Assembly (NCBI GenBank): GCA_016195405.1
Contig: JACPZP010000008.1
Coordinates: forward strand, 62,001-126,000
Length of the DNA stretch: 64,000 nt
Source: Planctomycetota bacterium
Lineage (GTDB): Bacteria > Planctomycetota > Planctomycetia > Gemmatales > Gemmataceae
Reading direction: 5' to 3'
The notes under the pieces are model-generated. The model made no database searches, was not told the DNA's origin, and worked only from the letters and a program-made list of their open reading frames with translations. Below are positions 1-64,000 of the stretch, piece after piece (position 1 is the stretch's first letter; each line of letters begins with the position of its first letter). A program made the translations under genes and the position numbers.

Positions 1-2809
1 TGATCGAGGTTGCGAAGATCATGTCGCCGGAGCGCACCGGCGTCGTCGAGCTTTCGCTTAGCTTGTCGACGAGAGGCACCTGCCAGAGTTGTTTGCCGTC
101 GCGCACGTTAAGGGCGGTCAGACCGGCTCCTGTCAGACACACGACGGCCCGCTCATCGCCCTTGCCGACTGCGATGGGCGACGAATAACTCGCTTTGTCG
201 TCGAGCTTCTTCCAAATGGTGCTGCCGTCCTTGGCGTTGAACGCCACGACCGAAGCACCGGGGCCGCCGACATTGAGGAAGACGCGCTCTCCATCCACGA
301 GCGGCGAGCACGAGGTACCGAAGAACAAATTCGGCGCCTTGAATTCTTTGAGCGTATTGACCTGCCAGACTTGGTCGCCCGATTTGGAATCAAAGCAAGT
401 GAGAATTCCGGTGACGCCGAAAGTATAGGCCTTGCCGTTGGCCACAGTCGGCGTGGCGCGCGGGCCGTCGCCGAAGAAGTTGCTGAATTTGCCGCGATCG
501 TAGCTTTTGGTCCAAAGCGGCTTGCCGTCGGCGGCGTCGAAGGCTGCCAGCGCTTCTTCGTCTTTGCCCTTGGGCCGCGCGAACAAATAGACTTTGCCGT
601 CGGCGACAACGGGAGAGCTATGGCCTTCGCCGACGGGTTGCTTCCAGAGAATCTTGAGCGGCGCCTTCCAGACATCGATCTTCTGCGAGGTGCTGCCATC
701 GCGTCGCGGACCGAGCCAACCGGGCCAATCCTCAGCGGATTTTGTCTTGCCCCCCTCTCCCCCCGCTGGCGAGTACGCAATAAATGAGGAGGACTCGGAG
801 GCGGGGGGAGAGGGGCTGGGGGTGAGGGGGGCAGCCCGGTTCTGCGAACCGGGGCTAATCGCGGACTTGATGTTGTCCAACAAGTACCGTTCCATGAACA
901 TCACGGTCGCGTAGAACTGAAAGTCGGCGTTCTTCTTCTTGGCGAAGCCGTGGCCTTCGTCGTTCGCCATTAAGTACCATACCGGCGTTTTCTGCTTCTT
1001 GAGCGTGCCGACCATTTGCTCGGCTTCGGTCCAGGGCACGCGCGGGTCGTTCTTGCCCTGGACAATGAAGAGCGGCTTCTGAATCTTGTGGGCGTTGTTG
1101 AGCGGGGCGATCTTCTCCATGAACGCACGCATCTTGGGATCGCGCTCGTCGCCGTATTCCGCCCGGCGCAGATCTCGGCGATAGCTTTCGGTGTTCTCAA
1201 GAAAAGTTCGCAAATTCGACATGCCAATGATGTCCAGTGCGCAACGGAAGCGGTCGGGGAAATAAGTGGCGACCGCAAGCGTCATGTGGCCGCCGTAACT
1301 GCCGCCGGTGACCATGATGCGGTCGGCGTCGAGGTCCGGGCTTTTGGCGACCCAATCAAACAGAGCGCCGATGTCCTTGTAGGCGTCTTCGCGCTGAAAA
1401 CCGTTGTCGAGCGCCAGAAACGTCTTTCCGAAGCCGGACGAGCCGCGGATGTTCGGAAAAAGGATTGCGACGCCCATCTCATTGGGAAAGTAGTTCTTGC
1501 GGCCGAGAAAGCCCGGTCGGGCCTGTACTTCCGGGCCGCCATGGATGTCGATGATGACGGGGGCTTTGGCGTAGACATTCTTGCTTGGCAGATACAGAAA
1601 GCCGGTGATTTCGCGGTCGTCGAAGCTCTTCCAGCGGATTAGCTGGGATTCCGAGAATTTGGCTGCATTGAGGCCGCCGGTCTCACTATGGGTCCAACGC
1701 TCGATCTTGTTCGTTTCGACGTCAAGAGAGTAAATGTCGGTCGGCGATCGGGCCGAAGTCAGCATGAAGGCGAGATCGCGGCTGTTGTTGTGCCAGCGGA
1801 AGCCGCGGATCGAGCCGGGCGGCCCCTTCATTTGACTCAGTTCCTTGCCCGTCTTCGGATCGAGCAGATGCAGCGTACCGACGCCGGTTTGGTTCGCATT
1901 GACCGCGAGGCGTTTGCCGTCGGGGGAAAGGCGAAAGGCGTCGATGTCCCAAGGAATGTGCTCGGTCAAGACTTTGGTCGTCTTGGTAGCCAGATCGAGG
2001 TAGACGAGGCGATGAAACTCGGAATCTTTGTCGGTGCTGGTATAGATGCCCTTGCCGTCGAGGCTGAATTGACCGCCGGTGTAGGCGACAGTCTCCTTTT
2101 GACTGCGTGGAAAAATCGCGGATTTTTCGCCGGACTTCGCATCCACGAGCCAAAGGTATGATTCGTCGGCGGAGACGTATTCCATGACTAGAATCTTGTT
2201 GTCGTCGGGCGACCAATCCAGAGGCGACCAGCCGCCGCCTTTGAACTCGGCCAAAGAGCGGTCGCTCTTGGGATCGGCCGGATCGACGACGAAGAGATCG
2301 ACGTCGGCGCCGTTGCGGCGGGTGCTAGTGTAGGCGATCCATTTGCGCGAGCGCGACCAGACGCCGGCGGAGTTGCGCGATTTGCCATCGGTGAGCAGGG
2401 TCACGTTTCCTGTGTCCAAGTCATAGCGATAGTTCTGAAAGCGTTCGTTGCCGCCCGTGCCTTTGCCAAAGACGAAGAACTTGCCGTCGGCGTCATAGGA
2501 GCCGCCGAGCGCGCTCTCGGGGAAGAACGTAAGCTGGGTGCGAGCGCCGCCCGGAAACCTGACGTGATGAATCTGGCTGGTGTCGCCGAAACGGGTGTGA
2601 ATCAACATCTCGCGCTTGCTGGGATGCCAGTCGGCGACTGTGGCCGTGCGAAACTCGGTATAGCGGCTTACCTTGTCCGCCAGCGCCGCCGGAATCTTTG
2701 GCACGCCGTCCACAACGAGGTTGTCGCCGGGGACGACGAAGCCGCCGGTTTGGGAGGAGGCAACCGACGAATGCAGAAAAAATGTGATGACTACAAGAAC
2801 GCGTTTCAT
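1..2809 (-). CDS. S9 family peptidase fused to a PQQ-type beta-propeller (3' end outside window)
   Basis: One open frame runs from the ATG at 2809 off the left edge without a stop. Residues 1-20 look like a signal peptide. An N-terminal propeller (SPDGK/SRSRK-like blades) is followed by an alpha/beta hydrolase domain with GGSYGG nucleophile Ser504, Asp588 (NDPRVP) and His620 (DEGHGF), the S9 prolyl-oligopeptidase triad. After about residue 659 comes a 27-residue Ser/Pro/Gly-rich linker encoded by a palindromic repeat (750-831). From about residue 688 a second module begins with DWPGWLGPRRDG and W-ending blades typical of PQQ-like repeats. Both modules normally work outside the cytoplasm. The start overlaps the upstream YkgJ stop (ATGA). 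The fusion looks recent and repeat-mediated; an assembly error is the alternative. The family calls are firm; substrates are unknown. Confidence 0.85.
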   Translation of the reverse strand, partial: MKRVLVVITFFLHSSVASSQTGGFVVPGDNLVVDGVPKIPAALADKVSRYTEFRTATVADWHPSKREMLIHTRFGDTSQIHHVRFPGGARTQLTFFPESALGGSYDADGKFFVFGKGTGGNERFQNYRYDLDTGNVTLLTDGKSRNSAGVWSRSRKWIAYTSTRRNGADVDLFVVDPADPKSDRSLAEFKGGGWSPLDWSPDDNKILVMEYVSADESYLWLVDAKSGEKSAIFPRSQKETVAYTGGQFSLDGKGIYTSTDKDSEFHRLVYLDLATKTTKVLTEHIPWDIDAFRLSPDGKRLAVNANQTGVGTLHLLDPKTGKELSQMKGPPGSIRGFRWHNNSRDLAFMLTSARSPTDIYSLDVETNKIERWTHSETGGLNAAKFSESQLIRWKSFDDREITGFLYLPSKNVYAKAPVIIDIHGGPEVQARPGFLGRKNYFPNEMGVAILFPNIRGSSGFGKTFLALDNGFQREDAYKDIGALFDWVAKSPDLDADRIMVTGGSYGGHMTLAVATYFPDRFRCALDIIGMSNLRTFLENTESYRRDLRRAEYGDERDPKMRAFMEKIAPLNNAHKIQKPLFIVQGKNDPRVPWTEAEQMVGTLKKQKTPVWYLMANDEGHGFAKKKNADFQFYATVMFMERYLLDNIKSAISPGSQNRAAPLTPSPSPPASESSSFIAYSPAGGEGGKTKSAEDWPGWLGPRRDGSTSQKIDVWKAPLKILWKQPVGEGHSSPVVADGKVYLFARPKGKDEEALAAFDAADGKPLWTKSYDRGKFSNFFGDGPRATPTVANGKAYTFGVTGILTCFDSKSGDQVWQVNTLKEFKAPNLFFGTSCSPLVDGERVFLNVGGPGASVVAFNAKDGSTIWKKLDDKASYSSPIAVGKGDERAVVCLTGAGLTALNVRDGKQLWQVPLVDKLSESSTTPVRSGDMIFATSI
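750..831. repeat. palindromic repeat inside coding sequence (linker of the S9-PQQ fusion)
   Basis: The two ends are near-perfect inverted repeats (CCCCCTCTCCCCCCGC and its complement) around a 40-nt centre. It is open in the minus frame and encodes the low-complexity linker between the peptidase and the propeller. No second copy was noticed in this window. Confidence 0.8.
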
Positions 2810-3330
2810 GGCATGTTCTCCATCAAGCCCGCACGCGAGTCTTCGAGCGTGAGGGGTGCTCCGTTACCCCGCACGCTCGAAGACTCGCGTGCGGGCTTGT
2901 GCGCATTGAGGAAATGATGCAGCGGCGCGTAACGCCAGTCGATGCCCCGCTCTTCCGCAAGTTGCTTCAACTTTCGCAGATACTTCTCGGTTATACGATT
3001 GCCGGTTTCCTGGTATGCCGGATCGCAGTAGTAAACACGGCACCCTAATGGTCTGGGTTCACGCGCGGTGCAAAGATTTTCCTTTTGAAAGGGGCAGAAA
3101 TCCGCTGTAACAGGCGTCTCGAATGCGGGTGCGCTTTCGAGCAAGACCTCAGCTTCCAAACTGCTGATAAACAGCGTGTGCCCATATTCCTTGAACCGGC
3201 AACAACGCCCGCTCGCGAGACACACGGGCCCTGCGGCGGCGACCTCGTTGTCCGCTTCCTTAAAGATTGCCAACACCGCTTCTCGCACCGCTTGCGTTTC
3301 GGGCACGCTTAACCCTTCAAACAAAGCCAT
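2806..3330 (-). CDS. YkgJ family cysteine-cluster protein, repeat-extended C-terminus
   Basis: A 174-residue protein with the YkgJ/UPF0153 cysteine pattern: GRCCRF near residue 42, then CPFQ, CTAREPRPLGC and YYCD. The family is thought to bind a metal or Fe-S cluster through these cysteines; the reaction is unknown. The last ~25 residues (KPARESSSVRG...) are encoded by a palindromic repeat (2824-2899), so the original C-terminus was probably shorter. The stop overlaps the ATG of the S9-PQQ gene by four bases, which suggests translational coupling. It follows another YkgJ-like gene after 3 nt. Confidence 0.8.
   Translation of the reverse strand: MALFEGLSVPETQAVREAVLAIFKEADNEVAAAGPVCLASGRCCRFKEYGHTLFISSLEAEVLLESAPAFETPVTADFCPFQKENLCTAREPRPLGCRVYYCDPAYQETGNRITEKYLRKLKQLAEERGIDWRYAPLHHFLNAHKPARESSSVRGNGAPLTLEDSRAGLMENMP
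2824..2899. repeat. family B palindrome in the 3' end of a YkgJ gene
   Basis: Inverted repeat with arms of about 28 nt starting CAAGCCCGCACGCGAGTC. It shares the CAAGCCCGC...GCGGGCTTG ends with copies at 21884 and 32137. It lies wholly inside coding sequence. Confidence 0.85.
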
Positions 3331-3333
3331 CCT

Positions 3334-3750
3334 TCACAGTTTGATTGCCTTCATGCGCGCTGTAATCTCCTCCGCCGAGATCAAATCACCCTGGCCCGAC
3401 CCCGGACAAACGGCGCAGGTTTCTTCCCAGTCCTCCGGCGTCGCCACGTTGCTCTCCCAAAACGGCCATGTCCGGCATTGGCGTGGCCGCACCGGGTAGA
3501 TCGTGCATCCTTGCTCGCGGTCATAGAAGATGCAGTCGCCGTCGACCTTTTCGCGCAGGCTTCGCTGCCGGCCCACGCCACGGGTGAAAACTGCGATGAA
3601 TTCTTCGAGCGGCTCTTTTCGATAGACGGCGATGGCAGCCGTTTCTTCATCGCTCAGCCAAACGTAACCCGGTTCGCCCGTGCAGCAGGCGCCGCAGCGC
3701 GTGCAGCGGAAACGTAGGCCGTCGGCGTACCACGGATCGTTGGAAGGCAT
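3334..3750 (-). CDS. YkgJ family cysteine-cluster protein
   Basis: I chose the ATG at 3750 (MPSNDPWYADG), giving 138 residues. The frame stays open to 4086, but that part runs through a palindromic repeat (3771-3857) and over the divergent glycosyltransferase. The motifs CTRCGACC, CIFYDREQGCTIY, RPRQCRTWPFW and TCAVCPGSG match the zinc/iron-chelating YkgJ domain. The gene ends 3 nt before the next YkgJ gene, and with the S9 peptidase they form one minus-strand unit. The function of the domain is not established. Confidence 0.85.
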   Translation of the reverse strand: MPSNDPWYADGLRFRCTRCGACCTGEPGYVWLSDEETAAIAVYRKEPLEEFIAVFTRGVGRQRSLREKVDGDCIFYDREQGCTIYPVRPRQCRTWPFWESNVATPEDWEETCAVCPGSGQGDLISAEEITARMKAIKL

Positions 3751-3770
3751 GACCTTGATCTTATCCGACC

Positions 3771-3857
3771 GTTTAGCCGCGAGCCAGCGGTGAGCGCGGA
3801 CGGGGTGCTGTCGCGGATCGCATTCCGTCCGCGCTCGCCGCAGGCTTGCGGCTAAAC
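3771..3857. repeat. palindromic repeat, variant of family A
   Basis: Arms begin GTTTAGCCGCGAGCC and end GCGGCTAAAC, with a GC-rich stem and an internal loop. It lies between divergent genes (YkgJ and glycosyltransferase). A near copy is at 8557-8643. Confidence 0.85.
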
Positions 3858-3877
3858 GAGCCTCTACAAAAGACGAT

Positions 3878-4552
3878 ATGTCGATCTCCGTGATCATCCC
3901 GGCCCTCAACGAGGCGAACGGTATTGCCCAGTCCATTCGAACTCTGCGGAAGCAGAGCCCGCTTGAGATCATCGTAATCGACGGCGGCAGCCGGGACGGA
4001 ACGCCGGACTTGGCGCGCGAGGCTGATCGAGTCATCTCGTCGCCGCCTGGCCGGGCAACGCAAATGAACGCCGGCGCAGCCCTCACTCGCGGCGAGCTTC
4101 TGCTATTCCTTCACGCGGACTGCACGCTGGAGGACGGATGGATGAACGCCGTCGAACGATGCTTGGCGAAAAGGAACGTGATTGCCGGCTGTCTTACCAT
4201 GCGGGCCAATGCCGACGGCCCACTCTACCGATGCATCGATTGGTGCGCCACCGCGCGGGTTCGGCTCACCGGGTTGATCTACGGCGACCAGGGGCTTTTT
4301 CTTCGGCGGCGTGACTTCGCTCGGCTTGGCGGCTTTCCTCCGCTCCGCTTCATGGAGGATGTGTTCTTCAGCAAGATGCTCCGACGTCATGGCCGTATTG
4401 AAGTGATCCGGCCAAAGATCTTCGTCTCCCCCCGACGCTGGCAACAAGCCGGACTTGCGCGCCAGACGTTGCGAAATTGGACGCTGACCGCCCTCGCTGC
4501 GGCGGGCGTGCATCCCGATCGACTCGCCGCGTTCTACCCGCGAGTGCGGTGA
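3878..4552 (+). CDS. GT2 glycosyltransferase, TIGR04283-like (arsenosugar biosynthesis type)
   Basis: 224 residues with a GT-A fold start (SVIIPALNEANGI), the IDGGSRDGT motif and HADC in place of the DXD metal site. These are features of the short TIGR04283 family, named for arsenosugar gene clusters. No arsenic methyltransferase or radical SAM partner lies next to it, so the arsenosugar role is only a family label. The length is typical. It is transcribed divergently from the YkgJ operon. Confidence 0.75.
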   Translation: MSISVIIPALNEANGIAQSIRTLRKQSPLEIIVIDGGSRDGTPDLAREADRVISSPPGRATQMNAGAALTRGELLLFLHADCTLEDGWMNAVERCLAKRNVIAGCLTMRANADGPLYRCIDWCATARVRLTGLIYGDQGLFLRRRDFARLGGFPPLRFMEDVFFSKMLRRHGRIEVIRPKIFVSPRRWQQAGLARQTLRNWTLTALAAAGVHPDRLAAFYPRVR

Positions 4553-4712
4553 ATCGGGCTTATTGGAATCCCCTTCGAAATCCTTACAAAGAGTTTGAAT
4601 CCTCCCACCGAGTGGAACTCTCATACCACCACACTGAATTACGGTCCCGAGTTCGTGGGCTCCAGGGCTGCGGGCCAACGATGAGTCATTTCCAACGAAA
4701 GGAGAAGCATCC

Positions 4713-6101
4713 ATGACATCTTCCATCTGGAAACGCGGCGCCTCCGAGACGGCCTTGGCCGGGTTGGCTTTGGCGGCGCTAACCGCGGCGGTCGGCGGCA
4801 TGGTGTACGGGCAGGATCCCGCCAAGGAAGACTTCGCCGCCGTCATGAAACGGATGCAAAACGCCAAGGCCGGCATTGAGAAAAAACACGCGGAGCTGCT
4901 CAACGAGCGCTATGACTTGGCAGATCGTCCCGCGAAGGGCGTGACCATGTCTCGCGGCAAAGCGATTCAGGAGGGCCCGCGCACAAAGCTGTCAGCCGGC
5001 CTGACCTGGCAAAAGTTAGCCGCCTTGAGTCCCGAAGACATCCGCGACAAGGGCCTTTTGCCCAAGGGTTTCCTGCCTTTGCCGCACCCCAACCATGCCG
5101 AGGGCGGCATGCTTTTCCCCAAATTCCACATCGACGAGGTCAAGAAGCAAGAATCACGCGATCTTGCCCGCTTCGACTTGGACTATGACTTGCCCGATCA
5201 TTTCCTGCCCGAGTTTCCGCCGCCGATCTACTTGACGACGCGGCTCGACTTGGGCGACGTGTCCAAGGGCAAGCTCGTGACCGTCGACAACTATTACGAA
5301 CTGTTCAAGGAGGTGCTTAATCCGAAGCAACTTGAGGGCTTGCGGTTGTTGCTCACTCCCATGGCCCAGCAGCAATTTAACGCCACCGACGACCGCCGCA
5401 GCTCGCGGCCCAGCCGCGGCGTGACCTGTTTCGACTGTCACGTCAATGGACACACCAACGGCGCGACCCACCTCGTGGGCGACATCCGGCCTCAGGAATT
5501 TCGCCATCGCATCGACACGCCGTCGTTGCGCGGCGTCAACGTCCAGCGTCTCTTCGGCTCGCAGCGGGCCCTCAAGTCGGTCGAGGATTTCACGGAATTC
5601 GAGCAGCGGGCGGCCTATTTCGACGGCGATCCGGTGGCCGCCCAAAGGAAGGGAGTCACCATTCTGGAGCGAGGCAGCCAGGTGCATTTCATGGCCGAAT
5701 TTCAGGAGTTGCTGGATTTCCCGCCGGCCCCCAAGCTCACCGTCCTGGGAAAGCTCAATCCCAAAAAAGCGACGCAGCAAGAGTTGCGCGGCCAGGAGCT
5801 GTTCTTCGGCAAAGCCCAGTGCGCAACTTGCCATCCGGCGCCTTATTACACCGACAATTCGATGCACAATCTCAAGCTCGAACGATTTTACAAGCCGCAC
5901 ATGATCAATGGCCGCATGGCGTCGCAGGATGGCCCGATCAAGACATTCACTTTGCGCGGCGTCAAGGACTCGCCGCCGTATATGCACGATGGCCGCTTGC
6001 CTACGCTTGAAGACACGGTGGAATTCTTCAACCTCGTGCTTGAACTGGGACTGGGCGAGGAAGAAAAGCAAGATTTGGCGGCGTTCTTGAAGTGCCTTTA
6101 G
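4713..6101 (+). CDS. exported di-haem c-type cytochrome, MauG/cytochrome c peroxidase-like
   Basis: 462 residues with an N-terminal hydrophobic stretch (about 13-33) and two CXXCH haem sites: C239-C242-H243 (CFDCH) and C370-C373-H374 (CATCH). The C-terminal half carries FTLRGVKDSPPYMHDGR and TLEDTVEFFN, which match the distal part of bacterial di-haem peroxidases and MauG. Related planctomycete proteins are often labelled 'cytochrome B6', which is misleading. A strong Shine-Dalgarno (AAAGGAG) lies at 4699-4705. It acts outside the cytoplasm, presumably in electron transfer or peroxide reduction. The 160 nt upstream show no other gene. Confidence 0.75.
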   Translation: MTSSIWKRGASETALAGLALAALTAAVGGMVYGQDPAKEDFAAVMKRMQNAKAGIEKKHAELLNERYDLADRPAKGVTMSRGKAIQEGPRTKLSAGLTWQKLAALSPEDIRDKGLLPKGFLPLPHPNHAEGGMLFPKFHIDEVKKQESRDLARFDLDYDLPDHFLPEFPPPIYLTTRLDLGDVSKGKLVTVDNYYELFKEVLNPKQLEGLRLLLTPMAQQQFNATDDRRSSRPSRGVTCFDCHVNGHTNGATHLVGDIRPQEFRHRIDTPSLRGVNVQRLFGSQRALKSVEDFTEFEQRAAYFDGDPVAAQRKGVTILERGSQVHFMAEFQELLDFPPAPKLTVLGKLNPKKATQQELRGQELFFGKAQCATCHPAPYYTDNSMHNLKLERFYKPHMINGRMASQDGPIKTFTLRGVKDSPPYMHDGRLPTLEDTVEFFNLVLELGLGEEEKQDLAAFLKCL

Positions 6102-6151
6102 GCGACAAGCCCCGCTCTCCAGTTAGCGTGACCGCCGGAATTCACATCACG

Positions 6152-7750
6152 CTAACCCGCGAGCGGGCGTAGAAACCCTTCCAGTTTCTCGGCAGGATAG
6201 AGGCAAAACGCGAAATCGCGGCGGCTGTGGACTTCGCGAATCCGCAGCTGCCGCACTGTTTCCGCCAGCGCCGATTGCACGCGCGATTCTTGCTCGCCTG
6301 ACCATTGCCTCATTTCCCGGCTCAGGCGGCGCAGATTTTGATAACGTGCTGCCGATTCCGCACGCGTGTTGCAGGTTCAGAGAATCCATTGCTGTTTCTC
6401 TGCTTTCAGCTGCGCGACTTGCGGATTCGAGTCGTCCAGGTGGCGTTGTGGATTCCAGACGATATCTCGCGCTTGACGCGCCAACTGCTTTTCCATCTCT
6501 CTGCTCACGCGCGTGGGCTCAAAGGGCAGACGCAATGTCCCCGTCAAAACCAGAAACGCCGGGGGCTCGATGCCGAAGAAGCCTTGAATGATGTTGTCCG
6601 TCAATTCATCATACTTGCCGCCGCCCAAGCCGTGCATGAACGTGTCGGCCAGGAAAAGCCGGGCGAACAAGGTCAGCGTCAAGGCGCGGGTACGAATCTT
6701 GTAGCCCTGCTTTTCCAGGCTCAAATACTGCGCTATCAACTCGCCAACGGCGCCGCTTCGCCGTAGAATCGGCCATTCATCGGAACCGGAATGAAGATGG
6801 AAGCTGTCCGCGTCCGCTCTGGCAAACAAGCGTTGCCTCCGCGTCCGTCCCGTTCGCCAACTCCACAAGGGCATCTCGAACCAGTCGCCCTTTTTGGCGA
6901 GATCGGGCACGGGATGATTGCGGCTCCGCAGGCCGTAGCGATTCCGATAGGCCTCCACCGTGGCATTGTACAACGCATGAAAACGGGGAAGGTTTTCGAG
7001 GAGATGGCAGGCGAACCATGCGAACGGCGCCGTTACGCAAAGTCGGCTCAGCGGCAACTCGAAATTGTGACAGCCCCACCTTCGTTCCAAAGACCGCCGC
7101 GCCGCGGCAATGCGTTCCCCCAAGAGCGGCGTCCGCTGCGATTGACGCCGCACCTCGGCCCAGAAATCGGAAAGCATCGGCGCGAACGGCCAACGCCCTG
7201 CGTGGCGTGAAACTTCGTTGGGGAATTGCGAGAAGGCGTCCTCATCGAGGACGGGCCGTTCTTCGTAAGGGACTTCGCCTTGCCAATGGTCAAATGGAAC
7301 GCCTATGAGATGATCGTCCACAGGCACGCGCACCAGGGCGTTCTTGGCGGTGTCGTTGTCGACCACCAGGTTCAACGGCATTCGACCATGCCGGCGAGCA
7401 AGCGCGTTCAGGGCGAAATTCTTGAGCCAGACTCCCGGATGAAAGATCTCCGGTTGATGCCCGGCAACCAGCAGACCGACGTCGAGCGATTCAGGCACAG
7501 GTTCATCGGCAGCGACGTGATAGGAGCGCGCGGCTGCCAACACCGCGGCGCGGGCTTCACTGCGAAGCTCGGTCAAGGGTCGGCCAAGAATTTCAAGATT
7601 GGAAGTTGAGAGGATACGGCGATTTTGCTCGAGAATTGCGCCAAGCTCCAACAGGGGCGGCGCGGCCAAGACGCCGCCGTCTTCCGTGGGAGCTTGCAGT
7701 TCGTGCACGTTCACCGGCAGCTCCGGAACGGCTGGAAAGCGCCGTAACAC
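6152..7750 (-). CDS. uncharacterised protein, frame interrupted by an in-frame TGA
   Basis: The first 457 residues run from 7750 to a TGA at 6377-6379. The same frame then continues for 74 sense codons to a TAG at 6152, with a helical, Arg/Glu-rich C-terminus ending in AFCLYPAEKLEGFL, which looks like real protein. GHQPEIFHPGVW (residues 97-108) and TRLSRLCV-like segments give a distant BshC-like impression, but I do not recognise the family firmly. The start overlaps the upstream glycosyltransferase by 40 nt; a GTG at 7708 would avoid the overlap. The TGA may be a nonsense mutation, a sequence error or a recoded codon (Sec-Thr-Cys). Confidence 0.6.
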
Positions 7751-8466
7751 TCAAAGTCGACCGTGGGCTCGCATTTCGACGTTTCCAGGGCGTCGGCGAT
7801 CACCCTGTGGTAATAAGCCAAACGCTGTCCGGCATCGTTCAACATGCCGCCAAAGGCCCGGTTCGGGTCAAGGTAGAGCCGCGGGACGGCAACCTCCTTG
7901 ATCCGCAGGCCGGCCCGCGCGGCCTGCACCCAGAGTTGCAGCGGCATTCCCCAGCCGGTTTCGGTAATATGCAGCTTTTCCAGGGCCGATCGGCGATAAG
8001 CCTTGAAACCGCAAAACGCGTCGGTGATGTTCAGGCACAGAGACTTGTTGAGTTCACCGGTGATGGTCTGGTTGATCTCGCGGCGGTCGGCGGGCGTGGC
8101 CAGGCCCTTTTGGTGGAAGTCGCGCAGATAGCGGCTGCCGCTGACCATGTCGGCGTCGTGGATGGCTTCCAGGAGGACGGGGATGCGGGCCGGCTCATGC
8201 TGGCCGTCGCAATCCATGGTGACCAAGAAATCCGCCCCGACTTGAAGCGCGTGGTTAAAGGCAGTGCCGAGGGCAGCGCCGTAGCCGCGGTTGCGTGGAT
8301 GCGTGATGACCGTCAAATCGGTCTGTTTGGCGAGGATTTCTCCGGTGCGGTCGGAGGAGCCGTCGTTGACCACAAGGATACTAGGGCTGTAACGCCGCAC
8401 TTCTTGGAGGACCGACTCCAGGTGCCGTTCCTCGTTGTAGACCGGTATGGCGGTGAGAAGGTGCAT
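7711..8466 (-). CDS. family 2 glycosyltransferase
   Basis: 251 residues with a GT2 core: TAIPVYNEERHL, VVNDGSSDRT, the DXD-type motif TMDCDGQHEP and GSRYL. This is the layout of dolichol-phosphate-mannose-synthase-like transferases that act at the cytoplasmic membrane face on lipid-linked or surface sugars. No membrane helices are seen, so it may be soluble or peripheral. The 3' end overlaps the next gene by up to 40 nt, so the two are probably co-transcribed. Donor and acceptor are unknown. Confidence 0.85.
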   Translation of the reverse strand: MHLLTAIPVYNEERHLESVLQEVRRYSPSILVVNDGSSDRTGEILAKQTDLTVITHPRNRGYGAALGTAFNHALQVGADFLVTMDCDGQHEPARIPVLLEAIHDADMVSGSRYLRDFHQKGLATPADRREINQTITGELNKSLCLNITDAFCGFKAYRRSALEKLHITETGWGMPLQLWVQAARAGLRIKEVAVPRLYLDPNRAFGGMLNDAGQRLAYYHRVIADALETSKCEPTVDFECYGAFQPFRSCR

Positions 8467-8556
8467 GGCGCCTCCAATGTGCCCTCAGTGGTTAACTAAT
8501 TGTAAACGTGATGCCGCCGATGTCAATTTGTGCTACGTCCGCATATGCGTTTCACC

Positions 8557-8643
8557 GTTTAGCCGCGAGCCAACGGCGAGCGCGGACTGAATCCCGTCAC
8601 CGACGACGTCCAGCCCGCGCTCGCCGCTGGCTCGCGGCTAAAC
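8557..8643. repeat. palindromic repeat, variant of family A
   Basis: Starts GTTTAGCCGCGAGCCAACGG and ends CTGGCTCGCGGCTAAAC. It is 87 nt long and near-identical in design to the copy at 3771-3857. It sits between the GT2 gene and DUF167. Confidence 0.85.
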
Positions 8644-8688
8644 GTAGATTCCTGCCAGATCTTTAGAGCGAACCGCGTGCCTTTGGAT

Positions 8689-8985
8689 TCATTCGCTTTT
8701 GAGAAGTTTCTGAATCGTGCCCGAAAGATGTTCGCGCGTAACGCCACGGATGAGAAACTTCTTTTCACGATGTGTTTGCCCCGAAAGCAACTCGACCTGC
8801 GCTTTCTTGATTCCCAGGCAGTCGGCGAGGACCTCGACCAGAGCTTTGTTCGCCCGCCCCTGATCCGCCGGCGCCGTCACGGCCACCTTGAGCGCGCCGG
8901 CTTTCTCGCCGACGACGCCGTTTCGCCGCGCACCCGGCTGGGCCCGAACCGACAGAACGCATCCTTCCGGGTGGTCCTGAATCAT
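8689..8985 (-). CDS. DUF167 (YggU-like) protein
   Basis: A 98-residue protein with the DUF167 signature: VRAQPGARRNGVVG, LKVAVTAPADQGRANKALVE and SGQTHREK. It is a small conserved cytoplasmic protein of unknown function, often found near yggS in bacteria, as here. Its ATG overlaps the yggS stop by four bases, so the pair is translationally coupled. The length is normal for the family. Confidence 0.9.
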   Translation of the reverse strand: MIQDHPEGCVLSVRAQPGARRNGVVGEKAGALKVAVTAPADQGRANKALVEVLADCLGIKKAQVELLSGQTHREKKFLIRGVTREHLSGTIQKLLKSE

Positions 8986-9686
8986 TCCTTCACGCCTTCA
9001 AATAGGACGCTTCCCAAGCGAACGAACGTCGCCCCTTCTTCGACAGCGACCTCGAAATCGTTGCTCATGCCCATGGAAAGATGTACAAGTCGATGTGGCG
9101 CTTCTAGACGCGGCGCCAACTCGTCTCGCAGATTACGGAGTTTCGCAAACGTCGGCCTGCATGCCTCGGCATCTTGAAGGGGTGCCATCGTCATGAGTCC
9201 TTCGACCCGAACATGCTTGAAGGCCGCAGCAGCAGGAATGACATCCGGCAAGTTTGACGGGTCAAAGCCCTGTTTCGACGCCTCGCCGCTCGCATTCACT
9301 TCCAAGAAGACTCCGATTTGGTGATTCTGCTTGGCTGCCTCGGTTTCGATGGCTTCTAACAGTCGAATGCTGTCGACCGAATGAATCCGCTCGACCACGG
9401 GAAGTGTCCGCTCGATTTTGTTGCGTTGCAGATGTCCGATGAGGTGCCAGCGAACGCTTTTCGGCAATTCCGCCGTCTTTCGCCACAATTCTTGCGGCCG
9501 ATTCTCGCCAAGATCGTGAACGCCCAGTTCCACAAGGCCGCACGCCATCTCCGTGGATACCGTTTTGGTCACGGCCACCAACGTCACCTCCGAGCGCGCT
9601 CGGCCGGCGCGCCGGCACGCCTCGACCAAGCGATCGTTGACGCGATCCAGATTCTCTTTCAACCTTTTGCTCGTCGCGTCCGGCAT
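8982..9686 (-). CDS. YggS/PROSC family pyridoxal 5'-phosphate homeostasis protein
   Basis: 234 residues. VAVTKTVST holds the PLP lysine near residue 41, followed by LGENRPQEL, WHLIGHLQRNK, GLMTMAPL and LSMGMSNDFEVAVEEGATFVRLGS, the family signature. The protein binds PLP as a single-domain alanine-racemase-like barrel and buffers B6 vitamers and amino acid pools in the cytoplasm. It is the first gene of the yggS-DUF167 pair. Nothing is missing. Confidence 0.95.
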   Translation of the reverse strand: MPDATSKRLKENLDRVNDRLVEACRRAGRARSEVTLVAVTKTVSTEMACGLVELGVHDLGENRPQELWRKTAELPKSVRWHLIGHLQRNKIERTLPVVERIHSVDSIRLLEAIETEAAKQNHQIGVFLEVNASGEASKQGFDPSNLPDVIPAAAAFKHVRVEGLMTMAPLQDAEACRPTFAKLRNLRDELAPRLEAPHRLVHLSMGMSNDFEVAVEEGATFVRLGSVLFEGVKE

Positions 9687-9721
9687 TCCTCCCTCCCGCG
9701 CTCAAGGACATCATAAAACAA

Positions 9722-9778
9722 TTGAACTCGAAGCGCTAGCGAGGCCGTCGATTCCCCTCGCTTGCGATTCGAGTTCAA
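9722..9778. repeat. palindromic repeat
   Basis: TTGAACTCGAAGCGC...GATTCGAGTTCAA, about 23-nt arms with an 11-nt loop. It lies between divergent yggS and the DUF1015 gene and ends at the Shine-Dalgarno of the latter. Confidence 0.8.
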
Positions 9779-9788
9779 GGGAGTTTTT

Positions 9789-11096
9789 ATGGCCGACGTG
9801 CAGGCATTTCGCGGGTTTCGTTACGATCTGGGGCGCGTCGGCGAGCTCAGCGACGTTGTCGCGCCGCCGTATGACGTCATTGACCCGGCGCTCCAAGGCG
9901 TGCTTTACGAGCGCAGTCCTTTCAACGTCGTTCGCCTCATTCTCAACAAGGAAAGCCCCGCCGACACCGAAAACGACAATCGCTACACGCGCTCAGCCCA
10001 GACCCTGAACGGCTGGCTTCAAGATCGCATTCTATTGCAGGATTCGGCCCGCTCGCTCTACGTCTATCACCAAGATTTCGAGGTCGAAGGCCGCCGGTTT
10101 ACCCGCAAGGGCTTCATGGCCCGCGTCCGTTTGGAGCGATTTGGAGAGGGCCGAATCTATCCGCACGAAGAAACCCTGTCGGGTCCGAAGGCGGATCGCC
10201 TCAAGTTGTTCCGAGCGACCGCCATGAACTTGAGCCAGGTTTTTGGCATGTATCCCGATGCCGAAGGTCAGGTTCAAGCGGCGCTCGAGGCGGCGGTGGG
10301 ACGCGCCTTACCTCTACAGGCGACGGACCACCTCGGCGTGACCAGCAAGATCTGGCCTGTGACCGATCAACATGCGGTCAGTTCCGTCGCCGGCCTCATG
10401 GGTCCCAAACCAATCTTCATCGCTGATGGCCATCACCGTTACGAGACGGCGCTCACGTATCTGGACGAACGGCGGAAGGCGGGTGAGGCGAAGAATCCGG
10501 ATGCCGCCGTCAACTTCGTGCTCATGATGCTGGTGAGCATGTCGGACCCGGGACTCGTGATTCTGCCGACGCACCGACTGATCTCGGGACTCGGCGCCTT
10601 GCGTGCGGATCAAATGCGGAACATGCTCGGCGCGCACTTCGACGTCGAAACCGTCGGTCAGGGACCGGACGCCGCCAAGTCAACCTGGGAACTCATCGAA
10701 TCCGACGGAGGCCAGGACTTACTTGGCTTCGGAACGTCGGCAGACGGCGTTTGGCAGCTAGCCCGTTTCAAGAACCCGGGACTCATGACACAACTCGCCG
10801 TCGATCACAGCCTATCATGGCGAGGCTTGGCGGTGGCGGTGCTGCACAAAGTCGTCTTGGAAAAGCTGGCGCTCGAAACCGGCTCCGCCCTGCCCAAATG
10901 CGCTTACGTGCATCTTTTGAAGGAGGCCGCCGACGCACTGGAGAATCGCAATTGCGAGGTCGCCGTTCTTGTTCCGCCGGCGACCATGAGCCATGTCGAG
11001 CAGATTGCCGGCAATTTGGAAAAGATGCCGCCGAAGTCGACGTATTTTTATCCCAAAGTGCTAAGTGGGCTCGTATTCCATTCACTGAAGTGCTGA
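9789..11096 (+). CDS. DUF1015 family protein
   Basis: The start at 9789 (MADVQAFRGFRYD) is set by AAGGGAG six bases upstream; an upstream in-frame codon at 9762 lies in the palindrome and is unlikely. 435 residues with the DUF1015 hallmarks FRGFRYD, SDVVAPPYDVID, YPHEETLSGPKADR and FIADGHHRYETAL. The family is cytoplasmic, common in planctomycetes and Firmicutes, and resembles HTH/ParB-nuclease-like SerK kinases in places, but its role here is unknown. Length and motifs are intact. Confidence 0.9.
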   Translation: MADVQAFRGFRYDLGRVGELSDVVAPPYDVIDPALQGVLYERSPFNVVRLILNKESPADTENDNRYTRSAQTLNGWLQDRILLQDSARSLYVYHQDFEVEGRRFTRKGFMARVRLERFGEGRIYPHEETLSGPKADRLKLFRATAMNLSQVFGMYPDAEGQVQAALEAAVGRALPLQATDHLGVTSKIWPVTDQHAVSSVAGLMGPKPIFIADGHHRYETALTYLDERRKAGEAKNPDAAVNFVLMMLVSMSDPGLVILPTHRLISGLGALRADQMRNMLGAHFDVETVGQGPDAAKSTWELIESDGGQDLLGFGTSADGVWQLARFKNPGLMTQLAVDHSLSWRGLAVAVLHKVVLEKLALETGSALPKCAYVHLLKEAADALENRNCEVAVLVPPATMSHVEQIAGNLEKMPPKSTYFYPKVLSGLVFHSLKC

Positions 11097-11179
11097 AACT
11101 CCGCCGCCTTCAAATCCCATCCAAAGATCGGATTGCGGACCTGCCTATCGGACTTTAGGATGCTACGAACGCTTGTTGC

Positions 11180-11596
11180 TCACCGCTTAATGCTCACTGC
11201 TGCGGCGACGGCGGCACGGTTGGGAAGCGACGTCTTTTTCAAGATCCGGTGTACGTGATCTTTGACGGTGGCCAGTGCGATGAATAGCTTCCGGGCAATT
11301 TGCTTGTTGCTCAACCCGTTTGCCATGAGGAGGGCGACTTCGCGTTCGCGTTTCGAGAGGCCTTCCAAGGATGGAGCCGAAGAGTGTTCGGGTACGCGCA
11401 CCACCACCATCGGATGGCCTAGATCGCGAGAAGCATCGAGGTCGATAGTGAGCGCGCCATCGACTTCGACATCGCGAGCCAGGGCGACCAGCTGCTTCAT
11501 GGGCACGGCTTGGCCGTTTTTCTTGTGCAGAGAGCCAACGAGTCCGCGCAGGCGCGTGAGCGCAGTCTGACTGAGCGGCGGCTTGGGATTCTTCAT
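11180..11596 (-). CDS. LuxR-type helix-turn-helix regulator
   Basis: 138 residues. The C-terminal half (about 78-138) is a GerE/LuxR DNA-binding domain: LSKREREVALLMANGLSNKQ, then RKLFIALATVKDHVHRILKK. The N-terminal half is short and has no receiver or autoinducer domain that I recognise, so the input signal is unclear. A palindromic repeat (11616-11669) lies just upstream of the ATG. It points away from the NTF2-like gene, which it could regulate (inference only). Confidence 0.85.
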   Translation of the reverse strand: MKNPKPPLSQTALTRLRGLVGSLHKKNGQAVPMKQLVALARDVEVDGALTIDLDASRDLGHPMVVVRVPEHSSAPSLEGLSKREREVALLMANGLSNKQIARKLFIALATVKDHVHRILKKTSLPNRAAVAAAVSIKR

Positions 11597-11615
11597 TCGC
11601 AGAAACCTCTATACG

Positions 11616-11669
11616 GTAGGACGGATTTGCAATCCCTCCGCGATGCGACGGTTTGCAAAACCGTCCTAC
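11616..11669. repeat. palindromic repeat
   Basis: GTAGGACGGATTTGCAATCC...GGTTTGCAAAACCGTCCTAC, an imperfect inverted repeat in the divergent intergenic region between the LuxR-type regulator and the NTF2-like gene. Confidence 0.75.
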
Positions 11670-11701
11670 TTCTCACCAGCATAACCCAAAGGAGCCTTTC
11701 C

Positions 11702-12085
11702 ATGCCAGTAAAAGAAGCGGATCACAAAATCGTTTCGGATTTGATGCGGGCGATGCAGCGCGGCCCGGGCGCTGAGGAGGAATTGCTGGCCCTGTTCTCG
11801 GAAGATGCCGTCTTGGTGGAGCCGTTCATGGGCCAGCCGCAGACGCACAGCGGCAAGCCCGCGATTCGGGCGAGCCTGGTGCAAATGAATCAGAACCGCG
11901 CGCCGGATATGGCCTTGGCGCTCGATCGCGTCGATATGGAAGGCGGCGCTGTCCGCGCCGAATGGACCTGCACTTCCAGCTTCATGCCGACGCCGATGCG
12001 CGGCTACGACCTGTTCGCCATTCGCGGCGGCAAGATCGCCAAGCTGGAAATCTGCGTGACCGAGATGCCGGATATGCCGCACTGA
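11702..12085 (+). CDS. NTF2/SnoaL-like fold protein
   Basis: The start at 11702 is supported by AAAGGAG at 11689-11695; the longer frame upstream overlaps the divergent regulator and the repeat. 127 residues with a typical SnoaL-like layout: N-terminal helices (LMRAMQRGPGAEEELLALF), EDAVLVEPFMG, then strands ending GYDLFAIRGGKIAKLEI. Members are small cone-shaped enzymes or binding proteins; no catalytic residue can be assigned. Its stop abuts the convergent scpB stop. Confidence 0.75.
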   Translation: MPVKEADHKIVSDLMRAMQRGPGAEEELLALFSEDAVLVEPFMGQPQTHSGKPAIRASLVQMNQNRAPDMALALDRVDMEGGAVRAEWTCTSSFMPTPMRGYDLFAIRGGKIAKLEICVTEMPDMPH

Positions 12086-12760
12086 TCAAGTTCCAAACTG
12101 CTCCGCCCGCGGCAAGTCCTTCAGACTTCGCAAGCCGAAAACTTGCAGGAACTTCTTCGTGGTCGCGTAGAGCACCGGGCGCCCCAGGCTTTCGTGGCGG
12201 CCTGCGATCTTGACCATGCCTTTCTCCATCAAAAGACGCAGCGTTTCGCCGCAATGGACGCCGCGGATGCTCTCGATGTCGGCCCGCATGATGGGCTGGC
12301 GATAGGCGATGATGGCCAGCGTTTCCCTTGCGGCTGGGCTTAGCCGCATTTCTTGGCCGCAGCGGCGCAAGGTCGCCAGCCAACGGTGGTATTGCGGCCT
12401 GGTCAAAAGTTGAAATCCGCCGGCCAATTCCTCGATCTGGAAAGCCGTGTCGTCGCGGTCATAGAGCGCTTGCAGTTTCTTGATAAGCCTGCGAGCGGCG
12501 CCGGCATCGGGCAACCCGGCCACTTGGGCGAGCTTCCGCGTGGGCAACGGTTCATCCGCCGCCAGTAGCAACGCCTCGATCGCCGCCAAAGACGCATCCC
12601 GGCCCAAGGGATCGGTCGACACGCCCTCAGTATCCCGCTCGCCGCGCAGACGATAGATGAGCGGCAAGCGTTGATTCGTGGGGAGCCGATCGGGGCGGCG
12701 TCGCGCTAGGGGGCCCAGGGAGCGCTGCATCAATCTCATGTTTGCAGTTCCTTCCGGCAT
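12086..12760 (-). CDS. scpB: segregation and condensation protein ScpB
   Basis: 224 residues. Two winged-helix domains characteristic of ScpB are visible: SLAAIEALLLAADEPLPTRK at the start of the first and ETLAIIAYRQPIMRADIESI, RGVHCG, GRPVLYATTKKFLQVFGL in the second. ScpB dimers bind ScpA and SMC in the chromosome condensation complex. The N-terminal ~50 residues are not conserved-looking; ATGs at 12739 or 12730 are possible starts. No scpA is adjacent. It is convergent with the NTF2-like gene and divergent from nuoH. Confidence 0.9.
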   Translation of the reverse strand: MPEGTANMRLMQRSLGPLARRRPDRLPTNQRLPLIYRLRGERDTEGVSTDPLGRDASLAAIEALLLAADEPLPTRKLAQVAGLPDAGAARRLIKKLQALYDRDDTAFQIEELAGGFQLLTRPQYHRWLATLRRCGQEMRLSPAARETLAIIAYRQPIMRADIESIRGVHCGETLRLLMEKGMVKIAGRHESLGRPVLYATTKKFLQVFGLRSLKDLPRAEQFGT

Positions 12761-12789
12761 CCCCAGGATTCGCTGCGCTCATCCTGGGG
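12761..12789. repeat. short hairpin, half of a family B palindrome
   Basis: CCCCAGGAT, then the family B core TCGCTGCGCTC, then ATCCTGGGG. The same core occurs in the copies at 21884 and 32137. It lies just upstream of scpB and nuoH, in the divergent region. Confidence 0.7.
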
Positions 12790-12872
12790 CTTGACCCATC
12801 GAAGCTCACAAATACAGTAACGCCCATACTCGTCATTGACCAGAGACTTCGCGCGGGTAGGAGCCGAGCTCC

Positions 12873-14111
12873 GTGGCACTGTTTGCATTTTCGTTTTGGG
12901 CGCTTTGGCCTTATCTGCTCGCAATCTTCGCGGCATTCATCCTTATTTTCGGATTCATGCTGGTCTCGGCCATCTTTTCGGTGTGGCTGGAACGAAAGGT
13001 CGCGGGCCGCATTCAAGATCGCCTTGGGCCCACGCGCGTCGGCGGCAAATTCGGCTGGCTGCAAACTCTCGCCGACGGCATCAAGCTCCTTGTCAAAGAA
13101 GACATCATCCCCACCTCGGCCGACCACATGCTCTTTCGCGCCGGCCCCTACATCGCCCTGGTCGGCTCCTTCATGGCTTTCTTGGCCTTGCCGTTCGGTA
13201 ACGGCGTCGTCGCCCGTGAGATGAACGTCGCCGTCTTCTTTATGCTCGCGGTCATGTCCACCGAGGTTTTCGGCATCATCTTGATCGGCTATGGCTCGGG
13301 CAGTAAATGGTCGCTCTTCGGCGGTATGCGCGAGGCGGCCCAGATGGTGAGCTACGAAATTCCGATGGCCCTGTGCGTTCTGGTGCCGGTGATCGTCGCC
13401 GGCAGCATGAACCTCAACGCCGTCGCCTTGCAGCAAAAGAACGGCATCTGGAATTGGTACATTTTCCACGATCCGTTCACCTTCGGCGCGTTCTGGACCT
13501 ATTTCACCTGCGCCATGGCAAGCTGCAAACGGGCCCCATTCGACCTGGCCGAAGCCGAAAGTGAATTGGTCGCGGGCTTCCACACGGAATACTCCGGCTT
13601 CCGTTGGCTGTCGATCTTCATGGCCGAATACGGCAGCATGTTCGCGGTCAGCGGCATCGCCAACGTCATGTTCCTGGGCGGCTGGAGCCTTGGTTTGCCG
13701 TTCGAAATGACCGAGTTATTCGGCTCTTTCCTGGGCGAGACTTGGGGAACAATCGTCGGCAACCTCATCAACGTCACGGTTTTCATCTTCAAGGGCTGGT
13801 TCCTCGTGTTCGTGATGATGTGGGTGCGCTGGACGCTGCCGCGGCTGCGCATCGACCAGGTAATGATGACCTGCCTCAAGTATTTGGTGCCGATTAGCTG
13901 TGTGTTGCTGATGGGAGTGAGCCTTTGGCTCTTGGTCGTGCCTCAGTTCATTCAAGCGTATTTCAACTGGCTGATGTTCGGCGTATGTGTCGCGCTTCTG
14001 GTGGTGCTTATCCGGCAATGGTATAGCTGGGCGAGCAGCGTGCCGAGCGACGCCATGCCGGGAATGTGGCGATCGATCGGCGTGCCGGGATACCAAGGAG
14101 CGAAACGATGA
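12873..14111 (+). CDS. nuoH: NADH-quinone oxidoreductase subunit H
   Basis: 412 residues, GTG start with TAGGAG upstream at 12858. The signature SVWLERKVAGRIQDRLGPTR is followed by multiple membrane helices, GGMREAAQMVSYEIP and APFDLAEAESELVAGFHTEY, the quinone-site loops of NuoH/ND1. It is the first gene of the membrane-arm operon nuoHJKLMN. NuoI, which normally follows NuoH, is absent here. The stop overlaps the first ATG of nuoJ (ATGA). Confidence 0.97.
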   Translation: MALFAFSFWALWPYLLAIFAAFILIFGFMLVSAIFSVWLERKVAGRIQDRLGPTRVGGKFGWLQTLADGIKLLVKEDIIPTSADHMLFRAGPYIALVGSFMAFLALPFGNGVVAREMNVAVFFMLAVMSTEVFGIILIGYGSGSKWSLFGGMREAAQMVSYEIPMALCVLVPVIVAGSMNLNAVALQQKNGIWNWYIFHDPFTFGAFWTYFTCAMASCKRAPFDLAEAESELVAGFHTEYSGFRWLSIFMAEYGSMFAVSGIANVMFLGGWSLGLPFEMTELFGSFLGETWGTIVGNLINVTVFIFKGWFLVFVMMWVRWTLPRLRIDQVMMTCLKYLVPISCVLLMGVSLWLLVVPQFIQAYFNWLMFGVCVALLVVLIRQWYSWASSVPSDAMPGMWRSIGVPGYQGAKR

Positions 14112-14905
14112 CGTTTAGCGGGGAGCCGCAGGCGACCAAACTCGGTCGCCTCCGGCTCCCCGCTAAACAGAGACTGCCAATGGACGACCTGCAACCGCTC
14201 TTGTTCTGGATCATCGCCCTCATGATGGGGACGTGCGCCGTTGCCACGGTCGTGACGCAAAACATCGTCCGGGCGGCCACCTGGCTCTTGTTCACATTGG
14301 CGGGCACTTCGGGGATGTTCTTTCTGCTCGGCGCCGACCTCGTCGGCACAATTCAGCTGTTGGTCTATGTCGGCGGCACGCTCGTTTTGGTCGTCTTCGG
14401 CGTGATGCTCACCGCCCAGGGACCGTTCATCAACATGAAGACGAGCGGCGCGGAATGGGCGATCTCCGCCGTGGTCGGCATACTCTTGCTTTCGGTCCTG
14501 GTTATCGGGACGAGCAAGATCGGTCACGTCGGCCCACCCGAAAAATCCGCGGCTGCTCGTTTTCAACCAACCTATACCCTGGCTTCGCAGCGCGAGGTTC
14601 GAGACAGACTCGAGTTGGAGCGAGGCCGCGGCAGCATAGACGAGGATCAGTATTATTTAGCGATTGCACGGCTCGACAAAGAACAAGTAGCTCAGGCCTC
14701 TTACAGTGCCGTCATTGGACGAGGTTTCATCGGCGAACCCGTCGGTCCGGTCCATGAAGAAACCGTCGGCAAGTCCAACAAAACGATATTGGTCCGTGCC
14801 CATTACCTCCTGCCGTTTGAAATCGTCTCGATTCATCTGCTCGTCGTCTTGATTGGCGCGGCATATCTCGCCCGTGCCAAGCGCCGCCGGAGGGTGGCCG
14901 CATGA
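14108..14905 (+). CDS. nuoJ: NADH-quinone oxidoreductase subunit J
   Basis: Two starts are possible. The ATG at 14108 overlaps the nuoH stop (ATGA) but puts a family A palindrome (14113-14168) in the reading frame, adding 24 residues. The ATG at 14180 (MDDLQPLLFWIIAL) gives the usual N-terminus. I give 14108 because coupling favours it. Four or five membrane helices with GADLVGTIQLLVYVGGTLVL identify NuoJ. A charged segment of about 85 residues (RDRLELERGRGSIDEDQYYL...) sits before the last helix; NuoJ is usually shorter by about that amount. Confidence 0.92.
   Translation: MTFSGEPQATKLGRLRLPAKQRLPMDDLQPLLFWIIALMMGTCAVATVVTQNIVRAATWLLFTLAGTSGMFFLLGADLVGTIQLLVYVGGTLVLVVFGVMLTAQGPFINMKTSGAEWAISAVVGILLLSVLVIGTSKIGHVGPPEKSAAARFQPTYTLASQREVRDRLELERGRGSIDEDQYYLAIARLDKEQVAQASYSAVIGRGFIGEPVGPVHEETVGKSNKTILVRAHYLLPFEIVSIHLLVVLIGAAYLARAKRRRRVAA
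14113..14168. repeat. family A palindrome inside the 5' end of nuoJ
   Basis: GTTTAGCGGGGAGCCGCAGG...CCTCCGGCTCCCCGCTAAAC, 56 nt. It lies directly after the ATGA junction of nuoH and nuoJ and is open in the nuoJ frame. Confidence 0.95.
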
Positions 14906-15219
14906 CCGAAACCATCGGCCTGGAGCACTATCTGTTCCTGGGCGCTCTGCTGTTCGTGTGCGGCGCGGTCTGCATGGCCACCAAGCGCAACGCTATCGGC
15001 GTCTTGATCGGCGTCGAATTGGTCTTGAACGGGGCGAACATCAACCTGGTCGCCTTCGCCCACTTCAATCCCGCCTTCGAGATCGAGGGCATGATCTTCG
15101 CGCTCATGGTGATCGTCTTGGCCGCAGGTGAAGCGGCGGTCGCTCTGGCCATCGTGCTCAACTTCTACAACAACCACATGACGGTGGACGTCGACACGGC
15201 CGAGGAGTTGAAAGGGTAA
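14902..15219 (+). CDS. nuoK: NADH-quinone oxidoreductase subunit K
   Basis: 105 residues with three membrane helices and the NuoK/ND4L pattern: GVLIGVELVLNGANINLVAF with the conserved membrane glutamates, and VIVLAAGEAAVALAIVLNFY. It is part of the proton-pumping membrane arm. The start overlaps nuoJ by four bases and the stop overlaps nuoL by one (TAATG). Confidence 0.97.
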   Translation: MTETIGLEHYLFLGALLFVCGAVCMATKRNAIGVLIGVELVLNGANINLVAFAHFNPAFEIEGMIFALMVIVLAAGEAAVALAIVLNFYNNHMTVDVDTAEELKG

Positions 15220-17996
15220 TGTTCGACTTTGCCCATCATCCGGGTCTGTTGTTCGTCTGGGCGACGCTGTTGCCTCTGGCATCGTTCGTTATTTTGCTGT
15301 TGGCCGGCGCCTTGCGCTGCGCCTTGAAACCGCACAAAGCGGAAAACGACCTGGCGGGCGCGCTCTACGAGGCGCTGGGCGGCGACGTTCCCGGCAAAGG
15401 CGCCGCCTTTGTCAGCATCGCCGGCATCGGTTTGGCCTGCGTGCTCAGCGTCATCGGCTTCGCGCTGCTTCTTACCGATTCGTCTTTGCACGAGGACCAT
15501 GGCTCAAAGCCGGCCGCCCATTCCCACGATCACGGCAAAGGCGAAAAAGAGGCGAAAGGAAAAGAAGAACATGAGCATCACAAAAGCTTAGGCGCGTTGC
15601 GGGCGGAACTGGCCAACCTTTACCATGAGATTTCGCACGCCGACGCCGAGGAAGAGAAAAAACTACAGGCGGACATCGACAACGTCAAAAAGGAAGTCGA
15701 GGAGACCGAGAGCCGTTGGTCGCAGTCGGTGACGTGGACTTACGTGCAGCCGCGCAAACTCTCCGATCCGGACGCCGGCACGGTATTAAGCATCGGCTAT
15801 CGCATCGATCATCTCGCGGCGATCATGTTCGTGATGGTGACCTTCGTCGGCACGCTCATCCACATCTTTTCCGTCGGCTACATGAGTGATGAGCTGCAGA
15901 AGACCGTCGAGGATCATGAGGTCCACACCGAACACGGCCATTTGCATCGCCAGGGCCGCTTCGGCCGATTCTTCTTGTTCCTGTCGCTGTTCTGCTTTTC
16001 GATGCTCAATTTGATTCTGGCTGACAATCTCTTTCAAATCTTTGTGAGCTGGGAGTTGGTCGGAATCTGCTCGTATCTCTTGATTGGTTTCTACTTCGAG
16101 CGGACCAGCGCGTCCAATGCCGCCAACAAAGCGTTTATCACCAACCGCATCGGCGACGCCGGCTTCATTATCGGCCTGCTCATCGTGTGGTCGTACATGG
16201 GCACGTTCAACTTCCAGGAGATTTTCCAGCGCGTGCGGGCGCCGGAGCAGGCGTTCTCGGCCAAGTCGAGCGAACACGGCAAGTACATTCCTCTCGCCAA
16301 CGCACATCAAATTGTCTCGGGCGAGGTGATCGGCCCCGGAACAGTGGAAGGTACGACAAGGCTGCGCGTGACGTCGATTGAAGACCCGCGCACCATGGAG
16401 TCGCGCGTCATCCTCTTCCCGCGTGACCAATTAAAGAGCGCGCACTTCGCCGCCGTTGGTCCGAAGGAAGGCGTGCAAGGACAGAAGGGTCAGGTGTTGA
16501 CCGCGGTCAATGTCTATGCGAAGCCCAGGGCCGACCGTTACGGTTCCATGCCCTATTGGCTCCTGGTCGCGGCCGGGCTTGGCATCTTCCTCGGTTGCGT
16601 CGGCAAGTCAGCCCAGTTCCCGCTGCAAGTGTGGCTGCCCGACGCCATGGAAGGTCCGACGCCTGTCAGCGCCCTCATCCATGCGGCCACGATGGTCGCC
16701 GCCGGCGTGTATCTCGTGGGGCGCGCCTATCCGCTTTTCACCCCCGAAGTGCTGCTGACGATCGCGTATGTCGGCGGCATCACGCTGTTTGTGGCGGCCA
16801 CCATTGCCGTCGTGCAGACCGACATCAAGAAGGTTCTCGCGTATTCGACCGTCAGCCAGCTCGGCTACATGATGCTCGGCCTAGGCGTCGGCGGCTGGGC
16901 GGCTGGCCTGTTCCACCTTATCACCCATGCGTTCTTCAAGGCGCTCTTGTTCCTCTGCTCGGGCAGCGTCATCTATGGCTGTCATCACGTCCAGGAAATG
17001 ACGAAGATGGGCGGTCTTTATCCCAAGATGAAGACGACCGCGCTCACGATGCTGATGGGCTGCCTCGCGATCGCCGGCATTCCGCTCTTTAGCGGCTGGT
17101 ACAGCAAGGACGCCATCGTCGCCCACGCCTTGGGACATAGCGTCGTCCACGCCGAGCATTTCTTGTTGTTCCTGTTGCCGCTTTTGACGGCGGGCCTCAC
17201 GACCTTCTACATGTTCCGCATGTGGTTTATGACCTTCACCGGCGAGCCGCGCGATCATCACGTCCATGAGCACGCCCACGAATCGCCGAAGTGGATCGTC
17301 GTGCCGTTGGTGGTCTTGGCGTTTTTCAGCATCGTAGTCGCCTGGGGTTGGCCGATTTGGGATGCGGAAGCGAGCTGGCTGGAACATCAACTCCATCACG
17401 CGCAGCCGGCATCGGTCGTCGCGGATTTTGGCCGCCATCATGAGGATCCGGCGAGCGCGGCCGCTTCCATGGAAAAAGACAAGTCGCCGCGCTATAAGGC
17501 GGTGGAAAACCACAGCTTGGCCGGCTATTTGGCCCTGATCATGGTCGCCATCGGTTTGTCGTTCGCGTTCGCGCTTTACTATTACCGCGTGCTCGATCCG
17601 GCCGAGGCGAAGGAGCAGTTTCCCGGCGTCCATCGCTTCCTGACTCACAAATGGTATTTCGACGAGCTTTACAGCGCCGTCCTCGTTCGGCCGGCGCTGG
17701 CGGTTTCGAACTGGGCGCGGTCGTTCGATCTCAACATCATCGACGGCCTCGTTCACCTTCTGGCACGCGTCGGTGTATTGCTTTCGGTGATTCACGGTTG
17801 GTTCGACAGGTACATCATCGACGGCGTCGCCAACCTTTTGGCAGACGTGTCCTACGCCATCGGTGCCTGGCTGCGCGGCCTGCAGACGGGCTATTTGCGA
17901 AGCTACGTGCTGTTCTTGGTGATTGCGGCGGTCGGAATCTGGGTGGTGATCTTGTTCATCATTGGAACGCCGGCGCCGGCGGGGCCGACGCCGTAG
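15219..17996 (+). CDS. nuoL: NADH-quinone oxidoreductase subunit L with two large insertions
   Basis: 925 residues against about 610-660 for typical NuoL. The core is intact: GRFFLFLSLFCFSMLNLILA, SWELVGICSYLLIGF, GKSAQFPLQVWLPDAMEGPT, SALIHAATMVAAGVYL and the C-terminal helices. Extra parts are a His/Glu-rich stretch (91-122, HSHDHGKGEKEAKGKEEHEH) followed by a likely coiled coil (123-167), and a hydrophilic block at about 337-442 placed before YWLLVAAGLGIF. A His-rich loop also follows at about 685. These loops would lie outside the membrane. NuoL is the distal antiporter-like proton channel. Confidence 0.95.
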   Translation: MFDFAHHPGLLFVWATLLPLASFVILLLAGALRCALKPHKAENDLAGALYEALGGDVPGKGAAFVSIAGIGLACVLSVIGFALLLTDSSLHEDHGSKPAAHSHDHGKGEKEAKGKEEHEHHKSLGALRAELANLYHEISHADAEEEKKLQADIDNVKKEVEETESRWSQSVTWTYVQPRKLSDPDAGTVLSIGYRIDHLAAIMFVMVTFVGTLIHIFSVGYMSDELQKTVEDHEVHTEHGHLHRQGRFGRFFLFLSLFCFSMLNLILADNLFQIFVSWELVGICSYLLIGFYFERTSASNAANKAFITNRIGDAGFIIGLLIVWSYMGTFNFQEIFQRVRAPEQAFSAKSSEHGKYIPLANAHQIVSGEVIGPGTVEGTTRLRVTSIEDPRTMESRVILFPRDQLKSAHFAAVGPKEGVQGQKGQVLTAVNVYAKPRADRYGSMPYWLLVAAGLGIFLGCVGKSAQFPLQVWLPDAMEGPTPVSALIHAATMVAAGVYLVGRAYPLFTPEVLLTIAYVGGITLFVAATIAVVQTDIKKVLAYSTVSQLGYMMLGLGVGGWAAGLFHLITHAFFKALLFLCSGSVIYGCHHVQEMTKMGGLYPKMKTTALTMLMGCLAIAGIPLFSGWYSKDAIVAHALGHSVVHAEHFLLFLLPLLTAGLTTFYMFRMWFMTFTGEPRDHHVHEHAHESPKWIVVPLVVLAFFSIVVAWGWPIWDAEASWLEHQLHHAQPASVVADFGRHHEDPASAAASMEKDKSPRYKAVENHSLAGYLALIMVAIGLSFAFALYYYRVLDPAEAKEQFPGVHRFLTHKWYFDELYSAVLVRPALAVSNWARSFDLNIIDGLVHLLARVGVLLSVIHGWFDRYIIDGVANLLADVSYAIGAWLRGLQTGYLRSYVLFLVIAAVGIWVVILFIIGTPAPAGPTP

Positions 17997-18026
17997 GGGT
18001 TTTTGTCCCTTCGCGGGGCCAATGTT

Positions 18027-18062
18027 GCGCTAACCCGCAAGCGGGCCATCCCGCGAGCGGGT
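18027..18062. repeat. small double hairpin between nuoL and nuoM
   Basis: Two adjacent mini-palindromes, CCCGCAAGCGGG and CCCGCGAGCGGG, in the 80-nt gap between nuoL and nuoM. A related CCCGCGAGCGGG occurs at 6156. It could act as an mRNA stability element; that is a guess. Confidence 0.6.
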
Positions 18063-18076
18063 GGGAGCTTGGTTTC

Positions 18077-19864
18077 ATGCATGCTGAAGTCGATCTCTGG
18101 TTTATGACGCTCCTCGTCTTCGTGCCCGCGATCTTCGCGGTGTTTCTCCTGTTCTTTCCCAAGGGCAGCGACGAAACCATGCGCTGGTTCACTCTTCTGG
18201 GCACGGCGGTGGCGTTTGTCTTCAGCGCTTTGGTGTTCATCGATTTCTTGTGGATGCAGGATCGCCATTTCGATGGGAAGGCGAACCGGCCCGACTCCGA
18301 GGCAAGTTTAGTGAGCCGCGTCGACGTGGCGAAAGCGACCGCCAGTGCCGGTCTTCCACGTGACGATCACGATCTGGTCACACGATTACCGTGGATACGA
18401 GGCCAGTTTACGATTGACTATTTCCTCGGCATCGATGGCATCAGCATGCCGCTCATTCTTCTGACCACCGTGCTTTTCGTCTTGTCGATGATCGCGAGCT
18501 GGAGGATCGAAAAATACGTCAAGGGCTACTGCATGCTGTTTCTGATCCTGGAAACGGGCGTGCTGGGGACGTTCGTGTCCCTCGATTTCTTCCTGTTCTA
18601 CATCTTCTGGGAAGTGATGCTGCTGCCGATGTATTTTCTCATCGGCGTCTGGGGTGGGCCGCGGCGCGAATATGCGGCCATCAAGTTCTTCCTGTACACG
18701 CTATTGGGCAGCGTGTTCATCCTGATCGCGCTCTTGGCGTTCTACTTCACCGACGTTCGCGACTTCGTCCAACCGGAGAAAGCGGCGTTGCAGGGTAGGC
18801 CGGCCGCTGCATCGGAAGACAAGAAAATCAACACGTTCGACATAATCGTTCTTGCCAAAGCGGGCAAGGCGGCGCTCGACGTGCTTAACGGGCACAAGGC
18901 CGAAGTCGTCACGGAAATCGTCAATCGCACCGGCGCTAGTCCGTCGGCCGTCAATGAACGCCTCAATCAATGGTTCTTCACGGAATCGTTCCAGTACATC
19001 ATGTTCTTGCTCTTGTTCATAGGATTCGCGATCAAGGTGCCGGTCTTTCCATTCCACACCTGGCTGCCCGACGCCCACGTCGAGGCGCCGACTCCCATCA
19101 GCATGATCCTGGCGGGCATCCTGCTCAAGCTCGGCGGCTACGGCATCTTGCGCATCGCCTATCCAATCTGTCCTTGGGCGGCGCAGTCGCTCGCTAACGG
19201 GCTCGCGCTTTTCGGCATCATCAACATCGTTTATGGGGCGTTCGCCGCCATGGCTCAGCGCGACTTCAAGAAACTGGTCGCCTACAGCTCCATCAGCCAC
19301 ATGGGTTACGTGATCTTGGGCATCGCGGTCTGGTCGGTGGACGGCTCGGCGTATTGGGCGTGGGGCATCAACGGCGCCATGTTTCAGATGATCGCCCACG
19401 GTGTCAGCTCGGCCGGCATGTTCTTTTTGGTCGGCGTGATCTACGACCGCGCCCATCACCGCAACCTCGACAACTTCCGCGGCCTTTACGAGCCGATGCC
19501 GCTTTATAGCGGGATCAGCGCCGTCATCTTCTTCGCGGCTCTCGGTCTGCCGGGACTGTGCGGCTTCGTCGGCGAATTCATGGTCGTTTTGGCGACGTGG
19601 AACTTCAATTGGGTCTACTCGGTGTTGGCGGCCGGCACGGTCGTCGTCACGGCTGCGTACATTCTCTGGACAATCCAACGCGTCTTCATGGGCACGAACG
19701 ACGCTTACAAGAACTACCCGGACATCAGCATGCGCGAGTTGCTCTGTGCCATCCCGCTGGTGGTCCTGTGCGTGGCCCTTGGGATCCTCCCATCGCTGCT
19801 GATGAACTGGATGCAATGGGACCTGACCGGGCTGGTCGATTCGTTTGTGGCGGTGACGAAATGA
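18077..19864 (+). CDS. nuoM: NADH-quinone oxidoreductase subunit M with a hydrophilic insertion
   Basis: Start at 18077 (MHAEVDLWFMTLLVF) after GGGAG; the longer frame overlaps nuoL. 595 residues. LFYIFWEVMLLPMYFLIGVW, HTWLPDAHVEAPTPISMILA and FKKLVAYSSISHMGYVILG are NuoM/ND4 hallmarks. About 70 extra residues at 234-305, including AGKAALDVLNGHKAEVV, interrupt a loop before YIMFLLLFIGFAIKVP, and a smaller loop (about 65-110) follows the second helix. The stop overlaps nuoN (ATGA). Confidence 0.95.
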   Translation: MHAEVDLWFMTLLVFVPAIFAVFLLFFPKGSDETMRWFTLLGTAVAFVFSALVFIDFLWMQDRHFDGKANRPDSEASLVSRVDVAKATASAGLPRDDHDLVTRLPWIRGQFTIDYFLGIDGISMPLILLTTVLFVLSMIASWRIEKYVKGYCMLFLILETGVLGTFVSLDFFLFYIFWEVMLLPMYFLIGVWGGPRREYAAIKFFLYTLLGSVFILIALLAFYFTDVRDFVQPEKAALQGRPAAASEDKKINTFDIIVLAKAGKAALDVLNGHKAEVVTEIVNRTGASPSAVNERLNQWFFTESFQYIMFLLLFIGFAIKVPVFPFHTWLPDAHVEAPTPISMILAGILLKLGGYGILRIAYPICPWAAQSLANGLALFGIINIVYGAFAAMAQRDFKKLVAYSSISHMGYVILGIAVWSVDGSAYWAWGINGAMFQMIAHGVSSAGMFFLVGVIYDRAHHRNLDNFRGLYEPMPLYSGISAVIFFAALGLPGLCGFVGEFMVVLATWNFNWVYSVLAAGTVVVTAAYILWTIQRVFMGTNDAYKNYPDISMRELLCAIPLVVLCVALGILPSLLMNWMQWDLTGLVDSFVAVTK

Positions 19865-21477
19865 CGGCAGAGATTTTGAAAGCCCTGCAGGAAGGATTGA
19901 GCCGGGACATGCGGGCGTTTCTGCCCGAATTGGTCCTGTGCGGCACCATCGTTTTTCTGCTTGTAATCCGGTTGTTTCCGCGCTTCGACAGACGACATCT
20001 CGGCTGGATCGCTTTGGTGCTGACGATCTATGCGTTCGCCTTGGCTTGGGAACAGAGGCTGACCACCGACAACAAGCAGAACCTATTTGCGGGAATGTTG
20101 ATCTTCGACAACTTCACGGTCTTCCTGAAGCTGTTTCTGCTCGCCTTCACCATCCTGGTCATCGTGCTAACCTTGTGCACCGGCATTCCCGACCGCGAGG
20201 ATTCCGCCGACTTCTTCTGCCTGCTGTTGGGCGCGGTGATCGGCATGTCGGTCATGGCCCAGGCGAATCATCTGCTCATGGTGTTCATGGGCGTCGAGAT
20301 GGCGAGCTTGCCGAGCTATGCGCTGGCCGGTTTCCTTAAGGGCAGACGGCAAAGCAGTGAGGCGGCCCTCAAGTACGTCGTCTACGGCGGCGGCGCCTCG
20401 GGCGTGATGCTCTATGGCATAAGTTTGCTGGCGGGCAAATTCGGCACGGGCTACATTCCCGACGTGGTCGCCTTCATGGGCCAAACGCCGCTCGATCCGC
20501 TCATCCTGCTCGGCACACTGTTTCTGCTCATCGGCATCGGCTTCAAGCTGGCGGCCGTGCCTTTTCACTTTTGGTGCCCCGACGTTTTCGAAGGTGCTTC
20601 CGCCGAAGTGGCCGCGTTTCTTTCAGTTGCTTCCAAGGGGGTTGCCCTGGCGTTGTTGGCGCGAATCACGCTCGGTTTGGGCGGGTTCACCGCGCCTGGC
20701 ATCGAAACCGACTCTGCTGTTTGGACCAAAGCGACGACTTATCTCGTGCCCATTCTATCGTTTTTCGCCGTCCTGACGATGACGTTCGGCAACCTGGCGG
20801 CCTATGCGCAAACTAATCTCAAACGGCTGTTGGCGTATTCGACGATCGCGCATGCCGGTTTCATGATAATGGGCCTGGCCTGCATGACGCGCGAAGGGGC
20901 GGGCGCGGTCCTGTTCTATTTGATCATTTACCTGTTCATGAACTTGGGCGCGTTTGCCGTTGTCGCCTATCTGCGAAACCTGACCGGCTCGGAAGACTTG
21001 TCGAGCTTTCGCGGGCTGGTGCATCGCTCGCCGCTTCTGGTCGTCACGCTTGGCGTCTTCCTACTGAGCCTATTGGGGATTCCGCCTCTTGGCGGATTTG
21101 CCGCCAAATTCCAAATCTTCCAAGAACTCTTCAGGGCGGCCCAGCTCTATACCGCGATGGGACAAGGCGGATTGGCGTACACGCTCTATGCGCTCGTGGT
21201 GATTGGCGGCCTCAACACCGTGCTGAGCCTCTTCTACTACTTAAAGGTCATGAAAGTAATGGCGCTGGATCGGTCACTTGAAGAAGTTGAAGGCCGGCCC
21301 GTTAAGCCGTTGCTTGTCCCGGTCCTGCCGGGCGCTTTCGTGTTGGGCTTGGCCGGCGTGGTGCTGGCGCTGGGCATTTTTTGGGACACGCTTTCCAGCT
21401 TCAGCAACCAGTTCGGCATCAGTGGGTTCAACGCCACGCCTGGGCCGACCCGAGTGGCCGAAAGAGGAGACGGGTGA
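19861..21477 (+). CDS. nuoN: NADH-quinone oxidoreductase subunit N
   Basis: 538 residues; the ATG at 19861 overlaps the nuoM stop by four bases. Multiple membrane helices with MGVEMASLPSYALAGFLKG, SSEAALKYVVYGGGASGVML, FHFWCPDVFEGAS and LKRLLAYSTIAHAGFMIMGL identify NuoN/ND2. It is the last of the three antiporter-like subunits in this operon. Its TGA shares its last base with the ATG of the following unknown gene. Confidence 0.97.
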   Translation: MTAEILKALQEGLSRDMRAFLPELVLCGTIVFLLVIRLFPRFDRRHLGWIALVLTIYAFALAWEQRLTTDNKQNLFAGMLIFDNFTVFLKLFLLAFTILVIVLTLCTGIPDREDSADFFCLLLGAVIGMSVMAQANHLLMVFMGVEMASLPSYALAGFLKGRRQSSEAALKYVVYGGGASGVMLYGISLLAGKFGTGYIPDVVAFMGQTPLDPLILLGTLFLLIGIGFKLAAVPFHFWCPDVFEGASAEVAAFLSVASKGVALALLARITLGLGGFTAPGIETDSAVWTKATTYLVPILSFFAVLTMTFGNLAAYAQTNLKRLLAYSTIAHAGFMIMGLACMTREGAGAVLFYLIIYLFMNLGAFAVVAYLRNLTGSEDLSSFRGLVHRSPLLVVTLGVFLLSLLGIPPLGGFAAKFQIFQELFRAAQLYTAMGQGGLAYTLYALVVIGGLNTVLSLFYYLKVMKVMALDRSLEEVEGRPVKPLLVPVLPGAFVLGLAGVVLALGIFWDTLSSFSNQFGISGFNATPGPTRVAERGDG

Positions 21478-21899
21478 TGGACGCCCGCACCCAGACCATC
21501 CTGCAAGACCTTGTCCGCAAGGAAGGGCGGTCGCTGCTCCAGTATGTCGGCGAATCATTTCCGTGGACCACGGCCAAGAACCATGATGCGCTGCCGGTCT
21601 TGTTCCAAATGGTGAAGGAGGAGCAGGACGGCGCCGCCGCAATCGTGCGTTTGCTCATGAAACGCAAGGTGCGGCCGCCGTATCTTGGCGCCTACCCGAT
21701 GTCCTACACGACGATCAATTACATTTCGCTCGATCATTTGTTGCCGTACCTGGTCGATTTCGAGAAGCGCCGCATCGCCGAATTGGAGCGTGAACTGCCG
21801 CTCTTAGACGACGTCGAAGCGCGGGCGACGGTATTGTCGCTGCTCGACACGAAACGCCGGCACTTGCAAAACTTGAGTGAAATCCAAGCCCGCGGATGA
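21477..21899 (+). CDS. unknown protein coupled to nuoN
   Basis: 140 residues, ATG overlapping the nuoN stop (TGATG). It begins MDARTQTILQDLVRKEGRSL and is mainly helical with charged surfaces (DFEKRRIAELERELPLLDD); no signal peptide or membrane helix. I do not recognise the family; the helix pattern could suit a ferritin-like four-helix bundle, which is speculative. The last codons and the TGA stop (QARG-stop) are supplied by a family B palindrome at 21884-21964, so the native C-terminus may differ. The tight coupling suggests a role with complex I. Confidence 0.65.
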   Translation: MDARTQTILQDLVRKEGRSLLQYVGESFPWTTAKNHDALPVLFQMVKEEQDGAAAIVRLLMKRKVRPPYLGAYPMSYTTINYISLDHLLPYLVDFEKRRIAELERELPLLDDVEARATVLSLLDTKRRHLQNLSEIQARG

Positions 21900-21964
21900 G
21901 CGCAGCGAATCCGCGGGGTGCTGTGAGCACCCCACAGATTCGCTGCGCTCATCTGTGGGCTTGG
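21884..21964. repeat. family B palindrome overlapping a gene end
   Basis: CCAAGCCCGCGGATGAGCGC...CTCATCTGTGGGCTTGG, 81 nt. Two nested hairpins with the TGAGCGCAGCGAAT core. It supplies the stop codon of the gene that follows nuoN. Confidence 0.9.
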
Positions 21965-21975
21965 ACTCTGTGAAC

Positions 21976-22746
21976 ATGGAACTCATCGACACCCATGCCC
22001 ACTTGGATGACGAGCGCTTTAGCGCCGATCTGCCTGCGGTGCTGGAACGTGCCCATGCCGCCGGCTTGAGTCGCGTCATCACGATAGCCACGACGGCGAC
22101 GTCCAGCCTGGCGTGCGTGAAGCTGGCGGAATCGTATTCACTTCTCAAGGCGACGATCGGCATCCAGCCCAACCACGTCGCCCAGGAGCCGCCCGACGCC
22201 TGGGATCAGGTGCTGGCGCTCGCCGAAAGATCGGAGGTCGTCGGCATCGGCGAAACGGGTCTCGATCGCTATTGGGATCACACGCCGTTCGCGATGCAGG
22301 AAGATTTCTTCGCCCGCCATTTGGAGTTGAGCCGAAAGCTGAATCGCGCCGTCGTGATCCATTGCCGCGAGGCCGAGGCGGACGTTCTGAGGATGCTGCG
22401 GGCCGACTTCGATCGTAGCGGCCCGGTGCGCGGCGTGATGCATTCGTTCACCGGCGACTCGGCGACGATGCAAGCGTGCGTCGAAATGGGCCTCCACATT
22501 TCCTTTGCCGGCATGCTGACGTACAAGAACGCGCAGGCCCTGCGCGAAGTCGCCGCCCAAACGCCGCTTGAACGCCTCTTGGTGGAAACGGACAGCCCAT
22601 ATCTCGCGCCCGTTCCCGTCCGCGGCAAGCGCAATGAGCCGGCCAACGTGCGCTACACCGCCGAATGCCTGGCGCAAGCATGCGGAGTCTCGACTGAGGT
22701 GATTGCCGAGCATACGACTCGCAACGCCAGACATCTGTTTGGTTGA
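21976..22746 (+). CDS. TatD family metal-dependent hydrolase
   Basis: 256 residues, start at 21976 (MELIDTHAHLDDERF). The metal-binding pattern is complete: THAHLD, GIGETGLDRYWD, VIHCREAE, MHSFTGD and ETDSPYLAPVPVRGKRNEP. TatD proteins are cytoplasmic TIM-barrel nucleases (3'-5' DNA exonuclease activity is reported for E. coli TatD). The longer open frame upstream runs through a repeat and was rejected. It may read from the nuo promoter, since the gap is only 76 nt. Confidence 0.93.
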   Translation: MELIDTHAHLDDERFSADLPAVLERAHAAGLSRVITIATTATSSLACVKLAESYSLLKATIGIQPNHVAQEPPDAWDQVLALAERSEVVGIGETGLDRYWDHTPFAMQEDFFARHLELSRKLNRAVVIHCREAEADVLRMLRADFDRSGPVRGVMHSFTGDSATMQACVEMGLHISFAGMLTYKNAQALREVAAQTPLERLLVETDSPYLAPVPVRGKRNEPANVRYTAECLAQACGVSTEVIAEHTTRNARHLFG

Positions 22747-22888
22747 TTTTGGACTGCGGCGCTTTTCCGCCGCTTTAGTTTTTTGATGCGGGATTCATTT
22801 CATGAACGAAAATTGTGTTTCAGGACGTGCCTGTGTGTCCGCGATGAATGAAAAACAAAAGCGGCGGAAAAGCGCCGCACTCCAAAAG
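22747..22888. repeat. family D palindrome with a nested element
   Basis: Outer arms TTTTGGACTGCGGCGC...GCGCCGCACTCCAAAA. Inside lies a second element, 22797-22853 (TTTCATGAACGAAAATTGTG...GATGAATGAA), which recurs alone at 63501. A related outer palindrome is at 62636. This and the next repeat fill the 331-nt gap 22747-23077; I see no gene there. Confidence 0.85.
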
Positions 22889-22898
22889 TTCATCGCTA

Positions 22899-23045
22899 CG
22901 TGTGCCACGCCCACGCCATGCCGTGTAGTACCTGAGTGCCGCGCGAAACCGGCGTGGGCGTGCGGCCATTGCAGGCTCGGCACGCCCACGCCTCGCTCCG
23001 AACCGCACAGTCCGTTCCAGAGTAAGGCGTGGGCGTGGCACACGG
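22899..23045. repeat. family C repeat (GGCGTGGGCGTG element)
   Basis: Contains four GGCGTGGGCGTG / CACGCCCACGCC boxes in alternating orientation, with outer ends CGTGTGCCACGCCCACGCC and GGCGTGGGCGTGGCACACGG. Two further copies flank the gene at 49560-50312. Confidence 0.85.
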
Positions 23046-23077
23046 ACATTGGTTCTTGTCCGAAGTCATAACCGGGA

Positions 23078-24445
23078 TCAGCGAGCGCGCGTTTTTTTCG
23101 CTTCTGCGTGGACGGCCTCGATAATGGTTTCCTCCACGCGCGGGCTCCATACCGTCGGCAGACCGTAATAGACCATGGCGCCGCCGCCTTCGTAACCGCC
23201 TTCTTTCAGGACGCGCAGGGACGGGATATAGGCCATCACGTCGTTGGCGTAGCCCATCACCCAGGTTTTACCGGGGCGCAACTCTTTCTTGATCCGCAGC
23301 GCGTACTCGACCACCACTTCGCCGCCTAGTGCCACCAAATCGAGATCGGCCCCAATGCTCCACACCTGCACGGGATAGGGATAGCTGGCCGGAATCTCTT
23401 GTTTCTCTTGCAACTTCTCCAGCAGTTTGCGGGCTTGATGGGCGACATGCTTGTTCTTTGACTGCGCGCTTACGGCCAATTCTTCGCGGCTTGGAAGCTC
23501 TCCAAACGGAAGCGGAATCTCGGCATAGCGTGTCGATAGCACGCCTCCAACAGGTCGCAACGCCTTTTTTTCGATGACGGACTCGACCGCCCTTGCGAGC
23601 TGCTTGCCGTAATCCTCCGCCAGCGCCACGGTGCGCCTGGGCAGAGGATTTTGATCGCCGCCGCAGCCGCCGAAAAACATGGCCACCGCACCGGGATGGG
23701 CTTTCTCCAATTCGATCTGGGCGAACCCAGGATAGTCGCCCGACCACTGGAAGAACGCCAGCACCGTGGCATGACAGGCATAACCGAATACGATGCCGCG
23801 CAGGCGTCCTCCAGGCTCGCACACGGTCAACACCGGCACGTCGTGATCGACCGGACCTTTGAGTTGCCCCGCTTCCTTGAGCTTGGGAACGTCGGGTTCC
23901 TTGTTGTTGCGGCGATTGACGGCAAACGTCGCCCGGCCGATGCCCCAGGAGATCTCGGCCGCTGCCGTGTTCTTGTCGGCGTCGGCCACCGCCTTGACGA
24001 TCTGGCGCGGCAGGAAATCGGCGTACTCCTTCACGCGCGCCTGCTGTTCGGGAGCGAGGAAGAACATCTCGTTGAGGTTGTTGCCGACCACGGGGCCGGT
24101 GTGCGTGTGCGAGACCGAGAGGATGATGTTCTCCCGAGCGAAGCCGAACCTGTCTCTAAGCGCCTTACAGATATTGCGCGACATCGCGCGATCGATGCCG
24201 ACCAGGTCGAGCGTGACCAAGACCGCGCGTTTGCCCGCGGTGTCTTCCAGAATGAGCGCCTTGGCCCAGAGATCGTGCAGCTTGCTCTCAGCCGGCTTGT
24301 CGCGGCTTGCGTAGCCCGCCATCCACATCGGCTTTTGGGGCGTGATGATCGCCTTGCCGAGACCCGCCTTCCAGGGTTTCGCGGGTTCTTGGGCTTGAGC
24401 GGAGGAGGTGGTTGTGAACAGCAATAGCGCAGTGAGAAAACGCAT
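23078..24445 (-). CDS. neutral/alkaline ceramidase N-terminal-domain protein
   Basis: 455 residues with a cleavable-looking signal peptide (about 1-18). GLGKAIITPQKPMWMAGYAS, SVSHTHTGP, GYACHATVL and FFGGCGGDQNP match the non-lysosomal ceramidase fold, including a zinc-site His pair and the GGCGGD stretch. Planctomycetes have many such proteins without the C-terminal ceramidase domain; the substrate is unlikely to be proven ceramide. Its ATG follows the ND4-like gene stop by 3 nt, so it may be the last gene of the DAB operon. Confidence 0.8.
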   Translation of the reverse strand: MRFLTALLLFTTTSSAQAQEPAKPWKAGLGKAIITPQKPMWMAGYASRDKPAESKLHDLWAKALILEDTAGKRAVLVTLDLVGIDRAMSRNICKALRDRFGFARENIILSVSHTHTGPVVGNNLNEMFFLAPEQQARVKEYADFLPRQIVKAVADADKNTAAAEISWGIGRATFAVNRRNNKEPDVPKLKEAGQLKGPVDHDVPVLTVCEPGGRLRGIVFGYACHATVLAFFQWSGDYPGFAQIELEKAHPGAVAMFFGGCGGDQNPLPRRTVALAEDYGKQLARAVESVIEKKALRPVGGVLSTRYAEIPLPFGELPSREELAVSAQSKNKHVAHQARKLLEKLQEKQEIPASYPYPVQVWSIGADLDLVALGGEVVVEYALRIKKELRPGKTWVMGYANDVMAYIPSLRVLKEGGYEGGGAMVYYGLPTVWSPRVEETIIEAVHAEAKKTRAR

Positions 24446-24448
24446 GTC

Positions 24449-25852
24449 TCATCGTGCCTGCAAGGATTTGTGATTGCGTTTTTCGATTATGTAATTGGCC
24501 GCGTCATAGCGTGACGTCACGCCAGGTTGGGGAAAGAGGCCGCCGCCCAGGATCAATGCCGCCAGGGTCAATACGGCGAAGCGCTCGCGCTTGCCGATGC
24601 GCAAAGGCACCGTGGACACGTGCCGGGTCCCCGTGAACAGAAGGAAATAGGCTTTCACGACCGCGATGCCGTTGAGGGCGGCCGCGAAGACCACGGCGAT
24701 ACCGGTCATGGGAAACGTTTCGACGGCGCCGTTCACGAGCAATTCGTTGCCTAGGAACCCAAAAGTGCCCGGAAAGCCGATGCTGGCCATTCCGGTGAGC
24801 ACGAAGCAAACCGCCAGCGCGGGCGTGTGATCGTAGAGCCCATGGAAGCTGGTCAACGACAGGCGTCGATGGCGAGCTTCCAGGGCGCGCAGCGTCAAAC
24901 CGAAACCACTTAGGGCCGGACCGACCGACAGCCAAACGCAGAGCGCCCCCGTCAATCCAATCGGCGTGACGGTTTCCAGGCCCACCAACACCAAAGCGGA
25001 ATGGCTCAAAAAAATGTAACAGAAAAAGCGGCGGGCTTCTTTCTGCACCAGGGCCATTCCCGCGGCGTAGACCGAGGTGAAGAGCGAAACCAAACCGATG
25101 CCGTGCAATATCCCTTCCGGAGCGATCGGCACGACCAGACGAACCGCTGCATAAGCGCCCATGAGCGGCGTCACGAACAACAGCGCGGTTCCAAACGTGG
25201 CATGCTCGAACAAGTCGGTCATCCAACAGTGTAGCGGCGCCATCCCGCTGCGGATGAAGACGGCGCCCAGAAGGAGGATTGCCGCCCAGGGGATGTCCGC
25301 GGATTCACTGTCTTTGCTTTCGAGCATCGTTTGCCCGGCGACCATCAGGCCGGCGAACAACGCCATGTGGAACATGAACACCCGCGTCGTCCGGTTGCGG
25401 GCGCGCAATTCCAAGTAGGGAGGCACGGCCTCAATCGACAGCAAGGCGACGATGAGCCAGGGCTCTTTCGAGCTTAAGGCGGCCAGCACGATTGCTTGGG
25501 AAACCAGCGTCCATGCGAATGAGAAACGCCGGACCTTGGCGCCTTGGGTGGCCACGGCCGTCAACAGGAAGAGCAAGCTGGATAAGGGCAAAAGCGGGGC
25601 GCTGAGTTCGTCGAGGACGAACAAATTCAGTCCGATCAGTTGGTGCGGCAAGTTCCAGAGATCGGTCGCTTCGGCAACACCCAAGAGGTAGAAATTGAGC
25701 GCGCCGGCAAGCGCGCAGACCGACGCCAGGCCGGAGAAAAACACGCTCCACCTTCGAGCCGCCTGGGGGTCCCGCAGGCACATCACCTTGATCGCGCCCA
25801 AGAGCGGAATCAGGATCGCAAGCTCGAGCCAGGGCAAGTGCAATTCGTTCAC
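24449..25852 (-). CDS. ND4/NuoM-like proton-conducting membrane subunit
   Basis: GTG start at 25852, overlapping the stop of the upstream ND5-like gene (GTGA). 467 residues, about 13 membrane helices. [44 protein letters not shown] and [12 protein letters not shown] are NuoM/MrpD-type features. It is the third gene after the ArsR regulator and DabA, next to the ND5-like subunit. Known two-part DAB pumps have DabA plus one NuoL-like DabB, so a second antiporter-like subunit is unusual. It presumably adds a proton or cation path to the complex (inference). Confidence 0.85.
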
Positions 25853-27246
25853 AGTAATTCGTCCAATGATCCCGAAGATGCCTTTAGTCGGTCGGATTCG
25901 CGCGACCGGCCTCCCGACAACCAATCCGTCCATTTGCGTTCCAGCGCGTCGCACCCCTGGAACACGCGAAGGAAGGGGCGAGCCAAGTAATCCGTCAGCC
26001 ATGCATCCAGGTAGCCCCGCTCCAAGGCGAAACGGTACCACCAGAGGCGAACCGATTCGGGGACCAAGCCTCGCCAAGACCCTGAAGCGCGCGGCAAGTG
26101 CGCGCCAATGGCGTTTTCCAGTGTGTGGTAATCATGCAGCAACGTCGGCGCACGCAGGAACTGGAGAGTGCGCAAACACGCATGACCGATAATGTGAACC
26201 AGCGCCACATAGCGTAGGCCGAGACCGATCTCCGCGACAATGAGCCCCACTTGCGTAAGCGATGCGAACGAAAGCGCAGTCTTAATGTCCGTTTGCACTC
26301 GCCCCGCCAGCGCCGCGTATCCCGCGGTAATGAGGCCCAGGGCCACGATCACCAAACAAAGGACAGGCGAAAGTTCAAGGATCGGACTGAAGCGCAGGAG
26401 CAAGAATGCGCCCAGGTGAACGGAGATGGCGCCGTAAAACACGGCGCTCGACGGCGTCGGGCCTTCCATGGCGCGGGGCAGCCAGCCGGAAAAGGGCACC
26501 AGGGCGGATTTACCCGCGGCAGCAACCAGGAGCAAAAGTCCGACAATCAACGCTTGCTCTTCGGAAAGCGCGGCATGACCTTCCGGCCATGGACTTTTCC
26601 CCAAAAGCGTGTTGAAATCGCCGCCGCCGGTCATGTGGTGCATGACGATGGCGGCAATCAGAAACGCCGCGTCGGAAATCCGGTAAACCGTCCAGACCCG
26701 CAGCCCGTTGCGTGCCGGCATAGGCCGTTCGTGGAAGAACGCCACTAGAAACGCCGAAGAAAGCCCAACCAGCTCCCAACCGGCGAACAGTGTTTCGATA
26801 GTCCCGGCCAGCGCCGTCACCGCCATTCCCGCGATAAACAAGGCGTACAGCACGAAGAAGCGGTTGTAGCCCGGCTCGCGGTGCAGATACCGGCTCGCGA
26901 ATCGGCCGATGGTCGCGCAGAGCACGAAAGCCAGAAGCACGAATGGGAGCGACAGAGAATCGAACAACAGCTTCACGGAAAAGTGATAGCGATCGATCTC
27001 GAGTAAGCTTTCCAGCTCGATCGTGAAGCGCCACACGCCGTGATGGAGCAAGACGGCGACCATGCCAAGAGAGGAGAGAAGCCCCGTGAAAATCGCCAGG
27101 AAAACCAGCTTGTCCGTCGCGCGTTCGGAGAGCGGGCGATCGATAAGCGAGAAAAAACCCAGAATGCACAAAAGCGCGATGGGTGCCCCCACGACGCTCA
27201 GACCCAGGAGGTAGACCGAAAATTCACTTGTCATCATGTAGGCCAA
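25849..27246 (-). CDS. dabB: NuoL/ND5-like subunit, DabB type
   Basis: 465 residues; starts at 27246, 27237 or 27234 are possible. Membrane helices and [60 protein letters not shown] and [19 protein letters not shown] identify an ND5/NuoL-like antiporter subunit. Being next to DabA marks it as the DabB partner that lets cation influx drive bicarbonate formation from CO2 in the cytoplasm. It is shorter than NuoL and lacks the long C-terminal lateral helix. It is separated from DabA by a 143-nt repeat-filled gap. Confidence 0.88.
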
Positions 27247-27253
27247 AATCCCC

Positions 27254-27408
27254 AGAAGAGAAAGATTAAGATGAAGAATAGGATTAGGAAGAAGATTAGG
27301 AGAAAGAGCAAGAGTAGGAGTAGGACAGAGTCATCGTACTCTTAATCCTTATCTTGCTCTTTGTCCTATTCCTAATCCTAGTCTTCCTCCTAATCCTTCT
27401 CTTCCTGC
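27254..27408. repeat. family E purine-rich palindrome between dabA and dabB
   Basis: AGAAGAGAAAGATTAAGATG... mirrored by ...TAATCCTTCTCTTCCT, an imperfect inverted repeat of short AGGATTAG-like units. Its right arm encodes the last codons of dabA. It could form a long mRNA hairpin in the operon and reduce read-through (inference). Confidence 0.8.
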
Positions 27409-30400
27409 TGGACTCGTTCCATGTCGATGGCGGCGAAACCCAAGTGATCCCGTTTGCCGCGATACCAATCAACGGAGGACGGCGCGCGCGGCAGATCGTT
27501 GCTTTCCGGCTTGTACAGCTCGAACCGGCCTTTGCGGAAAAAACGCAGCTCCGCGGAATCGGGATCCATCGTGGCCAGTTGCACCCAATCGTTGCGACAG
27601 AGTTTTCCGATGCTCGGGTTCCTGTCCATGATCTCCAGCATGGCTTGCGGCGTCGTCTCGATGACGAACAGAAGGCGCACCGGTTCGTGAATTTCGACCA
27701 TTTGCCAAGGCAGCCCCGGGCGCAGGTCGCTGGCCGCCCCATCCATGACGCCCAAGAGGGAGGTGATATTGTGCGGCAGCTTGGTGCCGCAACCCCAGCC
27801 CGCGGGATCCACGTAGGAGAAGTAATATTCGAGGTTGATGCCGGCGCATACGGGCACGACGGCTTGCAAGACCCGCGTCAGAATCGCATGATCGGCGTCA
27901 TCTTGCGTTGGATCATAGGAAGCCAGGAAGGCGCGGCGGTCCATGTACAAGCCGCGCGTGCGATGCCGGCGGCCGACGATGCAAACCGCGTTCGTCGCAT
28001 GGCCGTATTCCGGTCGCGTTTCGGCGAGATCCTGGGAGCGGCCTTCGACGTGCCGCCGGGCCGCTGCGAGCGAGAGTTGCAGCGGCGCGGCTTCAAAGCG
28101 CCGGCAGCGCTCGTGGGCGTTGCAGTCACAAGTCAATTCCATGACGTTGCGAATCTCTTCGAATTCTTGTTCGTGCGAAGATGGCAATTGTTCGCGGTCA
28201 TAGAAAACGACACTATCGTCACAAGTATTGTGCAAGACGCCCAGGAAGATCGTTTCGGCCGGCAGCTCCAGTCCCCGGCGCTTCAAGAGGTCGCGCACGC
28301 GCGGGTCATTGGCCATCTGCGCCAGCGCTCGGGCATTCGGGCCGCCCACGGCGCCGCCGCAAGCGCCGCAATCATGCGCGGACTCGTGCGGGTTGTTCAG
28401 GCTGACCGACCCGTGTCCGACAAGGATGACGAGCCGCGAGAAGTTGGCAGTCAGTCCGATGTCGCGCAGCACGCGCTCGACGATGTCGGCCATTTCTCGA
28501 AGCGTGAAGCCGACTTGACCCGGCGACGGTCCCGGTAAGCTCTGGGAACGCTCCAACTGAAGCTGGGTTATCGAAGAAACTTGAACCAGACGGCTGGCCG
28601 ACTGCCGAATGCGCGCAGTCAAACGGGGAAAGAGGACACGGGCGACGAGCGGGATCGAGGCCACCGCGCCAAGCGCCGCCAGCACGGCGCCGCCGGCGAA
28701 GGTTCGGCTAGCGACGTGGATCTGATGCCAAAGCCTTCCCAGGGCGCGACGCACTATCGCCCGGCGCCTGTGCGTTTCGTCCATACCGGAGACGACGTTC
28801 TCCACAACCCAATGTTGTGGCCGAATCACCACGGGACATAAGGGAACGAAATGGGCATCGCCGGCGCCTTTGTAGTACATCGCCACATTGAAGAAGCCGG
28901 CAACTCCGAAGGTCTCTACGTCCGGCGCCAATTCTTCCAGGTGCCTGCGGAATGATTCCTCACGCTCGTCGATGCAATAAATCACCTGAATGCGCGGATT
29001 CGAAGCGGGGCCGGAGTTTCGACAAGCGTGACTCGCCAAGGCGTCGAGCGCCAGGATACGGTAGCGGCGCTCGAAGGCCAGTTGCAGAATCCGACGCCTC
29101 TCAAGGCCCGAGAAAGACTCGATTTCTTGGACGAGCGTGGACCATTCCTGCTTGGTCAGGCGGAAAAGCTCTCCAGGCAGCCAGCCCCGGATTTGTGCCA
29201 GGTGGAACACCAAAAAGGCCCTCTGATCGACGCTGAGCGATTCCAATTTTCGAACCCCGGTGCGGGCCACTTGTCGCAAGCGATGCACTGGCTCCCGGAA
29301 GCCCAGCGTCTCTTTGGCGACATGGGCCAGCGCCAGTCGTTCGAGGATGAGGCGAACGGCCAAGAATTCAACCAAGCTTCCGGGCGGGGCGGCATGCGCG
29401 GCCCGGTCGCCGCGCGTCTCCATTTGGTGGATCATGCCCGCCCAACCTCGCAGGGCCAAGAGGGTGGCGGGGATAAATGTCTCCCATTCATGCTCCGGCA
29501 CACCGAGCAGCTGAAGGGATTCGAAAATAGATTCCAGCGGAGCAAGGCCGGCAACTTCGATGCGTGCAAGCTCTTTGCAAAGCCCGCGCAGCCATCGGTC
29601 CGGCGGGCCGCCCTTCTGTCCATAGAGTGCGGCAAAAGCGCGATAGAAACCGCGCTCGCGGCAAGGCAAAGGCCAATGGGAGAACCCTTGATCGAGAAAG
29701 GCCGCACAGAAGCGGATCAACACCTCATGAACCAGCAAATCGCTGTCTTGCCCCGTCGCGGCCAGGAGCAGATCGCGATGGCGCAGCGCGGGTGCTGGCG
29801 GCAGTACGAGGGTCTTCATGCTCTGAACCCCGTCGCGGCAAATCCGCCACAGAATCTGAAGCGTGAAAGTCTCCCAGGTCTCGACGCTCCAGCGATCGAT
29901 CGAAGATTCGCCGAAGCGTTCGAGAAGCGCCGTCAGTTCCTCCTGGATATACACGTCGCCGATCTGTTGCTCGCCGATCTGTTGCTCGCCGATCTGGTGG
30001 TCGCGCCGGCTGTCTGTCGTCTGAGTCGGGTTTTCTTTTCGCCTTTGCAAATCGCGCATCACCCAATTGCGGGTTTCTTCGACAAACGCTTCGCGGACCA
30101 AGGGCGGGGCCGCGTCGCGAAAGCACTTAAGCGCGTCGGTCCGGGCCACGAACCAGCGAAGCTCTGCCGTCGGCGCCAGGCGGAACGGATAGAGCAGCAT
30201 GGCCAAGCGAAGCTCTTGCCGCGTGCCGAGGTGCAAGATCGGTTCATTCCCACGGCGTCCCAGGTCGTCGTGCAAGACCGCTTCCAAGTCGGCTGCCTTG
30301 ATCCGGCCGCGCGCCAGCTTCTCACGATAACGATCCTCGGGGAGGTAGGGATGGCAGCCGAATATCCGCGCGCCCTGCTGGACCGCGTTGTCGAAGGGCA

Positions 30401-30554
30401 AGTCTTCGAAAGCGTGCAGCGTATTGTGATGGATGAAGACCCGGATGGGACCTTGGGCCGGCAACAGATGCGCCGCGTCTTCGATCACCTGCTCGAGACT
30501 GGCGAGCGGATAGTGCTTGTCGCGCACGGAATGCTTATCACGCAAGGCTGTCAT
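27390..30554 (-). CDS. dabA: DabA-type inorganic carbon transporter subunit (DUF2309/UPF0753)
   Basis: 1054 residues. DabA proteins are beta-carbonic-anhydrase-like, zinc-binding peripheral membrane proteins that hydrate CO2 when coupled to DabB. The zinc set is visible: C527 and D529 in YCIDERE, H714 in VGHGS and C729 in DCGACGG; the 15-residue H-to-C spacing matches what is reported for Halothiobacillus DabA (H524-C539). A short in-frame tandem repeat lies near residue 190 (QIGEQ twice). The ATG overlaps the ArsR gene by 17 nt, so regulator and pump are co-transcribed. The last codons lie in a repeat. Confidence 0.92.
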   Translation of the reverse strand: MTALRDKHSVRDKHYPLASLEQVIEDAAHLLPAQGPIRVFIHHNTLHAFEDLPFDNAVQQGARIFGCHPYLPEDRYREKLARGRIKAADLEAVLHDDLGRRGNEPILHLGTRQELRLAMLLYPFRLAPTAELRWFVARTDALKCFRDAAPPLVREAFVEETRNWVMRDLQRRKENPTQTTDSRRDHQIGEQQIGEQQIGDVYIQEELTALLERFGESSIDRWSVETWETFTLQILWRICRDGVQSMKTLVLPPAPALRHRDLLLAATGQDSDLLVHEVLIRFCAAFLDQGFSHWPLPCRERGFYRAFAALYGQKGGPPDRWLRGLCKELARIEVAGLAPLESIFESLQLLGVPEHEWETFIPATLLALRGWAGMIHQMETRGDRAAHAAPPGSLVEFLAVRLILERLALAHVAKETLGFREPVHRLRQVARTGVRKLESLSVDQRAFLVFHLAQIRGWLPGELFRLTKQEWSTLVQEIESFSGLERRRILQLAFERRYRILALDALASHACRNSGPASNPRIQVIYCIDEREESFRRHLEELAPDVETFGVAGFFNVAMYYKGAGDAHFVPLCPVVIRPQHWVVENVVSGMDETHRRRAIVRRALGRLWHQIHVASRTFAGGAVLAALGAVASIPLVARVLFPRLTARIRQSASRLVQVSSITQLQLERSQSLPGPSPGQVGFTLREMADIVERVLRDIGLTANFSRLVILVGHGSVSLNNPHESAHDCGACGGAVGGPNARALAQMANDPRVRDLLKRRGLELPAETIFLGVLHNTCDDSVVFYDREQLPSSHEQEFEEIRNVMELTCDCNAHERCRRFEAAPLQLSLAAARRHVEGRSQDLAETRPEYGHATNAVCIVGRRHRTRGLYMDRRAFLASYDPTQDDADHAILTRVLQAVVPVCAGINLEYYFSYVDPAGWGCGTKLPHNITSLLGVMDGAASDLRPGLPWQMVEIHEPVRLLFVIETTPQAMLEIMDRNPSIGKLCRNDWVQLATMDPDSAELRFFRKGRFELYKPESNDLPRAPSSVDWYRGKRDHLGFAAIDMERVQQEEKD
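29961..29996. repeat. 15-nt tandem repeat inside dabA
   Basis: GATCTGTTGCTCGCC occurs twice followed by a third GATCTG. It encodes QIGEQ units in a region of dabA that is probably a loop, so copy number could vary without frameshift. Confidence 0.8.
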
Positions 30555-30879
30555 CGGTCTTCATATCCTTGAGCAAGTCGAGGGCTTCTTTCAAGTGGGC
30601 TTCGAAATACTGCCGCAGGAGGTCGAGAACTTTCCCGATGATGCGATCGCGCAGGGAGTAGAATACCTGGTTGCCCTCTTTGCGGCCAATCACGATTTGC
30701 TTCGAGCGCAGGACCGCCAAGTGCTGCGAGACGTTGGCTTGCTCCAGGCCAAGGCGCTCGAAGATGCCGCTCACGGGCACTTTGCCTTCATCGCGAAGCA
30801 GTTCAATGATGGCGATACGGCTGGGGTGGGCCAAGGCTTGGAAAATGCCGGCCTTGAAACGATGCAGATCGTCTTGCAT
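30538..30879 (-). CDS. ArsR/SmtB family winged-helix regulator without cysteines
   Basis: 113 residues: ALAHPSRIAIIELLRDEGKV, then the recognition helix EQANVSQHLAVLRSKQIV and the wing GRKEGNQVFYSL. The protein has no cysteine at all, so it cannot use the ELCVCDL arsenic/metal site; the signal must be different. It leads the operon arsR-dabA-dabB-ND4-like, overlapping dabA by 17 nt. A perfect palindrome 49-68 nt upstream of its ATG is a good autoregulatory operator. Confidence 0.92.
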   Translation of the reverse strand: MQDDLHRFKAGIFQALAHPSRIAIIELLRDEGKVPVSGIFERLGLEQANVSQHLAVLRSKQIVIGRKEGNQVFYSLRDRIIGKVLDLLRQYFEAHLKEALDLLKDMKTDDSLA

Positions 30880-30927
30880 GCATCACCTCTCGCCACGAGA
30901 TTCGTCGGCCGACGAGAAAGCATCTAT

Positions 30928-30947
30928 ATATTCGAAGATTCGAATAT
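30928..30947. promoter_or_regulatory. probable ArsR operator upstream of the DAB operon
   Basis: ATATTCGAA-GA-TTCGAATAT: perfect 9-nt arms with a 2-nt spacer, in an AT-rich patch in otherwise GC-rich DNA. This form (ATA...TAT ends) is typical of ArsR/SmtB operators. It lies just upstream of the regulator's own gene. Confidence 0.75.
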
Positions 30948-31022
30948 TGTCAATATGCTCCCGTATTGCTTCGATTCTGATAAACTCTCCAGATTCATGG
31001 TTATCGTGGAAAAGGACACGGC

Positions 31023-31100
31023 GAGCCGGGAGCGTTAGCAACCGGAGTGAACCCGACGGAATCAGGTCGCGCCTACTTCGGTCGCTTACGCCCCCGGCTC
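31023..31100. repeat. palindromic repeat
   Basis: GAGCCGGGAGCGTTAGCAAC...GGTCGCTTACGCCCCCGGCTC. It lies between the divergent ArsR and Gfo/Idh/MocA genes, ending about 24 nt before the latter's ATG. Confidence 0.75.
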
Positions 31101-31123
31101 GAAAGGGGACTGGAGACTAAGTA

Positions 31124-32131
31124 ATGCGAATTTTGCTTGGCATCTTGATTCTTTTCGCCGTCGCTGCGTTGCCATTGCGTAGCGGGGAGGGAAAAACGGT
31201 GCTCAAAGCCGGCATCATCGGGCTGGACACCTCGCACGTACCGGCTTTCACCGGGCTTCTCAACAAGCCAAAAGAGCCGGATTTTGAAGGCGTCCGGGTA
31301 GTGGCGGCATTTGCGGGCGGCAGCCCCGATATCCCTTCCAGCAAAGATCGCCTCGAAGGCTTCACGCGCGAAGTCCGCGAAAAATTCGACGTCGAAATCG
31401 TCGACAGCATCGACGAGTTGCTCAAGAAAGTCGATGTGGTGCTGCTCGAAAGCGTCGATGGCCGCAAGCATCTGGAGCAGGCGACGCCGGTCATCAAGGC
31501 GGGCAAGAAGCTGTTCATCGACAAACCGATCGCCGGATCGTTGGCCGACTGCCTCATGATCTTCGAGCTGGCCCGGGCGCACAAGGTCCCGGTTTTCTCC
31601 AGCTCCTCGCTGCGATTCGCCAGCGGCGTCGCCGCCGTGAAAACGAACCCAAAGGTCGGCAAGGTTTTCGGCTGCGACGCCTGGAGTCCGTGTCCCTTGG
31701 AGGAACATCACCCCGATTTTTTCTGGTACGGCGTACACGGCGTCGAGACACTCTTCACCATCATGGGCACAGGCTGTGAGAAGGTCACGCGCACCCATTC
31801 AAAGGAATTCGATGTGGTGACGGGTACTTGGAAAGATGGGCGGATCGGCACGTTCCGGGGAATTCGGTCGGGCAAGCAGGATTACGGCGCCATGGTGTTC
31901 GGCAAAGACGGCATCGCGCCGACCGGCGGCTACACCGGATATGAGCCGTTGGTCAAGGAGATCGTGAAGTTTTTTAAGACCGGCGTCCCACCGGTCAGCG
32001 CCGAAGAGACTACGGAGATGTTCGCCTTCATGGAAGCCGCCGATGAAAGCAAGCGCCAGGGAGGCCGGCCCGTGACGCTGGCAAGCGTGCTGGAAAAGGC
32101 CCGCGCCGCGAACCTCAAGCGCCTCAAATGA
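31124..32131 (+). CDS. exported Gfo/Idh/MocA family oxidoreductase
   Basis: 335 residues with a signal peptide (about 1-20, LLGILILFAVAALPL). The Rossmann start is KAGIIGLDTSHVPAF, with a changed glycine motif, and KKLFIDKPIAGSLADCLMIF carries the catalytic-type EKP/DKP lysine. The C-terminal domain is present (VHGVETLFTIMGTGCEKVTR). Planctomycetes encode many exported members of this family; the substrate is unknown and NAD(P) binding outside the cytoplasm is an open question. It stands alone between repeats. Confidence 0.82.
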   Translation: MRILLGILILFAVAALPLRSGEGKTVLKAGIIGLDTSHVPAFTGLLNKPKEPDFEGVRVVAAFAGGSPDIPSSKDRLEGFTREVREKFDVEIVDSIDELLKKVDVVLLESVDGRKHLEQATPVIKAGKKLFIDKPIAGSLADCLMIFELARAHKVPVFSSSSLRFASGVAAVKTNPKVGKVFGCDAWSPCPLEEHHPDFFWYGVHGVETLFTIMGTGCEKVTRTHSKEFDVVTGTWKDGRIGTFRGIRSGKQDYGAMVFGKDGIAPTGGYTGYEPLVKEIVKFFKTGVPPVSAEETTEMFAFMEAADESKRQGGRPVTLASVLEKARAANLKRLK

Positions 32132-32136
32132 GCGCT

Positions 32137-32225
32137 CCAAGCCCGCAGATGAGCGCAGCGAATCTGCGGGGTATCGCGGGTTAAACCGGCACCCCGCAGG
32201 CTCGAAGACTCGCCTGCGGGCTTGG
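32137..32225. repeat. family B palindrome
   Basis: CCAAGCCCGCAGATGAGCGC...GACTCGCCTGCGGGCTTGG, 89 nt, right after the Gfo/Idh/MocA stop. The left half matches the copy at 21884 and the right half the copy at 2824. Confidence 0.9.
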
Positions 32226-32318
32226 GACGCTGTTGCGCACTTCGCATCGACAGGGCAGGGCGGCTTGTGTTATTTCCTTCGCGGTCCGAACCGCATCGGT
32301 ACTTGAAGGAGATAACGC

Positions 32319-34151
32319 ATGACCCTTGCTCGCACGCCATTAGTTCGCTGGCTTTGCTTATTGCTTGTCTTGGCCGCTCCGGGCGCCCTCCGCGCTCAAA
32401 GCGCGCCTTTTACCACGGTTGGCCTGTCCGCCCTCTTTGGGCAGGAATCCCAGAGCGACGCCAAGAAAGCTAAGCAAGTTGACGTTAACTTCGAAATCGA
32501 AATCTCATTGCCGGGCTTCCTTTGCCCCGGTTGCCCGAATCTGCTGCGTGAGTGCATTACGGCTTGGAAAGAATGCTGGGAGAAGGGCGACTACGAAGCG
32601 GCCCGACATCACGCGTCCAAGGCGATTCTCGTCGATCCGAAAAATCGTGAGGCGCAGCGCATCCACGATCTGACCCGGAAACTGATGGTCGCCCTTACCC
32701 GTTTCGACGTCGACTGGGTGGCCGGATCGTGGTGGAACGCCTGCGACGGCTGTTCCGTCCAAACATGTTCCGCCCAAGAATGCTGCGAAGACGACCGCTA
32801 TTATCCGCCCCCATCATGCGCGAACTCCGCGTGCTGTCAGGCGGATTCGGCATGTGCACGTTTTCAGGCTCCGGCTGCCTCGTGCTGCGCCGTCAAGACT
32901 TGCGAGTGCAGCACGCCGAAGACTGCTTGCTGCTGCGCCAATCAGAAAGTGACTTGTTGCTGTGCAACTCCGAAGACGTGCTGCTGCGCCGCGCCGAAGA
33001 CAACTTGTTGCTGTGCGGAAAAGAAATGCTGTTGCGGCGAACCGGCGCCCAAGGCCAAGACGGCGTGCGCCTGCGGCAAGACTTGCGCCTGCTGCTCTTG
33101 CGGTAAGGGCGAGAAATCCGTTCACATGATGGTGACGCCGCCGCAGCCGATGGTTTGGATGCACGAACAAGTCGTTCCGTGCCCGATGCCGGCTCACATG
33201 GCGACTTCGATGCCGGCAGCCGGGCATCCGGGGAGCATCTTCATGCCCTACTCGAAGCCTGCCACGACACTGCCGCCGCACATGATGCACGGCGCCGTGA
33301 TCGCGGTTTCGCCGCCGGTTTGCGGCAGCGGGGTTTGCAACGAACATCAAGCCATTGAGAATGCCATTCGCGCTAAATTGCAGCAGCGTTTTCCGGTGAG
33401 CTTTACGGACGTGCCGCTGTACCAAGTCGTTGACGATCTTTCACAGTTGACTAAGGTCCATATCGTTCTCAACAAGACGGCCCTGAAAGGCGCGGGTGTC
33501 GATCTCGCGACTCCGATAAGCTTCGCGAGCGACAACACTCCTCTCACCGCCGCTTTGAAAGGGATGTTGAAAGAGTCAGGGTTGGTATTGGTCGTGAGCG
33601 ATGGCACGCTGCTGATCACAACGATGGAAGATGCTCGCAGGCGCGCTCGGCCATCGCCTCAAGTGTTGATGCCGATGACGATGCAATCGAATTGCTCGCG
33701 TACCGCGCCGATGCATCAGGTTAGCGGCACTTGCACTGCCCAAGGAAACGTCGAGGTTTGCACTGTGTCTCAGCGCGAGCCGGCTGGAACGGTTCAGGTC
33801 ACCCAAGTCGGCGACCATTTGCGGCTCGTCGGCGCAGACATGGAAGCGCTGTGCCTGCGGTTCAGCACCGGCCAAAGCGCCGATCAGGTGATTCTGGAAG
33901 GCGACGTGCGTCTGACCTCCAAACGCGGCGGGCAAATGGTTCAGCTCCAGGCACAACGCGTGATCATGAATCTCAAGAACGGCACGTTCACCGTGGAATC
34001 CGCAGCCGTTCGGACCAATACCGTCCAACCTGTCCAACACCTGGAGCCGGCTGATTGGCGTACGGATCATCCGGTGCGGGCGATTCCGAGCCGCCCGACA
34101 ACGCCGACGTCTCCGGCATCGCGCTGTCCGCGTGAATGCCCGGACGATTAA
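32319..34151 (+). CDS. exported Cys-rich, metallothionein-like protein with STN-like and OstA-like regions
   Basis: 610 residues; signal peptide about 1-26 (LLLVLAAPGALRAQS), with AAGGAGA before the ATG. Residues 142-261 hold 34 cysteines, with CCC triplets spaced by ATPKT/AAPKTT-like units and a final CACGKTCACCSCGKG. Residues 268-345 are rich in Met and His (PQPMVWMHEQ, PAHMATSMP, PPHMMHG). Residues about 347-450 resemble a secretin/TonB short N-terminal domain (FTDVPLYQVVDDLSQLTKVH), and about 515-570 resemble an LptA/OstA strand repeat (VILEGDVRLTSKRGGQMVQL). I do not know this architecture; metal, perhaps copper, binding is inferred from the residues only. Confidence 0.75.
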   Translation: MTLARTPLVRWLCLLLVLAAPGALRAQSAPFTTVGLSALFGQESQSDAKKAKQVDVNFEIEISLPGFLCPGCPNLLRECITAWKECWEKGDYEAARHHASKAILVDPKNREAQRIHDLTRKLMVALTRFDVDWVAGSWWNACDGCSVQTCSAQECCEDDRYYPPPSCANSACCQADSACARFQAPAASCCAVKTCECSTPKTACCCANQKVTCCCATPKTCCCAAPKTTCCCAEKKCCCGEPAPKAKTACACGKTCACCSCGKGEKSVHMMVTPPQPMVWMHEQVVPCPMPAHMATSMPAAGHPGSIFMPYSKPATTLPPHMMHGAVIAVSPPVCGSGVCNEHQAIENAIRAKLQQRFPVSFTDVPLYQVVDDLSQLTKVHIVLNKTALKGAGVDLATPISFASDNTPLTAALKGMLKESGLVLVVSDGTLLITTMEDARRRARPSPQVLMPMTMQSNCSRTAPMHQVSGTCTAQGNVEVCTVSQREPAGTVQVTQVGDHLRLVGADMEALCLRFSTGQSADQVILEGDVRLTSKRGGQMVQLQAQRVIMNLKNGTFTVESAAVRTNTVQPVQHLEPADWRTDHPVRAIPSRPTTPTSPASRCPRECPDD

Positions 34152-34166
34152 TGATGGATTCTGTAA

Positions 34167-34191
34167 AGGTCCGGCTCGGCTCGCCGGACCT
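34167..34191. repeat. small hairpin after the Cys-rich gene
   Basis: AGGTCCGGC, 7-nt loop, GCCGGACCT. It lies in the convergent gap between the Cys-rich gene and nadD, just before the terminator-like hairpin. Confidence 0.65.
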
Positions 34192-34198
34192 ACTTCAG

Positions 34199-34241
34199 AA
34201 ATGGAACAGCCCCGGGATACCTCCTGGGGCTGTTCCATTTC
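34199..34241. terminator. bidirectional terminator-like hairpin between convergent genes
   Basis: GAAATGGAACAGCCCC and its exact complement GGGGCTGTTCCATTTC flank an 11-nt loop. The stem ends in A/T-rich pairs on both sides, so it could stop transcription from both the Cys-rich gene and nadD. Its right end overlaps the nadD stop. Confidence 0.7.
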
Positions 34242-34842
34242 ATCCGTAAAGCCGGCGCTCGGCGATGTATGCTTCAACGGCTCGCGGGATCATGTAGCGA
34301 ACGCTTCGGCATTCCGCCAATCGACGCCGTAGATCGCGGCTCGATATCTCGATGAGCGGCATGATCACTTCTTGAAGTCGCGGAATTCTCGCATCGACGC
34401 TCAGCTCTATGGCCACCTGCTCAGCCGATTTCATTGGCCAACCAGGCCGCCGCGCCACAAGCAAACTCGCTAACTCCAAAATTCGCGCCGGCTCTCGCCA
34501 TTGCGCCATGTCGTGCAGCGTGTCCGAGCCGACGATCAGAATCAACTCGGCGCCCGCGTGCTTGGTTTGAAGCAATTCAAGGGTTTCGATCGTGTAACTT
34601 GGACCAGGCCGGTCTTTCTCCATATCCTCGATTCGGAAGGCCGCGTGGCCGGCGATCGCCAGCGCCAGCATCTCGGCGCGTTTGTCGAACGGCGTCAGGG
34701 CGCCCTCTTCCTTGTGCGGCGGTCGCGCTGCCGGCACGAACAAGACTTGGTCGAGCCGTCCCTGCTCGCGGCATTGCTCGGCCAGTATGAGATGACCGAC
34801 GTGCACCGGATCGAAGGTACCGCCGAATACGCCGAGCCGCAT
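34240..34842 (-). CDS. nadD: nicotinate-nucleotide adenylyltransferase
   Basis: 200 residues with the nucleotidyltransferase start GVFGGTFDPVHVGHLILAEQ (the HxGH site), FVPAARPPHKEEG and EISSRDLRRRLAECRSVRYM, the ISST/SxR-type motif. NadD transfers AMP from ATP to nicotinate mononucleotide in NAD synthesis, in the cytoplasm. Its ATG shares a base with the purN stop (TAATG), so they are coupled. Length is normal. Confidence 0.95.
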   Translation of the reverse strand: MRLGVFGGTFDPVHVGHLILAEQCREQGRLDQVLFVPAARPPHKEEGALTPFDKRAEMLALAIAGHAAFRIEDMEKDRPGPSYTIETLELLQTKHAGAELILIVGSDTLHDMAQWREPARILELASLLVARRPGWPMKSAEQVAIELSVDARIPRLQEVIMPLIEISSRDLRRRLAECRSVRYMIPRAVEAYIAERRLYG

Positions 34843-35489
34843 TAGCTTCCCCCGCTGGCCGTGACCGCGCTGATCTTGACCCGTCTTCCTTCGATCTTCA
34901 GTCTACCTTGCGCGAACAGCGTGATCGCCTCTGGATACGCCTCGCATTCTTGGGCGAAGACGCGCTCGGCCAGACTCTCGGCGGTGTCGTCGTCCCGCAC
35001 TGGCGCGGTCCGCTGCAGAATGATGGGACCATGATCGTATTCATTGTCGGCAAAGTGAACGGTGCAGCCGGTGATTTTGACGCCATACGCCAGGGCCGCC
35101 TCGTGGACATGATGGCCGTAAAAACCCTTGCCGCAGAAAGCGGGGATAAGCGCCGGATGGATGTTCATGACCCGGCCCAGGAAATCATCGGGCACTTGAA
35201 TGAGCTGCAAAAATCCGGCCATGCAGACGAGGTCGGCGCGAGCCTGCCGGCAATGATCGAATAGCCTGCGGCTGAATTCCTCCCGGCTTATCTGGCGGCG
35301 CTCGACGACGTGGACCGCAATTCCGGCGCGGCGGCCGCGCTCCAAAGCGAATGCCGACGGATTGTTTGACACGACGGCGACGACCTGGGCGCGCAGACGG
35401 CCATCGTCGATGCGGTCGAGCAAATTCTGCAGTGTGGTGCCACCGGCGCTGGCCAAGACGGCCAATCGGATGGGAGGCGTGTTCTCCAT
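34842..35489 (-). CDS. purN: phosphoribosylglycinamide formyltransferase
   Basis: 215 residues. LAVLASAGGTTLQNLLDRID replaces the usual SGxGSN start, followed by MAGFLQLIQ, NIHPALIPAFCGKGFYGHHV (catalytic NxHPxL) and GCTVHFADNEYDHGPIILQ (catalytic His and Asp). The enzyme formylates GAR with 10-formyl-THF in purine synthesis. The phosphate-binding loop SAGGTTLQN differs slightly from SGNGSNLQ but keeps glycines. First gene of purN-nadD. Confidence 0.93.
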   Translation of the reverse strand: MENTPPIRLAVLASAGGTTLQNLLDRIDDGRLRAQVVAVVSNNPSAFALERGRRAGIAVHVVERRQISREEFSRRLFDHCRQARADLVCMAGFLQLIQVPDDFLGRVMNIHPALIPAFCGKGFYGHHVHEAALAYGVKITGCTVHFADNEYDHGPIILQRTAPVRDDDTAESLAERVFAQECEAYPEAITLFAQGRLKIEGRRVKISAVTASGGS

Positions 35490-35529
35490 GCGGTTTCTAT
35501 ATGGGAAGACGCGCGGCGAGCCAGGAGCC

Positions 35530-35586
35530 GTTTAGCGGGGAGCCGCAGGCGACCGCGGGCCGGTCGCCTGCGGCTCCCCGCTAAAC
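35530..35586. repeat. family A palindrome
   Basis: GTTTAGCGGGGAGCCGCAGG...GCCTGCGGCTCCCCGCTAAAC, intergenic, upstream of purN and downstream of the tricorn gene. Confidence 0.95.
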
Positions 35587-35612
35587 TGGGTTACTCCCGG
35601 TTCGCGTGTGCG

Positions 35613-38600
35613 TTAACGGCGCACTCGGATCGGGAACGGCGGGCGCTGGCGATTCTCGGGTGGGTTGCGTTCCAACTCCTCCAGGATGATCTGGATCGCG
35701 CGTTCAAGCTGGGGATCGCGGCCGGCGATGACGTCGGCGGGCCATTGCTCGACGTCGACGTCCGGCGGCACGCCTTCGTTCTCGACCCCGAAGCCGTCCT
35801 TGGTCCAAAAGCCGAGGTTGGGGGCCGTCACGCCGCCGCCGTCCATGAGAATCGGGAAGCCTAGGATGCCGACCAAGCCGCCCCAGGTGCGCTTGCCGAC
35901 GAGTGGGCCGAGCTTGTTTTGCCGGAACATCCACGGCAAGAGATCGCCGCCCGAGCCCGCGGTCTCATCGATCAACATGACTTTGGGCCCGAAGATGGCG
36001 GCGCCCGGCGTCACGATGTCCTGGCCGTAACGAGTCGCCCACATCGCGGTGAACGGCCTACGGAGATGATCGATGTAGTAATCCGCGACTTGCCCGCCGC
36101 CGTTGAAGCGCTCATCGACGATGATCGCTTGCTTGTCGGCTTGCGGGAAGAAGTAACGCTTGAAGTATTCATGTCCCTGCGTCGTCGTGTTGGGGACGTA
36201 GACATATGCGACGCGGCCTTTGGTAGCATCGTGAACTTTTTTCAAGTTGCCTTCGACCCAGGCGCGGTTGCGCAGAGCGTCTTCGCTCGCCAAAGGCTCG
36301 ACGGTCACGGTGCGGCTGCCCTTGCCGTCGGCATTGGGGCCGACCGTAATCTCGATACTCTTGTTGGCGGTGTTCTCGAACAGCGAATACAGCTCGGTCG
36401 GCGGCTTGAGATCGATGCCGCGAACTGCGAGCAAATATTCGCCGGCTTTGACGTCGACGCCCGGGGCGGTCAGGGGCGAGCGCAACTCGGGGCTGAAGTT
36501 GAGGCCGCCGTAGACCTTCTTGAAGCGATAGCGGCCATTGTCGACTTCGTAATCGGCGCCGAGAAGCCCGCCGGGGATAGGCTTGCGCTCGTGCAGACGC
36601 TCGCCCGGCCCGGTGCCGCTATGGCCGACGGCGAGCTCGCTCAACATCCAACGGATGACGCGGTCCAAATCGCCGCGGTTGGAGATGTGCGGAAGGAATT
36701 CGGCGTATTTCTTTTTCATAGCCGGCCAATCGCAGCCGTGCATGTTGGGATCGTAGAAGTAGTCGCGATTGATGCGCCAGGCCTCGTCGAGGATTTGCGG
36801 CCATTCGGCGCGGGGATCGACGCGGACTTCGATGGCGTCGATGTTGAGCTTGCCTTTGCCCGGAGTCGGCGGTGCTGAGGCGGTGGCGTCGATGACGGTC
36901 CAGGTTTCGGGGGCAGTGAACGTGAGGGCTTTCTTGCCGTCGGCGTTTAGGAAGTAAGCGAAGATACCGGCAGACACTTGTTCGCTCTTGCGCTTGCTCA
37001 GGTCGTAGCGCATCAGGTTGCCGGGAGATTGCGAAAATCGTCCGGGACCTGGCTGCGGACGCTCGAGGTAGAAAATCTGCCCGGCAGGTCCGGCGCGAAG
37101 GTTGGAGCGGTCGGCGGCGGGCAAGCCAAGCGAAACGATACGGGCGTCGATGCCTTCGAAGTCAATCGCGGTGTCTTCGACCTTCGCCTTGGGTTTCTCC
37201 TTGCTCTTGTCACCCTCTTTGGCCTTGTCGCCTTCCTTTGATTTCTCAACGACTTTTTCCTCATCGCTTTCACGGACCAGGGGCGATGGAACGCCACGTT
37301 TCAGCACCACCAAGTAGATGGATCGCTTGGTATGCATGTCGGAATTGGCTTGAGAGAACCATTGGTTCAAGGGGCCGGCGTCGGTCGATGCGAGGAAATA
37401 AAGGTACTTCCCGTTAGCGTCGAAGACGGGGTCGAGGGCGTCGGACAGGCCATCCGTGATCGGGCGCGATTTGTCCGTCGCCAATTCGTACGCGAGAACG
37501 GTGTGGTAGGCCGCCTTGTTGCCGAGTGCAAAGACGATCCATTTCGAATCGGGCGACCAGGCCGGGCGCAGCGAGCGTAGGATTTCGGGGCCATAAAGCG
37601 GCTCCGAGGCGATCTTCTTCACTTCGCCGTTGTCCAGGTCGATCCAGAAGAGCGACTGGGAGTTGTCGAGGAAGGCGATCTTCTTGCTGTCGGGCGACCA
37701 AATGGGATTACTGTAAAAGCCGGCGCCCTTGAGCGCGAGCTTCTTGGTCTCGCCGTTGCCGGTCGCGGGTTTCAGATGAAGCAGGTATTCGCCGCCCTCG
37801 TCGGAGAAGTAGGCGATGGTTTTGCCGTCAGGCGACCAGGCCGGTGCGCGCTCGTGGATGGCGGGGGAATTGGTCAGGTTGCGCGGATCGCCTTTCTCCA
37901 CGGGCACGGTGACGATTTCACCGCGGAACTCGAACACGGCTCGAGCGCCGGAGGGAGAGAGCCCGGCGCTGCGAATGTACTTGGCGCCCTTGGCGAAGCG
38001 GGGCCGAGCTTCGACAAGGTCGCTAGCGACGCCGACCTTCAGGCGCTGGCATTTGCCGTAGGCGGGATCGCAGAGGTGCAGGTAGCCGGCTTGTTCGTAG
38101 ATTAGGTTGCCGCCGCCGGCGTTGATGTCGAGGACGGGAAAATCGTTGTGCTTGGTGATTTGCTTGATTTCTTTGCTCTTGGTGTTGAACGAGAAAATGT
38201 TGTACTCGCCGTTTCGATCCGAACGGAAAAAGATCTGGTCGCCGATCCAGTTGGGGTCCGTGTCGTTGCAGCGGTCCTTGGGTTGCGGAATCTGCTCCAC
38301 CGCGTGGTCCTTGCACCGGTAAATCCAAATGCGCGAGTGCGTGCCGCCGCGATAATTCTTCCATTGGCCGCTGCGGTCGGCGATCGGCGTGTAAGCAATG
38401 TAGTCGCCGTCCGGCGAGTAGCTCGCCTCGACGCCGTTGGGGATCGGCAATTGCGTCGGCATGCCGCCCGTGAGCGGTACCGTGAAAAGCTGGTTGTAGC
38501 GATTCGTAAAGACATGGCGCGGCGAGGAGAACAGCACCGACTTGCCGTCCGACGTGAAGCCGCGAACAATGTCGGGGAACGGGTGCCAGGTCAAGCGCGT

Positions 38601-38915
38601 GGGTGAGCCGCCCTCCACGGGAATCGTGTAAACGTCGACGTTGCCTTCGTATTGAGCCGAGAAGGCAATGATCTTGCCGTCCGGAGAGAAGCAGGGATTG
38701 GACTCAATGCCGATGTCGCTCGTCAGGCGGCGGACGTTCTTGCCGTCGAGATCGGCGATCCACAAGTCGTCTTGGTAAATGAAGGCGATGTTCTTGGCGC
38801 TGACCGCGGGTTGTGACAGAAGACGTGTGTCGTGAATGTTCGGTTCGCCCAGGATGATGGGCGGCTGCCAAAAGACCATGGCAAAGAGCAGCGAAACCTT
38901 CAAGAAGTGGCGCAT
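35613..38915 (-). CDS. tricorn-type S41 protease
   Basis: 1100 residues; N-terminal signal-like segment (LLFAMVFWQPPIILGE). WD40/PD40 blades with SPDGK motifs form the first two propellers (about 30-530), then a charged Lys/Glu linker (KSKEGDKAKEGDKSKEKPK, about 555-575). The C-terminal half has the tricorn core, a PDZ region and an S41 protease domain with His765 (VGHSGTG), Ser988 (AGSGGD) and an acidic site near EGVPPDVDVE. Tricorn homologues degrade peptides; here it should act in the periplasm. It is monocistronic, with no gene in the 194 nt upstream. Confidence 0.93.
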   Translation of the reverse strand: MRHFLKVSLLFAMVFWQPPIILGEPNIHDTRLLSQPAVSAKNIAFIYQDDLWIADLDGKNVRRLTSDIGIESNPCFSPDGKIIAFSAQYEGNVDVYTIPVEGGSPTRLTWHPFPDIVRGFTSDGKSVLFSSPRHVFTNRYNQLFTVPLTGGMPTQLPIPNGVEASYSPDGDYIAYTPIADRSGQWKNYRGGTHSRIWIYRCKDHAVEQIPQPKDRCNDTDPNWIGDQIFFRSDRNGEYNIFSFNTKSKEIKQITKHNDFPVLDINAGGGNLIYEQAGYLHLCDPAYGKCQRLKVGVASDLVEARPRFAKGAKYIRSAGLSPSGARAVFEFRGEIVTVPVEKGDPRNLTNSPAIHERAPAWSPDGKTIAYFSDEGGEYLLHLKPATGNGETKKLALKGAGFYSNPIWSPDSKKIAFLDNSQSLFWIDLDNGEVKKIASEPLYGPEILRSLRPAWSPDSKWIVFALGNKAAYHTVLAYELATDKSRPITDGLSDALDPVFDANGKYLYFLASTDAGPLNQWFSQANSDMHTKRSIYLVVLKRGVPSPLVRESDEEKVVEKSKEGDKAKEGDKSKEKPKAKVEDTAIDFEGIDARIVSLGLPAADRSNLRAGPAGQIFYLERPQPGPGRFSQSPGNLMRYDLSKRKSEQVSAGIFAYFLNADGKKALTFTAPETWTVIDATASAPPTPGKGKLNIDAIEVRVDPRAEWPQILDEAWRINRDYFYDPNMHGCDWPAMKKKYAEFLPHISNRGDLDRVIRWMLSELAVGHSGTGPGERLHERKPIPGGLLGADYEVDNGRYRFKKVYGGLNFSPELRSPLTAPGVDVKAGEYLLAVRGIDLKPPTELYSLFENTANKSIEITVGPNADGKGSRTVTVEPLASEDALRNRAWVEGNLKKVHDATKGRVAYVYVPNTTTQGHEYFKRYFFPQADKQAIIVDERFNGGGQVADYYIDHLRRPFTAMWATRYGQDIVTPGAAIFGPKVMLIDETAGSGGDLLPWMFRQNKLGPLVGKRTWGGLVGILGFPILMDGGGVTAPNLGFWTKDGFGVENEGVPPDVDVEQWPADVIAGRDPQLERAIQIILEELERNPPENRQRPPFPIRVRR

Positions 38916-39109
38916 GTTGCGGGACTCCGGAGAGATAAGAGGGATTGATCGGCTTCGTCTATCGTATTCGTACGAACAGAAGCCGCATTTGGCCGCGAGT
39001 TCAATCTTAGATGGTGCACGGGTTTCAAGTATTCATCGATTCACAGCAACCTATAACATGACTGCATCGCCTATTCGATCTCCCTGACAGTGCACTGAGG
39101 ACAGCGCGC

Positions 39110-40018
39110 ATGAAAGTCTCATGGCGAGGCGTTTTTCCCGCGGCAACGACGCAGTTTCTTCCGGACCATGCTCTCGACCTCAAGAACACGGCTCGACACT
39201 TGGACGCAATGATCCGGGCCGGCGTGCATGGCATGATCATGCTCGGCACCGTCGGCGAGAATTGCTCGCTGGAATATGGCGAGAAGCTAGACGTGTTGCG
39301 CATGGCGATCGAGACGATCGGGCGTCGCGTGCCGGTGCTCACCGGCGTGGCGGAATGTTCGACGAAGCTGGCTTGCCGCTTCGCAGCCGATGCCCGGAAA
39401 ATCGGCGTCGACGGCCTGATGGTCCTGCCCGCGATGGTCTACAAATCCGACCCGCGCGAGACCGTCACCCACTTCCGCGCCGTGGCAAAAGCGACCGACC
39501 TGCCGATCATGGTTTACAACAACCCGGTGTCGTACAGCGTCGACATTACGCCGCCCATGTTTGCCGATCTCGCCGACGAGCCGAATTTCGTCGCCATCAA
39601 AGAATCTTCCGAGAACGTGCGTCGCATCACGGATCTGAAGAACGAATGCGGCGACCGGTATCTGCTTTTCTGCGGTGTCGATGATCTGGTGCTGGAGAGC
39701 ATCATTCTAGGCGCTGTCGGTTGGGTGTCGGGCTTGGTGAACGCCTTTCCGGGGGAGAATCGCTTGCTTTGGGACCTGGCGACGAGCGGCAAGATGGACG
39801 AAGCGCTCCATCTCTATCGCTGGTACACGCCGCTCTTGCACTTGGATACGCACGTCAAGCTAGTGCAATACATTAAGCTCGCCCAGCAGGAGTGCGGCCT
39901 CGGCTCGGAGATCGTCCGCCCGCCGCGGCTGCCATTGGCCGGCAAGGAGCGCGAGGAAATCTTGGCAATCATCCACCGCGGCATCGCAACGCGTCCCGGA
40001 AAGATCATGTCCGTTTAG
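39110..40018 (+). CDS. DapA/DHDPS-family aldolase, probable pyrroline-4-hydroxy-2-carboxylate deaminase
   Basis: 302 residues of the DHDPS family: LGTVGENCSLEYGEK, IMVYNNP with Tyr136 and FVAIKESSENV with Schiff-base Lys164. Followed by a 4-hydroxyproline epimerase and a D-amino-acid-oxidase-like flavoprotein, it best fits the deaminase that turns pyrroline-4-hydroxy-2-carboxylate into 2-oxoglutarate semialdehyde. True DHDPS or a sugar-acid aldolase would fit the fold but not the neighbours. The last sense codon and TAG stop (GTTTAG) are the first bases of a family A palindrome, so the original end may have been replaced. Confidence 0.82.
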   Translation: MKVSWRGVFPAATTQFLPDHALDLKNTARHLDAMIRAGVHGMIMLGTVGENCSLEYGEKLDVLRMAIETIGRRVPVLTGVAECSTKLACRFAADARKIGVDGLMVLPAMVYKSDPRETVTHFRAVAKATDLPIMVYNNPVSYSVDITPPMFADLADEPNFVAIKESSENVRRITDLKNECGDRYLLFCGVDDLVLESIILGAVGWVSGLVNAFPGENRLLWDLATSGKMDEALHLYRWYTPLLHLDTHVKLVQYIKLAQQECGLGSEIVRPPRLPLAGKEREEILAIIHRGIATRPGKIMSV

Positions 40019-40077
40019 CGGGGAGCCGCAGGCGACCGTGGCGCGTCTGGGCGGTCGCCTGCGGCTCCCCGCTAAAC
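40013..40077. repeat. family A palindrome supplying a stop codon
   Basis: GTTTAGCGGGGAGCCGCAGG...CGGCTCCCCGCTAAAC with a 21-nt centre. Its first six bases are the last codon and stop of the DapA-like gene. It ends just before the Shine-Dalgarno of the epimerase gene. Confidence 0.95.
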
Positions 40078-40091
40078 GGGAGGCGAAATCA

Positions 40092-41054
40092 ATGACAAAC
40101 ACCTCGCGCATCGACGTCATCGACTCTCATACCGGCGGCGAACCGACGCGCGTCGTTATCGGCGGCGGACCCGACCTCGGCGCCGGCTCGATGGCCGAGC
40201 GCCGCGCACTCCTCGCCAAGAAGCACGATTGGTTGCGGTCGACGGTGGTCAATGAGCCGCGCGGCTCGGACGTACTGGTCGGCGCCCTGCTTTGCCCGCC
40301 GGTCGATTCCTCCTGCGTCGCCGGCGTTATCTTCTTCAACAATGTCGGCTACCTCAACATGTGCGGCCACGGGACCATCGGCGTCGCCGTCACGCTCGCC
40401 CATCTGGGACGCATCCAACCCGGCGCTCATCGTCTGGAGACGCCGGTCGGCGTCGTCGGCTTCGAGTACGCAGGCGGCCCGACGGTCACCGTCGCCAACG
40501 TGCCGAGTTATCGTCACGCGGCAGGGGTCACGGTCAATGTTCCAGGTCTGGGAAACATCACCGGCGACGTCGCCTGGGGCGGAAACTGGTTCTTTCTCGT
40601 CGATAAACACAACGAAGAATTGACGTTGACCAACATCGAGCGCCTTACCGATGTGACCTGGCGCATAAGGCAAGCGCTGGAGCGGAACCACATTACCGGC
40701 GCTGATGGCGGCGAAATCGATCACATTGAATTGTTCGGCCGACCCAGCTCTTCCGCCTGTCATGGCCGCAACTTTGTCCTCTGCCCCGGCAAAGCCTACG
40801 ACCGCTCGCCGTGCGGCACCGGCACCAGCGCCAAGCTCGCGTGCCTGTTCGCCGACGGCAAGTTGCGCGAAGGAGAAGTTTGGCGGCAAGAGAGCATCAT
40901 CGGTAGCATTTTCGAGGGCACGGTGCGCGTCGTCGATGGTGCGATCATTCCTCAAATCAAGGGTAGCGCTTACGTGACGGCGAAAGCGACCCTGCTGCTC
41001 GATTCCACCGACCCGCTTCAACACGGCATCGGTCCAAACGGCATTCCGCGATGA
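40092..41054 (+). CDS. 4-hydroxyproline 2-epimerase (proline racemase family)
   Basis: The start at 40092 is fixed by GGGAGG nine bases upstream; the longer frame lies in the palindrome. 320 residues with both catalytic cysteines: C91 in NMCGHGT and C241 in SPCGTGTSAK. Two cysteines indicate an epimerase rather than a trans-3-hydroxyproline dehydratase, where one is Thr. It begins IDSHTGGEPTRVV, as in hydroxyproline epimerases. It converts trans-4-hydroxy-L-proline to the cis-D form, the first step of the pathway. Overlaps the next gene by four bases. Confidence 0.9.
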   Translation: MTNTSRIDVIDSHTGGEPTRVVIGGGPDLGAGSMAERRALLAKKHDWLRSTVVNEPRGSDVLVGALLCPPVDSSCVAGVIFFNNVGYLNMCGHGTIGVAVTLAHLGRIQPGAHRLETPVGVVGFEYAGGPTVTVANVPSYRHAAGVTVNVPGLGNITGDVAWGGNWFFLVDKHNEELTLTNIERLTDVTWRIRQALERNHITGADGGEIDHIELFGRPSSSACHGRNFVLCPGKAYDRSPCGTGTSAKLACLFADGKLREGEVWRQESIIGSIFEGTVRVVDGAIIPQIKGSAYVTAKATLLLDSTDPLQHGIGPNGIPR

Positions 41055-42304
41055 AAGGCGATTCCGACAAAGTGATCGTCATCGGCGGCGGCGTCATCGG
41101 CGCCTTCTGCGCGTATTTTCTGCGGCGCGCGGGCCGCGATGTGACCATCGTCGATGCCGGCAAGTTCGGCATGGGCTGCTCGCATGCCAACTGCGGATTC
41201 GTGTCTCCAAGTCACGTGCTGCCCTTGGCCGGTCCAGGAGCGATCCGGTCCGCGCTTTGGGCCATGCTGCAACCTAGCGGCCCGCTATCGATCAAACCGC
41301 GTTTCGATCCGGCGCTTTGGGGTTGGCTGTTTCTCTTCGCGCGCCGCTGCAACATGCATGACATGATCGAAGCGGGCCACGCTATCCAAGCGCTTCTGCA
41401 ATCATCGCGCACGCTCTACCAGCAGATCATTGCCGAGGAGCAGTTCGACTGCGAGTGGGAAACCCGCGGCATGTTGTTTGTTCTGGCCACTGAGAAAGGA
41501 ATGCACCATTACGCGGAAACAGACAAATTGCTGGCCGAGACATTTCAGATGCCCGCTCGCCGCATCGACGGCGTCGCCTTGATCGAATTCGAGCCGGCGC
41601 TCAAACCCGGCCTTGCCGGGGCATATCTGTATGAAGGCGACGCACACTTACGGCCCGATCGGCTAATGGCGTCGCTGAAGACACTTTTGCTGAAACGCGG
41701 CGTGACGATTCGCGAAGGATGCAAGGTCCACGGACTGGACAAGCATGAACATCGAGCGCATCGCGTCGTGACCTCCGAGGGCGAATTCACTGCCCAATCA
41801 TTCATTTTCGCCACGGGCGCCTGGACGCCGCTTTTGGCGGAGCACATCGGTTGCCGGGTTCCCATTCAGCCTGGCAAAGGCTACTCGATCACCATGCCGC
41901 GGCCAACTCTGTGCCCCAAGTATCCGCTGATCTTCGAAGAGCATCGCGTGGCCGTCACGCCTTGGCGCTCGGGATATCGGCTGGGTTCGACGATGCAGTT
42001 CGCGGGTTATGATGCAACGCTAAGCCGCAAGCGGCTTGCGATTTTGACGGAAGCCGCGAAGCTGTATTTGCGCGAGCCCGTGGCCGAGCCGATACAGGAG
42101 GAATGGTTCGGTTGGCGGCCGATGACTTACGACAGCAAGCCGATCCTCGATCGCAGCCCGGAGTTGGAAAACGTCTGGATCGCCGCCGGCCACAATATGT
42201 TGGGCCTATCGATGGCGCCTGCGACAGGGAAGCTCATGGCGGAGATGATCGGCAGCCAGGCGCCGCACTTGGACCCTTATCCTTATCGCGGGTCACGCTT
42301 CTAA
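41051..42304 (+). CDS. FAD-dependent D-amino acid oxidase-like protein, probable D-hydroxyproline dehydrogenase
   Basis: 417 residues with the DAO fold: VIVIGGGVIGAFCAYFLRRA (FAD site), GCSHANCGFVSPSH, and a C-terminal FAD motif RPMTYDSKPILDRSP...WIAAGHNMLGLSMAPATGK. This matches single-subunit D-hydroxyproline dehydrogenases, which oxidise cis-4-hydroxy-D-proline to pyrroline-4-hydroxy-2-carboxylate and pass electrons to the respiratory chain. Its ATG overlaps the epimerase stop (ATGA). The final 2-oxoglutarate semialdehyde dehydrogenase is not in the window. Confidence 0.88.
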   Translation: MKGDSDKVIVIGGGVIGAFCAYFLRRAGRDVTIVDAGKFGMGCSHANCGFVSPSHVLPLAGPGAIRSALWAMLQPSGPLSIKPRFDPALWGWLFLFARRCNMHDMIEAGHAIQALLQSSRTLYQQIIAEEQFDCEWETRGMLFVLATEKGMHHYAETDKLLAETFQMPARRIDGVALIEFEPALKPGLAGAYLYEGDAHLRPDRLMASLKTLLLKRGVTIREGCKVHGLDKHEHRAHRVVTSEGEFTAQSFIFATGAWTPLLAEHIGCRVPIQPGKGYSITMPRPTLCPKYPLIFEEHRVAVTPWRSGYRLGSTMQFAGYDATLSRKRLAILTEAAKLYLREPVAEPIQEEWFGWRPMTYDSKPILDRSPELENVWIAAGHNMLGLSMAPATGKLMAEMIGSQAPHLDPYPYRGSRF

Positions 42305-42313
42305 GATCCGAAT

Positions 42314-42838
42314 TCATTCTCCCTTTTCAGGAGTCAGCGACTCCACGGTGAGGTCCACGTGTTCGTCCGAACCAAGCTTGCGGCGTGAGTACCAGACGAG
42401 TGCTCCCGTTTGATCGTCGAAGCTTGCTCGGGTGAGCGCCGAATCGTCTTTGGCTTTGTCCTTGCCTTTGCCGTCCAAGTCCTGGAAATCTTGAATGTAC
42501 TTGAAAAGCGCGTTCATGCCGTAGTAGACCAGACGATCAGCGGGTTCCGGCAAGCCGTTGACGGTCGCCTCGACGGCTCGCTTGTTTCGTACCTTGACGA
42601 CGTAGCGGTCGGGACCGGTAGTGCCGCGGCGTTCGATGGTGTAGGTCAGGGTGTAATCCGCGGGGCCAGAGTCGCGCCATTTCTTCTGGGCTTGATCGAG
42701 AGCTTCCGCCGTCAGGCGGTTGCGCATGTTGAACATGCCGACGGCGATCACCGTGGCGAAGGCCAGGACGATGAGAAGGCAAAGAATCGAAAGCCAGCGT
42801 CCGCTGCGATTTCGTGTCGGCATAGGCGTAGTTGGCAT
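42314..42838 (-). CDS. small single-pass membrane protein, paralogue of the upstream gene
   Basis: I start at 42838 (MPTTPMPTRNRSGRW); the open frame reaches 42901 but passes through a perfect hairpin (42841-42861) and into the upstream gene. 174 residues: a membrane helix (about 17-37, LSILCLLIVLAFATVIAVGM), then a soluble domain with KKWRDSGPADYTLTYTIERR. The W...GPADYTL pattern resembles DUF6174-type domains, which I offer tentatively. It shares layout with the next gene, so the two are tandem duplicates. Function unknown. Confidence 0.7.
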   Translation of the reverse strand: MPTTPMPTRNRSGRWLSILCLLIVLAFATVIAVGMFNMRNRLTAEALDQAQKKWRDSGPADYTLTYTIERRGTTGPDRYVVKVRNKRAVEATVNGLPEPADRLVYYGMNALFKYIQDFQDLDGKGKDKAKDDSALTRASFDDQTGALVWYSRRKLGSDEHVDLTVESLTPEKGE

Positions 42839-42840
42839 AC

Positions 42841-42861
42841 GGACAGGCTGGCAGCCTGTCC
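42841..42861. repeat. perfect hairpin GGACAGGCTG-G-CAGCCTGTCC
   Basis: A perfect 10-nt-arm palindrome at the junction of the two paralogous membrane-protein genes, just downstream of one stop-proximal region and next to the other start. Confidence 0.8.
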
Positions 42862-43358
42862 TACGATTTGAGGTCGTCGCCGAAACGGAATTTCTTGACA
42901 CTGATCTCCAGCCGTCGGCGCGTGCCCATTACGCGACGCACATATTCCAATACGGCGCCGTTACCCTCGTGGAAACGAGCGCGGACATAAACCTTTTCGG
43001 CGCCGGGGCGGCTACCCGCGTCGAGGTTTTTTTGCATCAATTCGAACATCGCTTCCATGGATCGTTGCGCAGCATTCCCGGCACATAATTCCACGCCGTC
43101 TTCGAGAACGTGCACAAGCTTGCCTCCGCGAACGCGGATGCTGTATTCCGGACCTTGGGATTCATCATCGTTCTTGATGGTGTAGACAAGATCGTAGTCG
43201 GCCGGCTTGCGCGCAATCCACTTTTCGCGCGCGGCCGTGAATTGCTCCTGCGTCAATTGCAGGTTGAGATTGAAGACGCCCAGCCAAACGGTGCCCAAGA
43301 CCGCCAGCCCGAAGACGATCGCGAAATACCAAATCCAGCCGCTGTTCCGCTTTGCCAT
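42861..43358 (-). CDS. small single-pass membrane protein, paralogue of the downstream gene
   Basis: 165 residues: one membrane helix near the N-terminus (about 8-30, WIWYFAIVFGLAVLGTVWLG), then a soluble domain with REKWIARKPADYDLVYTIKN that matches the W...PADY...YTI core of its neighbour. The end carries basic residues (RRVMGTRRRLEISVKKF). No enzyme motif is visible. The pair is probably co-transcribed. A long palindromic repeat lies upstream. Confidence 0.75.
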   Translation of the reverse strand: MAKRNSGWIWYFAIVFGLAVLGTVWLGVFNLNLQLTQEQFTAAREKWIARKPADYDLVYTIKNDDESQGPEYSIRVRGGKLVHVLEDGVELCAGNAAQRSMEAMFELMQKNLDAGSRPGAEKVYVRARFHEGNGAVLEYVRRVMGTRRRLEISVKKFRFGDDLKS

Positions 43359-43375
43359 TTGTCAGTCAAGAAAAG

Positions 43376-43496
43376 AACCACGGATCACACGGATAACACG
43401 GATAAGAAAAGAAAGGAATATGCACACACTCGCGACTCGGTTTTTTTGCTATTCGCATTTTGTTTCTTATCCGTGCTATCCGTGAAATCCGTGGTT
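43376..43496. repeat. family F palindrome (AACCACGGAT...ATCCGTGGTT)
   Basis: Arms are built from repeated (A)CACGGATAA-type words and mirror each other around a 50-nt centre. It fills the convergent-side gap between glgC and the membrane protein gene. Confidence 0.85.
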
Positions 43497-43503
43497 AAGC
43501 TCC

Positions 43504-44751
43504 TTACTTGGTCCCTGTGAACGTCTCCGGCAGCTCCGCTTTCGCGATGACGACGACGCCCTGTTCGGTGAGGATGAAGCCGCGGCGGCGGTCTTGCTCC
43601 AGGTCGTAGCCGATGGTCGTGCCCTGCGGGATCACCACTTCCTTATCAATGATCGCTTTGCGGATGCGGCAATGGCGGCCGACGTTGACGCCGGAGAAAA
43701 GAATCGAGTTTTCCACTAGGGCATAACTGTTGACGCGCACGTTCGGCGACAGGATGCTGCGGCGCACGTGGCCGCCGGAGAGAATACAGCCGTGGCAGAC
43801 CATGCTGTCGTGAGCCTCGCCGCGCCGGCCCAATTCGCCGGTGCTCTCGTCGCGGAAGACGAACTTGGGCGGCGGCAACTGCGGCTGGTTGGTGCGGATC
43901 GGCCATTCGCGGTCGTAGAGGTTCAGCACCGGATCCACTTCGATCAAATCCATGTTGGCTTGGTAATAGGCGTCGAGCGTGCCCACGTCGCGCCAGTAAG
44001 GCTTGTCCTTGCGATTCTTGTCGCGGAAGCGGAAGCCGAAGACTTTGTGCGTGCCGATCATGTTCGGAATGATGTTTTTGCCGAAGTCGTGGCCGCTTTC
44101 GGGCCGGGTCGCGTCCTGACACAATAGCTCATACATGAAGCGGGCGGTGAAGACGTAGATGCCCATCGACGCCAATACGTGTCCCGGATCGTTCGGCATG
44201 GGCGACGCTTCTTTGGGTTTTTCCTGAAAACCGACGATGCGGTCGTCCTTGTCGACTTGCAAGACGCCGAAACTATTGCAGTCCTTGACCGGCACGGGAA
44301 TGCAGCCGACGGTGAGGTCCGCGCTTTTGGCGAGATGGGCGCGGATCATGTCGCTGTAGTCCATTTTATAGATGTGGTCGCCGGCCAGGATCATGACGTA
44401 CTTCGGGTCGGCCTTCTCGATCGTGTAAATGTTCTGGTAGATCGCGTCGGCGGTGCCCTTGTACCAGTGCTCGTCGATGCGCTGCTGAGGCGGCAACACC
44501 TCGATGTATTCGCCGAGTTCGCGCGGCAAAAAGCCCCATCCGGCCGCGATGTGTCGGTCGAGGCTGCGGGCCTTGTACTGAGTGAGGACGAGAATCTTGC
44601 GGAGGTCGCTGTTGATGCAGTTGGAGAGCGTGAAGTCGATGATGCGATAGAGCCCGCCGAAAGGCACGGCCGGCTTGGCGCGATCGCGCGTGAGGGGTTC
44701 CAGGCGCGTGCCCTTGCCCCCGGCCAAGATCAAGGTCAGCACATCCTTCAC
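43504..44751 (-). CDS. glgC: glucose-1-phosphate adenylyltransferase
   Basis: 415 residues. LTLILAGGKGTRLEPLTRDR (nucleotide site), FGGLYRIIDFTLSNCINS, GTADAIYQN, ILAGDHIYKMDY and GFQEKP are GlgC hallmarks, and the C-terminal left-handed beta-helix is present (SILSPNVRVNSYALVENSIL). The enzyme makes ADP-glucose for glycogen. It is alone here, but treZ lies about 2.7 kb away on the same strand, consistent with glycogen-trehalose metabolism. Confidence 0.97.
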   Translation of the reverse strand: MKDVLTLILAGGKGTRLEPLTRDRAKPAVPFGGLYRIIDFTLSNCINSDLRKILVLTQYKARSLDRHIAAGWGFLPRELGEYIEVLPPQQRIDEHWYKGTADAIYQNIYTIEKADPKYVMILAGDHIYKMDYSDMIRAHLAKSADLTVGCIPVPVKDCNSFGVLQVDKDDRIVGFQEKPKEASPMPNDPGHVLASMGIYVFTARFMYELLCQDATRPESGHDFGKNIIPNMIGTHKVFGFRFRDKNRKDKPYWRDVGTLDAYYQANMDLIEVDPVLNLYDREWPIRTNQPQLPPPKFVFRDESTGELGRRGEAHDSMVCHGCILSGGHVRRSILSPNVRVNSYALVENSILFSGVNVGRHCRIRKAIIDKEVVIPQGTTIGYDLEQDRRRGFILTEQGVVVIAKAELPETFTGTK

Positions 44752-44960
44752 GGTGTTGGCCTCCGTGGCGCTAAACGGCGTACAGTGAGATTGTTACGAC
44801 CGGCGGCGCGGATGGCAATAAGAAAGCCGCGGAAGTCGGTCAGGCGCCAGGGGACCCTTCGAACATTCTTTCAGCGTTGAATAAATCAATATTTCGGCTG
44901 TATCTCGCTATCGGAGTGAGCTTTAGGGAAATGGTTTCAGCGGGACGCGGGGACAGATAC

Positions 44961-45107
44961 AATCCGGCACGTTGCTGAAGCAATTCGGCACGTCGCTGAA
45001 GCAATTCGGCACGTTGCTGAAGCAATCCGGCCTGTCGCTGAAGCAATTCGGCATGTTGCTGAAGCAATCCGGCCTGTTGCTGAAAGAATCAGGAATGTTG
45101 ATGAAAG
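44961..45107. repeat. seven 21-nt tandem repeats
   Basis: Consensus AATTCGGCACGTTGCTGAAGC; the first six units are close, the seventh is diverged, and a partial eighth follows. The 21-nt period keeps all frames open and would encode heptads (for example LLKQFGT on plus, LLQQRAE on minus), but no complete gene with a ribosome site is evident. The rest of the 367-nt gap 44752-45118 shows nothing recognisable. Confidence 0.9.
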
Positions 45108-45118
45108 AATATTTGACC

Positions 45119-47365
45119 TTATCTTGCCGGCGAATAGTCGCTCACGTCCCACAACAGAACTTTGCCGTGACCGCCGCTGGCCAGCGTCCGGCCGTCGGGA
45201 CTAAAACAAATTGACGCTGCGACACATTGGGGCAGGACGAGCGTTTCGCAGATCACGCCTTTGCCGGCGTCGATCAAATGAATACGCGGCTGGGCCACGT
45301 CTTCGATGTGGGGTTCACGACCGTATTTGGGGAACATCTGCGTGAGCACTGCGAGCCAGCGTCCATCCGGACTGTAAACGGGACTGCGCACTAGTTCTCG
45401 TCCCGTTTCGGTGCGCTTGTCACTCAAGACGATGCTTTTGACAAGCTTGCGGCTTGCCAAGTCGAAGAGAAACAGCATTCCCACGTCGCCATTCGAATCG
45501 ACGCACGCGAAGCCTTTTCCGTCCGGAGAAAAAACAGGCGTCGAGAACGCGGAGTTTTTTTGTTCCCCCGGAAAAGAAGCCAGTTCCGTGCCCGATTCGG
45601 CATCCCAAAGCTTCAGGTAGCTCTGCCAAGTTTGAAAGTCACTTCGGCCTGGAAACACCTTGGAGTGGCCCACTACCGACTTTCCGTCGGGCGTGAAAGT
45701 CATGGCGTAAGCCATCGCGAATTTCTCGGTCACGGGGATGGACAGCTTCTCCTTAGCCGTTGCGACATCGATCAACTTGATAGCGGTGGTGAATCTCGAT
45801 TTCGTATCGAGCGCGGCGAGCGCGACCGTTTTTCCATCGGGAGACAAACAAGCAAGCCTAAGGTCTTCGGGGAAGGACTGGTGCTTGCCTGTTCGCACAT
45901 CCCAAATGCTGCAAGTTTCCTTGGGAGCGCCTTCCGTCTCTCCTGATAAGTGCTCACCGGTCACGATTGTAAGGCCGTCCGGCGACAGCTTCATCCACTG
46001 AATGCCGCGTGGCGGATCGTGTTTGAGAGTGGCCTTCAATTTCCCCGTATGAAAATCCCAAACACGAATGTCGCCGTCGAATTCCCAACGCGTCCCTTTC
46101 TTTCCTACCTTTTCTATCTGACTGCCTTTTCGCTTCTCGCGTGCCACAAATAAGGCTTTCCAATCCGGCGTGAGAAAGAAATACTCTTCACTTCCGCGAA
46201 ACTCGTGGCCCGTTTCGATCTTGATAAGTTGCTTGCCAGTCTCAACGTCCCAAAGTTGCACAATGCCGCCTGGATAGTCGCCGGCGACGATTCGTTTGCC
46301 GTCTGGCGAAAACCGAATTCCCTCGATATAGCTGCCCTTGTTGGGATGGATCAACGCACGTTTGAGGCGACTTGAGACCCCTTCGAGCTTCGGTCCCGGT
46401 TTGGAGGCGACCACGTCAATTTCGTGCTTGGAAGGAAGCACTTTGCCCTCCTTCCACGCATCGAAGGATATCGTCATCACGGCTTTGCCGGCGACGACGT
46501 TGGAAGGGGTCCGGACCGGACCATGTAGGTTGTAGTGTCAGCAGCGATCCTTGATTTCGTACAACTCCCTGACAGGCGGTTTGCCTTCGCCTGACGAAGG
46601 GTATGCAATCTCCACGACGGGAAAGGCTTTTGCCGGGATGAGTTCTTCGTAGCAGAAGAAAGCCGTTGCGCCTGCGCCAAGGCCGGGTGTGGCAATACCG
46701 AGGTACAGCTCTTCCTCCCTGCCGACGGTGCACTGGTGTTTGCCGTAAAGGGTGATCTTCATAGTCCCCGCAAAATGAATGACAGGGGCCGTCCGCGGTG
46801 AATCGCCGAATTCAAGCAAGCCTTGGGTGTCACGATAATGCACATACTGGGCGATGCGGCCGCTATCGCGGTTTCCTTTTTTGCCGGGAATTTCCGCGTC
46901 GATGCCAATGAGGATGCCGCGGAACTTAGGATCTGCTGCGACACGCTTCTTCAAGTCTGAATCGATGTCAACGAGGTAATCGATCTTGGCAATGTCGATG
47001 TGAAGGTTCTTCTGAACAAGATTGCCGTCGGGGATGTCGCCGGCTTCAAACTCAAATACGCCCTCTGCCGGTATCGTGTAGTCCCCCTTCTTGGCCGCGA
47101 TACACTCGCCGTCCTCCGTCAAATCGCCGTTGCCGTTGCGATCGACGTAGAGTCTGTCGCCGTCCTGCACGAGCCAGACGCGCGTTTTGGCTTCGGGGCC
47201 GAAGACGAGCAGGCAATACTTGGGCGATTTGGTTTGGTAGGCCAGCTCCTTCTTGATGGTGCGGTCGATCTTAGTCAGGTCGATCTTTGTCGGTTCGCCG
47301 GCTGACGTGACGGCCGTGGCCGCCAAAAGCAGAGGCAGCGCCATTGTGAGATGGGGCAAGCGCAT
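45119..47365 (-). CDS. candidate selenoprotein: exported N-terminal domain plus WD40 propeller, joined across an in-frame TGA
   Basis: The start at 47365 has GGAGG upstream and a signal peptide (MRLPHLTMALPLLLAA). Residues 1-275 are an exported domain with a DRNGNGDLTEDGE EF-hand-like stretch, ending in Cys275. TGA at 46538-46540 follows, then the same frame continues with 19 sense codons (HYNLHGPVRTPSNVVAGKAV), a beta-rich segment (TISFDAWKEGKV) and WD40 blades with SPDGK motifs to a TAA at 45119. No ribosome site precedes the first possible internal start (GTG 46480, ATG 46477). A hairpin 15 nt after the TGA resembles a bacterial SECIS. So one 748-residue protein with Cys275-Sec276 is likely; two genes or a nonsense mutation are the alternatives. 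Confidence 0.6.
46508..46522 (-). promoter_or_regulatory. SECIS-like hairpin after the in-frame TGA
   Basis: Read on the minus strand: GGUCC-GGUCC-GGACC, beginning 15 nt after the UGA. The stem is 5 bp (6 with a GUC triloop), and the loop shows GGUC, the loop sequence of the E. coli fdhF SECIS. The G/U of the loop lies about 21-23 nt after the UGA, within the spacing accepted for bacterial SECIS elements. Confidence 0.5.
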
Positions 47366-47405
47366 GACGTGTCCTCCGGAAGAAGCCGTTCGGATTGGAA
47401 ATACC

Positions 47406-47461
47406 CGTAGCGGAACTTGCAAAAGTTCCTGGCCGATCTGAATTCTTGCGAATTCAGCTAC
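47406..47461. repeat. palindromic repeat
   Basis: CGTAGCGGAACTTGCAAAAG...CTTGCGAATTCAGCTACG, an imperfect inverted repeat between treZ and the TGA-containing gene. Confidence 0.75.
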
Positions 47462-47479
47462 GTTGGGATTCCTTCGAGA

Positions 47480-49345
47480 CTAACACAGCGGACACTTGAG
47501 AACAACTGTCGCCTCGCCGGGGATGTGCCAGCCGGCGTCGGATTCCAGCGGCGGCGTGCCGGAGCCGCCGTAGCGGAGGTCGTCGCTCGACCAGAGGATT
47601 TGCCAGGGTCGGCCTGTCTGTGGGGCCAGGAGGGGCTCGGGGGCGGGATCGAGATGAAGGTCGCGGCCAAGATTAACGATGAGAAGGCGGTCGCCATCGT
47701 CGTCGCCGAACAAGCGAAGCACGAACGCCTGAGGACCAAGGACGGCGCCGTCGAGGCCACGACGGCGCTGGGCGCGAAAGACCGGATCGCTCTTGCGCAG
47801 CGCGATCAGGTCGCGGTGCAACGCATAGGTTCCAGCATGGCGCTCGCGTTCCGTAAAGTCAAGCTGGCAGCGCTCGAACGTTTTCGGATTGGCGGGGTCA
47901 GCAAAGATCGCCTGGGTCTCCGGTTGCGCCAGCTCCGCGAATTGGGCGAGGCTATCGCGTCTGCCTTTCGCCACGAGACGGGCCAGCTCCGCGTGGTGAT
48001 CGGCGAAGAACACGAATGGACTCGTGGCGGCGAACTCCTGACCTTGGAAAAGCATCGGCGTCCCAGGGGCGAGCAGCATCAGGGCGGTCATCGCCTTATA
48101 ACGGCCCGGACTGGTCAACAGGTGGCAGCGCTCGCCCCGGGCGGAGTTCGCGATCTGATCGTGATTCTGGATGAAGGTCACGAAGTGCCATGGGTGTAAG
48201 TCGAGCGCCGGAAAGCCGCGCCCCTTACTCTGTCCGGAGATGCGTTGACCTTGAAAGAGAAAGCCCCATTTCACGGCGGAAAGCAATTCCTGCGGCTCAC
48301 CGAGAAACTTGTTGTAGTAGCCGCCGTTTTTTCCGGTCAAGGCGACATGTGCGCTATGGTGGAAATCATCGTTCCAAAGTCCGTCAAGGCCATAGCCGCC
48401 TTTTTCCACAGGGCGGACGATCTTGGCTTCTTGGCGGTCATTCTCCGCGACGATCAGGGTTTTTCGCCCGCGCGCCGCTTCGCGCAAGCGCCGGCCGATG
48501 GCGGTCAAAACATGCTCGGCGGAGCTGTCGTGAATCTGCTGGGTGGCGTCCAAGCGCAGGCCGTCGAGATGAAACTCGTCAATCCAGTAACCGGAGTTGG
48601 CGACGAAGAACTCACGCACCGGACCGGAGTCGGGACCGTCGAAATTGATGGCCTCGCCCCACTCGTTCTTGTGAAGTTCGTTGAAATACGCTGCTGAAAA
48701 TGCCCTGAGATAGTTGCCGTCCGGCCCGAAGTGGTTGTAGACGACGTCGAGGATTACGCCCAAGCCGGCGGCGTGAGCTTGATCCACGAAGCGGCGGAAA
48801 TCGTCGGGTGAGCCATAAAGTCGCGTCGGCGCGAACAGGTTGACGCCGTCATAGCCCCAGCCGAATCGTCCCGGGAAATCGGCGACCGGCATGACTTCAA
48901 GGACGGTCACGCCCAGCCGTGCCAGCTCGGGAAGCTCCCTGGCCGTGGCCTGCCAAGTTCCTTCCCGCGTGAACGTGCCGACGTGCAACTCGTAGATGAT
49001 TTGACCTTCGATACCGCATCCGGGCCAGTTTGCGTCGGTCCAGGGAAAGGGCTTCGGGTCGATTACTTGCGAGGGACCGTGCGGACCGTCGGGTTGAAAG
49101 CGCGACGCGGGATCGGGAAAGCGCTCAGGTTTTCCGTCGATGCGAAAACGATAAAGCGTACCCTGGCCGACGGGGACTCTGCCGGCGAAATAGCCGTGGC
49201 CATCCGGCTGGAGCGGGACGGGGGCGGAGGCAGAGCTTTCCAACACGACTTCGATACGGCGATGGCCGGGCGCCCAAACCCGGAAGTGGGTTTCGTTATC
49301 GGATAACGCCTCCGCGCCGATAGGCAGTCGTCGTGCGCGATTCAT
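47480..49345 (-). CDS. treZ: malto-oligosyltrehalose trehalohydrolase
   Basis: 621 residues. An N-terminal E-set domain (THFRVWAPGHRRIEVVLESS) is followed by a GH13 barrel: WGYDGVNLFAPTRLYGSPDD, ILDVVYNHFGPDGNYLRAF, FHLDGLRLDATQQIHD (nucleophile Asp), TLIVAENDRQEA (acid Glu) and FIQNHDQIANSARGER. These are TreZ signatures; the enzyme frees trehalose from maltooligosyl-trehalose. No treY is adjacent, so it must be elsewhere if the pathway is complete. Length is normal. Confidence 0.95.
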   Translation of the reverse strand: MNRARRLPIGAEALSDNETHFRVWAPGHRRIEVVLESSASAPVPLQPDGHGYFAGRVPVGQGTLYRFRIDGKPERFPDPASRFQPDGPHGPSQVIDPKPFPWTDANWPGCGIEGQIIYELHVGTFTREGTWQATARELPELARLGVTVLEVMPVADFPGRFGWGYDGVNLFAPTRLYGSPDDFRRFVDQAHAAGLGVILDVVYNHFGPDGNYLRAFSAAYFNELHKNEWGEAINFDGPDSGPVREFFVANSGYWIDEFHLDGLRLDATQQIHDSSAEHVLTAIGRRLREAARGRKTLIVAENDRQEAKIVRPVEKGGYGLDGLWNDDFHHSAHVALTGKNGGYYNKFLGEPQELLSAVKWGFLFQGQRISGQSKGRGFPALDLHPWHFVTFIQNHDQIANSARGERCHLLTSPGRYKAMTALMLLAPGTPMLFQGQEFAATSPFVFFADHHAELARLVAKGRRDSLAQFAELAQPETQAIFADPANPKTFERCQLDFTERERHAGTYALHRDLIALRKSDPVFRAQRRRGLDGAVLGPQAFVLRLFGDDDGDRLLIVNLGRDLHLDPAPEPLLAPQTGRPWQILWSSDDLRYGGSGTPPLESDAGWHIPGEATVVLKCPLC

Positions 49346-49376
49346 CGTCTTTACTGCTTTGGTTTAGGAAACAGGG

Positions 49377-49552
49377 TGGTACGCCCACGCCAACGCGTGC
49401 AACGACTGCGGAGTATGCAATACCTGGCGTGGGCGTGAGGTGCTAGCAGGGGCCGCACGCCCACGCCTTCAATCCCGGTACCCAGTTTCTGTGCGCTCTG
49501 GCGTGGGCGTGCCACACAATCGTTGCTGCATGCGCCGGCGTGGGCGTGCCAC
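49377..49552. repeat. family C repeat, left flank of the LolA-like gene
   Basis: Boxes of ACGCCCACGCC and GGCGTGGGCGTG alternate; shared inner words with the copy at 50369 include GCGTGGGCGTGAGGTG and GGGGCCGCACGCCCACGC, in the same orientation. It ends at the stop codon of the gene at 49560. Confidence 0.9.
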
Positions 49553-49559
49553 TGGATTG

Positions 49560-50312
49560 TTACTTCTTCGGTTTGGCGAATTCGCCGGGATCGATCTGAT
49601 CCACGATCGAGTATTCGAGGACCTCAGCTTCGACGAACTTATTGCCGTCGCGCAGCACGATGACGGTTTTAGGAACCTTGCGGCCATCCTTGTCCTGATA
49701 CGACTTGAAAATGCGTTCCTCCTGCACCTCCATCTCCGTCATGGGGTCGACCGCCTGGCGCTCAATCTTCGTCAGCAGGTTAGTTTTCTTGTCGATGTAC
49801 ATGTTGAAGTCCTTGAAGCCTTTCCCGGAAACGCGGATGCCGATGGCGGGTTGGCCTTCGACTTTGGCTTCGCCGACGATGGAGAGTTTGTATTTCTTGT
49901 CCAAGAGAGGCGTAATCTGGCTCGCCTCAACCATGCCGCCAATGTTCTTAAACTCCTCCACGATCTTTTCGCCAAGGTCCTTGACCATTCCGTTGACGTC
50001 CACCCAGGCCTCTTTGCCATTGAAGATCGTGGTGACAGGGATCGTCATCCCGCCGACGGTGACTTCGGTCACGTCCTTAAACTGATTGGGCAGGCGGATC
50101 GTCAGATTTTGGACGATATCCAGCGTCATGCCGCCGGCTTCCACGGTGCCCTTGGCTTTCATGCGCAAGCCCTTGGGAACCGCTTTGTTTTCGACCCCCA
50201 TTGCTTTGGCTGCTTTGCCGATTAAGGCCCGAGCTTCGTCTTGTGGCTCGCCTTGCGCCGCCACGAGACCGGCCGCAAAAACGAGCACTAAAACCGCCGC
50301 GAGTCTACGCAT
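49560..50312 (-). CDS. exported LolA-like protein between two direct repeats
   Basis: 250 residues with a signal peptide (LAAVLVLVFAAGLVAAQG). The body is beta-rich with paired strands (GLRMKAKGTVEAGGMTLDIV, TTIFNGKEAWVDVNGMVKDL, KKTNLLTKIERQAVDP), the half-barrel look of LolA/RseB-type lipid-binding proteins. No cysteine lipobox is present, so it is likely soluble in the periplasm. Both flanks carry near-identical 180-nt family C repeats, so the gene could be lost or duplicated by recombination. Function not known. Confidence 0.7.
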   Translation of the reverse strand: MRRLAAVLVLVFAAGLVAAQGEPQDEARALIGKAAKAMGVENKAVPKGLRMKAKGTVEAGGMTLDIVQNLTIRLPNQFKDVTEVTVGGMTIPVTTIFNGKEAWVDVNGMVKDLGEKIVEEFKNIGGMVEASQITPLLDKKYKLSIVGEAKVEGQPAIGIRVSGKGFKDFNMYIDKKTNLLTKIERQAVDPMTEMEVQEERIFKSYQDKDGRKVPKTVIVLRDGNKFVEAEVLEYSIVDQIDPGEFAKPKK

Positions 50313-50368
50313 CGCACAACCTTCCTTTCAAGTGATAATTGTCTCAATCCCAATTCCAAAGTCCAAGC

Positions 50369-50548
50369 GTGTGGCACGCCCACGCCGGTGCATGCAGCGA
50401 CTGCGGATTGTGCAACACCTGGCGTGGGCGTGAGGTGGTTGCGGGGGCCGCACGCCCACGCTTTCAAACGCCGAATGCTGTTTCTTCACGCGCTGGCGTG
50501 GGCGTGCCACACGATGGTTGCTGCACGCGCCGGCGTGGGCGTGCACAC
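50369..50548. repeat. family C repeat, right flank of the LolA-like gene
   Basis: GTGTGGCACGCCCACGCCGG...GCGCCGGCGTGGGCGTGCAC. Direct-repeat partner of 49377-49552 and related to 22899-23045. Confidence 0.9.
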
Positions 50549-50600
50549 AATCAATAGACAGCACGCAAGAGAATTTCGTCTTCCGAATCCGGATATTTCT

Positions 50601-51806
50601 TCAATCCTCACTATCCGGACCCTGTTGCCGGGCCGCCAGTCGTGACGGCAGCGACCAGAGCGACGCAAACCCTTTGGCCCATTGATTGTCGAAGAATTCG
50701 AGATTGGTCTGGTTGGCGAGCCGGCTATCGTAAAGGCTATGCGGGCTGCGCCGACCCATAACGCTTACCGACCCTTTGTACAGCTTCAGCCGCACTTCAC
50801 CGGTGACGAGCCGCTGCGACTCATCGAAGAACGCTTGCAGAGCGCGCCGGGCGTCGTGAAACCAAAAGCCCATGTACACCAATTCCGCATAACGCCGGCT
50901 TAGGGCCTCACGTAGCTGGATCGTTTCCCGGCTCTGAACCATGCTTTCAAGATCGCGATGGGCGGCATGGAGAATCGTCGGCGCCGGCGACTCGTAAAAC
51001 TCGCGGCTCTTGATGCCGAAGAGGCGATCTTCGACGACATCGCTGCGGCCAATCGAGTGATCGCCGCCCAAGCGATTCAACTCACGCACCAGCTTGATAG
51101 AATCGATTTCGGTTTCATTCAGGCTCTGCGGAATGCCTGCCTTAAAGCCGATGGTGATGTTCGCGGCCTGATCCGGGGTTTTGTCAAGCGCGCGTGTAAG
51201 GACGAAAGCCTCGGCGGGCGGCTCCTTCCACGGATCGGTGACATCCGACAAATAGAGGCTGACTCCCCAGAGATTACGATCGACGGCGACCGGCCCGCCC
51301 TTGGGCTCTTCGATGGGCAAGCGGCGCTTGCGTGCGTAGTTGAGCTTGTCCTCCATGTTCTTCAGGTTCCACTCGCGGACCGGGGCCAGCACGCGCAAGC
51401 GCGGATCCTGCGCTCCGATGGCCGTTTCGAGGCGAACCTGGTCGTTGCCCTTGCTGGCGGCGGCGTGGGCCACCGAGGTGCAGCCTTCCTCACGCGCGAC
51501 GCGCACCAACTCCTGAGCGATGAGATACCGAGCCAGGGCGCTGCCCAAATAGCAGCTACCTTGATAGATCGCATCCGCCCTGAGCACAGGCAGGGCGAAA
51601 TCGCGCAGAAACACTTCACGGCGATCGACCACCTGGGCCGACGACGCGCCGAGTTCGAGCGCCAATTCTCCGAGCGGTTCCAGATACGTTTCCTGCCCCA
51701 AGTTGATCGACAACGTCACGACTTCGTAGCCACGCTCGTTGGCCAGCCAGTGCAAGGCCAGGCGTGATTCGAAATCGCCATTAAATGCGAGAATGGTGCG
51801 GGGCAT
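50601..51806 (-). CDS. argG: divergent argininosuccinate synthase
   Basis: 401 residues, the usual ArgG length, with GNDQVRLE, GPVAVDRNLWG, SDVTDPWKEPPAEAF, FKAGIPQSLN and DHSIGRSDVVEDRLFGIKSR all in place. The N-terminal ATP pyrophosphatase loop, normally SGGLDTS, reads FNGDFES (ILAFNGDFESRLALHWLA), and the usual STGKGNDQ is AASKGNDQ. It should join citrulline and aspartate in arginine synthesis, but the altered ATP loop makes activity uncertain. No other arg genes are next to it. A specialised ArgG subfamily is the alternative to loss of function. Confidence 0.85.
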   Translation of the reverse strand: MPRTILAFNGDFESRLALHWLANERGYEVVTLSINLGQETYLEPLGELALELGASSAQVVDRREVFLRDFALPVLRADAIYQGSCYLGSALARYLIAQELVRVAREEGCTSVAHAAASKGNDQVRLETAIGAQDPRLRVLAPVREWNLKNMEDKLNYARKRRLPIEEPKGGPVAVDRNLWGVSLYLSDVTDPWKEPPAEAFVLTRALDKTPDQAANITIGFKAGIPQSLNETEIDSIKLVRELNRLGGDHSIGRSDVVEDRLFGIKSREFYESPAPTILHAAHRDLESMVQSRETIQLREALSRRYAELVYMGFWFHDARRALQAFFDESQRLVTGEVRLKLYKGSVSVMGRRSPHSLYDSRLANQTNLEFFDNQWAKGFASLWSLPSRLAARQQGPDSED

Positions 51807-51810
51807 TTGT

Positions 51811-51990
51811 TACTGGCTAGTGGTTAGTTGTCAGTTGTCAGTTGTCAGTGACTTTGTACCTCCGCGAGCGATTAAGTCCACGGTTGCGAGTTGCAAGCGC
51901 ACGTCATAAATCAATCCCTGACGACTGATCACTGACAACGGACCACTGATGACAGACAACAAACCACTACCCACTAACAACTACCCACTA
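51811..51990. repeat. family H repeat (GTTGTCAG arrays in inverted halves)
   Basis: Left half TAGTGGTTAGTTGTCAGTTG, right half made of CACTGACAAC and CCACTAACAACTACCCACTA words. It fills the divergent gap between argG and purB, where both promoters should lie. Confidence 0.85.
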
Positions 51991-51995
51991 TTCTT

Positions 51996-53396
51996 GTGAC
52001 TCCCTTCGACGCCGCTTCACCTTTTGATGCCCGCTATTACTTCGCGGATGCCGACTTCTATCGGCGGCTGCATCCGTTTGTGTCCGAGGGGGCTCAAGTT
52101 CGCTATTTGGCGCGCGTCGAAGGGGCGCTGACGGAGACGTTGGCGGATGTCGGCGTTTGTTCGCGCGAGGCCGCGGTGGAGATCGGCAAAGCCTGCGAAG
52201 CGATCAATCCGGAAGAGGTGTATGAGGAGGAGAGGCGGATTCAGCACAACATCCGCGCTTTGGTCAATTGCATTCGCAGCCGGGTAAGCCCGAAATCGCA
52301 GCCGTATGTGCATCTCTTCGCCACCTCCGCCGATATCATGGACACGGCCCGCGCTCTGTGCTTGGCGGAAGTCACTCGGCTCGTTTTGGTTCCCGATCTG
52401 ATCGCTTTGGAAAAAAAGTTGATCCGCCTGGCGCGCGATCACGCCGACACGCCGCAGATGGGCCGGACCCATGGCCAACACGCGGTGCCGATCACTTTTG
52501 GCTTCGCGGTGGCACTCTATGTGTCGCGCGTTGGCCAACGGTTAGAGTATATTATCGAGGCGGCTCGCAACCTTCGCGGTAAATTCGCCGGGGCTGTCGG
52601 CGCTTACAACGCTCTTTCGCTGCTCGGAACCGCGGAACCGGCCAGCGTCGAAGCCGCGTTGATGCGCCGGCTGGGCCTCGCTGCGCCGGAAGTCTCCAGC
52701 CAGGTGGTGCAGCCCGAGTACGTCGCCGACTTCGTCTACGCTTTGACGTCCTGTTGGGGCGTGTTCGCCAACCTCGCCGACGATTTCCGCCATCTGCAGC
52801 GCAGCGAAATCCGCGAGCTGCGCGACAAGAAGGCCGCCGATCCAAACACTCAGGTCGTCGGCTCCTCGACCATGCCGCACAAGGTCAACCCTAAGGATTT
52901 CGAGAACGTCAAGAGCCTGTGGAAGGCCTACATGCCGCGGCTGACGACGGTTTTGATGGACCAAATCTCCGAGCACCAACGGGACTTGACGAATTCGGCG
53001 TCGATGCGCTTCGTCACCGAGTTCACGGCGGCATTCGCCTACGGCATTCATCGCTTGAGCGGCTCGATCGACGGCATCGAACCGGACGTCGCCCGCATGA
53101 AGCAGATTCTGGAGGAAGGCAAGGACCCGGTGACCGCCGAGCCGCTTTACGTGCTGCTCGCGCTCGCCGGTCATCCCGACGCGCACGAGCAGGCAAGAAT
53201 CCTGGCCCGCGAGGCGCGCATCCAAAAGAAGACATTGGCGCAAGCGATTCAAGCGGATCGGTCCCTCGACGCCTATCTGAAGAAGCTGACGCCGGAACAG
53301 CGGCGCGTCTTGGATGATCCGGCGGATTACCGCGGCGCGTCCGCGGCACGAACGCTCGCGATCTGCGCGCAGTGGGAAAAGCGACTGACGAAGTAA
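51996..53396 (+). CDS. purB: adenylosuccinate lyase
   Basis: 466 residues, GTG start (MTPFDAASPFDARYYF); no clear Shine-Dalgarno because a repeat ends six bases upstream. The fumarase/aspartase superfamily motifs are present: TSADIMDTARAL, MGRTHGQHAVPITFG (general acid His) and the signature GSSTMPHKVNPKDFENVKSL. It catalyses two steps in purine synthesis. Length is normal. It is followed by a repeat and trxB. Confidence 0.94.
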   Translation: MTPFDAASPFDARYYFADADFYRRLHPFVSEGAQVRYLARVEGALTETLADVGVCSREAAVEIGKACEAINPEEVYEEERRIQHNIRALVNCIRSRVSPKSQPYVHLFATSADIMDTARALCLAEVTRLVLVPDLIALEKKLIRLARDHADTPQMGRTHGQHAVPITFGFAVALYVSRVGQRLEYIIEAARNLRGKFAGAVGAYNALSLLGTAEPASVEAALMRRLGLAAPEVSSQVVQPEYVADFVYALTSCWGVFANLADDFRHLQRSEIRELRDKKAADPNTQVVGSSTMPHKVNPKDFENVKSLWKAYMPRLTTVLMDQISEHQRDLTNSASMRFVTEFTAAFAYGIHRLSGSIDGIEPDVARMKQILEEGKDPVTAEPLYVLLALAGHPDAHEQARILAREARIQKKTLAQAIQADRSLDAYLKKLTPEQRRVLDDPADYRGASAARTLAICAQWEKRLTK

Positions 53397-53403
53397 ACAC
53401 TTA

Positions 53404-53488
53404 AACGCAGAGGGCGCAGAGAACGCAGAGAGAAGCAAGGAATTGCATCGTTTCTCTCAGATGACTTTCTCTGCGTCCTCTGCGTTCC
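53404..53488. repeat. family G palindrome (AACGCAGAGG...CCTCTGCGTT)
   Basis: Arms of repeated CGCAGAG words mirror each other around a 27-nt centre. It lies between purB and trxB. Confidence 0.85.
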
Positions 53489-53509
53489 TTCCCAGTAGGA
53501 GTATGAAAG

Positions 53510-54595
53510 ATGGTGGAAAAGGTGGTCATCATCGGCTCGGGGCCGGCGGGGTGGACGGCGGCGATTTATGCGGCTCGGGCGAATCTGAAGCCGCTCGTCT
53601 TCGAAGGGTCAGCCACCTGGGAGCCCAATCGACTCAACGGCACGACGCCCTTGGGCCAGCTTAATCTGACCACCGAGGTCGAGAACTTCCCGGGGTGGCC
53701 ACACGTCGATGCCGCGGCGCTGGCTCATTTCGCCAAATCGGGATTGCCGGAAGACCGTTACGCCGCTCTGTCGCATCTCTACGAAGGCAAACGCGCGCAT
53801 CCAGGCCACCGCGCCGTCTTCGGGCCGGAATTGATGGAGTTCATGCGGCAGCAAGCGGTGATCTTCGGCACGCGCATCGTCACCGACGACATCGTGAAAG
53901 TCGATTTCCAACGCCATCCGTTTGTTCTACATAGCCGCGAGGGGGAAACGGTCGAAACGCAGACCGTCATTCTCGCCACAGGGGCGCGTGCGAATTATCT
54001 GGGGCTTCCCTCGGAAGATCGCTTCAAGAACAACGGCGTCTCGGCTTGTGCTGTTTGCGACGGCGCGTTGCCGCGTTTTCGCAACAAGCCGCTGGTGGTG
54101 ATCGGCGGCGGTGACTCGGCCGTGGAAGAGGGGACGTACCTCACCAAGTTCGCCAGCACCGTTTACTTGGTCCATCGCCGCAACGAGCTACGCGCCAGCA
54201 AGATCATGCAGGAACGTGCTCTTTCCAATCCGAAGATTACCATGAAATGGAACCGCGCGTTGGATGAAGTTCTCGGCACCGAAAACGACGGCGTCACCGC
54301 GGCAAGACTTAAGAGCACCGTCGATGTTGCTACCGAAGAACTGCCGGTAGCCGGCGTTTTCCTCGCCATCGGGCACACGCCAAACACCGATTTCCTGAAG
54401 GGCCAGGTGAAGACGCATCCCAGCGGCTACGTTGTCTGGACGACGCCGCAACGGACCAACACGAGCGTGCCCGGAGTCTTCGCAGCGGGCGACGTGGCCG
54501 ACAGCTATTACAAGCAAGCCGTCACCGCCGCGGGAACCGGCTGCATGGCGGCCTTGGACGCGGAGCGCTGGCTGGCGGAGAAGGGACATCATTGA
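53510..54595 (+). CDS. trxB: thioredoxin reductase with an inserted segment
   Basis: 361 residues versus about 315-320 usually. FAD site [20 protein letters not shown], redox pair C180-C183 ([11 protein letters not shown]), NADP site [20 protein letters not shown] with [11 protein letters not shown], and the C-terminal [20 protein letters not shown]. An extra stretch of about 35 residues (near 78-110, [18 protein letters not shown]...) lies before the usual EFMRQQA segment. It reduces thioredoxin in the cytoplasm. The 3' end overlaps the convergent BON-like gene by 7 nt. Confidence 0.95.
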
Positions 54596-55161
54596 TGTGT
54601 CTTGGGCAACACGATCGTGCCGAAGAGCGGCAGACGGCGCGTCGGCGTTTCCGTGTTGGCGGCGGGTGATGCGTTGACTGTCAACGGCTCGATCGGTTCC
54701 AACTCGCGAACCAACTCGACACCGGGCTTAACAAGCGGTCGAGGATTTCCGGGCGTTCGAGGCGCCGGCGACTCAAACGGTGTGGATCGGTCCGGAAGAA
54801 ACTGTGGAAGCGGCGTTTGCGGGCTCGTTGGCTGCATCAAGGGCGTAAGCGGCTCTTCGTCGGTCACGTAAAGGCGATTGCGCACGTCCACTAGTTCAAT
54901 CATGGCGCGCAAGCGCTGTTCGGCGCGCGCGGCGAACTCCGCCGTCGGCACCGGCCCCCATAAAAACGCGACGCCTTCCACGACGTTCACTCCGAGATTC
55001 ACTGACGCCAAAAGAGGATCGTCATGGAGCATTTTGCGGGCTTGGATCGTTTGCCTGAAATCGCGACTTGGCCCATCAGCCGTCGTGCCAGCATTCGCCC
55101 AAGGCATCGCACAACTGAAGCAAACAACAACGGCGAGACCACGGATGGTTTTCAGTGACAT
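54589..55161 (-). CDS. exported BON-domain-like protein
   Basis: Start at 55161 ([13 protein letters not shown]...) with a clear signal peptide ending near ANAG; the frame stays open to 55239 without support. 190 residues. About 30-95 resemble a BON domain ([40 protein letters not shown]), a small alpha/beta module that binds phospholipid or protein. The rest is Pro/Thr-rich and disordered ([20 protein letters not shown]). Expected in the periplasm. The 187 nt between it and lpdA show nothing. Confidence 0.72.
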
Positions 55162-55348
55162 GAATGCTACTCGAGAGTGGCAAACATGCGTCCTGCAAGG
55201 ATAACTAAAGGCGACTTCAGATGTGATTTGTCGCCTCATCTATTCTTGCGGGGATTTCGTCGGGGCGAAGGCGAACTTCACGAAAAGCCGCGAAAACTGC
55301 CGGAATCTCGGCAAAATGGACCGATCTTGAGCCATTTGCCATTCCGCG

Positions 55349-56746
<1,398 letters not shown>

Positions 56747-56817
56747 CGGATAATCCTCGATGGTCGATTTCAACAGCGGTAGAATGCATTCATATTATGG
56801 TCACTGAGGGAACGCAC

Positions 56818-57561
56818 ATGGCAACAGCCGTGAAAAAAGTGTCAGGAGCTGACGTACCGCGCGGCTTGCGGAAGCAACGGAATCGTGTTAGCAGTTTTCG
56901 CGATTGGGGCCTCATTCGCATTCCGAAGGAAGCCCACACGTTGGAAGGCTTTCGTCGATGGGCTCTATCAAATGAAGTGCCGGACAAGATGCCCGTCATG
57001 TTTCTGCGCGGGGAGGTGTACATCGATATGGGTAAGGAGGAGATTCGGGCGCACGCGGCTGTGAAAACGGAAATCGCGGGCGTCATGTATAACCTGAACG
57101 CCAAAGAAGACTTCGGGGAGATCTATATCAACGGCGTCTTGGTGACCAATGTCTCGGCCCAGGTTTCCACCAACCCTGATTTTGTCGGGATTTTCTGGGA
57201 GAGTCTTGAATCGGGCAAGGTTCGCTACGTGACCAACAAGAAGGGCCAGGAGATGGAGATTGAGGGCTCGCCGGACTGGGTCATGGAGATTATCAGTGAA
57301 AGCTCGGTGTTCAAGGACAAGCAAAAGCTGCGGAAAGCATATCACGAAGCTGGCATTCGCGAGTACTGGCTGGTCGATGCTCGTGGTTCCGAAATTGAAT
57401 TTCAGATTCTTGAGTGGCACGAATCCGGCTTTGTCCCGGTAACGGCCAAGAAAGGCTGGCTCGCATCGATGCAATTTCGGCACCAATTCAAGCTGACGCG
57501 TCGTCGTAATCGCCGCGGAGCGTGGAAATACAGACTCGCAATCAAGGGGATGAGCCGATAG
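56818..57561 (+). CDS. Uma2 family (DUF820) putative nuclease
   Basis: 247 residues from the ATG at 56818, which has GAGGGA upstream; 56797 is an alternative. The Uma2 core is a restriction-endonuclease-like fold: PDFVGIFWES, SPDWVMEIISESSVFKDKQK and AYHEAGIREYWLVDARGSE, where D, E and K side chains form a PD-(D/E)XK-type site. These proteins are very numerous in cyanobacteria and planctomycetes; the biological role is not known. It is divergent from lpdA and interrupts the lpd-suc region. Confidence 0.88.
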   Translation: MATAVKKVSGADVPRGLRKQRNRVSSFRDWGLIRIPKEAHTLEGFRRWALSNEVPDKMPVMFLRGEVYIDMGKEEIRAHAAVKTEIAGVMYNLNAKEDFGEIYINGVLVTNVSAQVSTNPDFVGIFWESLESGKVRYVTNKKGQEMEIEGSPDWVMEIISESSVFKDKQKLRKAYHEAGIREYWLVDARGSEIEFQILEWHESGFVPVTAKKGWLASMQFRHQFKLTRRRNRRGAWKYRLAIKGMSR

Positions 57562-57586
57562 CGTGTCCCTTCGAGGTTAGTCGCCA

Positions 57587-58492
57587 ATGATCCGCACAAC
57601 CTTTTGTCTCTGGCCTTATTGGTGGCGAGCAACCATTCCGGTATGCATACCGTTCATGCTCTTGATTTTTCCGGAGGCCTTAGGCACATCTCTCATTGCA
57701 TTTAGCGTGGTTGCAATTCGCTATTACTTAGCGTGGCGATCGGGTCGGCCACTTGCATGGCTGTGGCATCTAACGAGACGTGTTAAGCGGTTCCACACTT
57801 TGAACTACCGAAACATTGTCTTGCACTACGAGCCGGCATTGGAGCGCCGGTGCGACATCTCCGCGTTCCTACGGTGTTGCAAGGTCGAGCTTGATCGCTT
57901 GACGACTCATTTTGGCCGTCCGCTGCGTGGTCGGGTAGTCGTTTACTATTTCGCCCGACATGAAGACATTGGTAGCATTTTTGGACACGGGTACGGGGGC
58001 TGGGCACTCTGGCATTCAAACGCCATTGTCGTGGCCGATGACAATTATCTTCTGGAATCTGTGCGTCACGAATTTGGGCATCTATTCTCAAATCGCCTAA
58101 ATCCAAATCTGCCTCCTCCACTTTTCAGCGAAGGGCTCTGCGTTTGGCTGCAACAAACCGAATGGGGGCTCCCCATCGATACGGCGGTCCGGCGACTCTT
58201 GAAGGACCGAAAACTGACTTTGCCGTTGATGCTCAATCCCAAGTTCTTTTTCGATGAAGCGAACCGAATTACTTGTTACGCGATCTCCGGAAGCTTTAGC
58301 GGCTTCCTTATTCGCCGTCACGGATGGCAAACGTTTTGCTCTTTTTTTCGCACTTCTCACCGTCTCCGCTTCAAGAGAACTTTCAAGAAATCCTTCGGCG
58401 TGAGCTTGGAAAAAGCAGAGTGGCAATGGCGAAGCGAGCTTGCTGTCATGGAGATCTTGAATCGGAGGCTCGGAAGAAGCCTAGCGTCCTGA
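57587..58492 (+). CDS. putative membrane-anchored gluzincin metalloprotease
   Basis: 301 residues. One or two membrane helices at about 12-50 (PVCIPFMLLIFPEALGTSLI), then a soluble domain with HEFGHLFS and, downstream, SEGLCVWLQQTEWG. HEFGH plus a later glutamate in a helix is the zinc pattern of peptidase-MA-like gluzincins. I cannot name a family. GC content looks lower than in the neighbours, with more AT-rich codons, which suggests transfer. It follows Uma2 by 25 nt and may be in the same transcript; it converges on sucB. Confidence 0.7.
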   Translation: MIRTTFCLWPYWWRATIPVCIPFMLLIFPEALGTSLIAFSVVAIRYYLAWRSGRPLAWLWHLTRRVKRFHTLNYRNIVLHYEPALERRCDISAFLRCCKVELDRLTTHFGRPLRGRVVVYYFARHEDIGSIFGHGYGGWALWHSNAIVVADDNYLLESVRHEFGHLFSNRLNPNLPPPLFSEGLCVWLQQTEWGLPIDTAVRRLLKDRKLTLPLMLNPKFFFDEANRITCYAISGSFSGFLIRRHGWQTFCSFFRTSHRLRFKRTFKKSFGVSLEKAEWQWRSELAVMEILNRRLGRSLAS

Positions 58493-58512
58493 GCGAATAC
58501 CCGTTCGACGAG

Positions 58513-59733
58513 CTAAACTTCCAGCAGCATCCGCGCCGGATTCTCCAAGCATTCCTTGACGCGCACCAAGAACAGCACCGCTTCGCGGCCGTCGATGAGG
58601 CGGTGATCGTACGTCAGCGCCAGGTACATCATGGGACGAATGACGATCTGTTCGTCGCGGACGACGGGTCGTTTCTGAACGGCGTGCATGCCGAGGATCG
58701 CGCTTTGTGGCGGATTGAGGATGGGGGTCGAGAGCATCGAGCCGAAGGTGCCGCCGTTCGTGATGGTGAAGGTGCCGCCTTGCAGGTCGGTCAGGCTGAT
58801 CTTGCCGTCACGCGCTTTGGCGGCTAGGGCGGCGATCTCTTTCTCGATCTGCGCGAAGTTCTTGCGATCCGCGTCGCGCAACACCGGAACCATGAGGCCC
58901 TTCTCCGTGCTGACGGCGACGCCGATGTCGTAGAAATTCTGAAAGACGATGTCGGAACCGTCGATGCGGGCGTTGGCAAGTGGATGAGTCTTGAGCGCTT
59001 CGACACAGGCTTTGACGAAAAACGACATGAAGCCCAGGCCGACGCCGTGCTTCTCCTTGAAGCGCTCCTTGTGGCGCTGGCGCAATTCGCTGATCGCCGA
59101 CATGTCGGCTTCGTTGAAAGTGGTAAGGCTCGCCGTCGATTTCTGCGAAGCCAAGAGCCGCTCGGCGATGCGTTGCCGGATCGCGCTCATCCGCTGCCGA
59201 GTCTCGCGGCTTGCCGATTCGGTCCGGCTGGCCGTTTCGCGCTCGCTGGCTGTCTGCGGCGATGCGGCCTCTGCCGGGGAAGCCGCAAGCGGCTGGCTGA
59301 GGCGCTCCTGCACGTCGCTTTTCAGAATGACGCCGCCGCGACCCGATCCGGACAACTGAGCGACATCCAGTTTCTCCTCGCCGGCCAACCGCCGCGCGGC
59401 CGGCGACAAGGTAGGAGCGCTTTTTTGGCCGTCCGCTTGGGCCGGCTCCGGCTTTTCGGGCGCTGGTTTTTGGGCAGGAGCTTCGGACGCTCGGGCCGTT
59501 GACGCTTCGATCGTTGCGACCACCGCCCCGATCGCAACCGTCTTCCCCTCGCCCACGCTGATGCGCAGCACGCCCGCCGCCGGCGCGGGGATCTCCTGCG
59601 TCGCCTTTTCGGTCTCCAACTCGAGGATGGGCTCATCCAGGCGAACTGTGGCGCCGTCTTTCTTAAGCCAGCGCGCGATCGTGCCTTCCGTGATCGACTC
59701 GCCTACCGAGGGAACCTTGACGTCAATGGCCAT
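58513..59733 (-). CDS. sucB: 2-oxoglutarate dehydrogenase E2, dihydrolipoyllysine succinyltransferase
   Basis: 406 residues. Lipoyl domain with Lys43 in ETEKATQEI, a Pro/Ala linker, the peripheral subunit-binding domain ([20 protein letters not shown]), and the catalytic domain with [20 protein letters not shown] and [16 protein letters not shown] (active-site His). The [16 protein letters not shown] start is typical of SucB rather than pyruvate E2. It follows sucA by 24 nt, with a family A repeat at the junction. Confidence 0.96.
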
Positions 59734-59757
59734 AGTGATGATCCCACGCGCCGCCGT

Positions 59758-62625
<2,868 letters not shown>

Positions 62626-62635
62626 GATCGCTCAC

Positions 62636-62714
62636 TTTGGAGTGCGGCGCTTTTCCGCCGCTTTGGTTTTTTCTTCCTCAGAAGAAAAGCGGCGATGAAG
62701 CGCCGCAATCCAAA
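62636..62714. repeat. family D palindrome
   Basis: TTTGGAGTGCGGCGCTTTTC...GAAGCGCCGCAATCCAAA, upstream of sucA. Related to 22747-22888 but without the nested element. The rest of the gap to 62843 shows no gene. Confidence 0.85.
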
Positions 62715-62843
62715 GTAACTCCATTGTTATTGTAGAATATGTAAAGTCGCCTTTGGTGTGCGGCTGAGCTGCAAATCGCCGAGATGGGGACTCTGTCGTG
62801 TTAGCTTGTGAAGGTTGATGCGAACGTATTGGAAGTTGGTTTG

Positions 62844-63245
62844 TTAAAACAAGGTATTGAACCCGGCAGCCTGGAAGTGTTTGTCGTTCGTAAAAGCCTC
62901 GGTGATGCCCAATCGGCGCATCACTACGAAGGAAACGTGATCGACGATTCCGGCCTGGGCCGCCTCGCCACGCTCGTAGGCCGCCCATGCTTCATTCCAA
63001 TCTTCCTCATTCGGCACAATCAATTCGTTGCGAAGTTCCAGCGTTTGCCGCAGTGCACACACATCGCTCCGAAAAGTGCGCCGGGCTGCCGTATTTCCGC
63101 ACTCCAGAAGAATGAACGTGGTCGTGAGCACGGATGTACGTTGGGCGACCATCCGCTGGTACGCCGCTTCCGCAAGACCATGCCACTGGTCGCCCGTGTC
63201 CCACTGAGCGATCAGTCCCACAGTGTCGAGAAAGACGACGCTCAT
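62844..63245 (-). CDS. PIN-domain (VapC-like) ribonuclease toxin
   Basis: 133 residues with the PIN acidic set: FLDTVGLIAQWD (Asp7), LLECGNTAARR (Glu near 48), GIVDHVSFVVMRRLG (Asp near 102) and AFTNDKHFQAAGF (Asp near 120). VapC toxins are Mg-dependent RNases that cut tRNA or rRNA. The ATG overlaps the antitoxin stop by four bases. All four acids are present, so it is likely active. Confidence 0.88.
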   Translation of the reverse strand: MSVVFLDTVGLIAQWDTGDQWHGLAEAAYQRMVAQRTSVLTTTFILLECGNTAARRTFRSDVCALRQTLELRNELIVPNEEDWNEAWAAYERGEAAQAGIVDHVSFVVMRRLGITEAFTNDKHFQAAGFNTLF

Positions 63246-63451
63246 GGTTGATGCTCGTTGTGACGCTCGGCAAGGTCGTGTTCACCTGAACTGTGACGTC
63301 TGCCGAGGATCGCGTACACGTCATCGAGGGTCGGAACTCTGTGAGCTTCTCTCACCTGGCGAATCTCGATCTCGACTTCGCAGGGATCGGGAAATTCCAC
63401 CTTTTCGGTCGGACGAAAAACGCCGTTCTCAAAGACTGCTCGAATGGTCAT
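63242..63451 (-). CDS. AF2212-like (DUF104) antitoxin
   Basis: 69 residues: TIRAVFENGVFRPTEKVEFP is the hallmark start of the AF2212/DUF104 antitoxin family, which pairs with PIN toxins, as here. The C-terminal part (DDVYAILGRRHSSGEHDLAE) would wrap the toxin. It is upstream of and overlaps the toxin gene, the usual order. It probably represses its own promoter. Confidence 0.85.
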   Translation of the reverse strand: MTIRAVFENGVFRPTEKVEFPDPCEVEIEIRQVREAHRVPTLDDVYAILGRRHSSGEHDLAERHNEHQP

Positions 63452-63500
63452 GATTGACCCTCCTTTGCCTTCATCTTACCCATTCGGGAGCCAGGTTTCG

Positions 63501-63558
63501 TTTCATGAACGAATCATTCGTTTCAGGACCTGCCTGTGTGTTCGCATTAAATGAAAAA
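63501..63558. repeat. solo copy of the element nested in family D
   Basis: TTTCATGAACGAATCATTCG...GCATTAAATGAA. It closely matches 22797-22853 and shows that the nested element moves independently of the outer palindrome. Confidence 0.8.
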
Positions 63559-63595
63559 ACCAAACGCATCCGTGCGATGTCACCGTTCTTATGCG

Positions 63596-64000
63596 CTACG
63601 AGCGTGCAACCAACTTCTCGAACTTCCGTAGGCCCTTTTCGTACGCCGCACGCCATTCGGTCACGGGCGACACCGTGCCGCGAAATTTCACCATCTGCGC
63701 GACCGCGTCGGCGACGGTGAAATCCGCCCCTTCTTTATTCTCGCGGCGACGAACCGTCTCCAGACCAGCCAACGCGGTGACAGCGGCGCCGAGCGCCGGG
63801 CCCTCGTCCGATTGCAAGAGTTCCAGCGGGCGACCCAGCATACTCGCTAGGATTTCACAAATGAGACGGTTGCGCGCGATTCCGCCGGAGACCGAAATAC
63901 GCGTGATCTGCTGGCCCGCGCTTTCATGTTGCCGCACACCCAGGGCGACCAAATAGCCGAGCGCTTCCAACGCGGCCCGGAACTTCTTGCCCGCTTGTTT
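63596..64000 (-). CDS. FGGY-family carbohydrate kinase, C-terminal part (5' end outside window)
   Basis: The frame is open to the right edge; 134 residues are visible. ITRISVSGGIARNRLICEIL, ASMLGRPLELLQSDEGPALG and AAVTALAG match the C-terminal ATPase lobe of xylulokinase-like FGGY kinases (the SGG adenine-binding loop and the EGPALGAA helix). Xylulokinase is the most likely member, but glycerol or ribulose kinase cannot be excluded without the N-terminus. Stop at 63596. Confidence 0.85.
   Translation of the reverse strand, partial: KQAGKKFRAALEALGYLVALGVRQHESAGQQITRISVSGGIARNRLICEILASMLGRPLELLQSDEGPALGAAVTALAGLETVRRRENKEGADFTVADAVAQMVKFRGTVSPVTEWRAAYEKGLRKFEKLVARS

Follow-up and report, generated by a model that had tools for sequence, protein, structure and literature searches.

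The gene and its in-frame UGA codon

The window, i.e., the whole stretch of 64,000 nucleotides that was analyzed, carries on its minus strand, at positions 45119–47365, what is very probably one gene for an exported selenoprotein of 748 residues rather than two genes, with a UGA codon that is decoded as selenocysteine (Sec). Nine relatives with the same architecture align with its translation from end to end, with 31–45% identity. A Shine-Dalgarno sequence, GGAGGA (47372–47377), is located 6 nt before the ATG start codon at 47365. The N-terminus of the protein is hydrophobic, MRLPHLTMALPLLLAATAVTSAGEP, and residues 1–22 (47300–47365), which comprise a positively charged n-region and a hydrophobic stretch and are modeled with low pLDDT, probably constitute a signal peptide. 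We infer from these features that the protein is exported.

Upstream of the UGA codon (46538–46540), the frame ends in ...EIKDRC, and downstream it stays open until the terminal stop at 45119, leaving coding sequence on both sides of an in-frame UGA. The codon corresponds to residue 276. The preceding residue, Cys275 (46541–46543), would be the partner of Sec in an RC-U motif and is kept in most Sec-containing and many Cys-containing members of the family. The first candidate start codon past the UGA is a GTG at 46480, 19 codons further on, which has no Shine-Dalgarno sequence. A preliminary description of this DNA had reported the Shine-Dalgarno sequence, the Cys codon followed by TGA with the frame open onward, and a WD40-encoding part without a ribosome-binding site of its own; all of this was confirmed on the minus strand.

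Within the window, the gene is flanked by a glgC-like and a trehalohydrolase-like gene, both named by eye. Just downstream of it, at 44960–45105, lies a tandem array of seven 21-bp repeats (3.5 × 42 bp), CAATCCGGCACGTTGCTGAAG, which reads LKQ(F/S)G(T/L)L on the plus strand.

There are 66 UGA codons in the window that are preceded by at least 100 open codons and followed by at least 40, and few of these have a stem as strong as the one described below. The folding energy of the region after the UGA is unremarkable (z −0.15). Taken alone, the joined frame and the hairpin of the window protein are not beyond chance. Since in-frame joined open reading frames are not rare in the window and the folding energy is ordinary, the case for Sec has to be made by comparison with relatives.

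Relatives with Sec, Cys, or another residue

When 95 genomes of the same taxonomic family were searched with the exported part of the protein, many matches were found with one internal stop codon, which was nearly always TGA. The search was widened to 392 genomes across the phylum, where TGA members were found in eight more genomes outside the family, and to a collection of named genomes with the tighter alignment A2, A1 being too diverse, which yielded further bins with family members. In total, 33 distinct members have TGA and 26 do not, at the same aligned residue. The TGA members, most of which derive from metagenome bins, occur in other families and classes of the Planctomycetota as well.

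The motif at the site is RCU in most members. Single-Sec variants (VD-U, HDG-U, EE-U, and IY-U) also occur, and the rest have RCC or other residues. Cys occupies the Sec position in L025, L042, L045, L065, L067, L088, L090, and others. In some members, this position is occupied by Ser, Gly, Phe, or Met, and not every member of the fold thus requires the Cys-Sec pair. Hence, position 276, where homologues had been proposed to have Cys or UGA, indeed shows either of these and sometimes another residue. A phylogenetic tree requires a minimum of 12 switches between Sec and non-Sec, four of which are forced by strong branches.

The closest Cys orthologues, L088 and L090 (45 and 42% identity, respectively, over the full length), are uninterrupted open reading frames that read RCCTYNFHGPV and RCCYVNFHDGV around the site. 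All WD40-type relatives found have a single frame that runs through WD40. No separate WD40 gene was found among them, and none stops early with an independent WD40 gene downstream, the arrangement that the preliminary description had named as contrary to its proposal. No conserved gene neighborhood was found among the few relatives inspected: genes for a methyltransferase, Uma2, a protein of the peptidyl-arginine deiminase type, NAD synthase, DHODH, and P-domain proteins are located beside different relatives.

In one subfamily (L036/L100 and L059/L104), one genome has DGUSCC and a second has DGUSUC, a direct Cys/Sec exchange two residues on. The DGUSUC member has two UGA codons two codons apart and apparently one hairpin, placed for the second UGA.

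A hairpin at a fixed distance from the UGA

The sequence GGUCC-GGUCC-GGACC, which had been noted just 3' of the UGA, is present at 46508–46522 on the minus strand, where nucleotides +16 to +20 form a stem with +26 to +30 and +21 to +25 constitute the loop. Its position and loop suggest that it is a SECIS element. GU is found at the second and third loop positions, and the loop of the typical member conforms to NGUNN, with a length of 5 nt and a fixed distance from the UGA. Bacterial SECIS elements have in common a small apical loop, immediately 3' of the UGA, that contains a guanosine (PMC1088965), and the guanosine at +22 is conserved in 31 of 32 TGA members.

Conservation of the hairpin had been proposed as a check, and it is pronounced: all five base pairs are kept in 30 of 33 TGA members as opposed to 2 of 25 others, and compensatory changes are found in three of the five pairs. 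L105, in which the TGA is retained but the sequence behind it does not follow the usual motif, was excluded from both the pair table and the cluster test. In the latter, the protein sequence was held fixed and synonymous codons were redrawn. Full stems are present in 21 of 23 cluster representatives, whilst the shuffled sets gave a mean of 3.5 and a maximum of 11 in 20,000 trials. In the 28 ungapped rows, 99.3% of the cells pair, and in nine rows both partners of one pair are exchanged (C-G to U-A or A-U). The covariation score was reached by none of 500 shuffles, and sliding the partner destroyed the covariation. RNAalifold recovers this hairpin on its own; the region gave no match to any Rfam model. 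Folding energy downstream of the UGA was also considered as a discriminator and was rejected, as it failed on TGA versus non-TGA members; only the hairpin in its fixed register separates them.

The GU of the loop supplies the first two nucleotides of a GUN codon, which encodes the conserved Val of the GPVRV peptide. Therefore, part of the conservation of this peptide may be RNA-driven.

The Sec machinery

The source genome, a planctomycete draft of 6.86 Mb, contains SelA (479 bits), SelB (339 bits), SelD (294 bits), and tRNA-Sec (74.8 bits). Thus, the search for selA, selB, selC, and selD that had been proposed earlier yielded the entire set, with SelB split by a contig break. Contig C166 carries its N-terminal part as a frame of 551 residues, and C127 starts with the C-terminal part, followed by selA; the two halves, both at contig ends, appear to join. 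SelD occupies the C-terminal half of an open reading frame of 765 residues without an in-frame stop (L018, on contig C67 of the source genome, G000), the front half of which we take, by eye, to be an NADH-dehydrogenase-like FAD domain.

SelA is nearly universal in the same taxonomic family (87 of 95 genomes) and was found in 11 of 11 TGA genomes tested outside it, and 12 of 16 TGA genomes have a clear tRNA-Sec. Three TGA genomes (G039, G032, and G030) gave no good SelA match, which had been considered as counter-evidence; this was dropped when SelB was found over the cut-off in them, and the lack of SelA is therefore probably due to incomplete assembly. In G039, which has two TGA members, neither SelA nor a clear tRNA-Sec was found, and SelB is present. 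The tRNA-Sec is not clear in G093, G002, and G289, all three of which have SelA. In the genomes of the Cys orthologues L088 and L090, SelA and SelB both remained below the cut-off. The genome of L110, also of the Cys type, does have SelA, and Cys forms thus also occur in Sec users.

The exported domain and the propeller

The exported domain (46406–47296, minus strand) is modeled by AlphaFold2 as a β-rich domain, the C-terminal half of which is an Ig-like/macroglobulin-like β-sandwich (pLDDT 92.7, pTM 0.89). It has no Pfam match, and a sequence search of the PDB gave nothing useful. The best PDB structures found with Foldseek are weak matches to Ig-like and macroglobulin-like sandwiches, with no thioredoxin among the top matches, and a viral structure library gave generic matches only, mostly to phage proteins. 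A conserved DRNGNGDLTE loop near the N-terminus (DRNGNGDLTEDG, at 47108–47143 on the minus strand; alignments A2 and A3) resembles, by its sequence only, an EF-hand/dockerin-type loop and may bind calcium.

In the model, Sec276 is located in a turn between the strands 273–275 and 279–285, and the strands 293–300 and 312–319 follow before the propeller begins near residue 334. As further strands follow Sec276, stopping at the UGA would truncate the Ig-like domain. In this respect the preliminary description needs correction: it took the 19 codons after the UGA as a linker into WD40 and placed Sec at the domain border, whereas the exported domain is completed by these 19 and ~25 further residues, and Sec276 lies inside the β-sandwich. 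The WD40 β-propeller comprises residues 334–742 (45140–46366, minus strand), as indicated by Pfam matches over the cut-off (PF07676 and PF00400), the model, and Foldseek matches to WD40 structures, e.g., 5yzv and 5mzh.

Other architectures in the family

The fusion of an exported domain to WD40 in a selenoprotein, as put forward in the preliminary description, is real, but it is only one of several architectures. The family also includes forms without WD40, fusions to TIGR03067, and a fusion of an ECF sigma factor, a membrane segment, the Sec domain, and WD40. Short forms end ~40–60 residues after Sec (L033, L036, L037, L039, L055, and L093). The source genome itself has at least three family genes with a Sec-TGA, i.e., those in the window and on contigs C79 and C188, and in the C79 paralogue the frame extends into a domain of the TIGR03067 type.

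Several Gemmata-type relatives, with Cys or another residue at the site, consist of an ECF sigma factor, a hydrophobic segment, the exported domain, and WD40. One Sec-bearing sigma fusion has the same order, with RC-U in the exported domain. It was found in Fimbriiglobus sp. bin Prado160 (L096, 3164–6145, the same gene as L029) as one frame of 994 residues.

The paralogue on C188 is 100% identical over 2014 nt to a sequence (L098, 1449–3462) on a contig labeled Chloroflexi (JACQED010000495.1; NC_groundwater_1012). Beyond these 2014 nt, the two diverge, and L098 stays in frame. The broken frame of the C188 paralogue probably results from mis-assembly, and either the bin of L098 or that of the window genome is contaminated.

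Decoding of the UGA and possible functions

The reading of the UGA as Sec, as proposed in the preliminary description, is supported by the 33 relatives with TGA, the machinery, the covarying hairpin, and the Cys orthologues. SelB loaded with Sec-tRNA(Sec) would decode codon 276, directed by the SECIS hairpin 16–30 nt 3' of the UGA, which would present GU in its loop. In the product, adjacent Cys and Sec residues would occupy a turn of the extracytoplasmic Ig-like domain, and the WD40 propeller would come after this domain.

A UGA is normally a stop, in-frame joined open reading frames occur by chance in the window, and the GTG at 46480 could serve as a start codon, so that an exported protein that truly ends at the UGA might be followed by a WD40 gene in the same frame by chance. 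This is highly improbable, since the Cys orthologues are uninterrupted across the site, the Ig-like fold is completed by conserved residues right behind the UGA, the WD40 part has no ribosome-binding site, and 33 relatives have TGA at this codon together with a hairpin that covaries. A fused protein would also result if the UGA were read by another route, i.e., by plain readthrough or as a different amino acid, for example Trp after a code change. That option is still less credible, as the replacements at the site are mostly Cys, as expected for Sec, the hairpin occupies the position of a bacterial SECIS element and is almost restricted to UGA members, and the Sec machinery co-occurs. The least credible option, with a negligible probability, is that the UGA stems from an error in sequencing or assembly, or that the gene is a pseudogene inactivated by a nonsense mutation. 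The draft assembly is fragmented, and the frame of the C188 paralogue appears to be broken by an assembly join, but relatives from many independent assemblies also have TGA at this codon, and the Ig-like part and the WD40 part on either side of it are conserved. For the family as a whole, sequencing error is refuted by the independent relatives.

As the most likely function of the Cys-Sec selenoprotein, we tentatively propose, from the chemistry of the pair and its domain company, a reversible thiol/selenol site at the cell surface, in which a Cys-Sec selenosulfide would react with oxidants, thiols, or soft metals and the WD40 propeller would act as a docking platform. A role as a classical oxidoreductase is unlikely because of the non-thioredoxin fold. 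Vicinal thiols bind soft metals, and it is quite conceivable that the pair is a ligand of such metals (Hg, Cu, or Ag) or of selenium or tellurium, or that it forms a purely structural selenosulfide. The existence of single-Sec members (VD-U and HDG-U) is consistent with such roles, as is the Ig-like fold, which makes a classical thiol-disulfide reductase unlikely, whereas no metal-resistance genes were found beside the few relatives inspected.

The same module is found C-terminal to membrane-bound ECF sigma factors, in one case with Sec, and it may thus serve as a sensor. Its redox state could be passed through the membrane to the sigma factor, which would make the Cys-Sec Ig-like module a selenium-dependent extracytoplasmic sensor, with stand-alone WD40 forms, among them the window protein, belonging to the same signaling system. 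We consider this extended scheme rather unlikely. If it were true, Sec would act in signal sensing for transcription and not in an enzyme.

Novelty and comparison with known systems

The window protein apparently belongs to a new, undescribed selenoprotein family that is spread across the Planctomycetota. No paper on selenoproteins with WD40 in planctomycetes was found in openly licensed full texts, and the text of reviews on prokaryotic selenoproteins mentions neither WD40 nor planctomycetes. The earlier statement that no described selenoprotein of this architecture was known thus agrees with the openly licensed literature and reviews searched. The family is not among the nine new selenoprotein families of deep-Sep and was not found among the selenoprotein families in PMC9312934 and PMC12013277, and no Pfam or NCBIfam model for it was found. 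No description of Sec in an ECF sigma-WD40 protein like L096/L029 was found in the literature either. Priority is not certain, because the literature searched was openly licensed and a planctomycete genome paper lists candidate selenoproteins in its supplement (PMC4807772).

Standard annotation would cut the genes of this family at the UGA, and they are thus easily missed in databases. The fold is unusual for selenoproteins, and Sec is joined to WD40 propellers; one relative also combines it with an ECF sigma factor. Sec-decoding planctomycetes gain a concrete set of candidate selenoproteins.

Like selenoproteins of the E. coli FdhF type, the family combines an in-frame UGA with SelA, SelB, SelC, and SelD and a 3' hairpin with GU in the apical loop, and shows replacement of Sec by Cys among relatives. 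Unlike in the FdhF type, the hairpin is short (5 bp with a 5-nt loop) and at a fixed distance, and its GU is part of the Val codon of (H)GPVRV. The DUF1573 domain with Sec is a β-sandwich and probably extracytoplasmic, as is the domain described here. The motif differs, however, being Cys-Sec and not the Sec-Gly-Cys (UGC) of the listed DUF1573 selenoprotein (PMC9312934), and so do length and partners. The Pfam scans gave no match to the DUF1573 model. The adjacent Cys-Sec pair and the Ig-like fold also set the protein apart from thioredoxin-fold selenoproteins with their CxxU or UxxC motifs.

An adjacent Cys-Sec pair is present in the GCUG motif of mammalian thioredoxin reductase as well. The window protein shares the pair but has no flavoprotein or thioredoxin-system domain; its fold is Ig-like and the pair is internal and not C-terminal. 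ECF sigma factors with WD40 domains are a known planctomycete innovation (PMC8567305), and L028, L030, L031, and L096 match them in having a sigma factor, a hydrophobic segment, the exported domain, and WD40. In the window protein, a signal peptide replaces the sigma factor.
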